NCBI RefSeq assembly: GCF_000266885.1
Contig: NC_018020.1
Span: 4,092,001 to 4,156,000 of the forward strand
Reading direction: 5' to 3'
DNA length: 64,000 nt
Origin: Turneriella parva DSM 21527
Lineage (GTDB): Bacteria > Spirochaetota > Leptospiria > Turneriellales > Turneriellaceae
Under the pieces are notes generated by a model. That model was not told the DNA's origin, made no database searches, and saw only the letters and a program-made list of their open reading frames with translations. Of the stretch, positions 1-64,000 are shown in pieces; position 1 is the first letter of the stretch; every line of letters begins with the position of its first letter. The translations under genes were made by a program, and so were the position numbers.

Positions 1-1933
1 CATAGGTCAGCGTTAAGAAGGGTGTGTCTTCCTGGTCGGGAGTTTTGAGTTCGAGTACGCCACGAATTTCCTGAACTTTGTTCTCTTCTTCTTTATCTTC
101 GCCGCCGCCCTCATCACCCTCGCCTGCATCGGGAGCCATCGCCTGCCCGTCGGGCGACATCTCGGGTATTTTCGGCGGTTCCATCACGCCATCGGGTAAA
201 GGTTCATCTTCTGCGCCTGCTGCGTCGGGTGCCCCCGCAGCTTCGGCTTCAGGTGCACCCTCTGGTTCTGGAGCCGCTGCTGCCTCGCCGTCTTCGGCCA
301 AGGGCGGCGGCGGAGCATTTTCTTCGAGCGCATCCGCGCGCCGGTCTTTACCGCTGCGCCGGTCGGGAGCGCCTTCGCCCCGCGGGTCAGGTGCACCCTT
401 GCGGCGATCTTCATCGGCGCGCCGCTCTTCAGCTTCAGCGTCCCCGCCTTCGTCGCCGTCGCCTGCGCCGGCACCGCCCTCATCATCTTCGATTGCACCC
501 GCAGCGGCAGCGTCGTCTTTCTTTTCTTTGACAACGCTCTGTATCAGTTCTTTTTGTTGTTCAAAAATTGCCTTAGCGATCTCAAAGAAACCCTTGTCGA
601 GATTGATGGTGATATTCTTTGCCTCAACGGGCATCTCAGACACGCTCAGCTGCGGAGGCTTCATGTCTTGCCATGGGTTTCGCATCCACGGTGCAATCGG
701 CATGAAGCTGCCCCAGTCATGTGACTTGCGGTAATTGTCGAGCGCGTCGAGGTTCGCCCTGATCTTGCGCTTCGCCTCGGCATCGGTAATTTTCTGCAGC
801 AGGCGCTCGTAGATGATGCGCGTCAGCTGCAGTTCACCTTCGCCGATAAAAAGTTCAGCGTTCTTGAGGTTGCGGGTAAAGTGCGAAAGCTCGCCGGCAG
901 GCGGAGCTATATCTTCGGCAAGGTAGGGCAGCTGAAAGGGGCCTGGCACGACCGAAACGCTGCCGTCGGCATTGATGCGCACATCGCGCGCGGGTAAATC
1001 GAGCGGCAGTTCACGCGGCCAGAACACATCGCGCGCAGCCTCTTTGGGTTGCGGCGCCGCGGCTTGCGGTACCGGCGGCGACTCTACAGCGACGCCGCCT
1101 GCCGTTGACTGCGGCGCTGCCGCCGGGCCGTCGACGGGCACGTGGTGGCTAATGAGCGGCGGCGTGAATGCTTGGGCAGCAGGCGTCGGCTCAACCTGAA
1201 TATTGCGGATAAAATTTCCCGCATCGAGCTGCACGTGCAGATTCTTCAGGTTGTCGGTGATGCGCCCAATCGTGTCGGCAAAGTCTTCGAGCGGCGAGCG
1301 CGCAGCGTCGGCAGTCTCTTCAACGACTGCCTGCGGTTGTGGCTCTGCCACGGTTTCGGCGACCTGCTGCAGCGGCTCTGCATGCTCATGACCAAAAGCC
1401 GAATGCAGGCCTTCAGCGTGTTCGCCTTCGGCCAGCGCCCACCACGGAAACAATGTGCGGTTGTGTAATTCTTGTTCGTGGTCGCTGAGACCCTGCGTAT
1501 CGTCGCCAGGCGTATTGGATTGGGATACCCCCCCCTGCTCGTGGCTGCCACCTGCCGCGCCTGATTCGCCCGACCCGCCGCCGCTGATTTTGCGAATGAA
1601 CTGCTGCGCGCGTTCGCGCAGGCTTCGCTTTGGCGCCGGTGCGGACAAAACTGGTGAAACGGGGGCTTTGCCAAGGCCTGCACCCGAGAGCAGCTTCAGC
1701 GCGCGGTCGCGCAGCGAAATTTTGGGCGGCGGGGCAGCATGGCTAGACGACATCGCCTCAAGCCGGGCGTACTGAGCTTCGAGGTCAATTTTGTCGGCAA
1801 GCGCGCTCGTGCGCTCGCCGAATGAACCGCTCAGCCAGCCAACCGAACGCTTTTCTTCAGGTATCTTTTCAGGCTTCGCCGGGGTATTGCGCGTTTTGCC
1901 GGTCTTTTTGAGTGATTTTTCGAGCAACCCCAC
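1..1933 (-). CDS. Large unassigned Ala/Pro/acid-rich protein, 3' end outside window
   Basis: The frame is open from a GTG at 1933 to the left edge, giving 644 visible residues without a stop. There is no convincing Shine-Dalgarno, and an in-frame TAA lies 18 nt upstream of the GTG, so GTG or the TTG two codons later is the only possible start. The N-terminus is basic, with no signal peptide or membrane segment. Residues about 150-310 are low-complexity Ala/Pro/Gln/Glu. A globular-looking part follows (about 315-470), then a strongly charged Asp/Glu/Gly/Ala-rich part containing the repeated arginine motif DRRSGKDRR. I recognise no family. It is the last visible gene of a minus-strand series (cyclase, FecR protein, TPR lipoprotein), 35 nt after the TPR gene. 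A scaffold-like cytoplasmic role is a guess. Confidence 0.75.
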   Translation of the reverse strand, partial: MGLLEKSLKKTGKTRNTPAKPEKIPEEKRSVGWLSGSFGERTSALADKIDLEAQYARLEAMSSSHAAPPPKISLRDRALKLLSGAGLGKAPVSPVLSAPAPKRSLRERAQQFIRKISGGGSGESGAAGGSHEQGGVSQSNTPGDDTQGLSDHEQELHNRTLFPWWALAEGEHAEGLHSAFGHEHAEPLQQVAETVAEPQPQAVVEETADAARSPLEDFADTIGRITDNLKNLHVQLDAGNFIRNIQVEPTPAAQAFTPPLISHHVPVDGPAAAPQSTAGGVAVESPPVPQAAAPQPKEAARDVFWPRELPLDLPARDVRINADGSVSVVPGPFQLPYLAEDIAPPAGELSHFTRNLKNAELFIGEGELQLTRIIYERLLQKITDAEAKRKIRANLDALDNYRKSHDWGSFMPIAPWMRNPWQDMKPPQLSVSEMPVEAKNITINLDKGFFEIAKAIFEQQKELIQSVVKEKKDDAAAAGAIEDDEGGAGAGDGDEGGDAEAEERRADEDRRKGAPDPRGEGAPDRRSGKDRRADALEENAPPPPLAEDGEAAAAPEPEGAPEAEAAGAPDAAGAEDEPLPDGVMEPPKIPEMSPDGQAMAPDAGEGDEGGGEDKEEENKVQEIRGVLELKTPDQEDTPFLTLTY

Positions 1934-1968
1934 GAGGTTATTATCGGCTGCTTACCGGGCTGAACTTG

Positions 1969-2760
1969 TCAGCCCTTCAGCTGGTTTTCGAGCCTTTTGA
2001 CGCGCTCACGCGCCTGTTCGGTGGTTAATCCCTCTTGTTTGAGCATCTGCTCGTACCGGGTTTTGAACTGGGCTGAATCTTGAGTTTTCTTGAGCTTTTC
2101 GCTCGTCGCCCAGAGAAAGAAGACAACGTCTGCGTCTTTGTTATTGAGAGACCGCGCAAACTCAAAATTTTCGAATGCCTGCTTATAGTCTTTGAGCCCG
2201 CTGAAATAGATCTGGCCGGTCACCGAATAGGCGTTCGCATTGCGGTTGTCGACGGCGATCGCCTTTTGCGCAGTTTCAAGCGCCTGCTTGTAATCGTGAC
2301 GGTAGTAATGGTATTTCGCCATCTCTTCGATGCCGATCGAAAAGTTGGGGTTTTGCTCATACACTTTCTTAAACCAGCTATTGGCTTCGTCGAGCAGGGC
2401 CTCGTCGCCTTTGCCCTTGTCGTCGAGAGTAAACTCGTATTTCTTGAGGCTAATTACCCCCATATTGAATTGCGCGTTTATGTACGTCGGCTCGACAGCG
2501 AGCGACTTCTTGTAATAACCTTCGGCTTCGGCAATGTTCTGCTCGCCGAGAAGAAATACGTTACCGAGTTCTTTGTAGACTTCGGCCGTGGCTTTCTTTT
2601 CAGCCGCGGCGAAGAGCGCGTGTTTGGCTTCACCCCATTTCTGCGCCCGACGCAGATCCATACCGGTTTTCAGTAGCTCTTCGTAACCTTTGCCGCAACC
2701 CATGGCGGTAAGCGCTGCCAGCAGCAGCAGAATCATTGCTCTCATAAGCACCGCTCGCAT
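1969..2760 (-). CDS. TPR-repeat lipoprotein
   Basis: A 263-residue protein whose N-terminus is a lipoprotein signal: a basic start, hydrophobic core LLLLAALTAM, then Gly-Cys with Cys22 as the lipid site if ATG 2760 is used. The frame extends to a TTG at 2778, but ATG 2760 or ATG 2745 gives a more normal signal length. Residues about 45-240 are a run of helical pairs with the Ala/Tyr/Leu spacing of tetratricopeptide repeats. A probable role is as a protein-protein scaffold at the inner face of the outer membrane or in the periplasm. It lies 37 nt downstream of the FecR-domain gene, and such TPR/FecR pairs are common in Leptospiraceae. The specific partner is unknown. Confidence 0.85.
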   Translation of the reverse strand: MRAVLMRAMILLLLAALTAMGCGKGYEELLKTGMDLRRAQKWGEAKHALFAAAEKKATAEVYKELGNVFLLGEQNIAEAEGYYKKSLAVEPTYINAQFNMGVISLKKYEFTLDDKGKGDEALLDEANSWFKKVYEQNPNFSIGIEEMAKYHYYRHDYKQALETAQKAIAVDNRNANAYSVTGQIYFSGLKDYKQAFENFEFARSLNNKDADVVFFLWATSEKLKKTQDSAQFKTRYEQMLKQEGLTTEQARERVKRLENQLKG

Positions 2761-2797
2761 CGATGCAGAGAGAGTCAATCAAAAACAGAGACTATTC

Positions 2798-4372
2798 TTA
2801 TTCGGCCTGGACCGACTTGACCTTCGGCGGCGGAGGCAGGCGTTTACGCTTCACCGTTACCGATTTCAGAGTCGATGAGGCCAGTGGCCTGGTTCCGTTC
2901 GCGGGTAAGACATCGACACGGTAGAAGAATTCACCTTCAGGCAGGGCAACGGACGCGCTGCCTTTTCCTTGCACGGTTTGGGTCTTTAGGTCTTCGGTCA
3001 GTCTTTCATCGCTCGCAACGCGCAACCGATAACGGTAATTTTTATTCACGGGCGACCAGCTGGCGCTGAAACGGCCACTTTTCGCATCGGGTTCAAGGTT
3101 CAGGGTGCTGGCTCCCCGCGCGGTTATTTTTGCAGCCGCTGAGGATTTTTCGCTCTGCTGTTTTTTCGCGGCTGCTTCGTCTGCCGCCTTTTTCTTCGCG
3201 GCCTTCTCTGCGTTCATTTTGGCGTCTGCCGCATCGCTTTCTGCCAGAAGTTCACCTTTATCAGAAACCGTGAACGATGATTGCAGCGCCGCAGACTTGT
3301 TGCCGGCAGGGTAAACCCGCCAGTAATATTTACCCGGTTTCAGATTCTTGACGTTCAGCGACTGCCCGCTGGAATCATTCGATTGCACCAGCGAGGCAAA
3401 TCCACTGTCTTGTGAGACATCGACATGCACGGGCCCCGATGAGCGCCACGCTAGGCGGAGAGATTCGGCATTGTTGGCAGTGACGACCTGACCGGGTGCC
3501 GGCGAGATCAGAGCGAAACTTTGCTGCGGCCGCATGCGAAACGCGCCCCCCGAAGAAGTGATGACACCACCTTTAGTGCGGCAACTGACCCGCCACTGAT
3601 AACTGCCGTCGCTCAGCTTTTCGCTGTGCGAGCCACCATTGACGGTGATCGTGCGCCGCGGCTTACCAGGCGCATTCAAGAGAATGGCGCACGACTCGGC
3701 ATCGGCCGGCGCGTTAAAACTGAACTCCACCGGTTTGGCGGGGTCGTCGAGCACGGCACCCACCGCCGGAGCTTTGAGCACAATTGAGGTCTTTTCTTTC
3801 GTGACACCTTTCTGTGAAACATTGCCGATTTCGCCGGCGGCCACTGTGGTTTTCTGATCACGGTTTTTGACGGTCGCGCTGCCCTCTTTGACGTCAACCG
3901 ACAAGCCGTTACCATCGCTCGTAATTTGCGCGTTTGCCTTGTCGAGATCGATTTTCGTGCCGTCTGCGGCAGTGATCGATGCACCCTTTGCAGTGCGTGA
4001 ATCTGCACGAATGGTACCATCACGGAGCGTGAGCCCAACGCCGTCGCGCGTTTCGTCGATTTCGACCATACTTTCAGGGTCCATGTCGACTTTCATGCCG
4101 TTGTTGAGCGTGATGCGCGCGTCAGATTTGTCTTTCGTCATCACCCAGTCATACGCATAGATCGGCGAACGCGATTCGACGTCTTCCCAGATCATGCGGT
4201 CTGAATACTTTCTCTGTACCTGGTGGTATTTGTATTCCACTTCACCGACCGGTTTTGCTTCGCCGCGCGAACCAAAACGGTTGCGCCAATGGCAGTGCAT
4301 GAGGTAGCTCAGCAGCGCAATCAAAATCAGCAGAATTGCAGTAACGACTTTGTCGCGCCGGCTTAGTTTCAT
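2798..4372 (-). CDS. FecR-domain membrane-anchored protein
   Basis: A 524-residue protein with one membrane anchor (about residues 10-27) after a basic N-terminus, so most of the chain is periplasmic. Residues about 80-200 carry FecR-like repeats (short beta motifs such as ARITLNNGMKVDM and LTLRDGTIRADS ending in VAAGEIGNV). Two fibronectin-like beta stretches with WR(V/S) motifs follow, then an Ala/Lys-rich helix (about 375-420) and another beta domain. FecR domains sense or scaffold in the periplasm; here no sigma factor or TonB receptor is adjacent. The start ATG has a good AAGGA Shine-Dalgarno. It lies 17 nt after the cyclase gene and is probably cotranscribed with it. Confidence 0.85.
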   Translation of the reverse strand: MKLSRRDKVVTAILLILIALLSYLMHCHWRNRFGSRGEAKPVGEVEYKYHQVQRKYSDRMIWEDVESRSPIYAYDWVMTKDKSDARITLNNGMKVDMDPESMVEIDETRDGVGLTLRDGTIRADSRTAKGASITAADGTKIDLDKANAQITSDGNGLSVDVKEGSATVKNRDQKTTVAAGEIGNVSQKGVTKEKTSIVLKAPAVGAVLDDPAKPVEFSFNAPADAESCAILLNAPGKPRRTITVNGGSHSEKLSDGSYQWRVSCRTKGGVITSSGGAFRMRPQQSFALISPAPGQVVTANNAESLRLAWRSSGPVHVDVSQDSGFASLVQSNDSSGQSLNVKNLKPGKYYWRVYPAGNKSAALQSSFTVSDKGELLAESDAADAKMNAEKAAKKKAADEAAAKKQQSEKSSAAAKITARGASTLNLEPDAKSGRFSASWSPVNKNYRYRLRVASDERLTEDLKTQTVQGKGSASVALPEGEFFYRVDVLPANGTRPLASSTLKSVTVKRKRLPPPPKVKSVQAE

Positions 4373-4389
4373 GTTATATCCTTCTTTGA

Positions 4390-6222
4390 CTATTTCGCAA
4401 CATTCTTCTGCGGATAAAGGCCCGTGAATTTGTGCAGCTCTGCCAGGGTCTTGGGCGCTTTGGTGTCGCCGGCCTTACCCATCACCGCATAAACGCGTTG
4501 GGCTTCGGCCTTGCCCTTCACCTTAATTTTGTGCAGCTGAATGCAGGTAAATTTCTTCTTGAGAAGATCGTACGTGTTCTGCGTGATCAGAATATCAGTG
4601 CCGAAGGCTTTATTGAGCCCTTCCATACGCGAGGCGAGGTTAACCGTATCACCGATCACCGTATATTCAAGGCGGTCGAGGCTGCCGATCTGCCCGGCAA
4701 GCACCTCACCGGTGTTGAGGCCCATGCCGATACGAATGACGGGCTTTGCGCGGCTGCCACGGCCCTGGTTAAACTTATGCAATGCCTGGCGCATTTCGAG
4801 CGCGGCGAGAACCGCATTTTCGGCGTCGTTGGGTTTCGTCACGGGCGCACCCCAGATAGCCATGATCGCATCGCCGATGAATTTATCGACAACCCCGCCG
4901 TGGCGGTGAACGATTTCAACCATGAGCGTCATGTACTCATTCAAGAAACCCACCACTTCGAGCGGTGTCATCTTCTCAGAAATTGACGTGAAAGAGCGAA
5001 TATCAGAAAAGAAAACCGTGGCAATCTTGCTCTCGCCGCCGAGCGCGAGGTCACCTTTCATGACCATCTTCGCGACCTCTTCGTTGACGAACTTGCCGAA
5101 TGCACCCTTGAGGTTTTCGCGCTCGCGCAGACCGTCTGACATTTCATTGAATGCCTGCGTCAGCTCGCCCACTTCGTCGCGCGAAGTTTTCTCCATATGT
5201 ACGTCGTAGTTGCCGCCGCGAATACGCTGCGTCGCGCCGACGAGCGCCTTCAAGGGGTCTGAGATCGTGCGCGAAAAGAAGTAAATCGACAAAATCGCGA
5301 TCATGAGAATCAGCAGCGCAATCAGAATAATCGTGATACGCGCCCAACGCACAGCCTCGAACGCAATATCTTCGTTCACGGTCGTGATGACCGCCGCACC
5401 GCCGAATGCCAGCTTACGGTAGCTGCCATACTCCGTGATTTCGTCTATTGAATAGCGCTGCACGCCGGTCGCGACGTTCTGGGCAAATTTTTTGAAGGCA
5501 ACATCGACTGCCGGGTGGTTCGCCATCTCTTGCGCCGCCTTGTATTTGCGGTTATCAGAGTGTGCGACAAGTTTCTTGCCAGAGTCGACCATCATGGCGG
5601 CGTAAAGCGATGACGAGGTACCTTTAGACTTCAATGCGCCGAAAAGAGCGGTCAGCGAATCGCCGTTCATGATCGCAGCGATCGCGCGGTCGCTGCCCTT
5701 CTCGTTGAATGGTACCGCGTAGAGCCACACGCTCTGCCGTGAAAACGGAAGCGATCTGATGATCGCTTGCCCCTGGCGCACAGCCTTCGCGTCGGCATCG
5801 GTGAACCTGAGCAGCGATTTCATCTGTTCGGGCGTCACGTTCAGCCGCGCAAGTTTGTCTTCACGGTAATATGACTTACCCGCCCCACCGGTCAGCGATT
5901 CAAAATCGGCGACGAGCAAGAAGTCACTCGAATCTTTGAAATACGCATTCATGACGGCTGAGCCCTCGCGCGACAGGGTGCTGAGAAGTCTCAGCTGGTC
6001 ACCCTGGCTGCGCAGCTCCGCTTCGATTTTGTCAGAAAGCATCTTCGCGTTATTGCCGTTGTTGAGCTTAATCAGCTCAGACATATTCGTCTGAAATAGG
6101 TTCAGAGAAATGCCGGTAAAGAGCAGAATACTTAGCAAGATGATCAGCGAAATAATCGCGATGAGCTTCGCCCTGATCGTGGTGAATAGCTGCGCGTAGG
6201 CGTTTCGTAGTCGGTTCAGCAT
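4390..6222 (-). CDS. Class III adenylate cyclase with extracytoplasmic sensor and HAMP
   Basis: A 610-residue membrane cyclase. TM1 spans about 20-42, an extracytoplasmic sensor region about 45-292, TM2 about 295-317, HAMP about 317-370, and the catalytic domain about 395-575. Metal-binding Asp407 (FFSDIR) and Asp451 (GDAIM) are present, as are transition-state Asn528 and Arg532 (TVNLASR). The base-selecting pair is Lys447 and Thr521, the pattern of class IIIb adenylate rather than guanylate cyclases. All catalytic positions are intact, so it should make cAMP in response to a periplasmic signal. A GGGAG Shine-Dalgarno precedes ATG 6222. It is 19 nt after nuoF and 17 nt before the FecR gene. 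The ligand of the sensor cannot be told. Confidence 0.93.
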   Translation of the reverse strand: MLNRLRNAYAQLFTTIRAKLIAIISLIILLSILLFTGISLNLFQTNMSELIKLNNGNNAKMLSDKIEAELRSQGDQLRLLSTLSREGSAVMNAYFKDSSDFLLVADFESLTGGAGKSYYREDKLARLNVTPEQMKSLLRFTDADAKAVRQGQAIIRSLPFSRQSVWLYAVPFNEKGSDRAIAAIMNGDSLTALFGALKSKGTSSSLYAAMMVDSGKKLVAHSDNRKYKAAQEMANHPAVDVAFKKFAQNVATGVQRYSIDEITEYGSYRKLAFGGAAVITTVNEDIAFEAVRWARITIILIALLILMIAILSIYFFSRTISDPLKALVGATQRIRGGNYDVHMEKTSRDEVGELTQAFNEMSDGLRERENLKGAFGKFVNEEVAKMVMKGDLALGGESKIATVFFSDIRSFTSISEKMTPLEVVGFLNEYMTLMVEIVHRHGGVVDKFIGDAIMAIWGAPVTKPNDAENAVLAALEMRQALHKFNQGRGSRAKPVIRIGMGLNTGEVLAGQIGSLDRLEYTVIGDTVNLASRMEGLNKAFGTDILITQNTYDLLKKKFTCIQLHKIKVKGKAEAQRVYAVMGKAGDTKAPKTLAELHKFTGLYPQKNVAK

Positions 6223-6241
6223 GGTATCTCCCTTTTGGCGG

Positions 6242-7495
6242 CTATGACCTTAACCTGGTAACAAAGTCTTGTCTGAATTTCTTCAGTATCGGCGTAACGC
6301 CCATAACGACGGCATCAGAAAACGGGCAGATCGTCGTGCCATTACCCATGTTGCCTGCAAAACTCAGCAGTGTGTCGATGTCGCCCTCTTCGGCATGTTT
6401 GTCGCGCAGGCGGTGCACGACGTCGCCGACCCAGCGTGAACCTTCGCGGCAGGGCGTGCACTGGCCGCAGCTTTCATGGCTGTAGAAATGTGCCACGCGG
6501 TGCGTGAGCTCAACCATGTCGGTTGTGTCGTCGAGAAACATGAGGCCGCCCGAGCCCAGAAATGTGCCCATTGCTGCCATGCCTTCATAATCGAGTATTG
6601 CCTTAGCGGCCTCTTCGGCGGTCAAGATAGGCGTCGAACTGCCGCCCGGAATAACTGCTTTCAGGCTTCGCCCCGGTCTTAAGCCGCCGGCGATTTCCAT
6701 AACTTCGGCGAGTGGCAGCCCCAGAGGCACTTCGTAAATGCCGGGGTTCTGCACATGGCCTGAAATAGAAAAGATTTTTGTGCCGCCCGATTTTTCATTG
6801 CCTTTGCAGAGTTTCGAATAGGTCTCAGCGCCGAGACGAAAAACTGCAGGCACCGTCGCAAATGTCTCAACGTTGTTCACGACGGTAGGTGAGGCATAAA
6901 GCCCCTTGAACGCGGGAAAAGGCGGTTTGAGGCGCGGGTGGCCGCGTTTGCCTTCAAGGCTTTCGAGCAGCGCAGTCTCTTCGCCACAGATATATGCACC
7001 TGCACCGCGATACGTCGCGAGGTGAAACTTGCGACCAGTACCGAGTATGTTGTCGCCGAGATAACCCGCGGCATACGCTTCGGTAAGCGCGGCTTCTAAC
7101 CTTTCCCAGCCGCGATAGAATTCGCCGCGTACATAGATATAACCCTGTTCGCTGTTGAGCGCGAGTGCCGCGATGATCATGCCCTCGATGATAGAATGCG
7201 GTATCTCTTCGATCATGAACCGGTCTTTGAACGTGCCGGGCTCAGACTCGTCGGCGTTACAAACGACGTACTTGGGTTCAGGGCCGTCTTTCGGTACAAA
7301 CGACCATTTCATTCCCGTTGCAAACCCCGCGCCACCGCGGCCGCGCAGGTTCGACTTCTTGACCTCTTCGATAATTGCGTTCGGGTTCCACTGCTCTTTT
7401 TCAGTGACAAGCAGCCGCTTCAGCTGCGCATAACCACCCTGCTCTTCGTATACCTTACGCGTGTGGGAGTTCTCAAGATGAAAATAGTTCAGCAC
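6242..7495 (-). CDS. nuoF: NADH-quinone oxidoreductase subunit F
   Basis: This is the NADH/FMN-binding subunit of respiratory complex I. The FMN/NADH loop GRGGAGFATG and the second glycine-rich loop (GAGAYICGEETAL) are present. The N3 4Fe-4S ligands are three Cys of CGQCTPC plus the Cys of TTICPF (Cys359, 362, 365 and 406 counted from the longer frame). The frame opens at ATG 7543, but I prefer GTG 7495: it has an AAAGAG Shine-Dalgarno 9 nt upstream and removes 16 residues without NuoF resemblance. No other nuo gene is in the window; the neighbours are gcvPB and a cyclase. A hairpin after gcvPB suggests that nuoF has its own promoter. Confidence 0.93.
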   Translation of the reverse strand: MLNYFHLENSHTRKVYEEQGGYAQLKRLLVTEKEQWNPNAIIEEVKKSNLRGRGGAGFATGMKWSFVPKDGPEPKYVVCNADESEPGTFKDRFMIEEIPHSIIEGMIIAALALNSEQGYIYVRGEFYRGWERLEAALTEAYAAGYLGDNILGTGRKFHLATYRGAGAYICGEETALLESLEGKRGHPRLKPPFPAFKGLYASPTVVNNVETFATVPAVFRLGAETYSKLCKGNEKSGGTKIFSISGHVQNPGIYEVPLGLPLAEVMEIAGGLRPGRSLKAVIPGGSSTPILTAEEAAKAILDYEGMAAMGTFLGSGGLMFLDDTTDMVELTHRVAHFYSHESCGQCTPCREGSRWVGDVVHRLRDKHAEEGDIDTLLSFAGNMGNGTTICPFSDAVVMGVTPILKKFRQDFVTRLRS

Positions 7496-7598
7496 AACGC
7501 GGTGCTCTTTGCTGTGGGGCGGGCGCGATTTCGCAGGATGCATTGAAGTTCATGCGTCAAACGCTAAGGGCGGCGTAAATCAAAACACGAATAAACCT

Positions 7599-7624
7599 GC
7601 GCGTGCGCCTGTAAGCGCACCCGC
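7599..7624 (-). terminator. Hairpin after gcvPB
   Basis: A 6-bp GTGCGC/GCGCAC stem with a 6-nt loop, extended by three more pairs after one mismatch, begins 3 nt after the gcvPB stop codon. On the minus strand it is followed by a modest T-rich stretch (GGTTTATT). It is a probable terminator, though without a strong U-tract. Confidence 0.5.
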
Positions 7625-7626
7625 GC

Positions 7627-9078
7627 TCACCAATGCCAGGTTAGCTGCGGATTGCGTGCTGCACCGGTTTCGTCGATGCCGGTAACAAAAGTCTGCTGCG
7701 CACCGTGGTCATGCTTCGTGGGGTTCTGGTAAATCTCATGCACCGCGTCGATGAACGTATCCATCTCTTCTTTTGATTCGGTTTCGGTGGGTTCAACCAT
7801 GATCGCACCATTCACATTGAGGGGAAAATAAATCGTGGGTGCATAAAAGCCATAGTCAAGCAGCGCCTTTGCCAGATTTGCGGTGGTTAATCCTACTTTT
7901 TGCAGGCCATCTTGACTGAAGACCACCTCGTGCATCGAAGGGCTGGGCGAAGCGAGAGTCAGAATATCTTCAAGCCGCGCGCGCATATAGTTCGCGTTCA
8001 TAACCGCCGTCTCGGCGATTTCATGCGTGCTCGCACCCCATGATTTCATGTATGTCCAGGCGCGCAGAATATTGCCAAACTGCCCATACCATGCCTTGAC
8101 GAGGCCGATAGAATCTGCGGGGTCAAAAAACTCATAACCCGCCGCAGGGTTGCCGGCAGTTTTCATGCGCACCTGCTCGAGCGGCAGAAAAGGCATCATG
8201 CGCGCTGAACAGCCGAGTGCGCCCTGCCCCGGCCCGCCGCCACCATGAGGAGTGCTGAATGTCTTGTGCAAGTTCAGCTGCGTCAGGTCTGCGCCCATCG
8301 CCGTGAAAGATATTTTGCCGACGAGCGCATTCAGGTTCGCACCGTCGATATAGAGCAGCGCCCCGACTTTGTCGAGCATCGCCTTGATCTTCAGAATGTC
8401 CGTTTCAAAGATGCCCATCGTGTTGGGATTCGTGATCATCAGCGCGGCGACGTCGGTGCTCAGCAATTTCTCAAGCTCTTCGAGGTTCGTGAGCCCGTTC
8501 TCTCGCGCGCCGACTTTAACCGTCTGAAAGCCCGCCATTGCGGCTGACGCGGGGTTGGTGCCGTGCGCACTTTCAGGTATAATGATCGTCGTGCGTTTTT
8601 CGCCTTTGCTCAGAAAATATTTGCGGATCATCAGCGTGCCGATGAGTTCGCCGTGCGCTCCCGCGGCCGGCTGAATCGTCACCCCCGGCAGATCGAGCAG
8701 ATTACGCAGCATCTCTTCGGTTTCGAAAATAATGCGCAGCACTGCCTGACTGTATTCAATCGGCAGCGACGGGTGAATGTGTTTCAGAGAATCGTCGCCG
8801 GCGACGCGCTCGTTGATGAGCGGGTTATATTTCATGGTGCATGAGCCGAGCGGGTAGAGGCCGTCATCCCATGAGTAGTTGCTTTTCGCGAGGCGGTGAA
8901 AGTGGCGCATCAGCTCAACTTCAGAAAGTACCGGAAACGGTTTTTCGGGAGAGCGGGCTTTTCTGAGCAGCGGGTTTTGTGCACCGGAGAAATCCGCAGC
9001 GGCCTGCTCTTGCCGTGGGTATGCGCTGAGCAACCGTTCTTTTCTGACAGTTTGGCGGGTGGTATGAGCGAGACTCAT
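7627..9078 (-). CDS. gcvPB: Glycine dehydrogenase (decarboxylating) subunit 2
   Basis: A 483-residue C-terminal-half subunit of the two-subunit glycine decarboxylase (P protein) of the glycine cleavage system. It decarboxylates glycine on PLP and passes the aminomethyl group to lipoyl GcvH. The PLP-binding lysine is Lys272 in NLHKTFSTPHGGGGPG, and the glycine-rich flank and PEGAHGELIG-like segment are present. Length and motifs fit the split (PA/PB) form rather than the fused enzyme. A GAAGGAG Shine-Dalgarno precedes ATG 9078. gcvPA, gcvH and gcvT are not adjacent, which is unusual. The upstream neighbour is the purine nucleoside phosphorylase gene, 33 nt away. Confidence 0.95.
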   Translation of the reverse strand: MSLAHTTRQTVRKERLLSAYPRQEQAAADFSGAQNPLLRKARSPEKPFPVLSEVELMRHFHRLAKSNYSWDDGLYPLGSCTMKYNPLINERVAGDDSLKHIHPSLPIEYSQAVLRIIFETEEMLRNLLDLPGVTIQPAAGAHGELIGTLMIRKYFLSKGEKRTTIIIPESAHGTNPASAAMAGFQTVKVGARENGLTNLEELEKLLSTDVAALMITNPNTMGIFETDILKIKAMLDKVGALLYIDGANLNALVGKISFTAMGADLTQLNLHKTFSTPHGGGGPGQGALGCSARMMPFLPLEQVRMKTAGNPAAGYEFFDPADSIGLVKAWYGQFGNILRAWTYMKSWGASTHEIAETAVMNANYMRARLEDILTLASPSPSMHEVVFSQDGLQKVGLTTANLAKALLDYGFYAPTIYFPLNVNGAIMVEPTETESKEEMDTFIDAVHEIYQNPTKHDHGAQQTFVTGIDETGAARNPQLTWHW

Positions 9079-9111
9079 CGTGATAACTCCTTCAATGGCC
9101 CGGTGGGCCTG

Positions 9112-9942
9112 CTACTCTGCGTTGATAGAACGAATGATGCCGAAAAGAAAATTCTGAAAATCGATTTTACGTTTTTCGGCGATCTCGACAACTTCGCTGT
9201 GGTGCAGCGGAGCGGCGATACCTGCACCCATGTTCGTGATCACGCTGATGCCGAGAACGCGCATGCCGCACTGCCGCGCGACAATCGCTTCGGGCACTGT
9301 GCTCATGCCACACGCATCGGCACCGAGCGTGCGCAGCATACGTATCTCAGCCGGCGTTTCATACGTTGGCCCTGTAAGGCCCGCATAAACACCTTCGCGC
9401 AGGGGAATACCGAGCGCCTTGCCGACGCCGCGGGCCCGGTTCAAAAGTTCGCCTGTGTAGGTTTCACTCTGGTCGACAAAACGCTCGCCCCACTCTGCAT
9501 GGTGCTTGCCGATGAGCGGGTTCGCTGACATAAAATTGATGTGGTCTTGTATCAGCATGAAGTCACCCGGTTTGTAACCCATGTTGACGGCTCCCGCCGC
9601 ATTGGTAAGAATCAGCGTGCGCACACCTAACGCCGCCATCAGTCGAATACCAAACGAGACCTGTTGCATCGCATAGCCTTCGTAATAATGCACGCGCCCC
9701 TGCATCATCAAGACCGACGCTTCTTCAATAAAGCCGCCGACAAAACGCCCGACGTGGCCCTCAACCGTCGACTGCGGAAAACCCGGAATCGCGGCGTAGG
9801 GCACCGCGACGCTTTTTTCTGCGCGTTCAGCCATGTCTGAAAGGCCCGAACCCAGCACGATGCCGACCTGCAGCGGAAAGTTGATACGCGCGCGCAGCAC
9901 ATTCGCGGCGCTTTCGATTTCTTGAGGAGATATTTGAATCAT
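9112..9942 (-). CDS. punA: Purine nucleoside phosphorylase (trimeric type)
   Basis: A 276-residue cytoplasmic enzyme for phosphorolysis of guanosine/inosine in purine salvage. The phosphate-binding GSGLS loop, the GFPQSTVEGH segment, LTNAAGAVN, and the base-binding GPTYETPAEIR and STVPEAIVAR motifs are all present. Asn in VITNMGAG indicates specificity for 6-oxopurines, as in trimeric PNPs. ATG 9942 has an AAAGAG Shine-Dalgarno. It starts 1 nt after the stop of the GerMN-like gene, so the two are probably cotranscribed. Functional assignment is firm; precise substrate preference is inferred from the family. Confidence 0.95.
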   Translation of the reverse strand: MIQISPQEIESAANVLRARINFPLQVGIVLGSGLSDMAERAEKSVAVPYAAIPGFPQSTVEGHVGRFVGGFIEEASVLMMQGRVHYYEGYAMQQVSFGIRLMAALGVRTLILTNAAGAVNMGYKPGDFMLIQDHINFMSANPLIGKHHAEWGERFVDQSETYTGELLNRARGVGKALGIPLREGVYAGLTGPTYETPAEIRMLRTLGADACGMSTVPEAIVARQCGMRVLGISVITNMGAGIAAPLHHSEVVEIAEKRKIDFQNFLFGIIRSINAE

Positions 9943-9943
9943 G

Positions 9944-10654
9944 TCACTCTTTCAGCAACGCAAATTTTTCGCTGCCGAGATTTTTACGCAGCGACTCGAC
10001 AATGCAGAATTCAGTAATCTTTCGTTCATTGGGTGTCATTTTATCCCAAATCATTTTATCGGTTGAAATATAGACAGTGCCCTGGTATGTCCAGAGCGAG
10101 CGCAGAAACATCGATTCTTTGAGCAGGTTGCGCGCCTTGAGCGTTTCGACTTCGCCCGCGGGGCCCGCGATCAACTCAAGCATTACGCGCCGCGCCATAG
10201 CCTCGGCGGCCGACAGTTCAAGGCCCCCCACTGCTGACATTGGTTTTTGCACCTGCTTGCGCGTCAGCACTGTCTCTTCGGCAACCGCGGCATCGCTGAG
10301 CGGCCTTTCGCCCGCAGAATCGAGCTTTGGCTTCGCATCCGTTGTCTTCTCGGGGGCTTCGTCTTCGGGATAAATCTTCTCGATGCCCGTCAGCGATAAA
10401 GACCGGGGAAAATAGAGCTCAATGGAACTGCGCGACTCGATCGGGTCGGTGAATAAAAAAGCAACGGGGTTCAGCATCATCGCATAGCTGCTGCGCGTCA
10501 GCGACATGAAGGCTACGAAGTCAAGCACGAGCAAAATCGCCAGAAAGCGAAACAATATAAGAGGATTTCTCAAATATCTGATGGTCTGGTTGATCTTTGC
10601 TTCGATGCGCGCTGGAACAGAAATGACGCTATCTTTCAGCTTTTGCCAATTCAC
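9944..10654 (-). CDS. Single-pass membrane protein with GerMN-like domain
   Basis: A 236-residue protein starting at GTG 10654, inside the end of the amidase gene (26-nt overlap). It has an amphipathic, basic N-terminus, one membrane segment (about 34-53), a linker rich in Lys/Glu/Pro, and a C-terminal domain (about 150-236). There the succession LELIAGP...LWTYQGTVYIS...IVESLRKNL resembles the GerMN fold found with N-acetylmuramoyl amidases and in sporulation or cell-wall proteins. Overlap with the amidase gene suggests coupled translation and a joint role in peptidoglycan remodelling. The domain call rests on pattern resemblance only. Confidence 0.75.
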   Translation of the reverse strand: MNWQKLKDSVISVPARIEAKINQTIRYLRNPLILFRFLAILLVLDFVAFMSLTRSSYAMMLNPVAFLFTDPIESRSSIELYFPRSLSLTGIEKIYPEDEAPEKTTDAKPKLDSAGERPLSDAAVAEETVLTRKQVQKPMSAVGGLELSAAEAMARRVMLELIAGPAGEVETLKARNLLKESMFLRSLWTYQGTVYISTDKMIWDKMTPNERKITEFCIVESLRKNLGSEKFALLKE

Positions 10655-11762
10655 TTAAAAAGACCCCGATACCCCGGCTGACACCTTCTGCAAACGCCTT
10701 ACGATATTCAACACTGTTCAGTCTCTTCAAATCGTCTTTGTTCGTCAGGTAGCCTGTCTCAATGAGAATCGCCGGCATGAGAGAGCCCCTCAGAACCGCG
10801 AAATCTGCCTTCTTCACTTTTCGCGGTTTAATCATACCGTCAAGGCGATTCGCCATGCCCGAAAACACCTGCCGCGCCAGCGTCTTGCTCTCGCGCTGAA
10901 TCTGCGCGTTCATCAGCTGGCTCGTGAGTTTGCGTATGTACGCACTGCTTTCATACTTGAGGTTTTCACGCAGCATCAGCTGGCGCGACTTTGTGTTGTC
11001 AGGGTTTTGGGCCAGGTAATACACCTCAAACCCTTTAACCCGAGGTGAAAGCGTTGAATTGCAGTGAATACTCACGAAGATGCCGAATCGCCCTTTGTCG
11101 CTCCGCCGGTTCGCCAGGTCGCTGCGCTTTTCGAGGCGTATGAAGCGGTCGCCGCTGCGGGTCATATAAATGTTCACGCCGGGAAAATCGGCTTTGAGTT
11201 GCGCTTTTAGAGTATGCGCGAGCGTCAGGGTGATATCCTTTTCATTGACATCGAAGTAGCCCAATGCGCCCGAATCTTTGCCGCCATGGCCGGCATCGAT
11301 AAATATGAAATCGAGTTTTTCAGTCGCGTCGCGCGGCTTGTCGCGCACGACGAGAAGGTTGTTGCGGTTGAACCGGTATGAAACTGGTACGCTGAGCTCA
11401 GTGAGAATTTCTTCGACAAATTCGCGTGAGAAAAATATGCCATCGTCTTCGATCGCACCGACATCGTCGAGCTCGCGCAACTCGCTCTGCGACTGGTATT
11501 GCGCCTCGTCGAGGCGAAAGAGTATAACACGCTTTTTCATGCGCAACTCGCCCTGACCTTCGTTTTTGTCGAAGGTGACGATCAGGTCTGCATGCACACG
11601 ACGCAGGTTCGCGAATGACAGATACGCACGCTTGTTGATCTGCACCAGGGTGAAGCGCAGCTTTTCTTTTTCACGCGCCTCGCCCGACGCAGCAAAAAGC
11701 GAAACCGATGCGCCAGCGGTGAAAACCAGCGACAAGAACAGCGTTTTTGCAGAGCGAGACAT
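10629..11762 (-). CDS. N-acetylmuramoyl-L-alanine amidase (Amidase_3)
   Basis: A 377-residue secreted amidase that cleaves the bond between MurNAc and the stem peptide. The signal peptide is MSRSAKTLFLSLVFTAGASV to about residue 25; residues 35-140 form an AMIN-like or beta region. The catalytic domain runs from about 150 to the end, with zinc ligands His159 (DAGHGG), Glu174 and His233 (SIHCN), and catalytic Glu335 (LIETGYL). The open frame reaches 11945, but those 61 extra residues come from the IS30 end and upstream DNA, so I start at ATG 11762, where the signal peptide begins. A weak promoter (TTGGCG, 16 nt, GATAAC) lies about 26 nt upstream. The IS30 insertion ends 73 nt upstream. Confidence 0.92.
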   Translation of the reverse strand: MSRSAKTLFLSLVFTAGASVSLFAASGEAREKEKLRFTLVQINKRAYLSFANLRRVHADLIVTFDKNEGQGELRMKKRVILFRLDEAQYQSQSELRELDDVGAIEDDGIFFSREFVEEILTELSVPVSYRFNRNNLLVVRDKPRDATEKLDFIFIDAGHGGKDSGALGYFDVNEKDITLTLAHTLKAQLKADFPGVNIYMTRSGDRFIRLEKRSDLANRRSDKGRFGIFVSIHCNSTLSPRVKGFEVYYLAQNPDNTKSRQLMLRENLKYESSAYIRKLTSQLMNAQIQRESKTLARQVFSGMANRLDGMIKPRKVKKADFAVLRGSLMPAILIETGYLTNKDDLKRLNSVEYRKAFAEGVSRGIGVFLSELAKAER

Positions 11763-11835
11763 AAGGGGCGCCGGCCGTAAAATCGTTATCGAATGCTGCG
11801 AGAGAGCGCCAAGCGATTTCACAGCCGAATGGCAG

Positions 11836-11861
11836 ATTCCAAAACGAAGTGCGAAAGGGAT
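11836..11861 (+). repeat. IS30 left inverted repeat
   Basis: It begins ATTCCAAAACGAAGTGCGA and matches the reverse complement of 12864-12889 at 24 of 26 positions. It lies 73 nt upstream of the amidase start. Confidence 0.88.
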
Positions 11862-11927
11862 AAAGTAATGTAAGGCCGCTCCCGGGTTTCGAGGTTGATT
11901 TGCGAAAAACGACCACGGAGCCCCCGG

Positions 11928-12893
11928 ATGCGACCCTACGTTCAACTATCAAATGATGAAAGACTGCGTATAGAAGAAAGCCTTGCTGAGGGCCTCAAGG
12001 CCAGCCAAATCGCCAGAAATCTTAAGCGACACCCGAGCACTATTTTTCGAGAGATTCGGCGTAATTCAATGCCACGACATTACAGCGCGCGGTGCGCCAG
12101 AGACGAGGCGCGAAAGCGCCAGACTAATACCAACGCCGCGAAGGTTACACCAGAGCTTTGGTCAGAGATCGGAGCATCGCTCAAGTCGACGCTGTCACCA
12201 GAACAGATCGCAGGCCGCATGCGCCTAGAACGTTTCGACGGTGTCTGCATGCAGACGATTTACAATCATGTGCGCAAGAAATCCGGCACATCGAATTTTT
12301 ATCGCCTGTGCCTGCGCCGCAAAGGCAAACCATACAAGCGCAAAGTGAGGATTGAGGCTGAAAACAAAGGGTTTTTTCGCATTCACGACCTGCCAGCCGA
12401 AGCTTTGACGCGACGCAAACCCGGCTACTGGGAGGGCGATTTGGTCGAGGGTAAAATGGGCACCGGGCAGATTGCAACTTTCGTCGAAAGGCATTCGCGT
12501 TACTTGCTCGCGGCGAAACTGGAGCGCAAATTGGTGACACAGTTTAACGCTGCAGCGCGCGACCTATTCGCCGACATCGATAACGAACGGCTGCGGGGTA
12601 TCATTTACGATCGGGGCACCGAGATGAGTGGCTACCGCGACCTGCAGCAAGTGCTGAACTGCGGCATCTACTTTTGTGACCCCGGCTCGCCATGGCAGAG
12701 AGGTACGAACGAAAACACGAACGGCCTGCTGCGCGAGTCTTTTCCCAAAGGCACAGATTTTCGGCGCATCGACCAGGAACAGGTTGACGCAGCGCTTAAA
12801 TTACTAAATAACCGACCACGCAAGCGGCTGAATTACCGAACCCCGGCCGAGGTCTACTTTCGCAGCCCTATCGCACTTCGTTTTGGAATGTAA
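11928..12893 (+). CDS. IS30-family transposase
   Basis: A 321-residue DDE transposase. An N-terminal helix-turn-helix (about 5-45, LSNDERLRIEESL...SQIARNLKRHPSTIFREI) is typical of IS30. The catalytic triad is Asp171 (WEGDLVEG), Asp228 (IYDRGTEM) and Glu262 (GTNENTNG), with the 33-residue spacing expected for the second Asp and Glu. ATG 11928 has a GGAG Shine-Dalgarno 7 nt upstream; the longer frame from 11895 has none. The right terminal repeat encodes the last residues (about AL/RFG), and the final ATG codon and TAA stop use bases at or beyond the inferred element border. Nothing is truncated. Confidence 0.94.
   Translation: MRPYVQLSNDERLRIEESLAEGLKASQIARNLKRHPSTIFREIRRNSMPRHYSARCARDEARKRQTNTNAAKVTPELWSEIGASLKSTLSPEQIAGRMRLERFDGVCMQTIYNHVRKKSGTSNFYRLCLRRKGKPYKRKVRIEAENKGFFRIHDLPAEALTRRKPGYWEGDLVEGKMGTGQIATFVERHSRYLLAAKLERKLVTQFNAAARDLFADIDNERLRGIIYDRGTEMSGYRDLQQVLNCGIYFCDPGSPWQRGTNENTNGLLRESFPKGTDFRRIDQEQVDAALKLLNNRPRKRLNYRTPAEVYFRSPIALRFGM
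12864..12889 (-). repeat. IS30 right inverted repeat
   Basis: It is the reverse complement of the left repeat with two mismatches. It lies wholly within the 3' end of the transposase gene; the stop codon TAA (12891-12893) lies just outside it. Confidence 0.88.
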
Positions 12894-12951
12894 GAATGCC
12901 GAACGGGCCTGATGAGGCTAATCGGTTGACCCGTCTCTTCTGCCTCCGGTT

Positions 12952-13608
12952 GTGGCGCGCGTGGTCGACCACTACCACCAGATTATTGTCAACACGCATG
13001 TCAGGCGCTCGCACCTGACATACGGCGAGTACTTTCAAGACGAAAAAACCCGGCAGCTCGCCGACTATTTCTTCGAGAAGATCTACACACTCGAAGGCAA
13101 AGCCGAGCGCGATGAACTGGCGGTGAAAACCTATAACCGATTCAAGGGCATGATTTCTGAGAAAAGCCGCGAGCGCATTGAAAACCTGCTGCTGCTCAAT
13201 GAGCTGACAGACGAACTGGACATGCAAATGGCGGCTGTCATTCGCAAAGAAAAAAAGTTTATAGTTAAGCACGACGGCATTGAGCACGTTGACCTAAAGA
13301 AGCTGCCGGCGCTCTACCGAAAGGCAAACGACATGAATGCGCGGGTAAAACAACTTAAGCTCGTCGTCACAAACCTCGAGTCATTTTTTGAACTCAGCAA
13401 GCACCCGCTCGCGGGCGTGGTCATGAAGCCGGTTTCACTCGCGGCACGCACCGTGGGGGCCCTCAAGCTCTACCGTGTTTTCGAAGAAGGTTACGCTGCG
13501 ACGAAACCGGTTTCGCGCGAGGTTTTCTTCGAATTCACGCAGTACGTTCGCGGGCATGAGACGCAGTTTCTCGAGAAAATCTACAAAAAGCACATCCACC
13601 TGCTTTAG
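12952..13608 (+). CDS. Unassigned 218-residue helical protein
   Basis: The gene begins at GTG 12952. An in-frame TAA at 12919 and the absence of other starts fix this, but no Shine-Dalgarno is visible. The product is soluble-looking, charged and probably mostly helical (for example the Lys/Glu/Leu-rich stretch at about 60-100), with neither signal peptide nor membrane segments. I recognise no family. It lies just right of the IS30 element, so its native promoter could have been displaced by the insertion; its frame is not itself interrupted. It ends 11 nt before the FNR-like gene and is probably cotranscribed with it. Confidence 0.8.
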   Translation: MARVVDHYHQIIVNTHVRRSHLTYGEYFQDEKTRQLADYFFEKIYTLEGKAERDELAVKTYNRFKGMISEKSRERIENLLLLNELTDELDMQMAAVIRKEKKFIVKHDGIEHVDLKKLPALYRKANDMNARVKQLKLVVTNLESFFELSKHPLAGVVMKPVSLAARTVGALKLYRVFEEGYAATKPVSREVFFEFTQYVRGHETQFLEKIYKKHIHLL

Positions 13609-13619
13609 GGCCAACGACT

Positions 13620-14237
13620 ATGCAGCTGCAAACTGACATCATCTCGAGCAAGACCGATTCCGCAGGGTACACCCATTTGAGGGTCCGCCGACCCCAGGGT
13701 TTCGACTATGTTGCAGGCCAGTACGTCACGCTCGCGAACGGCAACGAAGAGAAGCCGCGTTTTCTCGCGATTGCCTCAAACACATCAGAGGCCGAACTGC
13801 TTTTTGTTTCGCGCCATGAAACAGACCCCAGGCAACCGGTAAAACTGTCGGCACCGCAGGGCAAAGGTTTTGGCTGTAATTTCGACTTGCCCGGCGCTTT
13901 TCTTTTTATCACACACGGGACGGGAATCTCGGCGGTTCGCTCGGCGGTCGTGGAGCGGCAAAAGCGCGGCCATGCGGGTGACTTTCTGCTCTATGGCGCG
14001 CAAAACGTGCAGGCTTTGCCTGAGATCGACTGCCTCGGCGAGGCGGCGGGTCTGCGGCAGCTAAGGGCCTTCTCAAAAACCGCAACCTCGCAGCACGTGC
14101 AGGATATTCTGCAATCGCTCGACCTGTCTTCTGTTGCGGCAATGATCTTAATAGGTTCAAAAGAGATGATGCAGTCGTGCCGTGAAATTTGCGCGCAAAA
14201 AGATTTCGACGCAGCGAAAATATTCTCGAATTACTGA
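13620..14237 (+). CDS. Ferredoxin-NADP reductase-like flavoprotein
   Basis: A 205-residue small member of the FNR superfamily. It has an FAD-binding beta-barrel (about 1-90) with the RFLAIAS segment equivalent to RxxS. A nucleotide-binding half (about 95-205) follows, with the glycine motif THGTGISAVRS and the late IGSKEMMQSC motif, where NAD(P)H usually binds. There is no 2Fe-2S domain, so the electron acceptor must be a separate protein. It is shorter than most FNRs and ends SNY instead of the usual aromatic-Glu pattern. The neighbours give no pathway. Confidence 0.85.
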   Translation: MQLQTDIISSKTDSAGYTHLRVRRPQGFDYVAGQYVTLANGNEEKPRFLAIASNTSEAELLFVSRHETDPRQPVKLSAPQGKGFGCNFDLPGAFLFITHGTGISAVRSAVVERQKRGHAGDFLLYGAQNVQALPEIDCLGEAAGLRQLRAFSKTATSQHVQDILQSLDLSSVAAMILIGSKEMMQSCREICAQKDFDAAKIFSNY

Positions 14238-14247
14238 CAGCCGATTC

Positions 14248-15051
14248 TTATTTCTGGCAGACGTTGCAGAAGAAGGTGCTGCGCCCGCCGAGCACTGTTT
14301 TTTGAATTTGCGCGCCACAGTTTTTGCAAGGCTCACCGGCACGGTTATAGACCAGAAACTCTTTTTGGTATGCGCCGGTGCTGTATTCACGCTCACCGGG
14401 CAATGAGTAGACAAAGTCAGAAATGCTGCTCCCCTTTTTATCGATCGCGCGGCGCAGCACTTTCTCGCAGGCGGTAATCAGCCGTGCTGCTTCTGCAGCG
14501 GTGAGGCGCTTGCCGCGGCGGTGCGGATCTATACCTGCGGCAAAGAGCATTTCGGCGGCATAGATATTGCCGATGCCGGCAATGATCTTCTGGTTGAGCA
14601 AGATCGATTTAATCGGCGCACTGCTTTGAGTCATCTTTTGAATCAGCGCCTCGCGATTTTGGACACCGAGTGCATCGACACCTGCCGGGAGCGCAGCCAA
14701 TGCCTTGTTGCCTGCGAGTACGAACGCGAAACGGCGCACATCGACAAAGCAGAGTGTCGCCTGCGAAAACCGAAACACAACTTTGGTGTAGGCCGACGCG
14801 CCCGGGCTGGTCAAGAGCAGTCGCCCCGTCATGCCGAGGTGAAACAGCACGGGAAAATCACCAAAGTCGAGTAATAGGTATTTGCCCAAACGGCGAATGC
14901 CAGTCAATTGTTGTGCCACAGCACCCTTGAACTGGGCTGCTGTGGCGCGGTAGCGCAGCCGACCGTCCGGTAGTTCGACCTTGCGCAGCCTCTGGCCGAC
15001 GAGGCCTGAAAGTGAGCGGCGAACAGTTTCAACTTCGGGAAGTTCGGGCAT
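14248..15051 (-). CDS. mutM: Formamidopyrimidine-DNA glycosylase
   Basis: A 267-residue base-excision repair enzyme removing 8-oxoguanine and formamidopyrimidines. The N-terminus MPELPEVE supplies catalytic Pro2 and Glu3. The conserved GKYLLLDF lysine region follows, then the helix-two-turn-helix, and a C-terminal zinc finger with Cys242, Cys245, Cys262 and Cys265. It converges with the FNR-like gene (10 nt between stops). All catalytic features are intact, and length is normal for Fpg. Confidence 0.97.
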   Translation of the reverse strand: MPELPEVETVRRSLSGLVGQRLRKVELPDGRLRYRATAAQFKGAVAQQLTGIRRLGKYLLLDFGDFPVLFHLGMTGRLLLTSPGASAYTKVVFRFSQATLCFVDVRRFAFVLAGNKALAALPAGVDALGVQNREALIQKMTQSSAPIKSILLNQKIIAGIGNIYAAEMLFAAGIDPHRRGKRLTAAEAARLITACEKVLRRAIDKKGSSISDFVYSLPGEREYSTGAYQKEFLVYNRAGEPCKNCGAQIQKTVLGGRSTFFCNVCQK

Positions 15052-15194
15052 GACGGTATAGATCCCCCTTCTGATCTACCGAAGCACTACAACCCGGCGT
15101 AAATGCAAAACCCTAAAAGCGGCACGCAGATTCACGAAAATAGGAATTATTTACCTGACACCTGACCACAGAGTCATATGCATTCAAATTTTTG

Positions 15195-15223
15195 TTGCCG
15201 GGTATTAAGCGGCGCGATAAATT
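15195..15223 (+). promoter_or_regulatory. Candidate leaderless-type promoter of the LolA-like gene
   Basis: TTGCCG, 17 nt, TAAATT: each hexamer matches the sigma-70 consensus at 4 of 6 positions. The -10-like box ends exactly 6 nt before ATG 15230, which would put transcription start at or beside the A of the start codon. No Shine-Dalgarno is present. Confidence 0.5.
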
Positions 15224-15229
15224 AACCAA

Positions 15230-15988
15230 ATGGTTAAAAACATACTCCTATTCGGCCTGGCAGTTTTCGCCGTCTACGGCGACGAAGCCTATGACATAGC
15301 AGCGAAGGCTGAAAAGACGCAGCGCAACTTTGGCGACGAAACCGTCGAATCGACGATGAGCCTCATCGCCGCGAACGGCTCGGTTGTGACGCGCAAAACC
15401 AAGAACTTTACGCTCGAACGCGCGGGCAGCCGTGATTACCAGTTGTTTCAGTTTCTCGAGCCGGCCGATGTGCGCGGCACCTCACTGTTGACGCACCAAG
15501 ATCCAAAGGGCGACGACAGCCAATGGCTGTACCTGCCCGAACTGCGCCGTGTCAAAAGAATATCCTCATCGGGTAAAACGGGCTCATTCATGGGCAGCGA
15601 ATTCACGTACGAAGACGTCGGCGGCAACACGCTCGACCGTTTCAAATATGTAAAACTTGCCGACGAAACCTACAAAGGTAAGCCGTGCTACGTGCTTGAG
15701 AAGACACCCACATATGCGAACAGCGGTTACACCAAAATCAAAATGTGGATTTCGAAAGACAACAACCTTGTGCTGAGACAAGACTTCTTCGACCGCAAGA
15801 ATTCTCTTTTGAAAATCATGACATTCGACGGCCACAAACAGTATGGCACCACCTGGCGCAGCCAGAAGATCAGCGTCGAAAACCTGCAGACAAAAAAGAA
15901 AAGCGTGCTTGAGTTCACGAGCCGCAAAATGCGCTCGGGGCTTTCGAACGATCTTTTCACCGAACGCAACCTGCAGCGTTTGCAGTAG
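15230..15988 (+). CDS. LolA-like outer-membrane lipoprotein-sorting family protein
   Basis: A 252-residue periplasmic protein with a short signal peptide (MVKNILLFGLAVFAVYG). The rest is a beta-rich fold resembling the LolA-like proteins encoded with MMPL/RND exporters. Motifs include FLEPADVRGTSLL, DSQWLYLPELRRVKRI, GSFMGSEFTYED and the late MWISKDNNLVLRQDFFD. Such proteins are thought to carry a lipid or lipoprotein between inner and outer membrane. The genes for a DUF1302-like outer-membrane protein and an MMPL permease follow on the same strand, which supports an envelope lipid-transport role. It has no Shine-Dalgarno, and its stop codon abuts the stop of an antisense small gene. Confidence 0.85.
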   Translation: MVKNILLFGLAVFAVYGDEAYDIAAKAEKTQRNFGDETVESTMSLIAANGSVVTRKTKNFTLERAGSRDYQLFQFLEPADVRGTSLLTHQDPKGDDSQWLYLPELRRVKRISSSGKTGSFMGSEFTYEDVGGNTLDRFKYVKLADETYKGKPCYVLEKTPTYANSGYTKIKMWISKDNNLVLRQDFFDRKNSLLKIMTFDGHKQYGTTWRSQKISVENLQTKKKSVLEFTSRKMRSGLSNDLFTERNLQRLQ

Positions 15989-16153
15989 TTATTTCGGACG
16001 AATATAATAGGCTATGCTCAAAATGCTGCTAACCAAGCCGGCTACAAAAGCAAAAGACTCAATGACTTGCTTATATTCCGGGTATGTTTGTAGCAGAGCA
16101 GCTGCCGTACTGAGAAAGAAAACGCCCAGAACAAATAAGAATCGCTTGTTCAC
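15989..16153 (-). CDS. Small membrane protein (54 aa), antisense unit gene 2
   Basis: GTG 16153 to TAA 15989 encodes 54 residues: a basic N-terminus (VNKR), a membrane segment of about 5-22, a short polar part with Tyr/Glu/Lys, and a second hydrophobic segment (about 34-50), ending IRPK. A small two-pass inner-membrane protein is expected. The start overlaps the stop of the upstream 38-residue gene as GTGA, a classical coupling arrangement. Its stop touches the stop of the LolA-like gene with no base between them. I recognise no family. The clean hydrophobic layout and the upstream promoter support it; the small size limits confidence. Confidence 0.6.
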   Translation of the reverse strand: MNKRFLFVLGVFFLSTAAALLQTYPEYKQVIESFAFVAGLVSSILSIAYYIRPK

Positions 16154-16266
16154 TTTTTCAGGTCTTTTCGAACTTCGTCGCTGACCATGCCAGCAAGACC
16201 GACCCCAAAAAAATACAAGCCAGAGGCGATGAGCAGAGTAATACCGGTAATCATCATCCAACTCAT
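16150..16266 (-). CDS. Small membrane protein (38 aa), antisense unit gene 1
   Basis: ATG 16266 to TGA 16150 encodes 38 residues: one membrane segment (about 4-28, MMITGITLLIASGLYFFGVG) and a charged tail (SDEVRKDLKK). A strong promoter, TTGACA-17-TATTTT, lies directly upstream with 6 nt between the -10 box and ATG, so the message would be leaderless. Its ATG abuts back to back with the ATG of the plus-strand outer-membrane protein gene. No family is recognised. Possible roles are as a small regulator or accessory subunit of the adjacent MMPL exporter, but that is only inferred from position. Confidence 0.6.
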   Translation of the reverse strand: MSWMMITGITLLIASGLYFFGVGLAGMVSDEVRKDLKK

Positions 16267-17640
16267 ATGACGAAAATACACAGATACGAACAAAATGTCA
16301 AGAAAATAGCCTTCTTCTCGTTCTTGGGCATGCTGATAACCCCCGCTTATACCCAAGCCATCGAGTTCTCTGAAAACACGCGCCTCAACTACAAAGGCAA
16401 TATCGGTATGAACTACTGGTATTTTCCGAAAGCGGCGCCGAAACCAGAAATGCCCGAACACGTCGGCACATTCGACGGCCAGCTCGACCTCAACCTCAAG
16501 GCGGGCAAATACTGGGAGTTCAGGGCGAACCCGCGCGGCGTCGTCGACATCAAAGACCAGAACCGCCGCCGCTTTTTGCCGCAAGATATCTATGCAGATT
16601 TCGTCACGAGCCGGTTCGAATTGCGCGCCGGTTATCAGGTATTTTCATGGAAGACCGTCGAATCGGTTGCGCACTCCGATATTTTAAACCAGACAGACCC
16701 ATCGCTCGATTTTTTTGACGCACCCAAAGTGGGTGAACCCGCGCTGCGCACGCGCTTCATCATTGGTGATGAAAATCCGCATACTTTCGAAGTCTATTAT
16801 CTGCCATACTTCACGCCGGCAAAATTACCGATCGCCGGCAACCGCTTCGATTTCTCGGGAGCGCTGCCGCAAACTACGGTCGGCGCGCAGACGATTACCC
16901 CGAATGTGATCTACGACCCCGACGCGAACCGCTACGAGACGCCTTACAACCGCTGGCGGCCGCAGGGCGCCGTGCGCTACCAGAAGCAACTCTTCGGCAA
17001 GGTCGATACGTCGCTCTATTATTTCAACGGCTATAAGCGTTTTCCGCAGCTTTACCCGGTGCAGGCAACTGCGCTGCCCGTTGCACCGGGTGTGGCGGTA
17101 CCGACCCAGTATGCGCAGGCCTATAACCCGATTCACCAGGGCGGTCTCACCTGGCAGGGCACACTCGACGCACTCTTGATCAAAGGCGATGTCGCATACA
17201 TTCAATACGTTCAGCCAACGAAGGCGCAGAACACGGTCGACACCGTGCGGCCCTACGCGCAGTACACGGTCGGCTTTGAATATACTTTCAACAGCCTCTT
17301 CGTCGACAGTCAAGATCTCGGCCTTATCGTCGAGGCGCTCGGCGACAGCGACACGGGGCGCAATCCCATGGAACTCGATATTTTCAGGCCGTTTCAGAAC
17401 CATGTGTTCGCAGGCCTCAGATACACGTTCAACAATACCGGCGATCGCTCGCTGCTCGTCGGTACCTTTACCGATTACAAAAAGGGCGACATGCTCGGGC
17501 GCATCGAATATGAAGAGCGCTTTTTCGAGCGCGTCAAGGTCAAGGCGCAGTTTCTGGGCTTTGCCACCTCGACCGGTAGCCAGCTGAAGCCGTTCGAGCA
17601 CACAACGCGCGGCAGCCTGCTGGTATCTTACTATTTTTGA
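16267..17640 (+). CDS. DUF1302-like outer-membrane beta-barrel protein
   Basis: A 457-residue protein with a signal peptide (basic n-region, core IAFFSFLGMLI, probable cut after TPAYTQA). Many alternating hydrophobic/aromatic strands follow, and the chain ends SLLVSYYF, the C-terminal Phe typical of BAM-inserted outer-membrane proteins. Such DUF1302-type barrels are often encoded beside LolA-like proteins and MMPL permeases, as here. It may therefore be the outer-membrane end of a lipid-export path. ATG 16267 directly abuts the divergent ATG at 16266, and no Shine-Dalgarno is visible. The family name is from resemblance, not a search. Confidence 0.82.
   Translation: MTKIHRYEQNVKKIAFFSFLGMLITPAYTQAIEFSENTRLNYKGNIGMNYWYFPKAAPKPEMPEHVGTFDGQLDLNLKAGKYWEFRANPRGVVDIKDQNRRRFLPQDIYADFVTSRFELRAGYQVFSWKTVESVAHSDILNQTDPSLDFFDAPKVGEPALRTRFIIGDENPHTFEVYYLPYFTPAKLPIAGNRFDFSGALPQTTVGAQTITPNVIYDPDANRYETPYNRWRPQGAVRYQKQLFGKVDTSLYYFNGYKRFPQLYPVQATALPVAPGVAVPTQYAQAYNPIHQGGLTWQGTLDALLIKGDVAYIQYVQPTKAQNTVDTVRPYAQYTVGFEYTFNSLFVDSQDLGLIVEALGDSDTGRNPMELDIFRPFQNHVFAGLRYTFNNTGDRSLLVGTFTDYKKGDMLGRIEYEERFFERVKVKAQFLGFATSTGSQLKPFEHTTRGSLLVSYYF
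16273..16301 (-). promoter_or_regulatory. Consensus-like promoter for the antisense small genes
   Basis: On the minus strand, TTGACA (16296-16301, perfect -35) is followed by 17 nt and TATTTT (16273-16278, 4 of 6). The -10 box ends 6 nt before ATG 16266. It lies inside the first codons of the outer-membrane protein gene on the other strand. Confidence 0.6.
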
Positions 17641-17644
17641 TGAA

Positions 17645-17673
17645 AGTCATGGTTCGACAGGCTCACCATGACT
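17645..17673. repeat. REP-like palindrome between the barrel and permease genes
   Basis: A perfect 9-bp stem AGTCATGGT/ACCATGACT with an 11-nt loop; the core TGGTTCGACAGGCTCACCA looks like a widespread bacterial small repeat. It starts 4 nt after the barrel gene's stop and ends 27 nt before the permease start. It could moderate read-through between the two genes. Confidence 0.65.
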
Positions 17674-17699
17674 AATAGATAACTCAATAAGGATAACCC

Positions 17700-20162
17700 A
17701 TGAAAAAGAAAGAAACAACCGGACTTAAAATCGGGCGCTTTGTACTCAAGTACCGGTGGCACATTATTATTGCCAACGCCGTGCTGCTGCTGATTGTCAT
17801 CGGCGGCATGGCGGCACGCGGCAAACGCTATGGCGACCATGTGAAATATATGCTCGAGACGCGCAGCGACCCGACGAAGCGGATCGAAGGCTACAAAGGC
17901 GAAAAGCCATTCTTTGACGCCGACTACCGCGTCTGGTTCGACAGCTCAGACCCGAACCTGAAGGCAATGGACGAGCACCAGGCAATCTATAACCGCGAAG
18001 ACATGGCGATCGTACTCGTGAAAGCGAAATCTGGCAACCTCTGGACCAATGAGAACCTGACGACGCTGCGCGCGATCACGCAAGACATGTGGACAGTGGC
18101 GTATACCAACCGGGTAGACGGTCTCGCCAATTTTAATTTTACCCTGGCCAAAGGCGATGACCTGGTTGTGAGCGAATTTTTGTCAGACCTGCCCTACGAC
18201 GCCAAAAAGCTCGAAGCTAAAAAGAAGCTGTTGCTCGAAGACCCGCTGCTCACCAAATTCATGATCTCGCCCAAACTCGACATGACGCAGATCACGCTCA
18301 AGATCGTCGCGCCGCCTGAGTTTCCGTCGGCGTTTCTCGAAGCCAAGGCATCGATGATTGAAGTGCTGAAAAAGCACACCGACGCGAACCCCGATCTGCA
18401 GGTGATGCTCGCCGGCTCGGTGATGCTGAACAATGCGTTCATCGAATTTGCCGCAGAAGACCAGAAGACGCTCGTGCCGCTCATGTTTCTTTTCATCATC
18501 ATCACCATGACTGCGCTACTGCGTTCGTTTCTCGGCATGCTGCTGCCGATGGTTGTGCTTATTACCTCGATACTTTTCCCGATGTTGCTCTTTATGGGTA
18601 TTTTCAACTACCCCTTGAACAATGCGTCGGTAAATACCATGCAGCTGATGGTGGCGATTGCGATCGCCGACTCGATACACATTATGGCTGTTTTCTTGCG
18701 CAATATGCGCCATGGCATGACGCGAGACGAGGCAATTCTCGACACCCTCGATAAGAACTTTCTGGCATGCCTTTTAACTTCGGTCACAACTGCAATCGGC
18801 TTCTATTCTTTGGTGACGCAGTCGATGCCGCCATTTCGTGACCTCGGCCTTTTTGCCGGTACCGGCACTGTCTATGCATTCTTTGCCTCGATTCTGACGC
18901 TGCCGGCTTTGCTTGCGGTGATTCCCTTTAAACAGCAGGCAAAATCGTCTGAGGCCGATTTCAGCGACGGCGTGCCTACAAAAGGTTATGAGAAGTTTGT
19001 CGATTTTATCTTTGAGCGCAAACGGGCGATCATGATCGTCTGGCTTATCACCTGTGTTGCCTCAGTTGCCTTTTTGTTCTCGATCAAGATCGATAACAAT
19101 ACCATGGCCTACTTTGACAAGAAATCAGAGTTTCGCGTTGCCTCAGAATATATCGACCAGAATATCATCGGCACCATGCCCTTTGAGTTCAATTTTCGCT
19201 CGTCTGGTACCGGGCAGGTTTATGACCCGGCCTTTCTGAAAAAAGTCGAAAAATTCCATAACTACCTGATGTCAAAGCCGGAGTTTCAGTTCACGCACGT
19301 GTCGAGTGTGCTCGACATCATCAAGCGCATGAACAAAACCATGAACGGTGAAAATCCTGCTGAATACAGAATACCTGAACCGAAACCGGGCGTTGACACG
19401 CGTAAACTGATTGCGCAATATATGTTTCTCTATAAGACCAATCTGCCGCAGGGGTCAGATGTCACGAACATCGTCGACGCCGACGATTCGATGATCCGCA
19501 TTACCGCCTTCGGCCGCGCGCAGCCTTCGCAAAAGCAGGTCGACCTCGCGAAAGAGGTCAACGCCTGGCTCGAAAAAGAAATGCCCGAGATGAAGGCGCG
19601 CACAATTGGCATTCCGATTATGTTCGGCTTACTCATGACGCAGGCGATTCCCGGCATGATTCTCTCTATGGTATTATCGCTTGCACTCATCACGCTCTCG
19701 ATGACGATTGCATTTCGCAGCGTTAAGCTCGGCCTCTTGTCGATGATACCCAACGTCTGGCCGGTGCTCTTTGTCTATGGTGCGCTCGGGCTGATCGGTT
19801 ACACTGTCGATCTGAGTATTGCAGTCGTAGCGATGGTGACGCTCGGTATCGCTGTCGACGACACGATTCACTTTCTCGCAAAATTTCTGCGCGCGTTTCA
19901 CCACCTGCATGACACCAAACAGGCAATTCTGCATACCTTCAGGGAAACCGGTGGCGCCCTCATTATCACTTCGGTGATTCTTGTGCTGGGTTTTGGTATT
20001 CTTATGTTCAGCGGCTTTCTCATTAACGCGAACATGGGCATGCTGAGCTCGATTATTATTGCCCTCGCGCTGGTCGCCGACTTCGTGATTGCCCCGGCCG
20101 TGCTCATTACACTTTTCAAGGCATCGGAGTTTGAACAAAATACCGCAAGTGTAGGCGACTAA
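17700..20162 (+). CDS. MMPL/RND-superfamily transporter (lipid exporter-like)
   Basis: An 820-residue inner-membrane permease with the RND layout. TM1 lies at about 22-42, followed by a large periplasmic loop (to about 250), TM2-6 (about 255-410), a second TM (about 445) and periplasmic loop (to about 640), then TM8-12 (to about 810). The paired charged TM motifs are present as IAIADSIHIMAVFL and GIAVDDTIHFLAKFL; Asp there usually carries protons. Preceding LolA-like and barrel genes suggest export of a lipid or hydrophobic compound across the envelope, similar to hopanoid or mycolate exporters. The substrate cannot be told. AAGGA Shine-Dalgarno, start ATG 17700. Confidence 0.92.
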   Translation: MKKKETTGLKIGRFVLKYRWHIIIANAVLLLIVIGGMAARGKRYGDHVKYMLETRSDPTKRIEGYKGEKPFFDADYRVWFDSSDPNLKAMDEHQAIYNREDMAIVLVKAKSGNLWTNENLTTLRAITQDMWTVAYTNRVDGLANFNFTLAKGDDLVVSEFLSDLPYDAKKLEAKKKLLLEDPLLTKFMISPKLDMTQITLKIVAPPEFPSAFLEAKASMIEVLKKHTDANPDLQVMLAGSVMLNNAFIEFAAEDQKTLVPLMFLFIIITMTALLRSFLGMLLPMVVLITSILFPMLLFMGIFNYPLNNASVNTMQLMVAIAIADSIHIMAVFLRNMRHGMTRDEAILDTLDKNFLACLLTSVTTAIGFYSLVTQSMPPFRDLGLFAGTGTVYAFFASILTLPALLAVIPFKQQAKSSEADFSDGVPTKGYEKFVDFIFERKRAIMIVWLITCVASVAFLFSIKIDNNTMAYFDKKSEFRVASEYIDQNIIGTMPFEFNFRSSGTGQVYDPAFLKKVEKFHNYLMSKPEFQFTHVSSVLDIIKRMNKTMNGENPAEYRIPEPKPGVDTRKLIAQYMFLYKTNLPQGSDVTNIVDADDSMIRITAFGRAQPSQKQVDLAKEVNAWLEKEMPEMKARTIGIPIMFGLLMTQAIPGMILSMVLSLALITLSMTIAFRSVKLGLLSMIPNVWPVLFVYGALGLIGYTVDLSIAVVAMVTLGIAVDDTIHFLAKFLRAFHHLHDTKQAILHTFRETGGALIITSVILVLGFGILMFSGFLINANMGMLSSIIIALALVADFVIAPAVLITLFKASEFEQNTASVGD

Positions 20163-20176
20163 AGGCGGCCCTGTCG

Positions 20177-20195
20177 GGGCGGCCTTGAGCCGCCC
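20177..20195. other. GC-rich hairpin between permease and acyl-CoA dehydrogenase genes
   Basis: A perfect 7-bp stem, GGGCGGC/GCCGCCC, with a 5-nt loop. A second GGCGGC copy at 20164-20169 can compete for the same right arm, so two alternative stems are possible. No T-run follows on the plus strand. Confidence 0.45.
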
Positions 20196-20210
20196 GCTAA
20201 GAGGTAAGTT

Positions 20211-21368
20211 ATGTTCGACATTTTTAATCCGACCGATGACCATAAGGCGCTGAGAGAGCTGACGCATGATCTGGCGAAAGGCGTCATAGAACCACAGGTC
20301 AAAGAATACGACGAGAAGGAGATTCTAAACGAATCGCTGCTCAGAAAACTCGGCAGCGAATACAGCCTCTACGGCATCACGATACCCGCCGAAGCCGGCG
20401 GTCATGGCCTCGACGCGACGGCATCGGTCATCGTACACGAAGAGCTGAGTTACAGCGATGCAGCGTTTACCCTGAGCTACCTCGCGCACGAAGTGCTGTT
20501 CGTGAACAACCTCTACCACTCGGCCGACGCGAAGATACGCGAAAAGTATATTCCCCCGGTGCTCGATGGCACCGCGATCGCAGGCATGGCGATGTCTGAA
20601 CCCGGCGCGGGCACCGACGTGCTCGGCATGACGACCTTTGCCGAGCGCAAGGGCGATCGCTATATTCTGAACGGCACCAAACAGTGGATAACCAACGGCA
20701 ACTGCGGCAGCTACTTTCTCGTCTACGCGAAAACCGACAAGAATAACCGCCAGGCTCTCAGCAGCTTTCTCGTCGATAAGAATTTCAAGGGTTTCAGCGT
20801 CGGCAAAAAAGAGATTAAACTCGGCATGAAACAATCGCCGACCTGCCAGCTGGTCTTCGAAGACGTCGAGGTACCGACCGAAAACCTGATAGGCGCCGAA
20901 CACGGCGCACTCACGCACATGATGCGCAATCTTGAAATTGAGCGCCTGACGCTTGCAGCGATGTCTTTGGGCATTGCGCGGCGGGCTCTCGATGAAATGG
21001 TGCGTTACGCGGTCGTCGACCGCAGCGCCTTCGGCAAAAAACTTTCAGAATTTGGGCAGATTCAGCAGCTGATCGCCGAGTCATATGCACGCTACCGTGC
21101 CAGCCGCGCATTCGTTTACGAAACTGCGCTCAGGGTGAATCCGAATTCGCGCGAATCACTTTCGGCTGCGGCGGCGAAACTCAGTGCGACACAGATGGCA
21201 GAGTACGTGGCGCGCGCGGCGATTCAGGTCTTGGGCGGCTATGGTTATACGCGCGAATACCCGGTTGAAAAACTATTACGCGATGCGATTCTGCTATCGA
21301 TCGGCGGCGGCACCAACGAGGCGATGCAGAAAAACATCATGAAAGACCTCGCGCTTTCGCTGCGCTAA
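20211..21368 (+). CDS. Acyl-CoA dehydrogenase (isovaleryl/long-chain-type catalytic site)
   Basis: A 385-residue flavoenzyme for alpha,beta-dehydrogenation of acyl-CoA. The family signatures MSEPGAGTDV, QWITNG and GGYGYTREYPVEKLLRDA are present. The usual C-terminal catalytic Glu (YEGT) is replaced by Gly in SIGGGTNEA. Instead Glu244 in LEIERLTLA stands where isovaleryl-CoA and long-chain dehydrogenases have their base. So the enzyme is likely active, with substrate closer to isovaleryl/branched or long-chain acyl-CoA. A strong AGAGGT Shine-Dalgarno precedes ATG 20211. No beta-oxidation partner genes are adjacent. Confidence 0.94.
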   Translation: MFDIFNPTDDHKALRELTHDLAKGVIEPQVKEYDEKEILNESLLRKLGSEYSLYGITIPAEAGGHGLDATASVIVHEELSYSDAAFTLSYLAHEVLFVNNLYHSADAKIREKYIPPVLDGTAIAGMAMSEPGAGTDVLGMTTFAERKGDRYILNGTKQWITNGNCGSYFLVYAKTDKNNRQALSSFLVDKNFKGFSVGKKEIKLGMKQSPTCQLVFEDVEVPTENLIGAEHGALTHMMRNLEIERLTLAAMSLGIARRALDEMVRYAVVDRSAFGKKLSEFGQIQQLIAESYARYRASRAFVYETALRVNPNSRESLSAAAAKLSATQMAEYVARAAIQVLGGYGYTREYPVEKLLRDAILLSIGGGTNEAMQKNIMKDLALSLR

Positions 21369-21392
21369 AGGCGGGCTTTTGCCGTTGACGAG

Positions 21393-22262
21393 ATGCGGCG
21401 CCGTCGCGGGTGTACGCAAGTGATTCGTAGCATCTCGTGCGTTTTGGTATTAGGCGTGACTATTGCGGTCGGCGCCGCTAAACCCTATTTGTCAGCCGGC
21501 GACTATGCAAAATACGTGCAGCGTCTGACATGTTCGGTTGAAGACCCCGATCACGACGACAAAATTCGTGTCAGAAAGCTGCGCTATGGCACTTCGGGCA
21601 AAGGCCGCGCGCTCATCGCACACATTGTCGAACCCGCAAAATCGCTCAGCGACAAGGCGCGAAACGTTTATGTTATCGGCGCACAGCACGGTGACGAACG
21701 CAATACAAAAATTGTGCTCGAGTATTTTGTGCGCGAACTCGCGACGCTCAGCAATGATTTTAGAAATCGCCGCCGAATTATCGTGATACCCAACTATAAC
21801 CCCGACGGTTATAAGCGGTACCACCGGCTGAATGCTTCGAATATCGACCTCAACCGGGATTTCCCGAGTTCAGACGGCCACGAAGATGCACCGCGTGCCT
21901 CTGAAACGGCCGCGTTCATGAAACTGATGGAAAAATACCCCGCATATTCGATGTATAATATTCACCAGCCGTTTCGGGTGGTGCTCTATTACCCTGAAGA
22001 CGAATCGTTTGCGCGGCCATTTTCATTGCTCTCTGATTACCCGCTCGGCACGGGAGTGGGTTACCCGACACCCGGTTCGCTCGGCACCTACATGCGTGAA
22101 AAGAAGGTACCCATCATTACCGTTGAACTCGCACGCCATATGAAAGCTGCGGTGGCCCCCTACATTTACGAAGAGATCAGGCTCGCGCTCTATTACTCGG
22201 CTTTTGGCTGCATACCGAAACCGGCGCAGAAGTCGCGCATCGAAACCTATATCGCCGAATAG
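21393..22262 (+). CDS. M14-family zinc carboxypeptidase, secreted
   Basis: A 289-residue protein with a basic N-terminus and signal peptide (core SCVLVLGVTIAVGAA). Zinc ligands HxxE are in GAQHGDERN and the third His in YNIHQP. Substrate-binding elements NPDG and DLNRDFP are present, and the catalytic Glu is in ITVELARH. Members of this subfamily often cut murein peptides (gamma-D-Glu-diaminopimelate) or C-terminal residues. It ends 4 nt before gspK and 24 nt after the dehydrogenase gene, so it may be transcribed with the secretion genes. A role in opening peptidoglycan for the secretion system is inferred only. Confidence 0.88.
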   Translation: MRRRRGCTQVIRSISCVLVLGVTIAVGAAKPYLSAGDYAKYVQRLTCSVEDPDHDDKIRVRKLRYGTSGKGRALIAHIVEPAKSLSDKARNVYVIGAQHGDERNTKIVLEYFVRELATLSNDFRNRRRIIVIPNYNPDGYKRYHRLNASNIDLNRDFPSSDGHEDAPRASETAAFMKLMEKYPAYSMYNIHQPFRVVLYYPEDESFARPFSLLSDYPLGTGVGYPTPGSLGTYMREKKVPIITVELARHMKAAVAPYIYEEIRLALYYSAFGCIPKPAQKSRIETYIAE

Positions 22263-22266
22263 GGTT

Positions 22267-23343
22267 ATGCAAGCCGCACAAAAATCAATCCGCAAACGGC
22301 GTCTGCTTTTGAGGCGCCGCGGCGCGATTATTCTGATTACCGCAACCCTGATGCTGACGCTGACGATTTCTGTCGCGCTCGTCTTCGTGCGTTTTGCGCT
22401 CAACGAATTTCGCGCCGTTTCAACAACCGGGCAGCGCGAACGGGCGCTGCAGCTCGCGCAGAGCGGTCTTGAAACGGGCACGTTGCTGCTGACGCGAATT
22501 CCGCTCGATTCACTCTATGAGTTCGGCATCTTCACCATTGCCCCGACAATACCGCTCGGCGGGGGCACGGTTACGCTCTCGCTCAGCGAAGAGAGTGGCA
22601 AGCTCAACGTCAATCGTCTCGTGCGCATGTTCGAAGACCAGACCGATGAGAAGCATCTCGAGTATTTTCAGCGCCTTTCGATTGCGCTCGGTATTCCCGT
22701 CGATCTGTGGCATGCGGTCGTCGACTATATCGACGAGAACAATACGCCCATGGCGCGCGGGGCAGAACGCGACGAATACGAACGCCTGCAGCCACCGCGG
22801 CGCATCAAGAACGGCCGCATGCAGTCGCTCGAAGAGTTGCTGTTTGTGCCGGGGTTTGACCAACGCCTGCTCTATGACGACCTGAGATCTCTCGACCGGC
22901 GAAAGAACTTTTCGACCAGCGGGCTCAGCGATCTCGAAAAAGCAGCCGTGACACCCGAAGACTATATTCTCGCGAATAATATCACCACGTACCTGGTCTA
23001 TAACGCTGATACATCCACCGATCTCATCAACATCAATTCGGCGCCCTACCATGTCTTACTGGCAATGTCTGAATTTATGACCCCGGCCGCAGCACGCAAA
23101 ATCATTATGGAGCGCATCAAGCGTAACGGGCGAATCAAAAGTATCGATGAACTGGCGACTATACCCGAGCTGCAGATACCGACGACGGGGGGGCTCAATC
23201 TCTATAAAGAGCTGGCGATTCGGGTAACGATTCAGAACCAACTCTATAAGATTGTTGCCGATGCATCTCTCGAATCGCAAGTTGCGCAGGTTATGGGCGT
23301 ACTCGACCCGAATGCCAAAAGGCTCGTGTTCTATTCAGAATGA
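22267..23343 (+). CDS. gspK: Type II secretion minor pseudopilin GspK
   Basis: A 358-residue protein. A short, very basic leader (SIRKRRLLLRRR) is followed by a prepilin-like hydrophobic helix (GAIILITATLMLTLTISVAL) and a large soluble domain. Motifs SLSEESGKLNVNRLV, WHAVVDYIDENN and NINSAPYHVL are characteristic of GspK, whose helix-hairpin-like domain caps the pseudopilus tip. ATG 22267 has an AGGG Shine-Dalgarno and lies 4 nt after the peptidase stop; the longer frame from 22204 lies within that gene. gspC-J are not in the window, so this is a detached K-N module. Confidence 0.92.
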   Translation: MQAAQKSIRKRRLLLRRRGAIILITATLMLTLTISVALVFVRFALNEFRAVSTTGQRERALQLAQSGLETGTLLLTRIPLDSLYEFGIFTIAPTIPLGGGTVTLSLSEESGKLNVNRLVRMFEDQTDEKHLEYFQRLSIALGIPVDLWHAVVDYIDENNTPMARGAERDEYERLQPPRRIKNGRMQSLEELLFVPGFDQRLLYDDLRSLDRRKNFSTSGLSDLEKAAVTPEDYILANNITTYLVYNADTSTDLININSAPYHVLLAMSEFMTPAAARKIIMERIKRNGRIKSIDELATIPELQIPTTGGLNLYKELAIRVTIQNQLYKIVADASLESQVAQVMGVLDPNAKRLVFYSE

Positions 23344-23422
23344 AACCCGGTATTTTACCCTATTTTGACTCTCCGAGCCCTGAAAACACAGGTTGCGGCT
23401 CTCAAATGCCGAAAATATAGTC

Positions 23423-25063
23423 ATGGCACGCACGCCCGTTGTCATCGAGATCAATAATTACGAGATAAAAGGTCTCGCTTTTCGCAGCGGCATCGCCGGG
23501 CGCTCGTTTTTTCAGGCCGAAACTATGCTGCTCGACCCGCAGCAAAGCATTGCGGCGCAGGCCGCAGCCTTTGTGGCTGAGCGCTACCCGGGCGCGATCG
23601 GCGTGCATTTTAATGTGCCCTACGAAAGCCTCTTCACCCGGGAGCTGACGTTTCCGTTTGCCGACCGCCGCAAGGTACGCGAGGTCATGCCGTTTGAGCT
23701 TGAGCCGCTGATACCGAGCGATCTCGCAGAAGTTGTCTACGACAGCTACCTGACGACCAATAGCGTCACGCAGAGCACCCGGGCGATTGTTGCAGGTTCG
23801 CGCAAAGACGTATTGATCCGTTTTCTCGACGAATTCAGGCAGCGCGATATCACAGTGCTCGGCATCTACACGCCTCACGATGCGCTTTTTCGGCTGCACC
23901 CCTTCACGGGTCTTGAGTCGTGCATCATGCTGCACGTCTCGAGACTGGTTTCGATCATTGTCATCGTGCTGGGCGGCGAATGGCGTTTCGCACGCGTTAT
24001 GCCGGTAGGTTATGACTGGCTGATCGCGAAACTCAAAGCAAAACTCAAGAGCGACGTTACCGAAACGCACCGCCTGCTCATGGCGCTGCCCTCTTCGCTC
24101 GAAGACAGCGCCGAGCTTGATGCCTTCAAAAAGACTTACAAAATTACCGGCCCCAAGTTTAAGGCGCTCGGCGATTCAATCAAAGAATTTACCCAAGTCA
24201 TCAGCCACGAGCTCGAAGTCTCACTGCGTAACCTGCAGATCGACCAGGAAGACCAGGCGACGACGGGCGACAAAGAAGAAACCGCCGAGGTTAAGGCGCT
24301 GAATCCGCATGAACTTACTGTGGCGCTCAGTTCTGACCTTAACAATGCATTGGTGATTGAAAATGCCCTGGCTGCGAGCATCAGGCATGAAGTGTCGCCT
24401 TTTCCCTACGACCGTACGCCGCTGGCATTACTCAACCGCGAACACCTCGTGACCATGGGCGGCGCCTATTCGCAGACTATCTCGGGCAAGATGACGCTGC
24501 TCAAAGACGATCTCAAAAAATGGGTCGTGAGCTCGCAGACAGGTGCATCGCGCATCGTGGGCGCAATCGTCGCAGCGGCCATTTTACTCTTCGCCACTTC
24601 GTTTTTCATCGACCTCAAGCGCCGTGGCCGCGAACTCAAAGAATGGGAAGACCGGCAGACAAAGGTATTTCAGCAGTTTTTTGCCGGAGCTCAGATTCCC
24701 GAAAATCTTTCTGCGCTGAGTTATGCCGGCGAGCTCGTGCGCAAAGAAAAGCAGAAGACTGAAATCATTGAAGTTTTTCTGAAAGCCCCGCGGCTCTCGG
24801 CAATTCTCGTGCAGTTGCACCAGAATATTTCAACCGAAGCGGGGCTCGAAATTACTTCGTTCTATTACAGCGATCGCGGCGTTGAGATCAATGGACTCGT
24901 GCCCGATTTTGCGAAGCTCGAAGATATTAAACGTTCACTCGCGCGTGCAAGTTTGCTCACGGCGGTTGAATCAAAAAATGAGAACTCCACACCGGGGCCC
25001 GGCGGGCAAAACCGCATCAAGTTTACGCTCTTTTGTAAAGTCAAGAAGGCCGAAGGCACATGA
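23423..25063 (+). CDS. gspL: Type II secretion assembly protein GspL
   Basis: A 546-residue inner-membrane platform protein. The cytoplasmic part (about 1-370) resembles the actin-like PilM/GspL fold that binds the GspE ATPase. One membrane segment follows (about 378-397, IVGAIVAAAILLFATSFFI), then a coiled stretch and a periplasmic ferredoxin-like domain ending SLLTAVESKN...RIKFTLFCKV. I start at ATG 23423; the frame from 23393 has no better signal. A 79-nt gap separates it from gspK, and its stop overlaps the next start (ATGA). Sequence similarity to enterobacterial GspL is low, so the call leans on order and topology. Confidence 0.85.
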   Translation: MARTPVVIEINNYEIKGLAFRSGIAGRSFFQAETMLLDPQQSIAAQAAAFVAERYPGAIGVHFNVPYESLFTRELTFPFADRRKVREVMPFELEPLIPSDLAEVVYDSYLTTNSVTQSTRAIVAGSRKDVLIRFLDEFRQRDITVLGIYTPHDALFRLHPFTGLESCIMLHVSRLVSIIVIVLGGEWRFARVMPVGYDWLIAKLKAKLKSDVTETHRLLMALPSSLEDSAELDAFKKTYKITGPKFKALGDSIKEFTQVISHELEVSLRNLQIDQEDQATTGDKEETAEVKALNPHELTVALSSDLNNALVIENALAASIRHEVSPFPYDRTPLALLNREHLVTMGGAYSQTISGKMTLLKDDLKKWVVSSQTGASRIVGAIVAAAILLFATSFFIDLKRRGRELKEWEDRQTKVFQQFFAGAQIPENLSALSYAGELVRKEKQKTEIIEVFLKAPRLSAILVQLHQNISTEAGLEITSFYYSDRGVEINGLVPDFAKLEDIKRSLARASLLTAVESKNENSTPGPGGQNRIKFTLFCKVKKAEGT

Positions 25064-25581
25064 AAAAGTTCTGGGAAACCCTGAACGCGCGTGAGCGCAC
25101 TTACCTGATGCTGCTCGGTGTCTTTATGCTGTTTCTGGGCGTCTTTTTTGCGGGCCGCTCGTTCGCGCGCTATATGACAGACCTCAGCGAAAGATCAGAA
25201 TCTGCCGAACGCGACACGATGCAGATCGAAAATCTGGGCCGACAGTACCAGCTTCTGCAGGCGATGAAAACCGGCGATTCGCAGCAGCTCGACAACATGC
25301 TTTCGAGCATCGAAACGATGCTGAAGACTATCGGCCTCAGAGAGCGCGTCGGCAGCCTCACGCCCACCGACACCATCGTGCAGGATAAATACCTCAAGCG
25401 TGAAGTGAAAGTGTCGATCAGAGAAAGTTCGGCGAACCAGGTGCTCGATTTTATCAGGCAGATTGAGCAGAGCACGCAGACACTTTACAAAGTCGAAAAT
25501 TTCAGCTACCGGCCGGTGCTGAAAAAACCAGGTATCTACGACTTCACCGTGCAGATTTCAGGGTTTCAAAGAAAACAATGA
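25060..25581 (+). CDS. gspM: Type II secretion protein GspM-like
   Basis: A 173-residue bitopic protein: a short cytoplasmic N-terminus (MKKFWETLNARERTYL), a TM at about 14-32, a coiled-coil region (about 40-85), then a ferredoxin-like periplasmic domain (about 95-173, containing VKVSIRESSANQVLDFIRQIE). This is the GspM pattern, a partner of GspL. It overlaps gspL by 4 nt and the next gene by 4 nt, so translation of all three is probably coupled. Confidence 0.85.
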   Translation: MKKFWETLNARERTYLMLLGVFMLFLGVFFAGRSFARYMTDLSERSESAERDTMQIENLGRQYQLLQAMKTGDSQQLDNMLSSIETMLKTIGLRERVGSLTPTDTIVQDKYLKREVKVSIRESSANQVLDFIRQIEQSTQTLYKVENFSYRPVLKKPGIYDFTVQISGFQRKQ

Positions 25582-26465
25582 CAGAGCCAGAAAACAGCGA
25601 AGAACTGGTCCCCGCCACGCCCCCGCAGGTCGAGCGCACCTGGCAGGCGACGCTCAAGAAAGCGTCGCCTTACGCTGCAGGCGTCGCCGCGTTTCTTATT
25701 GGCCTCTTGATTTTTGCGCCGCTTGAGGCCTATGCGATGCTCGCGCTGCGCCAGCTGGGCGCATCGGGCGTGCATGTCGATATCGCCGACCTGTCGCTTT
25801 CGGTCTTTGGCCGCTTTAGGGCCGAAAGCATCAAGATTCCGTTTGGCAACGAAACCGATAAGCAGGCGGCGCTCAAAATTGCCGAAGCAAAAGGTAAAAT
25901 CAGCACGCTCGGCATTCTGCTCGGCGATAAATACGACGCGCATGCCGAAGCCGTAATCTTTTCTTTTGCAAAGGGGGATTTCGGTCTCAAAATTGATTCA
26001 CTCGAAATTACCTCGGCTCTCGAACAAACGAAATCGGGCGGCACGCAGAAAACACTCAATGGCTCGTTTCAAATCGAAGCCGAATCTGCACAGGTAACCT
26101 ACAAAGAGAATAAGTTTCTGAAAGAAGAAATTGTAATACCGTTTCTGAAGGTTACACTCAAAGCCACTGCGCAGCAGAATGTCCTCAAGATCGACCAGGG
26201 TGAAGCGATGGGGCGCCTGATCAACGCGCAGATCAGGGGCTCGGTTTCCATGGGCACGCAGACTGAGCTCAGCCTGAACATTATTCTGAAACCCACAAAC
26301 GAATTCTTCGAAAAATATCAGGATAAAGACCTGCGCACCCTGCTCAAATTCGCCAACGTTCTGCAAGACGACGGCCGCCTCGAATTTAACGTGCGCGGTA
26401 CAATGGCTGCGCCGGTCGTTGAACCCGTAACGGTAAAGAGCGCAACGCCCCCCACGACGCCTTAG
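25578..26465 (+). CDS. gspN: Type II secretion protein GspN (Leptospira-type)
   Basis: A 295-residue bitopic protein: cytoplasmic Pro/Glu-rich tail, a TM (about 35-55), then a beta-rich periplasmic domain with ADLSLSVFGRF...IKIPFG and late LEFNVRGTM. These match the GspN form of Leptospira and Geobacter type II systems, itself related to AsmA-like folds. Overlap with gspM (ATGA) makes it the last gene of the K-L-M-N module; the C-terminus is a short Thr/Pro tail. The next gene is convergent. Confidence 0.85.
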   Translation: MTEPENSEELVPATPPQVERTWQATLKKASPYAAGVAAFLIGLLIFAPLEAYAMLALRQLGASGVHVDIADLSLSVFGRFRAESIKIPFGNETDKQAALKIAEAKGKISTLGILLGDKYDAHAEAVIFSFAKGDFGLKIDSLEITSALEQTKSGGTQKTLNGSFQIEAESAQVTYKENKFLKEEIVIPFLKVTLKATAQQNVLKIDQGEAMGRLINAQIRGSVSMGTQTELSLNIILKPTNEFFEKYQDKDLRTLLKFANVLQDDGRLEFNVRGTMAAPVVEPVTVKSATPPTTP

Positions 26466-26479
26466 CTTTAGAGGCGCTG

Positions 26480-27082
26480 TCAGCGGGCGGCAGGTTTTTT
26501 ATTCGCTTTGGGCTTTTCGGCTATCTGCACCAGCGGCTGCCATTTGCGCAAGGTAAAAACTTTCGCGTAATGCCGCAGCGAACGCCAGTAAAGATGCGCG
26601 CTGTAGTTATAGTTGCGGTTCGTGTAAGCAGCGAGTGCCCGCGTCTCGTCTTGTTTCGCGACTTCAACCGTCGCAACAACTTTTTCGCGCACCGCAGTTT
26701 CACTGATGGTCTCGCTGTTTTTTTCATTTATGGCGTTTTTGTGCCGCAAAGCCAGATCGCGGTAAATGTCAGCGATGGCCTTGAATTCAGGGGCAAACTT
26801 TTCGTAGTTTGCCTGAATAGCTTTGAGTGCGGTGTTTCGGTCTGTCTGTTTTGCTTCGGCAAATTGTGTCAGGCTGCGCTCGTAGTTTTCGATCTGCATT
26901 TCGATGGCGGTCTGCCGTGCAGAAATGAGCCCGGTCTCCTGAAAATAGCGCAGATCTTTAATATTCTGTGCGCCTTTCAGGCGAATCTTTTGCAGGTCGA
27001 GAGGTGCGGCAAAGAGCGAGGCCGCGGTGCAGAAGAGCAGAATCGCTGCGGCTCTGAGGTGTGCACGCGCGCCTGTAACCAT
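26480..27082 (-). CDS. Unassigned secreted helical protein (200 aa)
   Basis: It has a signal peptide (LRAAAILLFCTAASLFAA), then an almost wholly helical, charged chain with heptad-like stretches (about 45-150), and a basic Lys/Ala/Pro tail. No family is recognised. The aromatic-rich YTNRNYNYSAHLYWRSLRHY (about 150-170) is distinctive. It starts 8 nt after the stop of the next secreted gene upstream and shares its overall build (signal, helices, Lys/Pro-rich tail), so the two may act together. Confidence 0.8.
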   Translation of the reverse strand: MVTGARAHLRAAAILLFCTAASLFAAPLDLQKIRLKGAQNIKDLRYFQETGLISARQTAIEMQIENYERSLTQFAEAKQTDRNTALKAIQANYEKFAPEFKAIADIYRDLALRHKNAINEKNSETISETAVREKVVATVEVAKQDETRALAAYTNRNYNYSAHLYWRSLRHYAKVFTLRKWQPLVQIAEKPKANKKPAAR

Positions 27083-27090
27083 CGGAAAGA

Positions 27091-28008
27091 TTATTTTTTC
27101 GCCGGCTCAGCGGGTTTCTTGTTTTCTGGCTTTGCCGGCTCGGGTTGGTCTTTTTTCGGATAATCGGGTACCAGTGCTTTTTTCTCAGGCCGTTTGGTCT
27201 GCAGCTCTTTGAACGCATCTTTCAGCAGCGACTTCTTCTGCCCTGAAATGAGGCCATAGTTGTCGTCGTGGTGCAGAAAGAAGTTCATGCCATCGGTATA
27301 GAGTTTGCGGTTCATCTGGTTGACCATGCTGTTCTTGACCCGCTCGTAATCACGTATCTTCTCACGGTCGTCTTTGTTGATTGCGTCATCCCAGGTTTGG
27401 GTGGTGTACTCGGCTTTGTCTTCGATCGGCGTTTTGCTTTCGATCAGAGAAAGAAAGGCGAAACGTTTCGCGCGGCGTGCGCGCTTGATGCCGTCGATAT
27501 AATAGCGAATTTTGCTCGAATAGAGAAACCGGTTATAGTTGTAACCCATGTCACGAAACTGCCGCGCCACTTCGACGTCGCGGTAGCCGAGCTGCAGAAA
27601 GTGCGCCGACTTTTTGTCTTTAGACTGTATAATAACCGGGGCATTCAGGTCGAGCAGCGCCCGTGCATCTTCGATATAACGCTTCTGCAAGACGTCATAG
27701 AGCAGATCGAGCAGAATCTCCTGGCTGAGGCGAATTTCTTTGAAAGCGTCGACGTAATTGCTCTCGAGGTAGTAGAGGTTGGCGTTAAAGTTGTGCTGGT
27801 TGGCGTCTTTGAGCGCCTTTTCATTTTCGGGTGACCCAAAATTCGAGACATTGACATTCGAAAATTCGATAAAGTAGCGATTTTCGCGCAGAATCTTCTC
27901 GACAAACCCCTGGTCGGGAGCTGCCGCAGTAACAGCCGTGCCGGCCGCAGCAAAAGCGAGGGCCAGACCGATTGTCTTGAGGGCGGTTTTATGCAAGAAT
28001 TTGCGCAT
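27091..28008 (-). CDS. Unassigned secreted protein with Lys/Pro-rich tail (305 aa)
   Basis: The signal peptide (MRKFLHKTALKTIGLALAFAAAGTAVTA) is followed by a helical body rich in Tyr, Asn and Arg (about 35-260). The C-terminal tail of repeated KP/EPA units could span or bind peptidoglycan. No family is recognised. An AGAGA Shine-Dalgarno precedes ATG 28008. It is the first gene of a two-gene unit with the protein ending at 26480. An 84-nt gap separates it from the diguanylate cyclase gene, which ends in a strong palindrome. Confidence 0.8.
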   Translation of the reverse strand: MRKFLHKTALKTIGLALAFAAAGTAVTAAAPDQGFVEKILRENRYFIEFSNVNVSNFGSPENEKALKDANQHNFNANLYYLESNYVDAFKEIRLSQEILLDLLYDVLQKRYIEDARALLDLNAPVIIQSKDKKSAHFLQLGYRDVEVARQFRDMGYNYNRFLYSSKIRYYIDGIKRARRAKRFAFLSLIESKTPIEDKAEYTTQTWDDAINKDDREKIRDYERVKNSMVNQMNRKLYTDGMNFFLHHDDNYGLISGQKKSLLKDAFKELQTKRPEKKALVPDYPKKDQPEPAKPENKKPAEPAKK

Positions 28009-28077
28009 TATTTTCTCTCTAAGGGGTTCGTTTAACTATCGACCGGGCCGGTGAGTTCTTCAAGCAAAAAACATGTC

Positions 28078-28093
28078 AGGGGGATATCCCCCT
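28078..28093 (-). terminator. Perfect 16-bp palindrome at the end of the GGDEF gene
   Basis: AGGGGGATATCCCCCT, self-complementary, whose last base is part of the GGDEF gene's TAA codon. On the minus strand a run of six T follows a few bases later, so it probably acts as an intrinsic terminator. Confidence 0.6.
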
Positions 28094-29250
28094 TAGTTGT
28101 TGCGGTTGGCGCTTGCGGGCAGCCTCTTTTTAAGGCTCGAAAGATGCTCTTCGGTAAGGCGAATGAACCTCGCCCCTGCCCTGAACCGGCGCTCTTTCGC
28201 ATTGTTGTCGACCCAGACGATCTGCACCGGCAGCTCGAGCGGCTCAGAATTGATATTGAGATGCAGGCTCATGAGTTCACCCGGTTCGGTAGTTTCGTCG
28301 AGTTCGAATGAGATGCCTTCGATCGAGACGTCTTGAGAGCGTGACTTGCCCGCGGTGCCCGATGTCTTCGTGATCGCGAGTTCCCATTCGAGGGGGTAAC
28401 GAATGTGCCGGCGTTTATTGCTCGCATAACTGATGACACGGTTCTTACCGGAATACTTGGCGAAATAGAGCATCTGGTCGGCGCGGTCGATGAGGTCTTT
28501 TGCGTTGGTTGCATCGCTCGAGAATGTGGCAAGGCCTCCGCTGAGGCTGAGATCGGTCGAAGCGATTTTTAATTTTGAAAACTCGTGCCTGATTTTTTCT
28601 GCAACGATTTCTGCGCCCTCGACACCGGTCTCGGGTAAGAGCACGGCAAACTCTTCGCCCCCTATTCTGCACGGGGTGTCTTCAGAACGGATCTGTTTTT
28701 TCAGCAGTTTGCCGAGCGCCGAGATGACCGCGTCGCCCGTCGTGTGGCCATGCGTGTCGTTAATCTTTTTGAAATTATCGATGTCGAGAATGAGCAGAGA
28801 TAGGTTGCGGTTACGCCGCGCGGCCTGTTTGATTTCACGCTCGATCGCTGAATCGAAAAAGCGCCGGTTATAAACACCGGTGAGTTCATCGACGGCAGCC
28901 TGCCTCGCGGTCTCGGCATAGACATGAATTTCGATCACTTTCGGGTTCTTGAGTTCCCGGCTTTCGTTAATGAAATAATCGAGCATGGCGACGCGAAATC
29001 CCATCGGTCGCCCGAGTTTGCCCTCGAGGCTGTCGCGGTGGCTGATAATCGCTTCCCAGGTTTTTTTGGCTTCGGCGGGCGCGAGGCGCAGGTGGCACAT
29101 GACATGCAGCAGCCTCGCATAGATGTTCTTTTCACCTGATTTGTAAAGCGAGGCCGCGGCTTCGAGCACGCGTTCTTCGCTCGTGGTTTCATCGTTAAAA
29201 ATCTGGTTGATGAGATCGAGTTCGCCCTGAATGCCGGTAGAGACACGCAT
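28093..29250 (-). CDS. Diguanylate cyclase with C-terminal PilZ domain
   Basis: A 385-residue cytoplasmic protein without membrane segments. N-terminal helices (about 1-110) are unassigned. The GGDEF domain runs about 120-275 with active-site GGEEF (197-201) and an intact inhibitory site, Arg188-x-x-Asp191, five residues before it. The PilZ domain is at about 278-375, with RRHIR (280-284) and DVSIEG (307-312), both c-di-GMP-binding motifs. So it should make c-di-GMP from GTP and also bind it, through the I-site and PilZ. It has its own terminator-like palindrome. Confidence 0.93.
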   Translation of the reverse strand: MRVSTGIQGELDLINQIFNDETTSEERVLEAAASLYKSGEKNIYARLLHVMCHLRLAPAEAKKTWEAIISHRDSLEGKLGRPMGFRVAMLDYFINESRELKNPKVIEIHVYAETARQAAVDELTGVYNRRFFDSAIEREIKQAARRNRNLSLLILDIDNFKKINDTHGHTTGDAVISALGKLLKKQIRSEDTPCRIGGEEFAVLLPETGVEGAEIVAEKIRHEFSKLKIASTDLSLSGGLATFSSDATNAKDLIDRADQMLYFAKYSGKNRVISYASNKRRHIRYPLEWELAITKTSGTAGKSRSQDVSIEGISFELDETTEPGELMSLHLNINSEPLELPVQIVWVDNNAKERRFRAGARFIRLTEEHLSSLKKRLPASANRNN

Positions 29251-29293
29251 GCATTAGGCTGCCACGCAAAGTCGGGGCGTACAGCTTAAAAAC

Positions 29294-30106
29294 TCATTGG
29301 TCTGGCCTGCGCGACTGCGATTTCAGCCACTCGAGCATATCGGGCGTGATCTCGACATCGGGGTTCTCGGCCTGCCAGGCGGCGAGGTCGACTGGTTCAT
29401 TCTGCGGTTCGGTTTCGAATGCACTGCGCACAAGTTTCAAAAAGACGTAGATCGATATGGCGCTTATGAATCCGGCTATGACAAAAGCCAGGGGTTTGAC
29501 CAGCGCCGATTTACCAAGCAGGTAGTGAGCGAGAATACCCGCGTCGGTACGCATGACATCGCCGTGCACAAAATCGTTCAGGTCATAGAGCGAATAGAGC
29601 GCAGTCGCGCCCCCGAGAAAAAAGAGCAAAAAATGGTTGAAGCGCGGCAGAATAAAGGCGCTGATCGTGAGCGTCAGCCCCCAAACGCCGCTGATAATAT
29701 AGCGGGCGTTGAAAAAGGCCGAATTCTTCGCAGGCGCGCCATCGGGAAAAAAACCAAAGAAGATGACGCACAGGCCGACGACGAGCGATACCGTGCGTAC
29801 CCAGCGACCGGTAAGCGAAGCACGCAGCATCAGGTAACCCCAGAGAATACTTCCGATGTAACCAGAAATCGCGATAATAAAGAAGATTCCTTCGCCGCTC
29901 GCTGCATACGTGGCACCTGATTCATCCCACTCGAGAGTGATCGCGGCTAGGCGGCCCCCCGTCGCAATCGTCGCGATCGCATGCGAAGTCTCATGCAAGA
30001 ACACAACGAAGAGTTTGAAAGGCTTTAAGAGCGGCGAGTTCCAGAAAAATATCAGCAATACGGTAAGCACGCTGAGTGCGATGAGCCTGAGCAGAACGGT
30101 ACGCAT
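29294..30106 (-). CDS. M50B-family membrane metalloprotease-like protein
   Basis: A 270-residue polytopic protein with about seven hydrophobic segments. His38-Glu39-Thr-Ser-His42 is an HExxH zinc motif at the membrane edge, as in Peptidase_M50B. A downstream NDFVHGDVMRTDAG segment could give the third ligand Asp. The short cytoplasmic tail contains ITPDMLEWLKSQSRR. Intramembrane proteolysis is the expected role, but many M50B proteins have no known substrate. It starts 4 nt after the stop of the outer-membrane protein gene at 30111 and is probably cotranscribed with it. Confidence 0.85.
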   Translation of the reverse strand: MRTVLLRLIALSVLTVLLIFFWNSPLLKPFKLFVVFLHETSHAIATIATGGRLAAITLEWDESGATYAASGEGIFFIIAISGYIGSILWGYLMLRASLTGRWVRTVSLVVGLCVIFFGFFPDGAPAKNSAFFNARYIISGVWGLTLTISAFILPRFNHFLLFFLGGATALYSLYDLNDFVHGDVMRTDAGILAHYLLGKSALVKPLAFVIAGFISAISIYVFLKLVRSAFETEPQNEPVDLAAWQAENPDVEITPDMLEWLKSQSRRPDQ

Positions 30107-30110
30107 TTTT

Positions 30111-30749
30111 CTAGAACAGCAAGAACTGCATGCCCGCGGTCAGCTGCGCCCGCACGTGAAGCAGGTCTGTGACCGTGTAGACGTTTTGCCGCCCCGGCAC
30201 CATATTGACGCCGAACACGAGTGTGAATACGAGTTTCACGCTGCTTGTCAACCTCGGCGAGAACTGCATCGCAATATCGACAAAGACGTGGTTGTAAGAA
30301 GATTTCGGTACCTCGGTGCCATTCAGATACATTGTCGTTTCTGTCAGGTGCGAAAGCCCTGCGCCGAATGCAAAAACCGGATCTACCCGGTAATAGGCAT
30401 GCAGAAATACCGGCACATGCCACTGCGTGCGGTTCTCCATCGCCATGGCAACGCTGTTGACCCTCAAGGTCATGAGCCGCAGCAGGCCAAGGCCACCGTG
30501 CAGATAGAATTCAGGAAAATGATACTGGCCGCTGAGATATCCCCCCAATGTATTATAGCTGACGTCGTACTCGCCTTTCGACCGATCGAGACCCGCTTCG
30601 TTGTGCCCGGCCCAGCCGAGATCAAAACCTGCGTACCAGGGTTTTGGTACCGCGTTGCCCTTCTCGTCTGTGGTGGCTGAAAGGTTACCTGCGAGGCTCA
30701 CCACCCAAAAAAGTGCCGGCAATAGACGATGCGGATGCAGTAGCCTCAC
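30111..30749 (-). CDS. Putative outer-membrane beta-barrel protein (212 aa)
   Basis: It begins at GTG 30749 with an AAGGTGA element just upstream. A signal peptide (LLPALFWVVSLAGNLSA) is followed by alternating amphipathic strands (for example FYLHGGLGLLRLMTLRV and AQLTAGMQFLLF). It ends with Phe, typical of barrel proteins, and about eight strands could form. No family is recognised. The gene lies between pepP and the M50B protease gene on the same strand. Confidence 0.78.
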   Translation of the reverse strand: MRLLHPHRLLPALFWVVSLAGNLSATTDEKGNAVPKPWYAGFDLGWAGHNEAGLDRSKGEYDVSYNTLGGYLSGQYHFPEFYLHGGLGLLRLMTLRVNSVAMAMENRTQWHVPVFLHAYYRVDPVFAFGAGLSHLTETTMYLNGTEVPKSSYNHVFVDIAMQFSPRLTSSVKLVFTLVFGVNMVPGRQNVYTVTDLLHVRAQLTAGMQFLLF

Positions 30750-30760
30750 GTCACCTTACG

Positions 30761-32098
30761 CTATGAACGGCATGCTGCCGTCAAGACTTCGTTACCGGCT
30801 TCGGTAATGAGCACATCGTCTTCGATACGAATGCCGATGCCGCGTGCTTCGGGCCGTACAAATTCATAATCCGCAGGAAAATACAATCCGGGTTCGATTG
30901 TAATCACCATACCTGGTTCGAGTGGCCGGCTCTCACCTGCTGCAAAATATTCGCCTACGTCGTGCACATCGAGACCGAGGTAGTGTGACGTGCGGTGCAT
31001 ATAAAAGTGCGCCAGATACTCACCCTCAAGCACTTCAGCCATGGTGCCCGGGTTTGCGAGTTTAGCGCTTTCCCCTTCAGCCTTCTTTCGTTCGGGAACA
31101 TTTTTGAAAAAGCCCATGGCCAGAAGTCCCTGGGCCAGCACATGCTGCGCGGCGGTGTGCACAGCTTCAATCGTCGTACCGGGCTTCGAGGCTGCAATCG
31201 CCGCCTTTTGCGCAGCGAGTACAAGATCGTACAGGTCTTTATGGAGCCCCGAAGCTTTTTTCCACCCACCGGTCGGCGTGGTGCGTGTGATGTCAGATGC
31301 ATAACCTTCAAGTTCGGCGCCGGCATCGATCAGCACGAAATCACCCGGCTGGGCAATACCCTGTGTGCGTTCGTAATGCAGGACTGTAGCGTTGTCGCCT
31401 GCCGCGACAATCGAAGGGTATGCAAGCCGGTCGGCGCCGCGCGCCATGAACTCGTGCTCGATGAGCGCTTTAATTTCATATTCGCTGAGGCTGCCCGCTG
31501 CCGCGACGATGTGATCGGCCGCCTTATTGTGAGCCGCGGCAGAAATCGCCGCAGCCCGCCGCATCATCTCAAGGTCGTGCGAGTCTTTCTTGAGCCGCAA
31601 CTCGTGCAAAATTTCTGAAGCCCTGATGATCTGCCTCGGGCCTTTCTGCCCACGCCGCGAATAGAGCGCCATTTCGTGCAAGACAGCCAGCAGGCGTCGC
31701 TCGAGGTCGCTCTGCAGGCCAAAGTCGTAATAAAGTATGTCGCGCCCTTTCGCCAGTTCGGCAAACTGCCGTTCGAACTGCTTTGCCTCGAAAACTTCGG
31801 TCTTGAATCTATGCCCTGAAAAGCGCTGCAGAAAAAACTCATGGCCACAGACCTTGCCGACCCAACGTTCGCGCTCCGCATCACGGGTTTGCGCAAACAC
31901 GTACAGATTCTCGTTTGTGACGATGAGACCCAGTTCTTCTTCGTTAACGCCGGTCAGGTAGAGTGTGTCTGAATAACCGCGGTAGCTGTAGTGCGTGTCG
32001 CGGTTGCGTATCGCGTGCGGCGCCGCAGGTATCACGAGCAAAGACCCCGGCAGCATCTTGCCCTGAACCCTCTGTATACGTTCGCCAAATATCTGCAT
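30761..32098 (-). CDS. pepP: Xaa-Pro aminopeptidase
   Basis: A 445-residue cytoplasmic dimetal peptidase cutting N-terminal residues before proline. The N-domain (about 1-170) has the AAPHAIRNRDTHYSYR...LYLTG signature of aminopeptidase P. The pita-bread domain carries all five metal ligands: Asp258, Asp269, His372 (in SHYLGLDVHD), Glu402 (IEPG) and Glu426. Start ATG 32098 fits the family length. The start is only 3 nt from a plus-strand ATG at 32102, so its promoter must lie within the divergent glycosyltransferase reading frame. Confidence 0.96.
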   Translation of the reverse strand: MQIFGERIQRVQGKMLPGSLLVIPAAPHAIRNRDTHYSYRGYSDTLYLTGVNEEELGLIVTNENLYVFAQTRDAERERWVGKVCGHEFFLQRFSGHRFKTEVFEAKQFERQFAELAKGRDILYYDFGLQSDLERRLLAVLHEMALYSRRGQKGPRQIIRASEILHELRLKKDSHDLEMMRRAAAISAAAHNKAADHIVAAAGSLSEYEIKALIEHEFMARGADRLAYPSIVAAGDNATVLHYERTQGIAQPGDFVLIDAGAELEGYASDITRTTPTGGWKKASGLHKDLYDLVLAAQKAAIAASKPGTTIEAVHTAAQHVLAQGLLAMGFFKNVPERKKAEGESAKLANPGTMAEVLEGEYLAHFYMHRTSHYLGLDVHDVGEYFAAGESRPLEPGMVITIEPGLYFPADYEFVRPEARGIGIRIEDDVLITEAGNEVLTAACRS

Positions 32099-32101
32099 CG
32101 A

Positions 32102-33784
32102 ATGAATCGAAACCAGCTTCGCCCTCTGATCGTCATCTATTTTGCGGTCAGCCTGGTGCGCGAACTGGTTTTAAAATGACAGCGCAGCTGCCCACTCAAC
32201 TCAGGCACGGTGCTTTTTCAGGTTGATTCACTTTGGCCAAAGCTCGCGCCACAGCTCGCACAGCTGACAGCGCGCGTGGTGCGCGTGCATGGCCCGCATT
32301 CGGCGATAGCACTCAGAACCGGCACGCTTGAACCCCGATTGGATTTCGCAGGCGTCATTGCGCTGAATACCGACCAATCCAGGGGGGATATTCTCATTAC
32401 CCGGCCTTCTGAACCGCTCGAGAAGGCAGTGCGCGCTCACCCGCCACGGTTCATCGTGCTGACCGCGCTGACCCGCGCTGAAGACCGCCAGCTGCGCAGC
32501 GGCGACCTGAAGGTCGCGGGCTATGAACTGCGCGAAATTTTCTACTTCGGCTTTTTGCTTCTTCCATTTCTATGGTTGAAGTGGCTTCCGTTGGCAGATC
32601 GCTTTTTCTCTGCGCTGCTCTCGCTCGAGATTCGTCTGCACCCCTACCTGAACGTGCTCGCGGGCATCGGCACGGTCGCAGTACTCAGCGAAAAGCGCCG
32701 TGATGCGAAATCGGCCATTGAACTCAGCATCGTCATACCTGCGTACAACGAATCGGGGCGCCTGCCTGCGTACCTGGCTGAAATCAGCCGGTTCATGAAG
32801 GCGCGGCGCATCGCGCACGAAATCATTGTGGCCGACGACGGCAGTGGCGACGGTACGGGCGAACTCGTGCGCAAAAAGTTTCGCGGCGTAAGGGTTATTC
32901 GCCTCTACCAGAACTTCGGCAAGGGTGCGGCGGTGCGCGAAGGCGTCATGGCGGCCAAAGGCCGGCAGGTGCTCATCGCCGATGCAGACGGGGCAACCCC
33001 CATAACCGAATACCCCAAACTTGCTGCTGAAATTGAGAATGGTGCCGATGCCGCCATCGGTTCGCGCTATCTTGCGCAGAGTGAAATTGGCAAAAGACAG
33101 AACCTGATGCGCAGAATGGTGAGCCGCGCCGGCAATCTGCTGATCAGGTCACTGCTCGACCTACCCTACAAAGATACGCAGTGCGGATTCAAGCTCTTTG
33201 ACCGTAAGGCTGCGCAATACCTGTTTCGCAATCTGAGCAACTTTCGCTTCGGCTTTGATTTTGAAATTCTGAAAAAGGCCGGGGTGCTGCGCCTCAGCGT
33301 CAGCGAAGTTGCGGTACGCTGGAACGACCAGGATGGCAGCAAAGTCACGTTTAAACAAACGATCAGAGTATTGACCGAGCTCTTAAAGTTGCGTTTCGGG
33401 CACCTGATTAAATTTGCGTTCGTCGGGGTGATTAATACCGTGGCTGATTTTACCGTGCACAATCTGCTGATCGTGTTTTTCGGTATTGGTGAACCCACGC
33501 GCCAGCTGGTTTATATGGTCGTGGCGTTCTTCTGCGCAAACCTGCTGGCCTTCACGCTGCACAGCGGATTCACTTTTCAAAGGCGGGCTGCGTACCGGCG
33601 GTTTTTTACCGTTTCGGTCTTTACGCTGCTGGTCGCGGGCATTATTTTTCACGGTCTCAACCTGCTCTATAATCCCGAAGCCGACGTGTTGCTGACAAAT
33701 ATCTTTAAGCTCTCAACGGTCATCATCAGTTTTATCACAAACTATTTCGGCTATAAATTCTGGGTATACCGGTACAATATCTGA
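32102..33784 (+). CDS. GT2 glycosyltransferase fused to GtrA, with in-frame TGA after codon 25
   Basis: ATG 32102 opens a frame encoding a membrane segment (about 25 residues, RPLIVIYFAVSLVREL), hits TGA at 32177, then stays open in the same frame to 33784. Alternatively translation starts at GTG 32210, giving 524 residues. From that numbering, 1-105 is an unassigned domain, a TM lies at about 110-125, a GT2 domain at about 170-395 (IVIPAYNESGRLP, ADDGSGDGTG, DADGATP, QCGFKLF) resembles dolichyl-phosphate-type glycosyltransferases, and a four-TM GtrA domain at about 400-520 resembles polyprenyl-phosphate-sugar flippases. It may make and flip a lipid-linked sugar. The lost TM would place the N-domain outside, so an interrupted or recoded gene is possible. 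Confidence 0.88.
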
Positions 33785-33785
33785 T

Positions 33786-34889
33786 ATGGATCAACTCGAC
33801 CGTTACGTATTCAAGGCTTTCATCAAGACCTTTCTCGGCACGCTCGTGTTGCTGATCGGGGTCGCCGTGATCGTTAAGATACTCGACTCTATCAAGAACT
33901 TTCCCGATAACAAGCAGGGTGCGGGTCTTCTGATTCAATATTATGTGACGATTACACCGACCTTTGTGACGTACATTGTGCCCCCTGCCCTGATGTTCGC
34001 CGTCGCATTTACTGTGGCGCAGTTCAACCGCAATTTTGAAATCACGGTAATGCTCGCGGCTGGGCGTTCGTTTCGCCGTATATTGAGGCCGATTATAATC
34101 TTTGCGGCGATTCTGACCGTCGCCTTTTTCTTTTTTAACGAATATGTGGCGTACCCCGCGTCTTACAAGGCGACCGATATTTCATACGCGCTGCGAAACC
34201 GCGGCGCCGACGCCCGCCTGCGCAAACATGACCACAGCAGCAACCTGACGCTGCGATTTGGGCTGCGCTATTATACCATCGGCTATGGCGCCTGGTACGA
34301 ATCGGCGCTCATTGGTTTTCATCTGCTTGAGTTAGGCGAAAACGGCTCGATCAAACAGATCATCGAGGCCGAGCGCGCCGTGGCCGAGGGCAAAGAATCG
34401 CGCCGGTGGCGACTCTACAATGTACGGCTTTCACGCTTCGACGCCAACGGGCTTTACGTCAGCACCGACCCATTCGCGACACTCGACGTCGAATTGCAAG
34501 AGACCATGCAGGCTTTTCAGAATTTCTATGTCGAGATGGATTCAGAAGAGCGCTCGATATTTGACGCGTACCGCTTGTATTCAAAGCGAAAGGAGGCCGG
34601 GGGTGAATACAGCGTGTTTCTCACCGAGTTCTTCTGGCACGCGGGATATCCGCTCGTTTGCTTCTTTATTGTCTTCATCGGCGGCATGATCGGGGGCCGG
34701 CTGAAGCGCGGTAACGCTGCGACCAGCATCGCGGTTTCGATGCTGTTCACTCTGGCGTATTTCTTTCTGATGTATTTCGGGTCGGCTTTTGGCGAAAGCG
34801 GGTCGATACCGCCCTTTATCGCGGGCAATCTCGCCAACATCGTTTCAGGTATGGGCACCGCCTGGGTCTACTTTCGCCTCGATTACTGA
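33786..34889 (+). CDS. LptF/LptG-family permease
   Basis: A 367-residue YjgP/YjgQ protein, the inner-membrane part of the Lpt machine that extracts lipopolysaccharide for outer-membrane delivery. The N-terminal signature (MDQLDRYVFKAFIKTFLGTL) and the PPALMFAVAFTVAQFNRNFEI stretch are present. Three TMs (to about 125) are followed by a periplasmic jellyroll (about 130-280) and three TMs near the C-terminus. LptF and LptG cannot be told apart here. It starts 1 nt after the glycosyltransferase stop and without Shine-Dalgarno, so it is probably translationally coupled. No lptB is adjacent. Confidence 0.92.
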   Translation: MDQLDRYVFKAFIKTFLGTLVLLIGVAVIVKILDSIKNFPDNKQGAGLLIQYYVTITPTFVTYIVPPALMFAVAFTVAQFNRNFEITVMLAAGRSFRRILRPIIIFAAILTVAFFFFNEYVAYPASYKATDISYALRNRGADARLRKHDHSSNLTLRFGLRYYTIGYGAWYESALIGFHLLELGENGSIKQIIEAERAVAEGKESRRWRLYNVRLSRFDANGLYVSTDPFATLDVELQETMQAFQNFYVEMDSEERSIFDAYRLYSKRKEAGGEYSVFLTEFFWHAGYPLVCFFIVFIGGMIGGRLKRGNAATSIAVSMLFTLAYFFLMYFGSAFGESGSIPPFIAGNLANIVSGMGTAWVYFRLDY

Positions 34890-34939
34890 TCGCCCTGCAG
34901 TTCTCGTTGCCGCAGCCGATCTAAAAAACAGACTTACCC

Positions 34940-36478
34940 ATGTCTGACCACTGGCTCGACCGCCTCAAGACAGAATTTGCGGCACAAATAGCTTCTTCTC
35001 CTGTCAAGGTGAGCCTGATCGCTTACACCGAAAATCCATTTGATATCGCAGCGGCTTCAGCGCGCACATGTTACAGCTCAAAAGGTTTGCTTTTGCCGCA
35101 AGACATGCAGAAGACTGAAAAATCGCGCGAACTCAGAAAAAAGGTCGCGCGCGCGACTCTCAAATCGGGCCACCACACCACGAGGCAGCACGCGCACTTT
35201 GTCTTCGGACTCGAAAACGTCAGCCGCCAGCTCATCTGGCAGGTGCTGCACGCACACCCCTATTACAACTCTGAGCAGGTTTCTCAGCGTTACGTACCCA
35301 TCAAGAACGATCGCACCTGGTACAGTGTACCCCACGCACTCAAAGACGACCCCCGAGTGCACGCCCTGCACGAAAGGGCGTTTGCGACGTATACGACACT
35401 TGTCGAAACCTTAAAACCCGTCGTAGAAGAAATTTACTTTTCCATTCACCGGCTCAAGGCCCGCAACAAAGAGGCCTGGGCAGATGCCATTCGCAAACGC
35501 TGCATGGAAGTCGCGCGCTACATCATGCCGGTATCGACCGTGGCTTACATGTACCACAGTGTCAGCGCGCTGACACTGATGCGATATGCCCGTATGCTGC
35601 GCTGGTCGAACCATGAAGAATTCGTCGTTCTGGGCATAGGCCTATTTGAGCTTGTACGCCAGGTGGATGCAGACCTGTTCGAAGAGTTTCCCGAACCTTT
35701 GCCGGCTCCGCAGCGAAGTTACGATACAGCAGCTGCCGCAAAAGCGAATGCCCAGTTTGACGCAGCGCTCGCCGGCAAATCGGCCAAACTGGTCTCTGCG
35801 TCGGTGGGTGCGCTCACAAACCCGCACGGCCTGCCATTAATGGGGGCCAGCGCAACGGCAGCGCTCGACACCGCAGAAAATACGCTGCTGGGTGACGTGT
35901 TTTATCCAGGCACGCTCGACGAGCGCACGCGGCTACTCAACCACGCGCACTTCACGTTCATGAAGAAGCTCTCGCACACTGCTGACTCGCAAGAACAGCG
36001 CCACCGCACTTTGCCAGGCACACGCCCTCACCTCGCCGAACAGGTGTCGCTCGAAAATGATTACGTTGTGCCTGCGCTGATACGCGAGTCGGCCGTGGCA
36101 ACGGGCATCTATGAATCTTACCTCGCGCAAAATTTCGATCTTGTCCGCGACCTGTGGAAAAACGAAGCCCTCAGCCGTGAAGACGTGGTCTATCTGTTGC
36201 CGAATGCATTTCCTGTGCGCTTTCTGGAGTCAGGCGATTTCTATAATTTCTACCACAAGTGGAAGTCGCGGCTCTGCTATAACGCGCAAGAAGAGATATT
36301 TTATTCTGCCCATGCCGAAGTTGCTGAAGTAAAGCAGAACTACCCCGAAATCGGCAAGCACATCGGGCCGCCCTGTGTCGTGCGCGAACATTTAAAGCCA
36401 CGCTGCCCCGAAGGCGACCATTTCTGCGGCATTAAGGTGTGGCAAATTCCGTTTGCTGACTACGCCCGCGTTATTTGA
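34940..36478 (+). CDS. thyX: FAD-dependent thymidylate synthase, double-length form
   Basis: A 512-residue protein, about twice the length of ordinary ThyX. The N-half contains a ThyX-like run (SGHHTTRQHAHFVF, SRQLIWQ, NSEQVSQRYV), a diverged form of the RHRxxSxNExSxRY signature. The C-half repeats the pattern (LNHAHFTFMKKLSHTA, EQRHRT). It would make dTMP from dUMP using methylenetetrahydrofolate and FAD. Long, duplicated ThyX homologues exist in several bacteria, and whether both halves are catalytic is unclear. It overlaps convergently by 8 nt with the pseudouridine synthase gene. Confidence 0.8.
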   Translation: MSDHWLDRLKTEFAAQIASSPVKVSLIAYTENPFDIAAASARTCYSSKGLLLPQDMQKTEKSRELRKKVARATLKSGHHTTRQHAHFVFGLENVSRQLIWQVLHAHPYYNSEQVSQRYVPIKNDRTWYSVPHALKDDPRVHALHERAFATYTTLVETLKPVVEEIYFSIHRLKARNKEAWADAIRKRCMEVARYIMPVSTVAYMYHSVSALTLMRYARMLRWSNHEEFVVLGIGLFELVRQVDADLFEEFPEPLPAPQRSYDTAAAAKANAQFDAALAGKSAKLVSASVGALTNPHGLPLMGASATAALDTAENTLLGDVFYPGTLDERTRLLNHAHFTFMKKLSHTADSQEQRHRTLPGTRPHLAEQVSLENDYVVPALIRESAVATGIYESYLAQNFDLVRDLWKNEALSREDVVYLLPNAFPVRFLESGDFYNFYHKWKSRLCYNAQEEIFYSAHAEVAEVKQNYPEIGKHIGPPCVVREHLKPRCPEGDHFCGIKVWQIPFADYARVI

Positions 36479-37451
36479 GAAGCGAGCGGGCTTCTGCAAA
36501 ACGCGCAGGCAGCTCAATGGCGAATTTGATTTTCTTTCGCTTAAACGGATGCGCAAACTCGATACTTTTCGCCACCAGCAGCATACCACAGGCAGACAGG
36601 TCGTCGCGCTTTTCGCGCCCGACTTTATACGTCTTGGCCCGGCCCGCATCGTCTCCATAGATTGCGTCGCCGATAATCGGCGCATTGAGCTGCGCGCAGG
36701 TTGCCCTGATCTGGTGCGTTCTGCCCGTAATCAGGTTGATCTCAAGCTCGGTGCCGAATTTGTAACGTGTCTGCCGCAGAAATACGAGCTGCGCCTCGCG
36801 CGCTCTTATACCTTTTTCAGGCGCTTCGTAGCCAAACTTCATTTTCTTACGGTTTCGGCGGTCTCGCCAGATAAATCCGTCGATCTTTTCTGGCAGTTCA
36901 ACGCTGCCCCAGACAATTGCCTGATAGGTCTTGTGCACCTGTCGATCGGCAAATAGCCCGGCGAGCGCCGCGCGCGCCTTGTCGGTCTTGGCGATCACCA
37001 TGAGGCCTTCGGTTTCCCGGTCGAGGCGGTGCACGATGCCGGGCCGCTCGGCATGCGGTGCCAGCTTCTTGATCTGGCCGACGAGCGCGTGCACGAGAGT
37101 GTCGTTACCCGTTGCCGCCCCCGGGTGCACGGTCATGCCTGCGGGTTTGTGCACAATCGCCAGATATTCATCTTCGTACAGCACGGGAATCGACGCCGCG
37201 AACGGCAAAATCTCAGCCGGCTTCTCTGGCGGCAGAGTAATCGTAATCGCGGTTGCGCGCTTTGCCTTAAACGACGATTTGAGATTCTTTTCGCTGATGC
37301 CCGTAATTTGCCCCTGTTCAATGAGGCGCTGTAACTGAGAGCGCGAAAGGCCCTGATTGCCCTCGCCCAGCTCGGCCGCGAGAAATTTATCAAGCCGCAC
37401 GCCAGCGGGCAGCTCGAGATGCAAAATCTGTTCTGTTGCGGCTTTATTCAA
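36471..37451 (-). CDS. RluA-family pseudouridine synthase
   Basis: A 326-residue RNA-modifying enzyme. An S4 RNA-binding domain (about 12-70, VRLDKFLAAEL...SRSQLQRLI) is followed by the catalytic domain with HKPAGMTVHPG and GIVHRLDRETEGLMV; Asp144 of HRLDRE is the nucleophile. Resembles RluD/RluC, which modify 23S rRNA. The frame is open to 37529, but those codons overlap cheX and carry no homology; I start at TTG 37451, whose 8-nt overlap with the cheX end suggests coupling. No Shine-Dalgarno settles the start. Confidence 0.92.
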   Translation of the reverse strand: MNKAATEQILHLELPAGVRLDKFLAAELGEGNQGLSRSQLQRLIEQGQITGISEKNLKSSFKAKRATAITITLPPEKPAEILPFAASIPVLYEDEYLAIVHKPAGMTVHPGAATGNDTLVHALVGQIKKLAPHAERPGIVHRLDRETEGLMVIAKTDKARAALAGLFADRQVHKTYQAIVWGSVELPEKIDGFIWRDRRNRKKMKFGYEAPEKGIRAREAQLVFLRQTRYKFGTELEINLITGRTHQIRATCAQLNAPIIGDAIYGDDAGRAKTYKVGREKRDDLSACGMLLVAKSIEFAHPFKRKKIKFAIELPARFAEARSLLK

Positions 37452-37890
37452 CGCCAACTGCCAGATACGCCTTGTATTGTTTCCATTCGATGGGGATAAT
37501 AAACGTGGGTACTCGCGTTGGCAGATCAAGCTGCTCTGGTCGCCCTACGAGCACGACAGGCACCGAAATCTGAAATTCTGACCCGAACGCGAGCGAAGCG
37601 TTACCCGCGACGGTGTTCGCCATCTCACCCGCCATATCTTTGATGACAGCAAGCGACGGCGAAGCTGCACCTGAATATTCCGTGACTATTTCGGCGAGCA
37701 TCTCGCGCGGGCATGAAATAAAAATGCCACCTTTACGCTGGCCGGTCATGCCGATAATTCCCGTAATGTCTTCAACGGCGTGCTCGGCCGACTTCACGTA
37801 GGGGACTCCCACCTTGGCGCCCGAAGAGGTGATGGTCGAAAAATAGCGCATCACGCCTTCGACAAAAGTTTTGAGTTCTGCTTCTTTCAT
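37444..37890 (-). CDS. cheX: CheX-like chemotaxis phosphatase
   Basis: A 148-residue CheC/CheX-family protein of the spirochaete type. The single helix motif DMAGEMANTVAGNA holds the Glu-x-x-Asn pair that dephosphorylates CheY-P. Start ATG 37890 overlaps the ABC transporter stop (ATGA). It is shared with no other chemotaxis gene in the window; the neighbours are an ABC exporter and an rRNA pseudouridine synthase. Expected role: resetting CheY-P to control flagellar switching. Confidence 0.88.
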   Translation of the reverse strand: MKEAELKTFVEGVMRYFSTITSSGAKVGVPYVKSAEHAVEDITGIIGMTGQRKGGIFISCPREMLAEIVTEYSGAASPSLAVIKDMAGEMANTVAGNASLAFGSEFQISVPVVLVGRPEQLDLPTRVPTFIIPIEWKQYKAYLAVGVE

Positions 37891-39890
37891 TTCGTGAACT
37901 GCATATCGTAGAGTTTTTTGTAGTGTCCCTTTTTACGCAGAAGTTCTTTGTGCGTGCCGCGCTCTACGATGCGGCCTTTATCGACAACAAGAATCAGATC
38001 GGCGCTGTATATCGTCGACAATCGGTGCGCAATCACGAAAACCGTGCGGTTTTTCATCAGTTTTTCTAGTGCCTTTTGTACGAGACGTTCTGATTCTGTG
38101 TCGAGCGCACTGGTGGCTTCATCCAAAATGAGAATTTGCGGGTTCTTTAGAATCGCACGCGCAATCGACAACCTTTGCCTCTGCCCGCCCGATAGCATGA
38201 GCCCGCGTTCGCCGATCGGCGTGTCGTACTTTTTGGGCAGGGCATTGATGAAAATATCGGCGTAAGCCATCTCGGCAGCTTTTTCGACGTCTGCATCAGA
38301 AATATCACTGCGACCATATGAGATATTCTGCCTTACCGTGCCGTTAAAAAGAAATACCTCTTGCGTTACAACACCGATGGCCTCGCGCATCTCTGCGATG
38401 CGCAGGTCCCGCAGATCAACGCCGTCGAACTGAATCGTCCCTTCAGTGACGTCATAAAAGCGGGGAATCAGGTCGACCAGCGTCGATTTGCCGGCACCGG
38501 AATGACCCACCAACGCAACGCGCGAACCGACGGGCACGTCAAACGTGATGTTCTTCAAAACCTGCGCGTCGGTATTCGGATAACGAAAGCCGACTCCCTT
38601 AAAGGTGATACCGCGTTTCAGCGTACTGAATGGCTGCGCATACGGTCGTTCTGTCACATCATTCGGAGTATCGATCAAATGGAAAATACGTTCGCCTGCA
38701 GCAGTTGCCCGCTGCACCATATTGTACCACGACGCGATCTGTTTGATGGGGCTGATGATTACCATCAGCGTGAATAGAAAGAGAAAAAAGCTGCCAGATG
38801 TAAATTCGCCTTCGATAATACGCGCTGCGCCGTAGACGATGAGGCCAATAATCAACAGGCTCGTTGTGAATTCGACAAGCGCAGGCGAAAGTGCGTTGTT
38901 GATGCGAAAGCGAAATATCTGCCGAAACAGCGACTCGTTGATTGTGCTGAACTGCCCGTGTTCGAATTTCTCCATACCAAATGCGCGAATGACGCGAATG
39001 CCCGCAATAACCTCTTGCATGTGCCCGGTGAGATCGGCAAGGCTTGTCTGTTCGCGCTGGGTAATGTCCTTTATTTTTCGGGCATAGTAGTTAACCGGCC
39101 AAAGTACCAGAGGTACACCGATAACCGTAATAACCAAAAGTTTTACACTGATAAGACTCAGCAACACAAGGTGGGTCATGATTATGAAGAAGTTGTTGAT
39201 CGAAACCCGCAGGTAGTCGGATGCAGAATCGGAGAGCAGATTGGCATCGTTGATGATTCGGCTCATCATCACCCCGGTTTTCTCTTTCACAAAAAATGAC
39301 ATGGGTAAATCGAGCAGCTTACGGTAAAGATCGTCGCGTATATTATTGACCGCGCGCAGGCCCGTCGAACTCATGAAGTAGACTGTGCCCAGGTCGCAGA
39401 GCAGTTTCAGAAGGTAGATCGGTAAGACCAGAAATGCAACAAAAACCAAAACCTTGAGCGCATGGTATTGCAAGAGAAACAGGTTGAGTGCTGTCTTTTT
39501 TTCAGCGATAAAATACTTCAGCTTTCCCCGCAGCTCATCGGCAGGCTTCGCCACCGATTCTTTATAATAGCGGCGCTCGTTTTCGTAGAAATCGGGAACC
39601 GGGTGCTTTGTCAAAAGCAGCTGCAGGTCTTTTTTAAGCGGCCCCGATTTCGCAAATTCTACTTCATCGCGGTCGTAGTGCAACTGAAACGGTTTATTGC
39701 CGCCAGTCTCTATCACGTCGAATATAGGCTTGAGTGCGGTGAGGCTAAGCGCGTTAAAAACCGAAACGAAGAGCGACAATAAAGCACCGAGAATGAAGCG
39801 CCATTTGTAACGCGCCGCATAGCCCAGAATGCGCAGGTAGACCCTTGGTTTTTTTTCACGTACTTTTGGCGCAGCGGGGCTTGCAGACAT
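37887..39890 (-). CDS. MsbA-like ABC exporter (TMD-NBD half transporter)
   Basis: A 667-residue homodimer-type exporter. The N-terminal membrane domain (about 25-400) has six TMs and a long insertion (about 60-130) after TM1. The ATPase domain (about 420-665) has Walker A GHSGAGKST, Q-loop TQEVFLFNG, signature LSGGQRQRLSIARA, Walker B ILILDEATSALD and switch His in IAHRL. It probably flips lipid A core, another lipid, or a drug. The frame is open to 39959, but ATG 39890 gives a sensible N-terminus (MSASPAAPK). A coupled cheX gene follows. Confidence 0.9.
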   Translation of the reverse strand: MSASPAAPKVREKKPRVYLRILGYAARYKWRFILGALLSLFVSVFNALSLTALKPIFDVIETGGNKPFQLHYDRDEVEFAKSGPLKKDLQLLLTKHPVPDFYENERRYYKESVAKPADELRGKLKYFIAEKKTALNLFLLQYHALKVLVFVAFLVLPIYLLKLLCDLGTVYFMSSTGLRAVNNIRDDLYRKLLDLPMSFFVKEKTGVMMSRIINDANLLSDSASDYLRVSINNFFIIMTHLVLLSLISVKLLVITVIGVPLVLWPVNYYARKIKDITQREQTSLADLTGHMQEVIAGIRVIRAFGMEKFEHGQFSTINESLFRQIFRFRINNALSPALVEFTTSLLIIGLIVYGAARIIEGEFTSGSFFLFLFTLMVIISPIKQIASWYNMVQRATAAGERIFHLIDTPNDVTERPYAQPFSTLKRGITFKGVGFRYPNTDAQVLKNITFDVPVGSRVALVGHSGAGKSTLVDLIPRFYDVTEGTIQFDGVDLRDLRIAEMREAIGVVTQEVFLFNGTVRQNISYGRSDISDADVEKAAEMAYADIFINALPKKYDTPIGERGLMLSGGQRQRLSIARAILKNPQILILDEATSALDTESERLVQKALEKLMKNRTVFVIAHRLSTIYSADLILVVDKGRIVERGTHKELLRKKGHYKKLYDMQFTK

Positions 39891-40022
39891 TACTGCGCGT
39901 CGGGCAAAACCAACAGGGCGAAAAGTCAAATTGCCCCGGCTCAAAGGGCGCCGCAACAAATTTGGGCGCGATGGTATTTAAAAACTACTTGACCGCCATC
40001 GGTTGAATGATGTCCCGAGAAT

Positions 40023-42758
40023 ATGAAATCCGCATCGAGCGCGCTCTCGGCCGACCAGGCATACTTTCTCGAAGAACTCTACGACCAATACCAAAAACAA
40101 CCGCAGAACATCGCCCCTGAATGGCGCGACCTTTTTCAGGGTCTGGAATCTGGCACACGCACCAAAAATGACGAGCTGATCGCGAACTCAGGTATCGACG
40201 TCTCGCTGCTCAAAGAGATGGGAGTGCAAAACCTTCTGAACTCTTACCGTAGCCGGGGGCACCTCGCCGCAAATCTGGATCCCCTCGGCATACGCAAGCG
40301 CGACCGGGCCACGATCGAAGATCGCCTCAATAACCTCACCCGCGACGACCTCGAAGCCGAGTACGACACCGAAGTGCCCGGGCTCGGTGTAGCCCGCCTG
40401 CGCGAGGTCATCGAACACTTCGAAAAGGTCTACTGCGGCAGCATTGGCATCGAACACTATTACCTCGATAACGTGCAACAGCGCAGCTGGCTGCAGTACA
40501 AGATGGAAGTCCTGAGCAATAACCCTCTGGTTACGAAAGCAGAGCAGCTTCGCATCTTCGAAAAACTCTTTCAGGCCGATTATTTCGAAAAATTTCTCGG
40601 CAAAAAATTTGTGGGTAAAAAGAGATTCTCCCTCGAGGGCGGCGACGCATTGATTCCCATGCTCGATGCAGCCGTTGAAATGGCGGGCCAGATGTCGATG
40701 AACGGCATCGTGCTGGGCATGGCACACCGCGGGCGCCTCAACGTGCTCGAAAACATCATGGAAAAGCCGGCGCAGTTTATCTTCGCCGAATTCAAAGAAA
40801 AAGCCGACGTCAATACGTACGACAACGCCGACGTCAAATACCATCTCGGTTATTCTTCTGAGCGCGTGACCGCCTCGGGCAAAAAAGTGCACCTGACGCT
40901 CATGTTCAACCCGAGCCATCTCGAAGCGGTAAACCCGGTCTGCATGGGCTCGGTGCGCGCCCGGCAGACCCTCAACAACGACGATGCGCGCGAAAAATAC
41001 ATGGGTATTCTGATTCACGGCGACGCGGCCTTTATCGGCCAGGGTGTTGTGCCCGAAACGCTGAACCTCATGTCAGTGCCGGGCTATTCGACGGGCGGCA
41101 CGCTGCACATCGTGATCAATAACCAGATCGGCTTCACGACGCTGCCAGAAGAATCGCGCTCGACAGATTATGCCACCGATCTCGCGAAAGGTTTTCAGGT
41201 ACCGATTTTCCACGTCAACGGCGACGACCCCGAAGCCTGCCACCGCGTTCTGACGCTCGCAATGGAATTTAAGCAGCGCTATAAAAAAGATGTGGTTATA
41301 GACCTCATCTGTTACCGCCGCCACGGCCATAACGAAACGGACGAACCGGCTTTCACGCAGCCGACGATGTACGACATCATTCGCAAACACCCCACACCGG
41401 TTGAAATTTATGAGAAGCGCCTGCTCGCCGAAGGCCACGATGCGAAAGAGCTCGAAAGAATTAAGAGTTCGGTCGCCGAAGCGCTCGAACGCAGCTTTGT
41501 CGAAACTGAAGAGAAGAACGTTACGATCAACGTCGATTCCATGAAGGGCCTGTGGTCAGGTTTTGCAAAGACAGGCACGGTAGAGCCCGACACGACAATG
41601 ACCGCAGCGGAGCTGAAGTTGGTTTCAACTGCAATCACCACCGTGCCCGCAGGCTTTAATCCGCATAAGAAGCTGCTCGCGCTGCTCGAGAACCGCGCCA
41701 AAATGGCCAAGGGTGAATTGCCACTGGACTGGGGCATGGGTGAAGCGCTGGCCTTCGGCACGTTGCTCAGCCGAGGTATTGGTATTCGCCTCAGCGGGCA
41801 AGATGCAGAACGCGGCACGTTTGCGCACCGCAACGCGGTGCTGCTTGAGACGAATACCGCGGCAAAATACACGCCGCTCAACCACATCAGCGACGGTCAG
41901 GGCAAAATAGAGATCCTCAATTCGCCGCTTTCTGAATATTCGGTGCTCGGCTTCGAGTACGGCTATTCTCTATCATCGCCCGCGAGCCTCACAATCTGGG
42001 AGGCGCAGTTTGGCGATTTTGCGAACGGCGCGCAGATTATCATCGACCAGTTTCTTTCGAGCGGCGAAGTGAAATGGAACCGCATGAGCGGTTTGGTAAT
42101 GCTGTTGCCGCATGGCTACGAAGGCCAGGGCCCAGAGCACTCGAGTGCGAGGCTCGAACGTTTTCTGCAACTCTGCGCAAAAGAGAACATGATTGTCTGC
42201 AACCTGACGAATCCGGCGCAGATTTTTCACGTGCTGATGCGGCAGGCTCTGCGTAAACAGAAGAAACCGCTGGTGATTCTGACGCCGAAAAGTCTGCTAC
42301 GCCACCCAGAAGCTATCAGCTCACTGGCTGATCTGCAAAAGGGTAGCTTTCAAGAAGTGATCGCCGACACGACGGTCAAGGCCGCGGGCGTCAAGCGCGT
42401 CTTGCTTTGCAGCGGCAAAGTCTATTACGATCTGCTGAAAGAGCGAGAAACGCGCGGGCTCAAAGACGTGGCGATCGTACGGCTCGAACAGCTCTATCCT
42501 TTTAAGTACGAAAAAGTGGGATCTATAATCGACACGTATCCAAACGCCAAAGACCTTATTTGGGTGCAAGAAGAACCCAAGAACATGGGCGCCTGGTTTT
42601 ACATCAAAGACCGCTTTGACGAACGTCTTTCGAACGGCAAATATCAGAACATGATTCGCTGCGTTGCCCGCAAGACATCGCCGAGCCCCGCGGCGGGCCT
42701 CTTGAAGGTACACGAGCGCGAACAGAAAGAGCTTATCGACCGGTCGCTTGTGGGCTAA
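40023..42758 (+). CDS. sucA: 2-oxoglutarate dehydrogenase E1 component
   Basis: A 911-residue thiamine-diphosphate enzyme of the TCA cycle. The N-terminal helix (YFLEELYDQYQKQPQNIAPEW) that binds E2 or E3 is present, as are HRGRLNVL, HGDAAFIGQG and NNQIGFTT around the cofactor and the typical C-terminal domain (EEPKNMGAWFYI). Length is normal. sucB and lpd are not adjacent. Its last 26 bases overlap antisense with the 3' end of the GT-C-like gene. Start ATG 40023 has only a weak GAG upstream. Confidence 0.97.
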   Translation: MKSASSALSADQAYFLEELYDQYQKQPQNIAPEWRDLFQGLESGTRTKNDELIANSGIDVSLLKEMGVQNLLNSYRSRGHLAANLDPLGIRKRDRATIEDRLNNLTRDDLEAEYDTEVPGLGVARLREVIEHFEKVYCGSIGIEHYYLDNVQQRSWLQYKMEVLSNNPLVTKAEQLRIFEKLFQADYFEKFLGKKFVGKKRFSLEGGDALIPMLDAAVEMAGQMSMNGIVLGMAHRGRLNVLENIMEKPAQFIFAEFKEKADVNTYDNADVKYHLGYSSERVTASGKKVHLTLMFNPSHLEAVNPVCMGSVRARQTLNNDDAREKYMGILIHGDAAFIGQGVVPETLNLMSVPGYSTGGTLHIVINNQIGFTTLPEESRSTDYATDLAKGFQVPIFHVNGDDPEACHRVLTLAMEFKQRYKKDVVIDLICYRRHGHNETDEPAFTQPTMYDIIRKHPTPVEIYEKRLLAEGHDAKELERIKSSVAEALERSFVETEEKNVTINVDSMKGLWSGFAKTGTVEPDTTMTAAELKLVSTAITTVPAGFNPHKKLLALLENRAKMAKGELPLDWGMGEALAFGTLLSRGIGIRLSGQDAERGTFAHRNAVLLETNTAAKYTPLNHISDGQGKIEILNSPLSEYSVLGFEYGYSLSSPASLTIWEAQFGDFANGAQIIIDQFLSSGEVKWNRMSGLVMLLPHGYEGQGPEHSSARLERFLQLCAKENMIVCNLTNPAQIFHVLMRQALRKQKKPLVILTPKSLLRHPEAISSLADLQKGSFQEVIADTTVKAAGVKRVLLCSGKVYYDLLKERETRGLKDVAIVRLEQLYPFKYEKVGSIIDTYPNAKDLIWVQEEPKNMGAWFYIKDRFDERLSNGKYQNMIRCVARKTSPSPAAGLLKVHEREQKELIDRSLVG

Positions 42759-44373
42759 CGCGCACCTGAGAAGTTGCGAAGTATATCTGCAGCTCTTTCA
42801 GGTTCTTATGACCAGCCGGACGTTCAAAGTAGAGCGAACTCACCAGAGAGTTGCGGGTGATTTCGCCGCGTTTCTCGAGCAGTAACCGAAATGACCGCCC
42901 GCTTTCGCTGAGCAGCTGCGGCACCTCATCGCCGATTTCGTCGGCGACGAGAAAAAATTCTGCATTGCGCTCTATATAACCGCGCAGAATTTCTCTGTAC
43001 CCCTGTTTGCCGCAGCAATAGACGAGCGGCAGCTGATTCTTGTATCCGAGGCGACTGCCAAGGTACCAGATATCGGCAAATGTGACCGCGGGGTATTTCA
43101 TCAAGATTAACACCGGCAGTTGCCGCGCGTCGGGTTTTTCGACCTCATTGCCGGCCAAAAGCACCTGCGGATCTTCAACGAACTGATAATCGGTCCGCTG
43201 CAAAAGACTGTTGGGCAGCACGCCAAAGATGAAGTTATTGGTGCCGACGAGCAATAGCGCGGCGATGGCATAGACCCGCAGCTCGGCGCCTGAAAGCACG
43301 CGATCTAACAGAAACGCGAAGGCCAAAAGCAATGCCGGCAGCGTGAATAGCCAGCTGTGAATGCTGTCGGCGCGCGCACCGAATATTGCATGCGAAGCAA
43401 CATAAGCGACCGGCCAGACCAGAATCAACACTTTGATCGCCGTTGGGTTTTTAGACCGCCAGACCTCGCGTAGACCGGCAACCACGAACCCACCCCACAG
43501 TATTTTGAGCAACAGGGGCCAGATTCCGAACCCGAAAACCATCGATTGCGCAAAAGCCTTCACCAGCGTTACCAGCCAATCAAGACCAGAATAGCGCACA
43601 TGCAACAGATGGCTGTAGATGAACATCGTCGCCTTGTAGAGATCGAATGAATCGATTTTCAGAATCGTGACGAGCATCAACCCATAAACCAACAGCATGA
43701 TGAGCGAATATATCAGAGCGCATTCTGCCCAAATGCGCAAGCGACTCTGCGCTTTGTGCGATAGCACCGCAGCGGCGAAGGCAAAACCCCAGAAACATGT
43801 GGCGAGGTGAACGGCAGTTGCCAGCGCAAAGAACAGCGTCGCAACCCTGAGATGTCGATGAGCTGCTGCGGTTGATTGCAGATATTTGACCAGATAGCGG
43901 ACCGAAAGCAGCTGCAGCGCAACCGCCGGCAGGTGCACCTCGGCAGAAAGCGCCCCCACCCAGAAAGCATACATGAATAGAGTCGCGAGCGTTGTCAGTA
44001 GCGCCGTTTCGCGCCTAAGGTCCAGTTGCAAAACCAGAAGGTAAACAAGTACCAGAGCGCTTAGGGCTGCCAAAAGGTTGAACGCCTTGAAAAGCTCCAT
44101 GCCGCCGATGCCGGTCAGATCATGCAAATAACCGGTGGCCAGATGCAGCAAAGGGTGATTGGGATGGTAACGCGAGAAATTTGGCAAATTCTTGTCTGGC
44201 TGCGCGGTGGCGAACGTCGTCGCGATATTGTAATATCCCTCAACGCCGGCCGCATAGGTATAGGGTTCAACCGCCTGCACGCGCAAGGGAAACACCTGCG
44301 CCATGACCACAAAGCCGACGAGCAGAAGAACGAGATAGCGGTGAAAGAACAGAGCTTGCTTGAGCCTGCTCAT
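42733..44373 (-). CDS. Polytopic GT-C-like membrane protein (546 aa)
   Basis: About 11 hydrophobic segments and a soluble C-terminal part (from about 400). The first loop has acidic and His-Pro residues (VEPYTYAAGVEGYY, FSRYHPNHPLLHL) where GT-C glycosyltransferases of the PMT/ArnT type bind lipid-phosphate sugars. SAEVHLPAVALQL lies in a second loop. Likely a glycosyltransferase using polyprenyl-phosphate sugars in the envelope, but no definite family is recognised. It ends by overlapping sucA by 26 bp and starts 1 nt after hisI. Confidence 0.75.
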   Translation of the reverse strand: MSRLKQALFFHRYLVLLLVGFVVMAQVFPLRVQAVEPYTYAAGVEGYYNIATTFATAQPDKNLPNFSRYHPNHPLLHLATGYLHDLTGIGGMELFKAFNLLAALSALVLVYLLVLQLDLRRETALLTTLATLFMYAFWVGALSAEVHLPAVALQLLSVRYLVKYLQSTAAAHRHLRVATLFFALATAVHLATCFWGFAFAAAVLSHKAQSRLRIWAECALIYSLIMLLVYGLMLVTILKIDSFDLYKATMFIYSHLLHVRYSGLDWLVTLVKAFAQSMVFGFGIWPLLLKILWGGFVVAGLREVWRSKNPTAIKVLILVWPVAYVASHAIFGARADSIHSWLFTLPALLLAFAFLLDRVLSGAELRVYAIAALLLVGTNNFIFGVLPNSLLQRTDYQFVEDPQVLLAGNEVEKPDARQLPVLILMKYPAVTFADIWYLGSRLGYKNQLPLVYCCGKQGYREILRGYIERNAEFFLVADEIGDEVPQLLSESGRSFRLLLEKRGEITRNSLVSSLYFERPAGHKNLKELQIYFATSQVRVSPQATGR

Positions 44374-44374
44374 T

Positions 44375-44848
44375 TCAGGCCAACATCTCGAGCAACCCCT
44401 GCGGCGTCATTTTGCGGTAATAACACGAGTGCCGGGTTTTGCCCGTCGCGTCTTTCGTGTGGCAAACACCCGCGTTCGTGCGGCGCACGAGAAAGAGCAG
44501 ACTGTTTTGTTCGCAGTTGACCCTCACTTCGATGAGTTCAAGCATGTCACCGCTGGTTTCACCCTTGCGCCAGATTTCACGCCGCGAAGTAGAATAAAAA
44601 ATTGCGCGCTTCTCTGCCAGCGAAAGGCGCAGCGCTTCCCGGTTCACATAAGCAATCAGCAGCATTTCCCGGCTCTCTGCATCTTGCACGGCGACAGGCA
44701 GCACGGGTTCTGCCCCCTGCGCGATTTTCGCGAGCTTGTCAAAGTCGAGAAAATCTGATGTCGATTCTTCTATCTCGTGCAGAGTGGCCATAGCTACCTC
44801 TGCCGCAAGCGCCTGCGTGCTGTAAAAATCTTTACGTCTGATATCCAT
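44375..44848 (-). CDS. hisI: Phosphoribosyl-AMP cyclohydrolase
   Basis: A 157-residue histidine-pathway enzyme, third step. The PRA-CH signature is present in slightly diverged form: AIFYSTSRREIWRKGETSGD, then the metal and zinc ligands near VNCEQ, VCHT and SCYY. An N-terminal extension of about 45 residues is not typical, and no HisE domain is fused. ATG 44848 has an AAGG Shine-Dalgarno, which supports keeping the extension. It is not next to other his genes. Confidence 0.9.
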   Translation of the reverse strand: MDIRRKDFYSTQALAAEVAMATLHEIEESTSDFLDFDKLAKIAQGAEPVLPVAVQDAESREMLLIAYVNREALRLSLAEKRAIFYSTSRREIWRKGETSGDMLELIEVRVNCEQNSLLFLVRRTNAGVCHTKDATGKTRHSCYYRKMTPQGLLEMLA

Positions 44849-44864
44849 TCTGCCTTACCCATTC

Positions 44865-45296
44865 ATGGCGATCACCCCTGAAGCTTCAAGTTTACACCGC
44901 ATCACCACCTTCGCTTCACGCGACGCCTCGGCGGGTTATGTTATTCATGATATCGCCGCTGCGCGCACCGCATTCGACGGTGCGATTCAACAGTTGAATA
45001 CCCGCGAAATGAAGCTCGACTCGCTGGGCGTTTTTCCGTTACAAAAAGACGCGCAGCACCTGCTCGACGAAACCGTCAGCCTCGAGGGCAAAATGCTCAA
45101 GGTGCCGCCTATTTTCAGAGAAAGCCACATACCTATCTTTGCAACGGCGGGTCAAAATATCGCCTATATCTCCCCCGCAGGGGCAAATATCTGCCGCTAT
45201 TTTCACGAACTTTGGCGCATGCATGAAACGGAACTCGACGCCGATCAAGAGGTATTTTCTGGCTTTGCGATATTGACCTCTTACGCAGGGCTCTGA
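44865..45296 (+). CDS. Unassigned 143-residue protein
   Basis: A soluble, mixed alpha/beta protein without signal peptide, of no family I recognise. Conserved-looking stretches are EMKLDSLGVFPLQKDAQHLL and FRESHIPIFATAGQNIAYISP. It starts 16 nt from the divergent hisI start without a Shine-Dalgarno and ends 5 nt before the phosphatase gene, so it is likely cotranscribed with it. Confidence 0.75.
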   Translation: MAITPEASSLHRITTFASRDASAGYVIHDIAAARTAFDGAIQQLNTREMKLDSLGVFPLQKDAQHLLDETVSLEGKMLKVPPIFRESHIPIFATAGQNIAYISPAGANICRYFHELWRMHETELDADQEVFSGFAILTSYAGL

Positions 45297-45301
45297 AGCC
45301 G

Positions 45302-45784
45302 ATGCAGAGCGTTCTTTTCGTCTGCCTGGGAAACATCTGCCGCTCGCCTCTGGCGCAGGGGCTATTCGAACACAAGATTGAAAGCGCCGGGCTTGCGCCC
45401 CATTTTGATGCCGATTCGGCAGGCACCTCGGGCTGGCACGAAGGTGAACCGCCGCACAGCGGTTCGATTGCGGTTGCGCGCAAGTATGGCATCTCCATTG
45501 AAAAGCAGCGCAGCCGGCCCGTGCATGCAAAAGACGGCGAAATCTTTGACTTCATCATTGCAATGGACGCCTCAAACCGCGATTCACTGCTGCATGAATT
45601 CCGTTTTCCAAAAGAGAAAATTCATCTGATGCGCGATTTCAGCCTCGCGCCGAACGCAAAAAAGGGACTCGCGGTGCCAGACCCCTGGGGCAAGACCGGC
45701 GAAGCGTTTGAAACCGTCTATGCGATTCTCGACGAAGCTATAGGCGGATTTATAGCTTTTCTGCGTGAGCAGCGCAAAGGCTGA
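45302..45784 (+). CDS. Low-molecular-weight protein-tyrosine phosphatase
   Basis: A 160-residue phosphatase with the P-loop CLGNICRS (Cys8 nucleophile, Arg14) and general-acid Asp127 in VPDPWG. Family length is normal and the catalytic set is complete. In bacteria such enzymes dephosphorylate tyrosine kinases for polysaccharide export or other targets; no kinase is adjacent. Converges with the phospholipase-like gene (3 nt between stops). Confidence 0.94.
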   Translation: MQSVLFVCLGNICRSPLAQGLFEHKIESAGLAPHFDADSAGTSGWHEGEPPHSGSIAVARKYGISIEKQRSRPVHAKDGEIFDFIIAMDASNRDSLLHEFRFPKEKIHLMRDFSLAPNAKKGLAVPDPWGKTGEAFETVYAILDEAIGGFIAFLREQRKG

Positions 45785-45787
45785 ACA

Positions 45788-47206
45788 TTAACTGTTATTA
45801 CACGCAGCGCCGTTGCGGCATTTGCGCAGATCGAGTACTGCTTTTTCTGTGATTATCGCCATCTCGGCGGTAGCGTTGCGCACGGCCCAGATTCCCGCGC
45901 GTGTCCAGACGGCGCGGTCAGATGAAGTGAGAATATCATAGCCCGAGCGCAGGCGGTTATGGTAGGTTCTGAAGACCTGCTCCATTAAAAGACGATTGAT
46001 ATTGCCCACAGGCGTGTTGTATCTGTTCTGCCATGAATTGGCATAAGCCTGGCTCTCACCGTAATCTTCGTAGTTTTTGTCGGCGTTGCTACCCCCGATG
46101 ACCCGGGTGCCATATTTCTCATCGGCATAACTTTCGTAATCGCCATGGTTATAGCCGATCGTCGACCAGATGTGCGCCTGCTGCGTCATGTCGCCCGCCC
46201 AGTGCTGCACGACGGTAAAATAGAGCATTTCAGCGCCCGTTACGGTGTAATAACGCCCCGCAATCGGGGCAGTCTGCAGTGAATGCCGGTTGTTGCCGTT
46301 CATCGAGGCTAGCCCCTCGAGCCACATTTCATTATAATAGAAAGCCGCCGCATTCGTTGCGGGTTCATAAATTACCCAATCTTCGTCGCCGCTGAAAAGT
46401 GTGCCCGCTCCCGGGTCGACGTTCGGAACCTGCGTCGTACCACCATACTCGGCGCCCTTATCGGGACAGCTGCCGATCAGCGCCACATCACTGAAACAGT
46501 TGTAATTTGTGCCATCAGCCTGCTCTGTCGCTTTGCTGCCGCTGCCATTCGAAACCGGCGTCGTAGAACCGTTTTGCTTGTAATCGATCGCCGGGTTTGC
46601 CTTGTACGTGTTGGATATCCCCTGCCATTCCTGGCAATTGCTGTCGCTGCAGTTGGGCAAATTCACCGACATCTGCGCGTTATTCATAAACACCGCAAGT
46701 ATATAATCGATGCCAATATTGGGAAAACCATAAGTTTGATTGTAGGCATAACCGTCGTAGGTATTGTAATTATTAGTCACGAGCGGGTCACCGTCTTCAT
46801 TCGTCTTGAGAAGATTCACGAAGTGATACCACGAAGTGAAGTTGTTCGAGTAAATGCCAAAATCGGGCACGTGCCAGCTAAAGAAAAGCAGGTCATCCCA
46901 AAAAGCGTCCCAGAAATAGTCGGGCTTAACCCCACCGACACGCTCGATGCTGAGTGCGCCGCACTGCGTATTGTTGCCATAAGACATTTCATTCGCGGTG
47001 TAGTTGATGTTGACGCAGGTGCCTGAATAGCGCCCACCAGCCTTTGCCTTCATGTAGTCTGCCACCCAGCGCATCTGGTTAGTGCCCTGAAACTCCATAT
47101 AGAGCATGCCCTCTTCTGGCATGTTCTGGTGCACGTTGACGATAAACGCCGATACCGCATTGACGCCAAAACAGACGACAAAGATCGCCAAAAACCTACG
47201 GAGCAT
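45788..47206 (-). CDS. Secreted zinc-dependent phospholipase C-like protein
   Basis: A 472-residue exported protein (signal MLRRFLAIFVVCFGVNAVSA). His335-Trp-Ala-Gly-Asp339 and His345, with His354 and Glu358 a little later, resemble the HYxGDxxxPxH...H...E zinc-site pattern of bacterial phospholipase C and S1/P1-like folds, with Tyr to Trp and Pro to Gln changes. A His near the mature N-terminus (His26) fits the same fold. Several Cys pairs suggest disulphides. The product may act on lipids or nucleic acid outside the cell. It overlaps the upstream gene by 11 nt and is last in the surface operon. Confidence 0.65.
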   Translation of the reverse strand: MLRRFLAIFVVCFGVNAVSAFIVNVHQNMPEEGMLYMEFQGTNQMRWVADYMKAKAGGRYSGTCVNINYTANEMSYGNNTQCGALSIERVGGVKPDYFWDAFWDDLLFFSWHVPDFGIYSNNFTSWYHFVNLLKTNEDGDPLVTNNYNTYDGYAYNQTYGFPNIGIDYILAVFMNNAQMSVNLPNCSDSNCQEWQGISNTYKANPAIDYKQNGSTTPVSNGSGSKATEQADGTNYNCFSDVALIGSCPDKGAEYGGTTQVPNVDPGAGTLFSGDEDWVIYEPATNAAAFYYNEMWLEGLASMNGNNRHSLQTAPIAGRYYTVTGAEMLYFTVVQHWAGDMTQQAHIWSTIGYNHGDYESYADEKYGTRVIGGSNADKNYEDYGESQAYANSWQNRYNTPVGNINRLLMEQVFRTYHNRLRSGYDILTSSDRAVWTRAGIWAVRNATAEMAIITEKAVLDLRKCRNGAACNNS

Positions 47207-47918
47207 GTTCTACCCTCACATGAAACCTGCCGCCCGACAGCATTTTGATTTCGCCGCTGCCCGACTGCGCCGCGAACCTGCCTGAACCTGAAAATGAACC
47301 CTGATACGACACTACTTTGCCGTTGACGACATTCGGCGTGAGCTGCAGCGTAAAATGCGTATCTCTGAAGGCTCCGTTCTGAATGACACCTGCGCCGGTT
47401 TCGAGCCGATTCTGGCGCGACATGCGTGTCCAGGCTGGTTTCACGCGGCGGTATTCGCTGCGCATCTTTTTGCGTTTTCGACGCGCATGAAACTTGCCAC
47501 GCAACCGATCTTGAATTTCAGCCGGTGATTCTAATTCATCTTCAAATTCGTCGGTTTCGATATTGACCTGCTCGACATAGGTAATGTTGGCATCTTTCGC
47601 TAGCTGCTGCTGGGGTAGCAGCGAGAACACACCCTGGCTGCTGCGCAGCGTTACGGCCAGATCGGTATCGGCCGAAGAAAGGTACAATGGTTGTTTCTCA
47701 TTGCCGGCAGCGACATCGGCTGAGAGCATCAGCAAGAATCTCTGGTTGATATCTTTCACCGCAACGACAATGCGTGACTTTCCGTTGCGCGTCGTGACAA
47801 GTGCTGCCGCATGCTGCGTCGCGTATGCGCGCCCACCAAGGCTAAACTGCAATTCACCCTCACCGAGGGCGACGAGCGGCGTGCACGCAAGCAATATTGT
47901 GACAGCGAAAATCCGCAT
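47196..47918 (-). CDS. Small secreted protein of the surface operon (240 aa)
   Basis: From ATG 47918, a signal peptide (MRIFAVTILLACTPLVALG) is followed by a beta-rich domain. A very basic stretch (about 148-175, RGKFHARRKRKKMRSEYRR) divides it from a second beta domain ending GGRFHVRVEHAP. No family is recognised. The frame extends to 48017, within the preceding gene, but ATG 47918 starts 1 nt after that gene's stop and begins a proper signal peptide. The basic patch could bind nucleic acid, lipid or LPS; that is only a guess. Confidence 0.82.
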   Translation of the reverse strand: MRIFAVTILLACTPLVALGEGELQFSLGGRAYATQHAAALVTTRNGKSRIVVAVKDINQRFLLMLSADVAAGNEKQPLYLSSADTDLAVTLRSSQGVFSLLPQQQLAKDANITYVEQVNIETDEFEDELESPAEIQDRLRGKFHARRKRKKMRSEYRRVKPAWTRMSRQNRLETGAGVIQNGAFRDTHFTLQLTPNVVNGKVVSYQGSFSGSGRFAAQSGSGEIKMLSGGRFHVRVEHAP

Positions 47919-47919
47919 G

Positions 47920-50673
47920 CTACTCGGTGCGAAGAATGTTGAAGAACCCTCTGAATGTTCCCGTGCTGACGTTCGCTGCAGCACCAGCCGCTGCGATCGG
48001 CCGTAGCTTACCGTCAAAACGACCGCGAATAATATCGCCTATAGGGCCATGCATGTCGATGGTTGCGTTGGCCGAACATTCGTTCAGATCAACACTCGGG
48101 CGTTCGCCTGGCCCGGCAACATATAGCAAATGCCCTGTGGCGTCATACCATGAAACGACAAGGTTGCCGTTGTTGGTGCCGCAATTGGTCGCGTAGGTCG
48201 CAGTCGGCGAAAGCATTGTGTTATAGTTCGACTGAACCTGCGCGGGGCCGGTCACGCGCACATCGAAGAAACCAAAAACGTTATCATTTTTGCCGCGAAC
48301 TTTGACGTAATACCAGCCTCTGAGCAGGTTAATCGGCCCGATGCGTCCGTTTGAGCCGGTGCCACTGTCATCGTCTGACCCGAGGTTCGCGCCGGTTTGC
48401 GCGGTGAGAGTGATATGCGTGTCTGTCGACCCGGTTGTTTCGATCGTGTACGAGCCGGGCTGCGCCGCATAGAAGTGATAGTACACGTAATTCTTGAGAT
48501 CCCAGGCATTCGTGCGGCTGTCAGCACCGATGCCTTCGGTGAGAACACCATTCGCAGCCGGCGAAGAGCCATTGGGATTTACAGGTACATGGTTCGACCA
48601 TTTGCCCTCAGGCACGTTCGGCAGAATGCGCGGTGTGTCGTCGAAATGCAGATATATACCGTCAAAATCGTAGGTCTTTTGTGGCAGCGATGAGGTTCGA
48701 ATCAGGTCGCCAGTTCTGCCTGAAATCGTCAAACCGGTCTTTTCGGTGAGAAATTTCTCGTATGTCTGTTTCGTCTGGTTTCTGAAATATTTTGAGCCCC
48801 CGTTAATCACGGCGTATATGCCGATGGGGTAAAGTCGCAGCTGATTGGTGCAATTAGACCCACCAGTCGGGCCGACACCAGATGCACCGCAGGCGAGCTG
48901 CGTATCGAGATTAAAGGGCGTTCCGGGGCACGCCGCAATACCGCTGTGCGTAAATTTGAAGGTCTGTTTTCCAACCTGTGTCTCGCCGGTATAACCCGTG
49001 CGCGAAATTTCGACATCAAAGGCGTTCACCGCCGTGTTGCCGAAGTTACCCTGAATTATGAACTGCCCGTTCGAAAGCGCGGGAAACCCACCCGAAGCCG
49101 CTGCAGGCCCTGTTGTCGCGGTACGCCAGCCACCGTCAAATATTGCAACCGTCGCCCCATCGACCGGCAGCGTCGACCAGTAATCGGTAACCGTACCCAT
49201 GACGCAGTGCGTCGGCGGCGGCAACGCAGTCATGGTCACGGCACCCGCGTTGTTGGCGCCCGCAATCGTGATGGTAATCAATGCAGGGTCATTCGGTGCC
49301 GACAGGCCAATGAGGCGCGAATAATAGCCGGATTTCTCAAATGTCATTTTATATTGCTGGTTACGCAATATGCTCGCATGATCGAACAGAAACTGGCCCG
49401 ACGCGTTGGTTGTCACCTCTGTAATGTAGGTGTTACTCGAATTATAGAGCTTTACCAGAACACCAGAACCGGCCGTGACCGTACCGTGTATCCATGAGTC
49501 CCACATGAGTGCTGTCGCTGCGCCAGCGATTGCGTTGTTGCCGGTTAACAATACGTCGGCGTAGGTTGTTTTCGTGCGGTAACAGTTCGTCGTCGCGGCA
49601 GTTCGGGCAGTGCAGGCGGCACTTGTTTTCGAAAGAGTCACCGGGTAGCGGGTACCGACAAGCAAGAACTGGTCTTTAATCTTAAATCCGCCGCCATTGG
49701 CTCCGTTCTGGTTGGTATTGAAATCATCGTCCATGTCGGGGCAATACAGGCCTGCCGCGAGAGGTTCATAAGGCGCTGAGCTGTTGGCATCGTATGGCCC
49801 GCCGCTATTGCAAGTCAATTGCTGGTTATTCGAGTTGGTCAGCGTGGCGCTGACATTGTTGAGCGCTGTGCCCAATGTGTCTTCAGTGATATGGCCATAT
49901 ATTGAGCCGAACTTCTGGTAGAGCCGAACAGGGTTATTACGAATCGGGTTTTCTTCTGCGGTGATCACGGCGACAATATCGGTGCGCGTGATGTAATCGG
50001 CTTTGTAGACACCAATGGCAAATGTTGACAATGCTTGGATATCCATTTCACTTATGCCATTGTCTCTCATCACTTGTTTTTCTTCATCGCTTGGTAATGG
50101 GAAATAGTTGCTCTCAAGTATAAATCGCCCATTTTCGTTTGTTGAAACAACTAGAACTTGACCCGCTGCGTCTGTTGTTGTCACGTTAGCGCCTATTAAT
50201 GGCTTGTAGGCAAAATTATCGTAAACTTGTCCCGTAATTCTTCTCAGACTTAGGCTCTCGTCAGCGCCGAAGGTAAACATCACTACATTACCAATATCAA
50301 CTTTTAGATTCGGTAGACTAATGACCGCTGCTCGGGCAGCGGACTTAAAATTGCTCTTGCTGAACCGCAGGTTAAAACCGGTGCCGCGCTTAACTTCGTT
50401 AAGGTTGATTGAAAATGAACCATTGTTGGCGGACGTCGTTTGCAGAACCTGCTCATTATCTTGCCTGCTAACCTGTATCTGCACGCTGGCGATGCCGGTG
50501 CCATCGGGCCCAACAACCTTACCCGAAATCTGCCCCGACCCGGTAACACCCGGCAGACTTTTTTCTGAAGTAAAACAGTTCAGGGTAAAGAGCGCGATCA
50601 ACATAATTGCCCACGAATTAATTCGTGGGCAATTATGTTGAAGAATTGCGGCACCATATTTTTTAAAAACCAT
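47920..50673 (-). CDS. Large lipoprotein with carboxypeptidase-regulatory-like repeats (917 aa)
   Basis: The chain starts at ATG 50673 (GGGGA-like Shine-Dalgarno, 11-nt overlap with the upstream gene). A long n-region leads to core WAIMLIALFTL and then Asn-Cys as lipid site (about residue 33). Repeated units of the GQISGKVVGPDGTGIASVQIQV type, YGHITEDTLGTALNNVSATL, and IHGTVTAGSGVLVKLYNS are carboxypeptidase-regulatory-like or CarboxypepD_reg domains. The later part has further beta domains, including a pre-peptidase-like segment (YTIETTGSTDTHITL...GWYYVKVRG, about 765-810). Surface-exposed adhesin or structural lipoprotein is likely. A second possible start, ATG 50604, lies at the edge of a 44-bp palindrome. 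Confidence 0.85.
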   Translation of the reverse strand: MVFKKYGAAILQHNCPRINSWAIMLIALFTLNCFTSEKSLPGVTGSGQISGKVVGPDGTGIASVQIQVSRQDNEQVLQTTSANNGSFSINLNEVKRGTGFNLRFSKSNFKSAARAAVISLPNLKVDIGNVVMFTFGADESLSLRRITGQVYDNFAYKPLIGANVTTTDAAGQVLVVSTNENGRFILESNYFPLPSDEEKQVMRDNGISEMDIQALSTFAIGVYKADYITRTDIVAVITAEENPIRNNPVRLYQKFGSIYGHITEDTLGTALNNVSATLTNSNNQQLTCNSGGPYDANSSAPYEPLAAGLYCPDMDDDFNTNQNGANGGGFKIKDQFLLVGTRYPVTLSKTSAACTARTAATTNCYRTKTTYADVLLTGNNAIAGAATALMWDSWIHGTVTAGSGVLVKLYNSSNTYITEVTTNASGQFLFDHASILRNQQYKMTFEKSGYYSRLIGLSAPNDPALITITIAGANNAGAVTMTALPPPTHCVMGTVTDYWSTLPVDGATVAIFDGGWRTATTGPAAASGGFPALSNGQFIIQGNFGNTAVNAFDVEISRTGYTGETQVGKQTFKFTHSGIAACPGTPFNLDTQLACGASGVGPTGGSNCTNQLRLYPIGIYAVINGGSKYFRNQTKQTYEKFLTEKTGLTISGRTGDLIRTSSLPQKTYDFDGIYLHFDDTPRILPNVPEGKWSNHVPVNPNGSSPAANGVLTEGIGADSRTNAWDLKNYVYYHFYAAQPGSYTIETTGSTDTHITLTAQTGANLGSDDDSGTGSNGRIGPINLLRGWYYVKVRGKNDNVFGFFDVRVTGPAQVQSNYNTMLSPTATYATNCGTNNGNLVVSWYDATGHLLYVAGPGERPSVDLNECSANATIDMHGPIGDIIRGRFDGKLRPIAAAGAAANVSTGTFRGFFNILRTE
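50598..50641. repeat. Perfect 44-bp palindrome within the signal-peptide code
   Basis: Arms of 22 bp without any loop (left arm starts TCAACATAATTGCCC). The palindrome lies inside the n-region of the 917-residue lipoprotein, where it encodes about QHNCPRINSWAIML. Its left edge contains the second possible ATG (50604). It shares no sequence with the other palindromes in the window. Confidence 0.85.
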
Positions 50674-51538
50674 AGATCCCCGTTTTGAAACCTGAGCTAA
50701 AATAGAAACCCTGCTCAGAAAATTCGTTTGTATTGAAAAAGCGGCTTTGAATTGGCCCGTAGGTGTTCAGCAGGCCCCTGAAGTATTGCCCTTCGAAAAA
50801 CCAAATATAAGACCCAAGGCGCAGCTCAAAGCCCAAGCCGCCCATAAACCCGCCAGATACCGGCCGAGCAAATTCACGCACGTCGTAGAGCTGGTCGTCG
50901 GGGTTACCGACGGTGCTGTTCAGAATTTCGAGTTGCGAAGAAAGCGGCGTTTTGGCGAAAAAGCCTGCCTGCAGGTTGCCCGCAAAAGGCTTCAACGCCT
51001 CTGCAACCGGGCGCAAAAATTTGACTTTGCCGAGTACCTTGTATAGCGAGTAGCGGTAAGAAAACATGCTGCGCAGCGCCAGATAATCGGTGCGCAGAAT
51101 GCCATTGCCCGCATAACCACCGGTCGGTGTTTCAACGATAAATGCCCGGTTCTGTTCGTAACCGAGATCGGTAATGATACCATAAACCCGTTTGAAATAA
51201 AGTTCGCTGCGAATACCGAGAATAACCGAAAGGTCAGACCCGCCGTTGTTGACCGAACCCTGCATGCCTTTTGCGAGGCCTGAATAATTAAACCCGAGAT
51301 AAGACCCCATGTAGAGCGTGCGCGATTTTGCCTCAGGGCCTTGAGAGGTCGTGTAATCTGCTTCGGCGGCCGCAGTCGAACTTGCGGGCTTAGAGAATTC
51401 AATCTTGCCCGAATCACCCGCCGAAGACGATGATTCAACTTCGGGAGAAACAGGTCGCTTGAGCTGAATCTTTCCTTCTGCCAAAAGCGCGCCTGTCAGT
51501 AGCAGCGACGCGAGATATGTGACCGGGTTAATCCGCAT
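50663..51538 (-). CDS. Outer-membrane barrel-like protein of the surface operon (291 aa)
   Basis: The signal peptide (MRINPVTYLASLLLTGALLA) is followed by a Ser/Ala-rich linker (about 35-70) and a barrel-like domain with alternating strands (YMGSYLGFNYSGL, DLSVILGIRSELYF, GFMGGLGFELRLGSYIWFFEG). It ends GIYGF, with the usual Phe. No named family. Genes for large lipoproteins flank it on both sides, 9 nt upstream and 11-nt overlap downstream; it may help to display or anchor them. Confidence 0.8.
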   Translation of the reverse strand: MRINPVTYLASLLLTGALLAEGKIQLKRPVSPEVESSSSAGDSGKIEFSKPASSTAAAEADYTTSQGPEAKSRTLYMGSYLGFNYSGLAKGMQGSVNNGGSDLSVILGIRSELYFKRVYGIITDLGYEQNRAFIVETPTGGYAGNGILRTDYLALRSMFSYRYSLYKVLGKVKFLRPVAEALKPFAGNLQAGFFAKTPLSSQLEILNSTVGNPDDQLYDVREFARPVSGGFMGGLGFELRLGSYIWFFEGQYFRGLLNTYGPIQSRFFNTNEFSEQGFYFSSGFKTGIYGF

Positions 51539-51547
51539 TCTTTACCG

Positions 51548-54500
51548 TTAGTTGCATGTACAGGTAGCCCCTGCTGTTGGCGAGGTGAAGTTGAAGCAAT
51601 TGGCGTTAGTACCCGCCGCCCCTGCATTGCCCGAGCTCGTGCCTGCGGTACCGCCGCCGCCGCCCGCGTAAGTGTTACCCGAACACGTGGGTGCAGCCGA
51701 TTGCACAATCGTCACGCCAATGGATGGGCCGCCATAACCACCCGACCCATGACCACCAGAACCACCGTCGCCGCCGAAACCGCCGTGACCACCATCACCA
51801 CCATCATCGGGCCCGTTGGCGCCAAGTCCGCGGGTGCCAGCACCGCCGCCACCGCCGCCGTTCTGGCCATTGCCTGCATTACCCCCGGCAGCCCGGGTAA
51901 TCGAGTTTGAGCTCAGGTTGATTGTGCTGATGCTGGCAAGGTAGATGCCAACCGAGGGACCTCCGGCATGGCCGCCTTCACCGCCATTGCCTTGTTGCCC
52001 GCCGCCGGCACCGCCGCCGCCGCTGCCGCCGCCGTCGTTCATATCGCATTCCGCGCCGGCCCCACCGCCGCCGCCACCGCCGCCCAGGCCCACACCGCCA
52101 TTATCACCGGTGCTGCCCTGGTAAGCGACGAGAAAACCACCGACGTTGCGGCCATAGGGCTGAGCGCCCGGTGGCGCTGGTGCGTTCGCGCCTGCACCAC
52201 CCGTAGCGCCATTACCTCCGCCGCCGCCGTTACCATTGCAATTTGACGTACCGCGCGGGCCACCGGCGCCGCCACCGTTCTGGCCCGCTGCACCATCACA
52301 ACCACCGCGCTGCCCGCATCCACTACCGCCGTCATCTTGCCAGCCGCCAGAACCGCCTGCACCGCCACCGTTGAACCCGGCGATGCCACCTGCACCGCCG
52401 GCGCCACCGGGTGCCAGCCAGCGGCTGTCGTTCGATTCGGCCACACCACCTTCGATGCCACCAGTACCATTACCGCCGTTACCGCCCGTCGCCCCGGTTT
52501 GCCCGCCAGAGCCTCCAGAAAGACCGCGCCAGCCCTGGCCCGCATTGATTGTATTTGAAGTCATGGTCACGGTATTCACGCCTGAAATGTGCACGCCGTA
52601 AGAGCCGCCTGGGTTCGGGCCACCTGCGCCGACGTTGTCACCCTGCGTGATAAACTGCGACTTATAGATGGTCAGAGACGAAACGCCCGTTGTGGCTCTC
52701 AGGCCAACTGCGTTATAGCCCTGCGTGAGGTCTGGCACCGGTCTCTGTGTTGTGAGACTAATGCCTTCGACGAATACCGGGGTGTTGACTGCCCCCAGGC
52801 TAATGCCGATGCTGTTCGCGCTGTCATTGCTGCCCGCGGTAATCGCGGCACGATTCGTGGCAACATCTGGTCTGTACCAGGCAGATGTAAATCCACCATA
52901 AATACTGGTGCCCGTCAGTAGATTAAGCGTGCCGGTCGTTGCACTGCAAGGCGGCGCGCCGTTGCCGCAATACGTACCACCAATAACATAGATTGCCTTA
53001 CCGCCTGTTGCTGCCGCGGCAGCCGAGCTCAATGAGCGCTTGGGTGCAGTGCGAACCGTACCGGGGTTAGCATCGTTACCGGTCGCGTTGTCGACGTAAA
53101 TCGACTCGCCTGCGGTTTTGTTTTGCAATACGAAATATTTCAGAGTAGATGTGCCACCGTTTGTCGCAGTGCCCCAAGAGGGTGCCACGGCGGCGGGTGA
53201 ACAAGGCGACGGCACGCCCGCGATGTCGCAGAGTTCAATCGCGACATTAAACGCAAGGGTTGTCACGTTATTCGTAAGGGGAGGCGCAATCTGGTAAGTT
53301 GTGTAGATTCCCTGCGCGTTTGGTGCTCCGACACCAGAGGGCAGCGCACACGCATTGTTCGCGTCAACTCCTGTAGAACCTGCCGGACAGGTGAAGGTGA
53401 GCGACTTAATGACACCAATCGGCTCGAACATATCGGCATCGACGTCGAAGGTAATCGTTTCGCCTTTATTCCAATGTACACGCGCGTAGACCGTGTTCAT
53501 GTTTTTCGGCTGAACCCGCCAAATAGCACGCGATGCTATACTCGGTGTACCGGGGCCACCCGATGGAAAAAGACAAATCTTAACATCGTTGATATTATTG
53601 GTATTAAGATCACTCGCATTGATTGTGATCGTCGTCGGTGTCAGCGCAGCAACTGTGCCGGTCGCGCTGGGCGCATGCGATGACAGGCTACCCCCCGTGC
53701 AATCGAGGGTGCCGTCATTGATACGCACCTGGTATGTTCCGGGAAAGTCAGTCTGCCATTGCCACGTCGTTGTATCGCGGGGTGCAGCGACCGCTGTCGC
53801 CGAATTACCCCAGTTATTGGCAACTGTCCAGACATGTTTTGCCGCCGGAGTGATCGTGGTAATCTGTGGGTTTACGCCGATTGCATAGGCCTGCGTCTGC
53901 ACGGGCGAAACGTTTCCGGCCGCGTCGCGGGCGATGAACTTCAGATAATAGATGCCGGGCGTGAAAGGGCACGCACTCGGATTGGCATTCACATCGGTGA
54001 CACTCGCACGCGAGTTGCAACCGAGGTTCAGCTGCGTACTGCTGCTGCCAGTCACATGCACAACATTATTGGCAGCCGGGCATGGGAAAACAGGATTCGC
54101 AGGGTTTGTCGCAGGCGTCGGGTTGCCAGATGCGTCCGCGCCCCAAGTATAACAGATTTCGTTTGGTATCAGAGAGCCATTCGCTGGCACACCTGCAACC
54201 GTCGTTGAACCTGATAAGAAAATCTGCTGTGGCAATGAAAACATGCCGCTGAGAGGTGAGGCGGTAATAGAAGGCGCCGTATCGTCACGAATCACCGTTT
54301 CAAACGCATCACCCCAAACAGAGAGGTGGCCGACCGCATTGCATGCAGCGACTTCGCAGGTGATGGCACATATGGTGATGTAATTGATGCCATGGTTGGT
54401 ATCGTTGAACAGCATGCCAGACGCCGTCGCCGAAATGTTCGTCGTCACAGTATCGCCCGACGTGAACGGGCCACCGGTAATGACGCCGACCGGCGGTGCG

Positions 54501-56107
54501 AGGTATTGCGCGCGCGTGTAGCCAATGCATGAACCATTGACGGCGATCAGATAACGAAAGGGTTTCGTGAGGCTGCCTGTATCGGCAGTCCACTGGAATG
54601 ATGCGGTCGTGCCTGCTGTGTTCGAAACGTAGCGGTTGCCGACGCTGATAATCGAAATATCGGGTTTGCGACCGATGGTGAAAGTAATCTGCTGAATCCC
54701 AGAGGTACGGCCTGCCGCATCACGCACCATATACTTCATTATGTAATTGCCAAAAGGCAGGTTCTGGAATGAAATCGTGCCGCTGTCACCGGGTTTAATG
54801 GCGTGCATGGTGCCCGAATAATCTACCCCGGTTGGGTCAAGGTTTGTGCTCGAGAAGTTCGGGTCGACTGGCGTCACACCATTACCCAGGCTGTACGTCA
54901 CCGAGTTACAGGCAACCCTGTCTGAACAGAGAATGTTCACATCCATCGGGGCCGCATAGAATTCGTTGTTGCGAATGGGCGAAATGATCGGCATCGGGTT
55001 GCCCTGGTCGACGAAACCCGGGTCGACGCGATCGAGCGCAATTTTGCCGAGAATGTTATTCGCGATCGTGTTGTTATTCAACACATCAAAGCCAATTACC
55101 TGACCATGGTCGAGTGCTGCATAGAGCAGATCATTGGTCTCATCGATCATCGGGTTTTTGACGATCAGCTTTGCGACAGCCCCCGAACCGTCTGAATTTG
55201 TCATCACCTGCGAGGTGCCGTCGGCATTCGTGTAAAGGTAATAATCGGCGTTGGTATCACCGTTTACATCGAGGCCCACTGTCGGGGTTACCGGCCAGGT
55301 AAAGAGCATTTGCGGAATATAGCGTTTGCCGTCGGCATTCGTATCTTCAGGGTCATAAGTCACCGTGCAGTTGCCGTCGGCGTCGAGTTCTGAAACGATG
55401 ACGTCAGCGGGCGCAACGACCGCGTCGGCGCCCGCCCCCGTATCGCCTGTTAGCGTCACGGTCGGCTGCGCCGTATAAAGCCCGTCACCCGGTTCGAGCA
55501 GATACACATTCTGCAATCCGCCACCGGCGACATGAACGCCGGCGGTCGCACCTGAACCGCCGCCACCGGTGATGGTGACGACCGGCGCTGCATAACCAGA
55601 CCCCTTCTGCAGCATCGAGATGCGCGTGACGCGGCCGCCGCTTGCGCCTGTAACCTGCGCCGTCGCGGTTGTGCCCGCGCCCGGACCGCTCAGCGTAACG
55701 TTAAAGCTATTGCTCGTGCAGCCCGAGCCCGAATTGGTAATGACAATGCGCTCGACGCGGCCGTTCGCGACGACGGGTACCGCCGTTGGGTTGACTGTAC
55801 AGGTGCCCGAAGGGGTCAGCGTGACTGTCGGCGAATTCGTATAGCCCGAGCCAGATGAATTGACGGTAAATTGTTTAATGCCACCCGTGCGGCAGACGTA
55901 GAGACCGTCCATTTTGCCGTCGTAGTTGATGTCAATCGCCTGCACTTTAATATTGAGACCGAGAGTTGCTGAAAGGGATTTCGGCGCTGCATTGTAGCTC
56001 ACGCCGCCGAAGCCCTGAAAGTCATCGGATTTTTTCTTTTTCGCGCAGGCGGCAAACAGGGCCGCGAGGGCGATTAGCAAGAAAAGTTTTTTTGTTTTGT
56101 CTTTCAT
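51548..56107 (-). CDS. Giant lipoprotein with Ig-like, beta-helix and Gly-rich parts (1519 aa)
   Basis: Lipobox LFAAC puts the lipid on Cys21. Early repeats (SGSGYTNSPTVTLT, GSGYAAPVVTIT, GDGLYTAQPTVTLT) and EF-hand-like loops (DINYDGKMDG, DTNADGK) come first. Several Ig-like beta domains follow to about 1010. A parallel beta-helix-like part (about 1050-1190, starting IYVDNATGNDANPGT) then leads to a Gly/Asn/Ala-rich tract (about 1190-1490) that recalls PE_PGRS proteins. The C-terminus has four Cys. The whole build is that of a surface adhesin or matrix protein. It starts 9 nt after an outer-membrane protein gene. The Gly-rich DNA is repeat-prone, so strain variation in length is likely. Confidence 0.88.
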   Translation of the reverse strand: MKDKTKKLFLLIALAALFAACAKKKKSDDFQGFGGVSYNAAPKSLSATLGLNIKVQAIDINYDGKMDGLYVCRTGGIKQFTVNSSGSGYTNSPTVTLTPSGTCTVNPTAVPVVANGRVERIVITNSGSGCTSNSFNVTLSGPGAGTTATAQVTGASGGRVTRISMLQKGSGYAAPVVTITGGGGSGATAGVHVAGGGLQNVYLLEPGDGLYTAQPTVTLTGDTGAGADAVVAPADVIVSELDADGNCTVTYDPEDTNADGKRYIPQMLFTWPVTPTVGLDVNGDTNADYYLYTNADGTSQVMTNSDGSGAVAKLIVKNPMIDETNDLLYAALDHGQVIGFDVLNNNTIANNILGKIALDRVDPGFVDQGNPMPIISPIRNNEFYAAPMDVNILCSDRVACNSVTYSLGNGVTPVDPNFSSTNLDPTGVDYSGTMHAIKPGDSGTISFQNLPFGNYIMKYMVRDAAGRTSGIQQITFTIGRKPDISIISVGNRYVSNTAGTTASFQWTADTGSLTKPFRYLIAVNGSCIGYTRAQYLAPPVGVITGGPFTSGDTVTTNISATASGMLFNDTNHGINYITICAITCEVAACNAVGHLSVWGDAFETVIRDDTAPSITASPLSGMFSLPQQIFLSGSTTVAGVPANGSLIPNEICYTWGADASGNPTPATNPANPVFPCPAANNVVHVTGSSSTQLNLGCNSRASVTDVNANPSACPFTPGIYYLKFIARDAAGNVSPVQTQAYAIGVNPQITTITPAAKHVWTVANNWGNSATAVAAPRDTTTWQWQTDFPGTYQVRINDGTLDCTGGSLSSHAPSATGTVAALTPTTITINASDLNTNNINDVKICLFPSGGPGTPSIASRAIWRVQPKNMNTVYARVHWNKGETITFDVDADMFEPIGVIKSLTFTCPAGSTGVDANNACALPSGVGAPNAQGIYTTYQIAPPLTNNVTTLAFNVAIELCDIAGVPSPCSPAAVAPSWGTATNGGTSTLKYFVLQNKTAGESIYVDNATGNDANPGTVRTAPKRSLSSAAAAATGGKAIYVIGGTYCGNGAPPCSATTGTLNLLTGTSIYGGFTSAWYRPDVATNRAAITAGSNDSANSIGISLGAVNTPVFVEGISLTTQRPVPDLTQGYNAVGLRATTGVSSLTIYKSQFITQGDNVGAGGPNPGGSYGVHISGVNTVTMTSNTINAGQGWRGLSGGSGGQTGATGGNGGNGTGGIEGGVAESNDSRWLAPGGAGGAGGIAGFNGGGAGGSGGWQDDGGSGCGQRGGCDGAAGQNGGGAGGPRGTSNCNGNGGGGGNGATGGAGANAPAPPGAQPYGRNVGGFLVAYQGSTGDNGGVGLGGGGGGGGAGAECDMNDGGGSGGGGAGGGQQGNGGEGGHAGGPSVGIYLASISTINLSSNSITRAAGGNAGNGQNGGGGGGAGTRGLGANGPDDGGDGGHGGFGGDGGSGGHGSGGYGGPSIGVTIVQSAAPTCSGNTYAGGGGGTAGTSSGNAGAAGTNANCFNFTSPTAGATCTCN

Positions 56108-56116
56108 GTTTATCTC

Positions 56117-57004
56117 TCAGTACTTGAAAATCACAGCGCCAAATTTGTACGCAAACCCGGCATAAGCCCCGTAGTGCATCACGGGTAACACGTTATCGTA
56201 AATCAATCCGCCTCTGATCTGCAGAAATGGTACAAGTTCGTCGGTTCTGTCGGTTCGCTTCATCGACATCGGAAACTCAATACCCAGCACAACATGCCCG
56301 GTAAACTTCAGCGCCGAGCCCTGCCCGTTTGCGTCTTTGAAATTGTAGTAACCCAAACCCGGCTGAATCGCCGTGACAAATTGCAGCGGCATCTTCGGCA
56401 CACGGTAAAGCCAGGCCATGCCGATCTCGCCATAAAAACCCGTGATCGCCGAAACATCTTTCGTGATGTTCAGATAACCTGCCTCAAAGCGCAGGTCAAA
56501 ACCCTTGCCCTTCGATTCGTCCGCGTCGTAGGCGAAAAAAGCGCCCCACCCTGTTGTGGACGGTAATCGCGCATCTCTTTTGCGTTCTTCAGGCAAGTCA
56601 TCCGGATTTACCGCCCCACGACCGACATTCATAAAGTACGTTCCCGCGACCGAGAACCGTGAGTTGTCGAGAATCGTTTCTTTCGGGCGCGCAGCGAGCG
56701 GTGCGACCTGGTCTGTCGGCCCGTCATCTTTCGGCTTCTCTTTTGGCAGCTCGACCTCGCCCTTCTCGTTGGTCTTGTGCAGCGCCTTCTTGCGCTCTTC
56801 TTTTTCGTCGTCGTCGCCTTTCAGCTCAATCGGCTTCGACTTGAGGCCGCCGGTGTCTTTCTTCTCTTCGGGTAGTTCATCGTCAAAAAAACTTTCACTG
56901 TCTTGCGCATGCACATGCGCTGCGGGCATAAAAATTGCTGCCGCCGCTATAAGAAGGCGCAGTGCGGATTTCTCAAGTACTGTCAGTATATACGTCGGGC
57001 GCAT
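56117..57004 (-). CDS. Outer-membrane barrel-like protein, first gene of the surface operon
   Basis: ATG 57004 begins a signal peptide (core LRLLIAAAAIFMPAAHVHA); GTG 57022 in the same frame adds six residues. After the signal comes a highly charged Lys/Glu/Asp stretch (to about 100), then a barrel-like domain with alternating strands (FSVAGTYFMNVGRGAV, FDLRFEAGYLNI, YGAYAGFAYKFGAVIFKY). No family is recognised. It shares the layout charged or Ser-rich linker plus barrel with the protein at 50663. It is separated by 113 nt from the hairpin-ended cinA gene, so the operon promoter is expected just upstream. Confidence 0.8.
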   Translation of the reverse strand: MRPTYILTVLEKSALRLLIAAAAIFMPAAHVHAQDSESFFDDELPEEKKDTGGLKSKPIELKGDDDEKEERKKALHKTNEKGEVELPKEKPKDDGPTDQVAPLAARPKETILDNSRFSVAGTYFMNVGRGAVNPDDLPEERKRDARLPSTTGWGAFFAYDADESKGKGFDLRFEAGYLNITKDVSAITGFYGEIGMAWLYRVPKMPLQFVTAIQPGLGYYNFKDANGQGSALKFTGHVVLGIEFPMSMKRTDRTDELVPFLQIRGGLIYDNVLPVMHYGAYAGFAYKFGAVIFKY

Positions 57005-57060
57005 GTATCGGGATTTCCCCACAGATATACCGCCCGACGCGGGCCTTCTGTGCCAAAAAT

Positions 57061-57078
57061 AATGACGCCTCCGTCATT
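57061..57078. other. Small hairpin upstream of the surface operon
   Basis: AATGACG, 4-nt loop, CGTCATT: a perfect 7-bp stem in the 113-nt gap between cinA and the surface operon. It could be a binding site or a minor terminator; its role is unknown. Confidence 0.4.
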
Positions 57079-57099
57079 GAGGAAACAAATGTTCACTAT

Positions 57100-57143
57100 T
57101 AAATTAACCACAAGCACAGCTGCCTGTGCTCGTGGTTAATTTA
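57100..57143 (-). terminator. Long hairpin on the cinA stop codon
   Basis: A 12-bp stem (arms starting TAAATTAACCAC), one mismatch, then 7 more pairs around a 4-nt loop. The right arm contains the cinA TAA codon (57136-57138). The AT-rich stem base could act as a T-tract, so termination of cinA transcription is likely. Confidence 0.7.
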
Positions 57144-58386
57144 GTTCGCTTAACGGAAAAGGCCTCGCCTGCGCACGCTCAAGATGCTGCCATAGGGCCA
57201 AAAACCCCGTGGCGACCGAGGCGTTGCGAAAGCGTTCGCGCCCAAAAGGAAAGAAGAATTTGCCCACGCGTGTTTCGCCGGTTCGCCTGTCGAAAAGGCC
57301 AATAAACACCGTGCCGACCGGTTTGGCCGCCGAGCCGCCGTCTGGCCCGGCGATGCCGGTAAATGAGAGGGATAGATCCGCCTGCAAATTATCGGCGATG
57401 CCACGGCACATGGCTGCAGCACATTCGGCGCTGACGGCCCCGTGCGCCTCCACAATCTCGGGCGAGACGCCCGCAAGCGCGGTCTTGGCGCTGTTGGCAT
57501 AACTTACTGCCCCACCCTGAAAAACCGAAGAGACGCCCGCAAGGTCGGTAATCTGCTTTGCGGCAAGGCCACCGGTGCAGCTTTCGGCAACGGCGAGCTT
57601 CAGATTCTGCGATTTGAGACTTTCGATGATATTCAATAGCGGATTTTCAACGATCTGGCCTGGATACCGCGAGTGCAGAGTTGCCACCATTTCGTCGAGG
57701 GCCGGCTCGTGTTTGGGGTCAGAGCGCAAGAAGAGTCTGCATCCCCATGGCAGCGCGTGCACGCCCACAAGAACACCGTCGCTCTTTTCGAGTACTGAAA
57801 AAAGCTGGCTTTCACCCACACCCCACAGTGGAATGATACGCATCGCCGAACGCGAGAAGTCGAGCCGTTCGATGATTGAAAGCACTTCGGGCCACATTCC
57901 CCTGATCTCGTCGGGAAAACCCGGCAGCGCGATAAACGGAACCTCGGGGATAAAAATTCCCGGCGCAAGACCGACGGTATTCTTTATGGCGGTCGCCTTT
58001 GACGGAATACGCGCCTGCCTCAGGGCGACGTCGATCGACATGACCCGGGTCTTGTCTTTTGCGCGTTTCTCAAAAAAATAACGCGTGCGTTTTTCAGCGT
58101 GTGGCTCGTAGACCGCCGTGTCACCCAGCCACTCGCACAGCAGGTCGACGGTGAGGTCGTCGCTCGTGGGTCCGAGACCGCCCGAGTTGACGATCAGATC
58201 TCCCGATGCGCTGAACTCTTTCCAGGTTTTGACAATCTGCTCTGGGTCATCGGGCATAATGCGGCTTTCGATCAGTTCGAGGCCGCGTGCGTAGAGTTCT
58301 GACGCAAAAAACTGCGTATTGCGGTCGAGCACGAAGCCGTTCATCACTTCGCTGCCGGTAATGCAGAGCCTGACGCCTTTTCTCAT
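57136..58386 (-). CDS. cinA: CinA-family protein (MoCF-like domain plus PncC amidohydrolase)
   Basis: A 416-residue protein. The N-domain (about 1-170) is molybdopterin-binding-like with NSGGLGPTSDDLTVD and has ADP-ribose-pyrophosphatase relatives. The C-domain (about 255-410) is the nicotinamide-nucleotide amidohydrolase PncC, with VAESCTGGLAAKQIT and FQGGAVSYANSAK. It recycles NMN in NAD metabolism. Length and order are normal for full CinA. The gene is divergent from the DUF455 gene; a TATATT box lies 9 nt before its ATG. Confidence 0.95.
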   Translation of the reverse strand: MRKGVRLCITGSEVMNGFVLDRNTQFFASELYARGLELIESRIMPDDPEQIVKTWKEFSASGDLIVNSGGLGPTSDDLTVDLLCEWLGDTAVYEPHAEKRTRYFFEKRAKDKTRVMSIDVALRQARIPSKATAIKNTVGLAPGIFIPEVPFIALPGFPDEIRGMWPEVLSIIERLDFSRSAMRIIPLWGVGESQLFSVLEKSDGVLVGVHALPWGCRLFLRSDPKHEPALDEMVATLHSRYPGQIVENPLLNIIESLKSQNLKLAVAESCTGGLAAKQITDLAGVSSVFQGGAVSYANSAKTALAGVSPEIVEAHGAVSAECAAAMCRGIADNLQADLSLSFTGIAGPDGGSAAKPVGTVFIGLFDRRTGETRVGKFFFPFGRERFRNASVATGFLALWQHLERAQARPFPLSELN

Positions 58387-58443
58387 AAGAGTACGAATAT
58401 ACCTTGTCGGTGTGCGGTCAATTCAGGCAGGTGAAAGGCTTGG

Positions 58444-58449
58444 TAAAAT
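58444..58449 (+). promoter_or_regulatory. Candidate -10 box for the DUF455 gene
   Basis: TAAAAT (5 of 6 matches) ends 6 nt before ATG 58456, the same spacing as in the candidates at 15195 and 16273. No clear -35 box is visible. Confidence 0.4.
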
Positions 58450-58455
58450 GCAGTG

Positions 58456-59274
58456 ATGAAATTTTTCAGAACTCTGAGCGAGCTGCGCGGGGCACATGAC
58501 CTGCCGCAGAAACTTCAACGCCTCGGCGATTTTGCGGCTGCCCTTGAGCGGCATGAAAGCGTCGAGTTTGACACAGAGGCCCCAGTCGTGCCGCTCGGCC
58601 CGCCATCGTACAGCGCTATCTGCAAGATCGTGCACGGGTCTGAAGTGCCGCGCCGCCGCAACCTTGGCTCGGGCGAAGGGCGCATTATTTTTTTACACGC
58701 GCTGGCACATATTGAATACTCGGCCATTGACCTGGCGCTCGATTCGGCTTATAGGTTTCGCGATATGCCGCCCCAGTTCTATGAAGATTGGTTGAATGTC
58801 GCGTTAGACGAAGCCCGGCATTTCGCCATGCTGCAGAGTCTGCTCGGCGAACTGGGCTCGGGGTATGGTGCGCTGCCGGTGCACACCGGTATTCACGATG
58901 CCATGGTTCGGTCTGAAGATTCGCTGCGCCGGCGCATGGTTGCGGCACACCGCCATCTCGAAGCCAATGGCCTCGACGCACACCCCGAACTTGCCCGCAA
59001 AATGAGTCTTTTTGACGACCCCATGGCCGAAAGAATCCGCGATGCTTTGAAGATTATTTTCGACGATGAAATTGCGCACGTGGCAGCCGGTGACTTCTGG
59101 TACCGCTATGCTTGCACGCTCGACGGTTCTAACCCCGAAGACTTTGCGGCCGATATTGAAATGGCGATACCCGGCACAAAAATCGGTGGCAAGAAGAATC
59201 TGAACCTCGATGCCCGGCGCCGCGCAGGTTTTTCTGAACACGACCTAGCAGTCATGTCACGGCCTGTTGCCTGA
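58456..59274 (+). CDS. DUF455 ferritin-like protein
   Basis: A 272-residue cytoplasmic four-helix protein. Pairs of Glu and His (HALAHIEYSAIDLAL, DEARHFAMLQ, DDEIAHVAAGD) make a probable di-iron site like that of ferritin-like oxygenases, including tRNA hydroxylase MiaE. The PVHTGIHDAM and HLEANGLDAHPEL motifs define DUF455. The enzyme reaction is unknown. GTG 58453 is an alternative start one codon earlier. It converges with infC. Confidence 0.9.
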   Translation: MKFFRTLSELRGAHDLPQKLQRLGDFAAALERHESVEFDTEAPVVPLGPPSYSAICKIVHGSEVPRRRNLGSGEGRIIFLHALAHIEYSAIDLALDSAYRFRDMPPQFYEDWLNVALDEARHFAMLQSLLGELGSGYGALPVHTGIHDAMVRSEDSLRRRMVAAHRHLEANGLDAHPELARKMSLFDDPMAERIRDALKIIFDDEIAHVAAGDFWYRYACTLDGSNPEDFAADIEMAIPGTKIGGKKNLNLDARRRAGFSEHDLAVMSRPVA

Positions 59275-59298
59275 AATGTGGCTATACGCCACGGCGGG

Positions 59299-59318
59299 GC
59301 CGCCGCTTAGACGGCGGC
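59299..59318. terminator. GC-rich hairpin between convergent DUF455 and infC genes
   Basis: A 7-bp GCCGCCG/CGGCGGC stem with a 6-nt loop. A smaller GTGGC/GCCAC hairpin lies at 59278-59292, right after the DUF455 stop. No T-run follows, so any termination would be weak. Confidence 0.4.
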
Positions 59319-59337
59319 GGTCAGGGGCTAAAGCACC

Positions 59338-60018
59338 CTAAGTAGCTTCAGTGGTTGTGGGCGCTGCTGCCGGGGTCGCAGACTGATTGGCCGGTGCGGG
59401 GGCTGCGGGCTTGGGTTTTGCACCTTTGCTGCGCAGCGTCATGCTCATCATTCGGCCTTCAAGGTTTGGTTTTTTGTCCATGTGGGCAGCTTCAGCGACT
59501 TTCGTGTAGAACTCCGTCAGCTTTTCGGCACCGAGCGCGGTGTGCTGCATTTCGCGGCCGCGAAATTTCATGGTGACTTTGACGTTGTCGCCTTCGTTCA
59601 GAAAGCCGATCGCCTCTTTAGCCTTACGGTCAAAATCGCCCACGTCGATCTTTGGCCCCATTTTGATTTCTTTTATCTGAATGACTTTCTGCTTTTTCTT
59701 CGCTTCTTTTTCTTTCTTAGCCTTTTCAAATTTGAACTTGCCGTAGTCGACGAGGCGAACGATCGGCACCTCTTGGCCTTTGGTTATTTCAACGAGGTCA
59801 ACATTCTGCGACCGCGCCCGCTGCAAAGCGTCACGCGTCGATATGAGTTCTGTGCCCTTCTCACCGACGAGGCGCACCTGCGATTCGGTAATGTCTTCGT
59901 TGATGCGGTGTTCCCGCATCGGGCGTCTGAGTTTGGCGAATCGATTAAACCGGCCCTGACCGCCGCCCGAACCACCGCCGGGTTTGGGTGCTTGAGAAAA
60001 ATTAGGCCTTTGCTGCAT
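59338..60018 (-). CDS. infC: Translation initiation factor IF-3
   Basis: A 226-residue factor preventing subunit joining and checking start-codon choice on the 30S subunit. The core (about 34-200) is normal, with REHRINEDI, VRLVGEKGTELIS, YGKFKFEKAKKEKEAKKKQK and KIDVGDFDRKAKEA. The N-terminus is extended by about 33 residues, Gly/Arg-rich, and the C-terminus by an Ala/Pro/Thr tail. The start is an ordinary ATG, not the AUU used for autocontrol in enteric bacteria. rpmI and rplT, usual downstream partners, are missing; the next gene is convergent DUF455. Confidence 0.95.
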   Translation of the reverse strand: MQQRPNFSQAPKPGGGSGGGQGRFNRFAKLRRPMREHRINEDITESQVRLVGEKGTELISTRDALQRARSQNVDLVEITKGQEVPIVRLVDYGKFKFEKAKKEKEAKKKQKVIQIKEIKMGPKIDVGDFDRKAKEAIGFLNEGDNVKVTMKFRGREMQHTALGAEKLTEFYTKVAEAAHMDKKPNLEGRMMSMTLRSKGAKPKPAAPAPANQSATPAAAPTTTEAT

Positions 60019-60043
60019 AGAGTTTTGTCATTAAGAGTTGGGC

Positions 60044-60071
60044 ATTGTCAGACATTTGACCCGCCTGTCAA
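60044..60071 (-). promoter_or_regulatory. infC promoter
   Basis: On the minus strand, TTGACA (60066-60071, perfect) is followed by 16 nt and GACAAT (60044-60049, 4 of 6), about 25 nt before the infC ATG. A short 5' leader without Shine-Dalgarno would follow. Confidence 0.6.
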
Positions 60072-60088
60072 GAATGTTATGATTGCCC

Positions 60089-60958
60089 CTATTGAGCACA
60101 ACGAAAGCCGAAATGGTGGTAATGCTCCATCGGCATATTGCCCGGTACATTGCCACGGCGTTTCGAGCCGCGCGCATAACCGGCTGTCCACCACCACGAG
60201 CCACCGCGCACGCTGCGCTCTTTATGGCCGGGACAGACAGCCGCGCCGTCGCATGGCCCCTTGGGGTCGCGGCCACGGCATTTTTCACCGCAGGCTGCGT
60301 AACTTTTGGAATACCAATCATTCACCCACTCGTGCACATTGCCGGCCATGTCGTAGAGGCCGTAAGCACCCGGCGACCTTGACATGACGGCTGCGGTGTG
60401 CATGTGCCACTCGGGTTCGAGGCGTTTCGTGAAACATCCTTTTATGCCTTTCTTGCCCTCACCAATCTGTATAATGGCGCGCGAACAATCGGCGGGCTCA
60501 TTGCCCCAGGGGTAAAGATTGCCGTCGGGGCCGCGTGCGGCTTTCTCCCACTCGGCTTCGGTCGGCAGACGCTTGCCGCGAAACTCGCAGTATTCGCGCG
60601 CGGTGAACCAGCTGACACCTGAAACCGGCTGGTCGTCTTTTTTGTATCGCCAGCCATAGCGTGCGCCAATATAATTGCATTCACCGGTCTGCAAGCAGCC
60701 GCGGCATTTGCCCGCGGCCAGGCATTCATTAAACTCTTTGTTCGTCACCTCATGCAGATCCATGTGAAATTCGCTGACGTAGACTTTCTCAGCGGGCTTC
60801 TCGTCGCTTTCAAAGTCATTGGACCCGCGAATAAATTCACCCGCCGGAATGCATGCCATGCCGGGAATCTGCTTCGAGCAGGCGGCGACCGGCCGGGTGC
60901 AGCCTGTGATAACCATGAGGATGCCTAACGTGGGCAACAAAGAGCGCAAATTTCGCAT
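60089..60958 (-). CDS. SUMF1-domain lipoprotein
   Basis: A 289-residue lipoprotein (core LGILMVITGC, Cys20 the lipid site). A formylglycine-generating-enzyme-sulfatase domain fills the rest: IPAGEFIRGS, VSWFTAREYCEFRGKRLPTEAEWEKAARG, GNVHEWVNDWY, RSVRGGSWWW, FGFRCA. The paired active-site Cys of true formylglycine enzymes are not evident near RGGS, so sulfatase activation is doubtful. More likely a binding or signalling domain, as in many outer-membrane-anchored SUMF1 lipoproteins. Many other Cys (about 11) suggest disulphides. ATG 60958 has a GAGGG Shine-Dalgarno. Confidence 0.88.
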   Translation of the reverse strand: MRNLRSLLPTLGILMVITGCTRPVAACSKQIPGMACIPAGEFIRGSNDFESDEKPAEKVYVSEFHMDLHEVTNKEFNECLAAGKCRGCLQTGECNYIGARYGWRYKKDDQPVSGVSWFTAREYCEFRGKRLPTEAEWEKAARGPDGNLYPWGNEPADCSRAIIQIGEGKKGIKGCFTKRLEPEWHMHTAAVMSRSPGAYGLYDMAGNVHEWVNDWYSKSYAACGEKCRGRDPKGPCDGAAVCPGHKERSVRGGSWWWTAGYARGSKRRGNVPGNMPMEHYHHFGFRCAQ

Positions 60959-61084
60959 TTTCCCTCTTTATCACCCGGCAACGCCGCGTAAAGTTGTTGA
61001 TACGCTGCCCGATCGGGTTCTCGCGGCCGAGCTGAAGCGGGCCAACTGCTGCTTGTCGCGCTATGCGGCGCGTCAAAATGGCCA

Positions 61085-62953
61085 ATGAAGCGCCGCAGCG
61101 TCACCCGTTCACTGCTCGACCAGTCATACGAGCCAGGGCCGGGGTTTCTTTATATTCCCCCACTGCCCCGCTCGCGCTATGATTTTATTTCGCAGGTGCA
61201 GACTGCATTCGTGAACAAAGTTGTGTCTTTCACATTTCCCGACTTCACCCACTGCTTTGAGTACAGCGTATTTGAAATGGTCGACGGACCCTTCATGCGT
61301 GTCACCGCGTCTTCGTCGCAGTTTCACCTGCGCGAAGTCGCCGAACACCGCAATATCGAGGTATTCAAGAAGTTCATCGCGAAAACCCGCCCGCTGGCGA
61401 TCGCGCATGAAAAGAATCTTTCGGCGCAAATGATGCGCCAGTCACTCTACAACATTGCCAACAACCTGCCGCCGATGGTTGAATTCTTGCATATCGCGTC
61501 AGAAGAAAGGCTGCACGCCGCGATGAAACGCCTCGCCCCCAATGGCGTGCGCTATGCGGTGGGTATTCCCGTGATTATAGACCGCAAACCCGTGGGGGTG
61601 CTCTGGGGCATTCACCGCAAGTCGTTCAGCCCCGAACAGCGCCGCGATGTCAGGCAGCAGATGATTTCGCTGGCACGGGCAATCGATTTTGTCGTTTCTG
61701 AAGAGCTCGCCGAATCGGCCGACGCGTACGCGGCCCGCCGAAAAATCGAAAAGCACGACCCGACTGCCAACCTCGAAAGCCTCGTCTACACACAGGTGCC
61801 CGACCAGGAAAAGCCGGTGAAGTCGATGGTTCTCTATTCGAACCGCTATTCAGAAAAATACCGGCAGGACACCAACTACATCGTGCCCACGGTCAATGGT
61901 TACCGCATCAGCCTCAAGCGCTACCTGCCCGAACACCTGAACGGGCAAGACCGCATTCTGCTGATGCTGCCAGGCTTCTTCTGCAACCGCTCGATCTGCG
62001 ACCGCCTGGCCAAAGAAATGGCGCTCGAACACGGTTATGCAGTTTTTACGCTTGATGTTCGGGGCAGGTCACGCGAGACCCTGCCCAATAAGTTCTTGAA
62101 TAACTACCACTGGTCGGTGGATAATTATATCTGGGAAGATTTTCCCGCAGCGCTGCAGTGGATCAAAGAGACGCACCCCGGCAAAAAGGTCGTTGTGTTC
62201 GGCCACAGCATGGGGGGCATGATTCCCCTCTTTTATTCGGCTGCCTATGACAAATACGGCCGCAAACGCTCGGGCGACCTCGCGATTAAACCCGAATCGA
62301 TTATCGACGGCATCGTTTCAATCACATCGCCGATCTATATTCGCATCGCGGCCGAGTCGACCTGGTTCAACATGTTTCGCCAATCGGCAAAGCTGCTGAC
62401 CGGCAATATTCTTGCCGAACCACTGATGCGGCTGATCAACTTCACGCTCACCTCGACGATCGGTGGCATCGACCTGAATAAATTCTTCACCTTTCTGCAC
62501 AACATCTCGGCTTCGATTCGCACCATGTCGTTCGACGTGTCGTACCGACTGCCAACGCTGAAAGAATTCATCGGCTACGAGCAGATCACGCCGCCCGAAT
62601 GGTACTTTTTTATGGAGGATGTATTCTGCGAAGAATCGATGCTCGTGATCAGCCAGTTCATTCGCTCACTCATCGACGGCGACAATTTCGTGTCGATTGA
62701 CAAAGAGATCAATTACACGCTTGAACTGAATGAACTCGAGATACCCCACTTTACAGTCGTAGGCACCGTAGACGAAATCGCTCCCCCCGATACGGTGCGT
62801 CAGGGCCACCTTGCCGGCAAGTCACCGAAGAACCGCATCGCCGAATATAAGCAAGGTCATTTGGGTATCATCACGCACCCCGAAACAGTGCGCCAGATAG
62901 CGATCGATACAGACGATTGGATTCGGTCCCTACCCGCGAATTATATTAGTTGA
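61085..62953 (+). CDS. Alpha/beta hydrolase with N-terminal GAF-like domain
   Basis: A 622-residue protein. N-half (about 40-215) has a GAF-like sensor pattern (VGIPVIIDRKPVGVLWGIHRKSF). The hydrolase half (about 270-615) holds a complete triad: Ser375 in FGHSMGGM, Asp563 in GTVDEIAP, His592 in KQGHLGI. A lid region (about 425-520) with hydrophobic residues suggests a lipase or esterase. No signal peptide, so cytoplasmic. The combination of a ligand-binding domain with a lipase-like hydrolase is distinctive. The substrate is unknown. No Shine-Dalgarno is visible at ATG 61085. The gene ends in a long palindrome. Confidence 0.87.
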   Translation: MKRRSVTRSLLDQSYEPGPGFLYIPPLPRSRYDFISQVQTAFVNKVVSFTFPDFTHCFEYSVFEMVDGPFMRVTASSSQFHLREVAEHRNIEVFKKFIAKTRPLAIAHEKNLSAQMMRQSLYNIANNLPPMVEFLHIASEERLHAAMKRLAPNGVRYAVGIPVIIDRKPVGVLWGIHRKSFSPEQRRDVRQQMISLARAIDFVVSEELAESADAYAARRKIEKHDPTANLESLVYTQVPDQEKPVKSMVLYSNRYSEKYRQDTNYIVPTVNGYRISLKRYLPEHLNGQDRILLMLPGFFCNRSICDRLAKEMALEHGYAVFTLDVRGRSRETLPNKFLNNYHWSVDNYIWEDFPAALQWIKETHPGKKVVVFGHSMGGMIPLFYSAAYDKYGRKRSGDLAIKPESIIDGIVSITSPIYIRIAAESTWFNMFRQSAKLLTGNILAEPLMRLINFTLTSTIGGIDLNKFFTFLHNISASIRTMSFDVSYRLPTLKEFIGYEQITPPEWYFFMEDVFCEESMLVISQFIRSLIDGDNFVSIDKEINYTLELNELEIPHFTVVGTVDEIAPPDTVRQGHLAGKSPKNRIAEYKQGHLGIITHPETVRQIAIDTDDWIRSLPANYIS

Positions 62954-62988
62954 TTGATTGGGAAGCTTCGCTTCCCAATCAATCAACT
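62948..62988. terminator. Bidirectional 19-bp hairpin between convergent genes
   Basis: Perfect 19-bp arms with a 3-nt TTC loop (arm starts AGTTGATTGATTGGG). The plus-strand stop TGA (62951-62953) lies in the left arm, and the minus-strand stop begins at its right edge. Termination in both directions is likely though no T-run follows. Confidence 0.75.
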
Positions 62989-63899
62989 CAGAATGCTGAA
63001 AGACCTTTCAGCACTTCGACCCGCCTGGTGATACTCTTCTTATCAGCCTTAGCGATGCCTGAAGTTGAAAAGCCTTCGACCGCAAAACTCGCAGTCGCAG
63101 AACCCCAGGCGACTGCGCGGCGCAAAACTTCAGAAGTGATCTTTTTTCCCGGTTGTGTGTTCGCCACCAGATAGCTCATGCATCCGCCGGCAAAACTATC
63201 GCCTGCACCCGTTGGGTCGATGACCTTCTCGGTCGGGTAAGAGGGACTGACGAAGATCTCATTCTTGGTGATGGCAGTAACGCCGTGCTCGCCTTTTTTG
63301 ACGATCACGACACCGGGCCCCTGCTTCTGTATCATTTTCGCCGCCTTGATCAGCGAGGCTTCGCCCGCGAGCATACGCACCTCGGCGTCGTTGAGAAAAA
63401 GTATATCTACCTGTTTGATGACTTTCATGAGATCTTTTTTCTTGCTCTCAATCCAGAAATTCATCGAATCCATGCCGACGAGCTGCACGTTTTTCATTTG
63501 TTTGAGCACCTTGTATTGTATCACAGGGTCAATGTTTGCGAGAAACAGAACCTGACGCTGCTTATCTTCTTCGGTCAGTTTCGGTTCAAACGTGGCGAAA
63601 GCACCGAGCTCTGTGCTGCGTGTGTGCGCGACCGCCATGTCGTGTTCGTAGAAACCCGACCAATGGAAAGTCGTCTCGCTGCTGCGCTCGATGCCACTCG
63701 TGTCAATGCCGAAGTTGCCCAGGTATTTTACATATTTTTCAGGGAAATCACTGCCGACAACGGCGATAATTTTCGGCTCAATCAGCGGAGCCGAAGCGAT
63801 CGAGAAGTGGCTGGCGGCGCCACCGAGCACATTCTTCTTTTCGCCGAACGGGGTCTTGATATCGTCGAACGCGACAGACCCAACCACAAGCATACGCAT
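62988..63899 (-). CDS. PfkB-family carbohydrate kinase
   Basis: A 303-residue ribokinase-fold kinase. N-terminal GSVAFDDI and GGAASHFSIA, catalytic DPTGAGDSFAGG with Asp base and anion hole, and the VVIVKKGEHGV strand are present. ATP is the phosphate donor; the sugar or nucleoside is not determined. I start at ATG 63899 (MRMLVVGSVAFDD); GTG 63923 and ATG 63893 are alternatives. No Shine-Dalgarno. A hairpin lies upstream at 63943. Confidence 0.92.
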   Translation of the reverse strand: MRMLVVGSVAFDDIKTPFGEKKNVLGGAASHFSIASAPLIEPKIIAVVGSDFPEKYVKYLGNFGIDTSGIERSSETTFHWSGFYEHDMAVAHTRSTELGAFATFEPKLTEEDKQRQVLFLANIDPVIQYKVLKQMKNVQLVGMDSMNFWIESKKKDLMKVIKQVDILFLNDAEVRMLAGEASLIKAAKMIQKQGPGVVIVKKGEHGVTAITKNEIFVSPSYPTEKVIDPTGAGDSFAGGCMSYLVANTQPGKKITSEVLRRAVAWGSATASFAVEGFSTSGIAKADKKSITRRVEVLKGLSAF

Positions 63900-63942
63900 T
63901 GGGCAGGCATGCCGAAAAGACACTCATCGCGTAAACTCCGTT

Positions 63943-63962
63943 AAGCGCGTTGTGACGCGCTT
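63943..63962. terminator. 8-bp hairpin upstream of the PfkB gene
   Basis: AAGCGCGT, TGTG loop, ACGCGCTT, followed by TT on the plus strand. On the minus strand it lies 2 nt after an in-frame TAG (63965-63967), so it could end a gene entering from beyond the right edge. Confidence 0.5.
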
Positions 63963-63964
63963 TT

Positions 63965-64000
63965 CTACACCGCGATGACAAGATCAGACGGCGGTCGTGA
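63965..64000 (-). CDS. Possible 3' end of a gene entering from the right
   Basis: The minus strand from the right edge reads 11 codons (SRPPSDLVIAV) and then TAG, directly before a terminator-like hairpin. Too short to recognise; included because the hairpin makes sense as its terminator. Confidence 0.3.
   Translation of the reverse strand, partial: SRPPSDLVIAV

Follow-up and report, generated by a model that had tools for sequence, protein, structure and literature searches.

Two small overlapping genes of Turneriella parva DSM 21527, hereafter called ORF1 and ORF2 and together the module, form a real, uncatalogued and dispersed two-gene membrane unit, which is not part of the exporter operon beside which it lies in the DNA studied (C1:4092001-4156000, a stretch of 64,000 nucleotides, the window). 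The module may quite possibly be a new, self-contained toxin-antitoxin-like pair, with ORF2 as the candidate membrane toxin, its toxicity presumed, and ORF1 as the candidate antidote.

The gene pair between the lolA-like and barrel genes

The pair was first described in a sequence-only reading of the window, and the geometry given there, i.e. the coordinates, the 38 and 54 codons, the GTGA formed by the ORF2 start and the ORF1 stop, the 0-nt abutments and the promoter, was exact throughout (Table 1). The TAG of the lolA-like gene ends at 15988, at the base adjoining the ORF2 stop, and the ATG of the barrel gene begins at 16267, directly adjoining the ATG of ORF1, with 0 nt between in both cases. 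The neighbours had been labelled as LolA-like, DUF1302-like and MMPL; LolA_like and MMPL were matched, whereas the barrel gene had no Pfam family at 1e-3.

Table 1 Features of the module and its surroundings in the window
Feature	Position	Strand	Description
ORF1	16150..16266	-	ATG 16266-16264, TGA 16152-16150; 38 aa; one predicted membrane helix, N-out/C-in, with charged C-terminal tail; candidate antidote
ORF2	15989..16153	-	GTG 16153-16151, TAA 15991-15989; 54 aa; predicted two-helix hairpin protein; candidate membrane toxin
Module promoter	16273..16301	-	TTGACA-17-TATTTT; 6 nt between the -10 and the ORF1 ATG; lies opposite the first barrel-gene codons, on the other strand
Inserted segment (approximate)	15989..16301	-	Missing from the orthologous lolA-like/barrel junction in three congeners
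Barrel-gene 5' end (signal peptide)	16267..16360	+	Context, outside the module; without detected DNA similarity to congeners

Of 20,000 mononucleotide shuffles made from the gap sequence, 98 contained a coupled pair of ORFs comparable to ORF1 and ORF2. It is the homology to further copies in the same genome that places the pair beyond chance, and a chance ORF pair was rejected on the basis of these paralogues and the dN/dS values. The earlier view that the unit is real is thereby borne out, with paralogues, orthologues, purifying selection and a common promoter behind it.

The barrel gene is present in 4 of the 13 genomes of the family (T. parva, G001, G002 and G003). The distance from the lolA-like stop codon to the barrel ATG is 278 nt in T. 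parva and 24, 26 and 48 nt in the three congeners, which have no module there. Since the congeners retain the lolA-like/barrel junction without the module, the module at the window locus is, as judged from the aligned genomes, an insertion, and the exact fit of the unit in the gap is explained by a compact module having been inserted. DNA similarity of the barrel gene to the congeners resumes only near window position 16361, so that the T. parva barrel gene has its first codons on the strand opposite the module promoter. This suggests that the 5' end of the barrel gene was supplied by the inserted module, an origin which is suggestive only, because the signal peptides differ among the congeners too. 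No Shine-Dalgarno sequence was found ahead of the T. parva barrel gene.

A second comparison was available at the valS locus (named, like sucC below, from reading the sequence), where T. parva has the module and no convincing upstream profile match was found in 6 congeners (with about 315 nt covered in G004). G002 was the only congener seen with the same upstream gene; identity is 85 % in either flank, and G002 has about 40 nt where T. parva has about 430. At the sucC site, which was named from the sequence of the neighbouring gene, the module is kept in both T. parva and G003. Inspection of the two empty-site comparisons, made without a dedicated test, revealed neither a target duplication nor a flanking repeat, and no transposase or flanking repeat accounts for the movement of the module. 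A transposase gene (HTH_38, rve), which we take to be of the IS30 type, lies at 11895-12893 (+) in the window, with approximately 2.3 kb between it and the lolA-like gene. This transposase element also adjoins the module copy at 4281k (L016 6160-7158 and 8046-9045), where one further broken copy is present.

The sequence-only reading had proposed either that the two proteins serve the MMPL exporter as accessory subunits or that the unit is an antisense regulator of the lolA-like, barrel and MMPL genes. Position and orientation agree with either proposal. Against the first, all three congeners with the lolA-like/barrel junction have it without the module, two of them (G001 and G002) with MMPL downstream; the match in G003 stops inside the barrel gene at a contig end. 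The genes next to the module also differ from copy to copy and are unrelated. Against the second, homologues are codirectional with, convergent to or divergent from such unrelated neighbours, and both protein sequences are conserved. Both roles were rejected on account of the empty sites and the unrelated neighbours, and we regard them as extremely improbable.

Copies, distribution and promoters

Six further copies of ORF2 were found in the T. parva genome (E 5.6e-6 to 1.3e-4), several of them with a relative of ORF1 directly upstream, and with the alignment searches the totals reached 7 ORF2 and 11 ORF1 copies. Two more ORF1 matches (E 0.64-0.67, within long frames) were left out of this count. 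The ORF2 copies of T. parva are divergent, and other genomes have up to 10-11. Within the class ORF2 was found in 11 of 48 genomes, i.e. in 7 of 7 of genus g1 (Turneriella), 4 of 4 of genus g12 and none of the 37 others. ORF1 was found in 10 of the 48, in the same two genera, the exception being G001, which carries an ORF2 remnant only. In the phylum, 20 of 392 genomes and 10 of 167 genera had matches with a second alignment that included distant members. An earlier alignment, searched at the looser E of 0.01, had given 33 of 392; some of these were short matches within long frames, probably due to chance. An ORF1 homologue sits directly upstream of nearly every ORF2, the two mostly overlapping or separated by a short gap, and among the distant pairs of the phylum a small ORF1-like frame was seen by eye directly upstream of ORF2 at 8 of 8 loci, of which the profile caught only some. 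Toxin-antitoxin systems are typically two small genes, usually overlapping and co-transcribed, with patchy, multicopy distribution and gain or loss at individual sites, and the module has each of these features, co-transcription being deduced from the single promoter.

Ten small genes near five of the copies were scanned, and PIN, FitA-like RHH, DUF433/DUF5615, BrnT/BrnA and HigB/HTH matches were obtained, with 1 of the 10 matching nothing; the genes had been picked for their toxin-antitoxin appearance, so the result is no measure of enrichment. As judged by eye, the distant pair at L130 and L131 (G181, G110) is flanked by the same genes in two genomes that belong to a single genus, and a HigB/HigA-like pair is close by.

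All 11 ORF1 and 7 ORF2 copies of T. parva lie on the minus strand, from about 3.41 Mb through 0 to 1.42 Mb (C1 positions 113832, 284839, 352284, 361147, 1382285, 1419861, 3409850-3410764, 4107992 and 4281254). This arc approximates that of negative sampled GC skew, a likeness which was noticed post hoc over about nine independent places and may be due to chance. The sampled skew (20 stretches of 20 kb) flips near 1.3 and 3.5 Mb and not at 0, and a dnaA-like gene, named from reading its translation, is found at the contig start (C1:47-1459, L085). At C1 ~3409700-3411010 (L019), one intact pair and two lone ORF1 copies are clustered, and a repeated palindrome of the AGCTATGGGCTTAAGCCCATAGCT type is found on the flanks of this cluster.

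A promoter consensus scan alone was weak, with 3 promoter-like sites in 2 kb compared with 1.4 ± 1.2 in shuffled sequence. Twelve of the 20 Turneriella copies have a -35/-10 pair in which exactly 6 nt separate the end of the -10 from the ORF1 start; the 20 copies share ancestry and hence cannot be counted as independent. When control ORF starts were judged by this rule, with a spacing of 5-9 nt accepted, 5 of 368 had such a pair, a count lowered by the misplacement of some of the control starts, which were the first ATG or GTG of long frames. With the -10 six bases ahead of the start codon, the mRNA from the module promoter in Turneriella would be leaderless. Several g12 copies have a Shine-Dalgarno-like sequence upstream instead.

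The window also contains a plus-strand promoter-like sequence (TTTGCA-18-TATAAT, 15979-16008) which reads antisense into the 3' end of ORF2, as would be expected of a type I toxin-antitoxin system with ORF2 (or ORF1) as a toxin under the control of an antisense RNA. The site was not found in the 11 other module copies scanned (present in 1 of 12), no Rfam match was obtained in the window at the gathering score, and ORF1 is itself a conserved protein. A type I system is very improbable, and was rejected as the main reading because the site is not common to the 11 other copies.

Protein features, selection and relation to known systems

Hydropathy gave 1 membrane segment for ORF1 in 26 of 26 homologues and 2 for ORF2 in 26 of 27. 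AlphaFold2 models built on three-row alignments consisted of one helix (3-37, mean pLDDT 90.5) for ORF1 and two helices (3-23 and 25-51, mean pLDDT 82.0) for ORF2, in agreement with the hydropathy and with the earlier statement that both products have clean membrane segments. At the sucC locus, dN/dS between T. parva and G003 was 0.06 for ORF1 and 0.10 for ORF2, i.e. both ORFs are there under strong purifying selection. Most other module comparisons are more diverged, dS is saturated and therefore no ratio was obtained, and nonsynonymous codons sometimes exceed synonymous ones, e.g. 14 to 10 for the window ORF1 against G006:C17. The distances of ORF1 and ORF2 are correlated (Mantel r 0.60, p 0.0002, n = 32 pairs), which would also be expected from linkage alone.

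Neither ORF1 nor ORF2 was matched by a Pfam or NCBIfam model above the cut-off (four proteins tested), and Pfam scans of all members gave scattered weak matches, no single family being matched by more than 4 of the 27 members. PADLOC, searched with ORF2 only, gave no pattern; its matches were single, the best being to a two-helix SLATT-type model (8e-4, one member). No match to ORF1 or ORF2 was found among PDB sequences, and no description of the pair was found in the open-access literature searched. Two tiny membrane proteins could also constitute a holin and antiholin, or another remnant of integrated phages or mobile elements, and single weak PHROG holin matches (ORF2 only, E about 0.09) point in that direction. 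No viral or phage relative was found, however: tblastn against plasmids and phages with one ORF2 homologue, and a search of viral contigs with the ORF1 subset A5 and the window ORF2, gave no copy, all of these queries being short and divergent. Copies are mostly away from any prophage, no phage genes were noticed by eye beside them, and an origin of this kind is improbable.

Among named systems, type II operons (HigBA, BrnTA and VapBC-like) are likewise dispersed, patchy and multicopy pairs of small overlapping genes, some of which lie near module copies; their partners are soluble, and none of their domains matches ORF1 or ORF2. SpoIISA and SpoIISB consist of a membrane toxin and a small protein antidote, which makes them similar to the module by description only; SpoIISB is soluble, and SpoIISA is larger and has a cytoplasmic domain. 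GhoT, with two membrane spans, is controlled by GhoS, a soluble RNase which acts on ghoT mRNA, whereas ORF1, the partner in the module, is a membrane protein as well, and its gene lies upstream of ORF2 and overlaps it. The likeness of the module to GhoT/GhoS (type V) lies in the two genes and in a small membrane protein of similar size, GhoT having 57 aa and the type I toxin BsrG 38 aa in passages of PMC8309996. Passages of the same source describe the hok homologues of E. coli as multicopy chromosomal loci, many of them non-functional, and with an upstream frame, mok (PMC8309996). The type I toxins (Hok, BsrG, Ldr, Fst, TisB) are, to that extent, similar to the module as tiny membrane proteins of multicopy loci with broken copies and an upstream frame, but their antidote is an RNA, whereas the module comprises two conserved proteins and no conserved antisense promoter. 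At best, the small membrane toxins GhoT and type I would be its closest kinds in function, and the module appears to be a member of no named family.

Toxin-antidote reading and the loss of ORF2

If the module is a toxin-antidote pair, its one short promoter would give the leaderless transcript, on which translation would begin with ORF1, and ORF2 would follow through coupled re-initiation where the stop and start codons overlap. ORF1, predicted to be a single-span protein with a charged cytoplasmic tail, would be made in step with ORF2, predicted to be a two-span hairpin with both ends cytoplasmic. ORF2 would assemble in the inner membrane and depolarise or permeabilise it, unless kept inactive by pairing with ORF1 through its helix; when the supply of ORF1 was lost, ORF2 would be freed. 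Under such a mechanism, a genome that had gained the module could hardly lose it again, and ORF2 rather than ORF1 would be expected to decay.

Decay was surveyed at 55 loci of 11 genomes, with 48 ORF2 matches (40 full length and 8 broken); the counts pool related copies, so the events are not independent. A profile-detected ORF1 was present ≤250 nt upstream of 35 of the 40 full-length ORF2 copies (4 of the 35 below 20 bits), an ORF1-like frame was recognised by eye only for 4 (L082 through copy L050; L132, L136 and L137), and 1 was cut off by a contig end. None of the 39 assessable full-length ORF2 copies was thus without ORF1. Conversely, ORF2 was missing or reduced to a remnant of ≤19 residues after 11 ORF1 copies, one of which had lost its own ATG and another of which is some 130 nt away from a contig end. 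A further three ORF1 copies precede an ORF2 broken by stop codons (L079, L187 and L188), giving 14 without an intact ORF2. In toxin-antitoxin systems, too, the antidote may survive alone and the toxin may not.

The asymmetry is expected of a toxin and its antidote, and also of a silenced downstream gene; it speaks for the toxin reading without proving it. Operon polarity would be the plainer cause: with ORF2 dependent on translation of ORF1, ORF2 would fall silent whenever ORF1 was lost, and the two would then decay unseen. The sucC copy of T. parva also weighs against the toxin-antidote reading, since its ORF2, one of the 40 counted as full length, keeps the full frame with the start codon lost (TTG to TCG) and an Arg gained in helix 2. 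This ORF2, the G003 counterpart of which retains the TTG start and a Ser in helix 2 (compared at L020 near 5786-5941 and L024 1492-1656), is a pseudogene in the making or has an unusual start.

It is also possible, if somewhat doubtful, that ORF1 and ORF2 form a small, non-toxic inner-membrane protein of two subunits, which would serve in physiology or in stress, e.g. by modulating a larger membrane enzyme, and would undergo duplication and loss as accessory genes ordinarily do. Purifying selection on both frames, the module's own promoter, and vertical retention at sucC (T. parva and G003) and in two genomes of genus g73 would agree with such a role. The number of divergent ORF2 copies per genome, the empty sites between congeners, the absence from 37 of the 48 class genomes and the survivors with ORF1 only argue against it. 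Dispersal, empty sites, patchiness, the decay asymmetry, purifying selection, the distance correlation, the nearby type II genes and the likeness in size and topology to known toxins were counted for the toxin-antidote reading, which they leave plausible though tentative.

Extended to the phylum, the toxin-antidote reading would describe a spirochaete-wide class of addiction modules, in which toxin and antidote are both integral membrane microproteins, expressed in Turneriella from a leaderless two-gene mRNA, and which move between intergenic sites and leave orphan antidotes behind. We consider such a class conceivable but rather unlikely. If ORF1 does neutralise ORF2 within the membrane, the toxin-antitoxin arrangement would be one without a match in the model libraries searched. 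The module further suggests how a compact insertion may split an operon and provide a new 5' end for the neighbouring gene. Annotation frequently overlooks proteins shorter than 60 aa, and a family of gene pairs can therefore go unseen even where a genome has as many as 10 or more copies of it.
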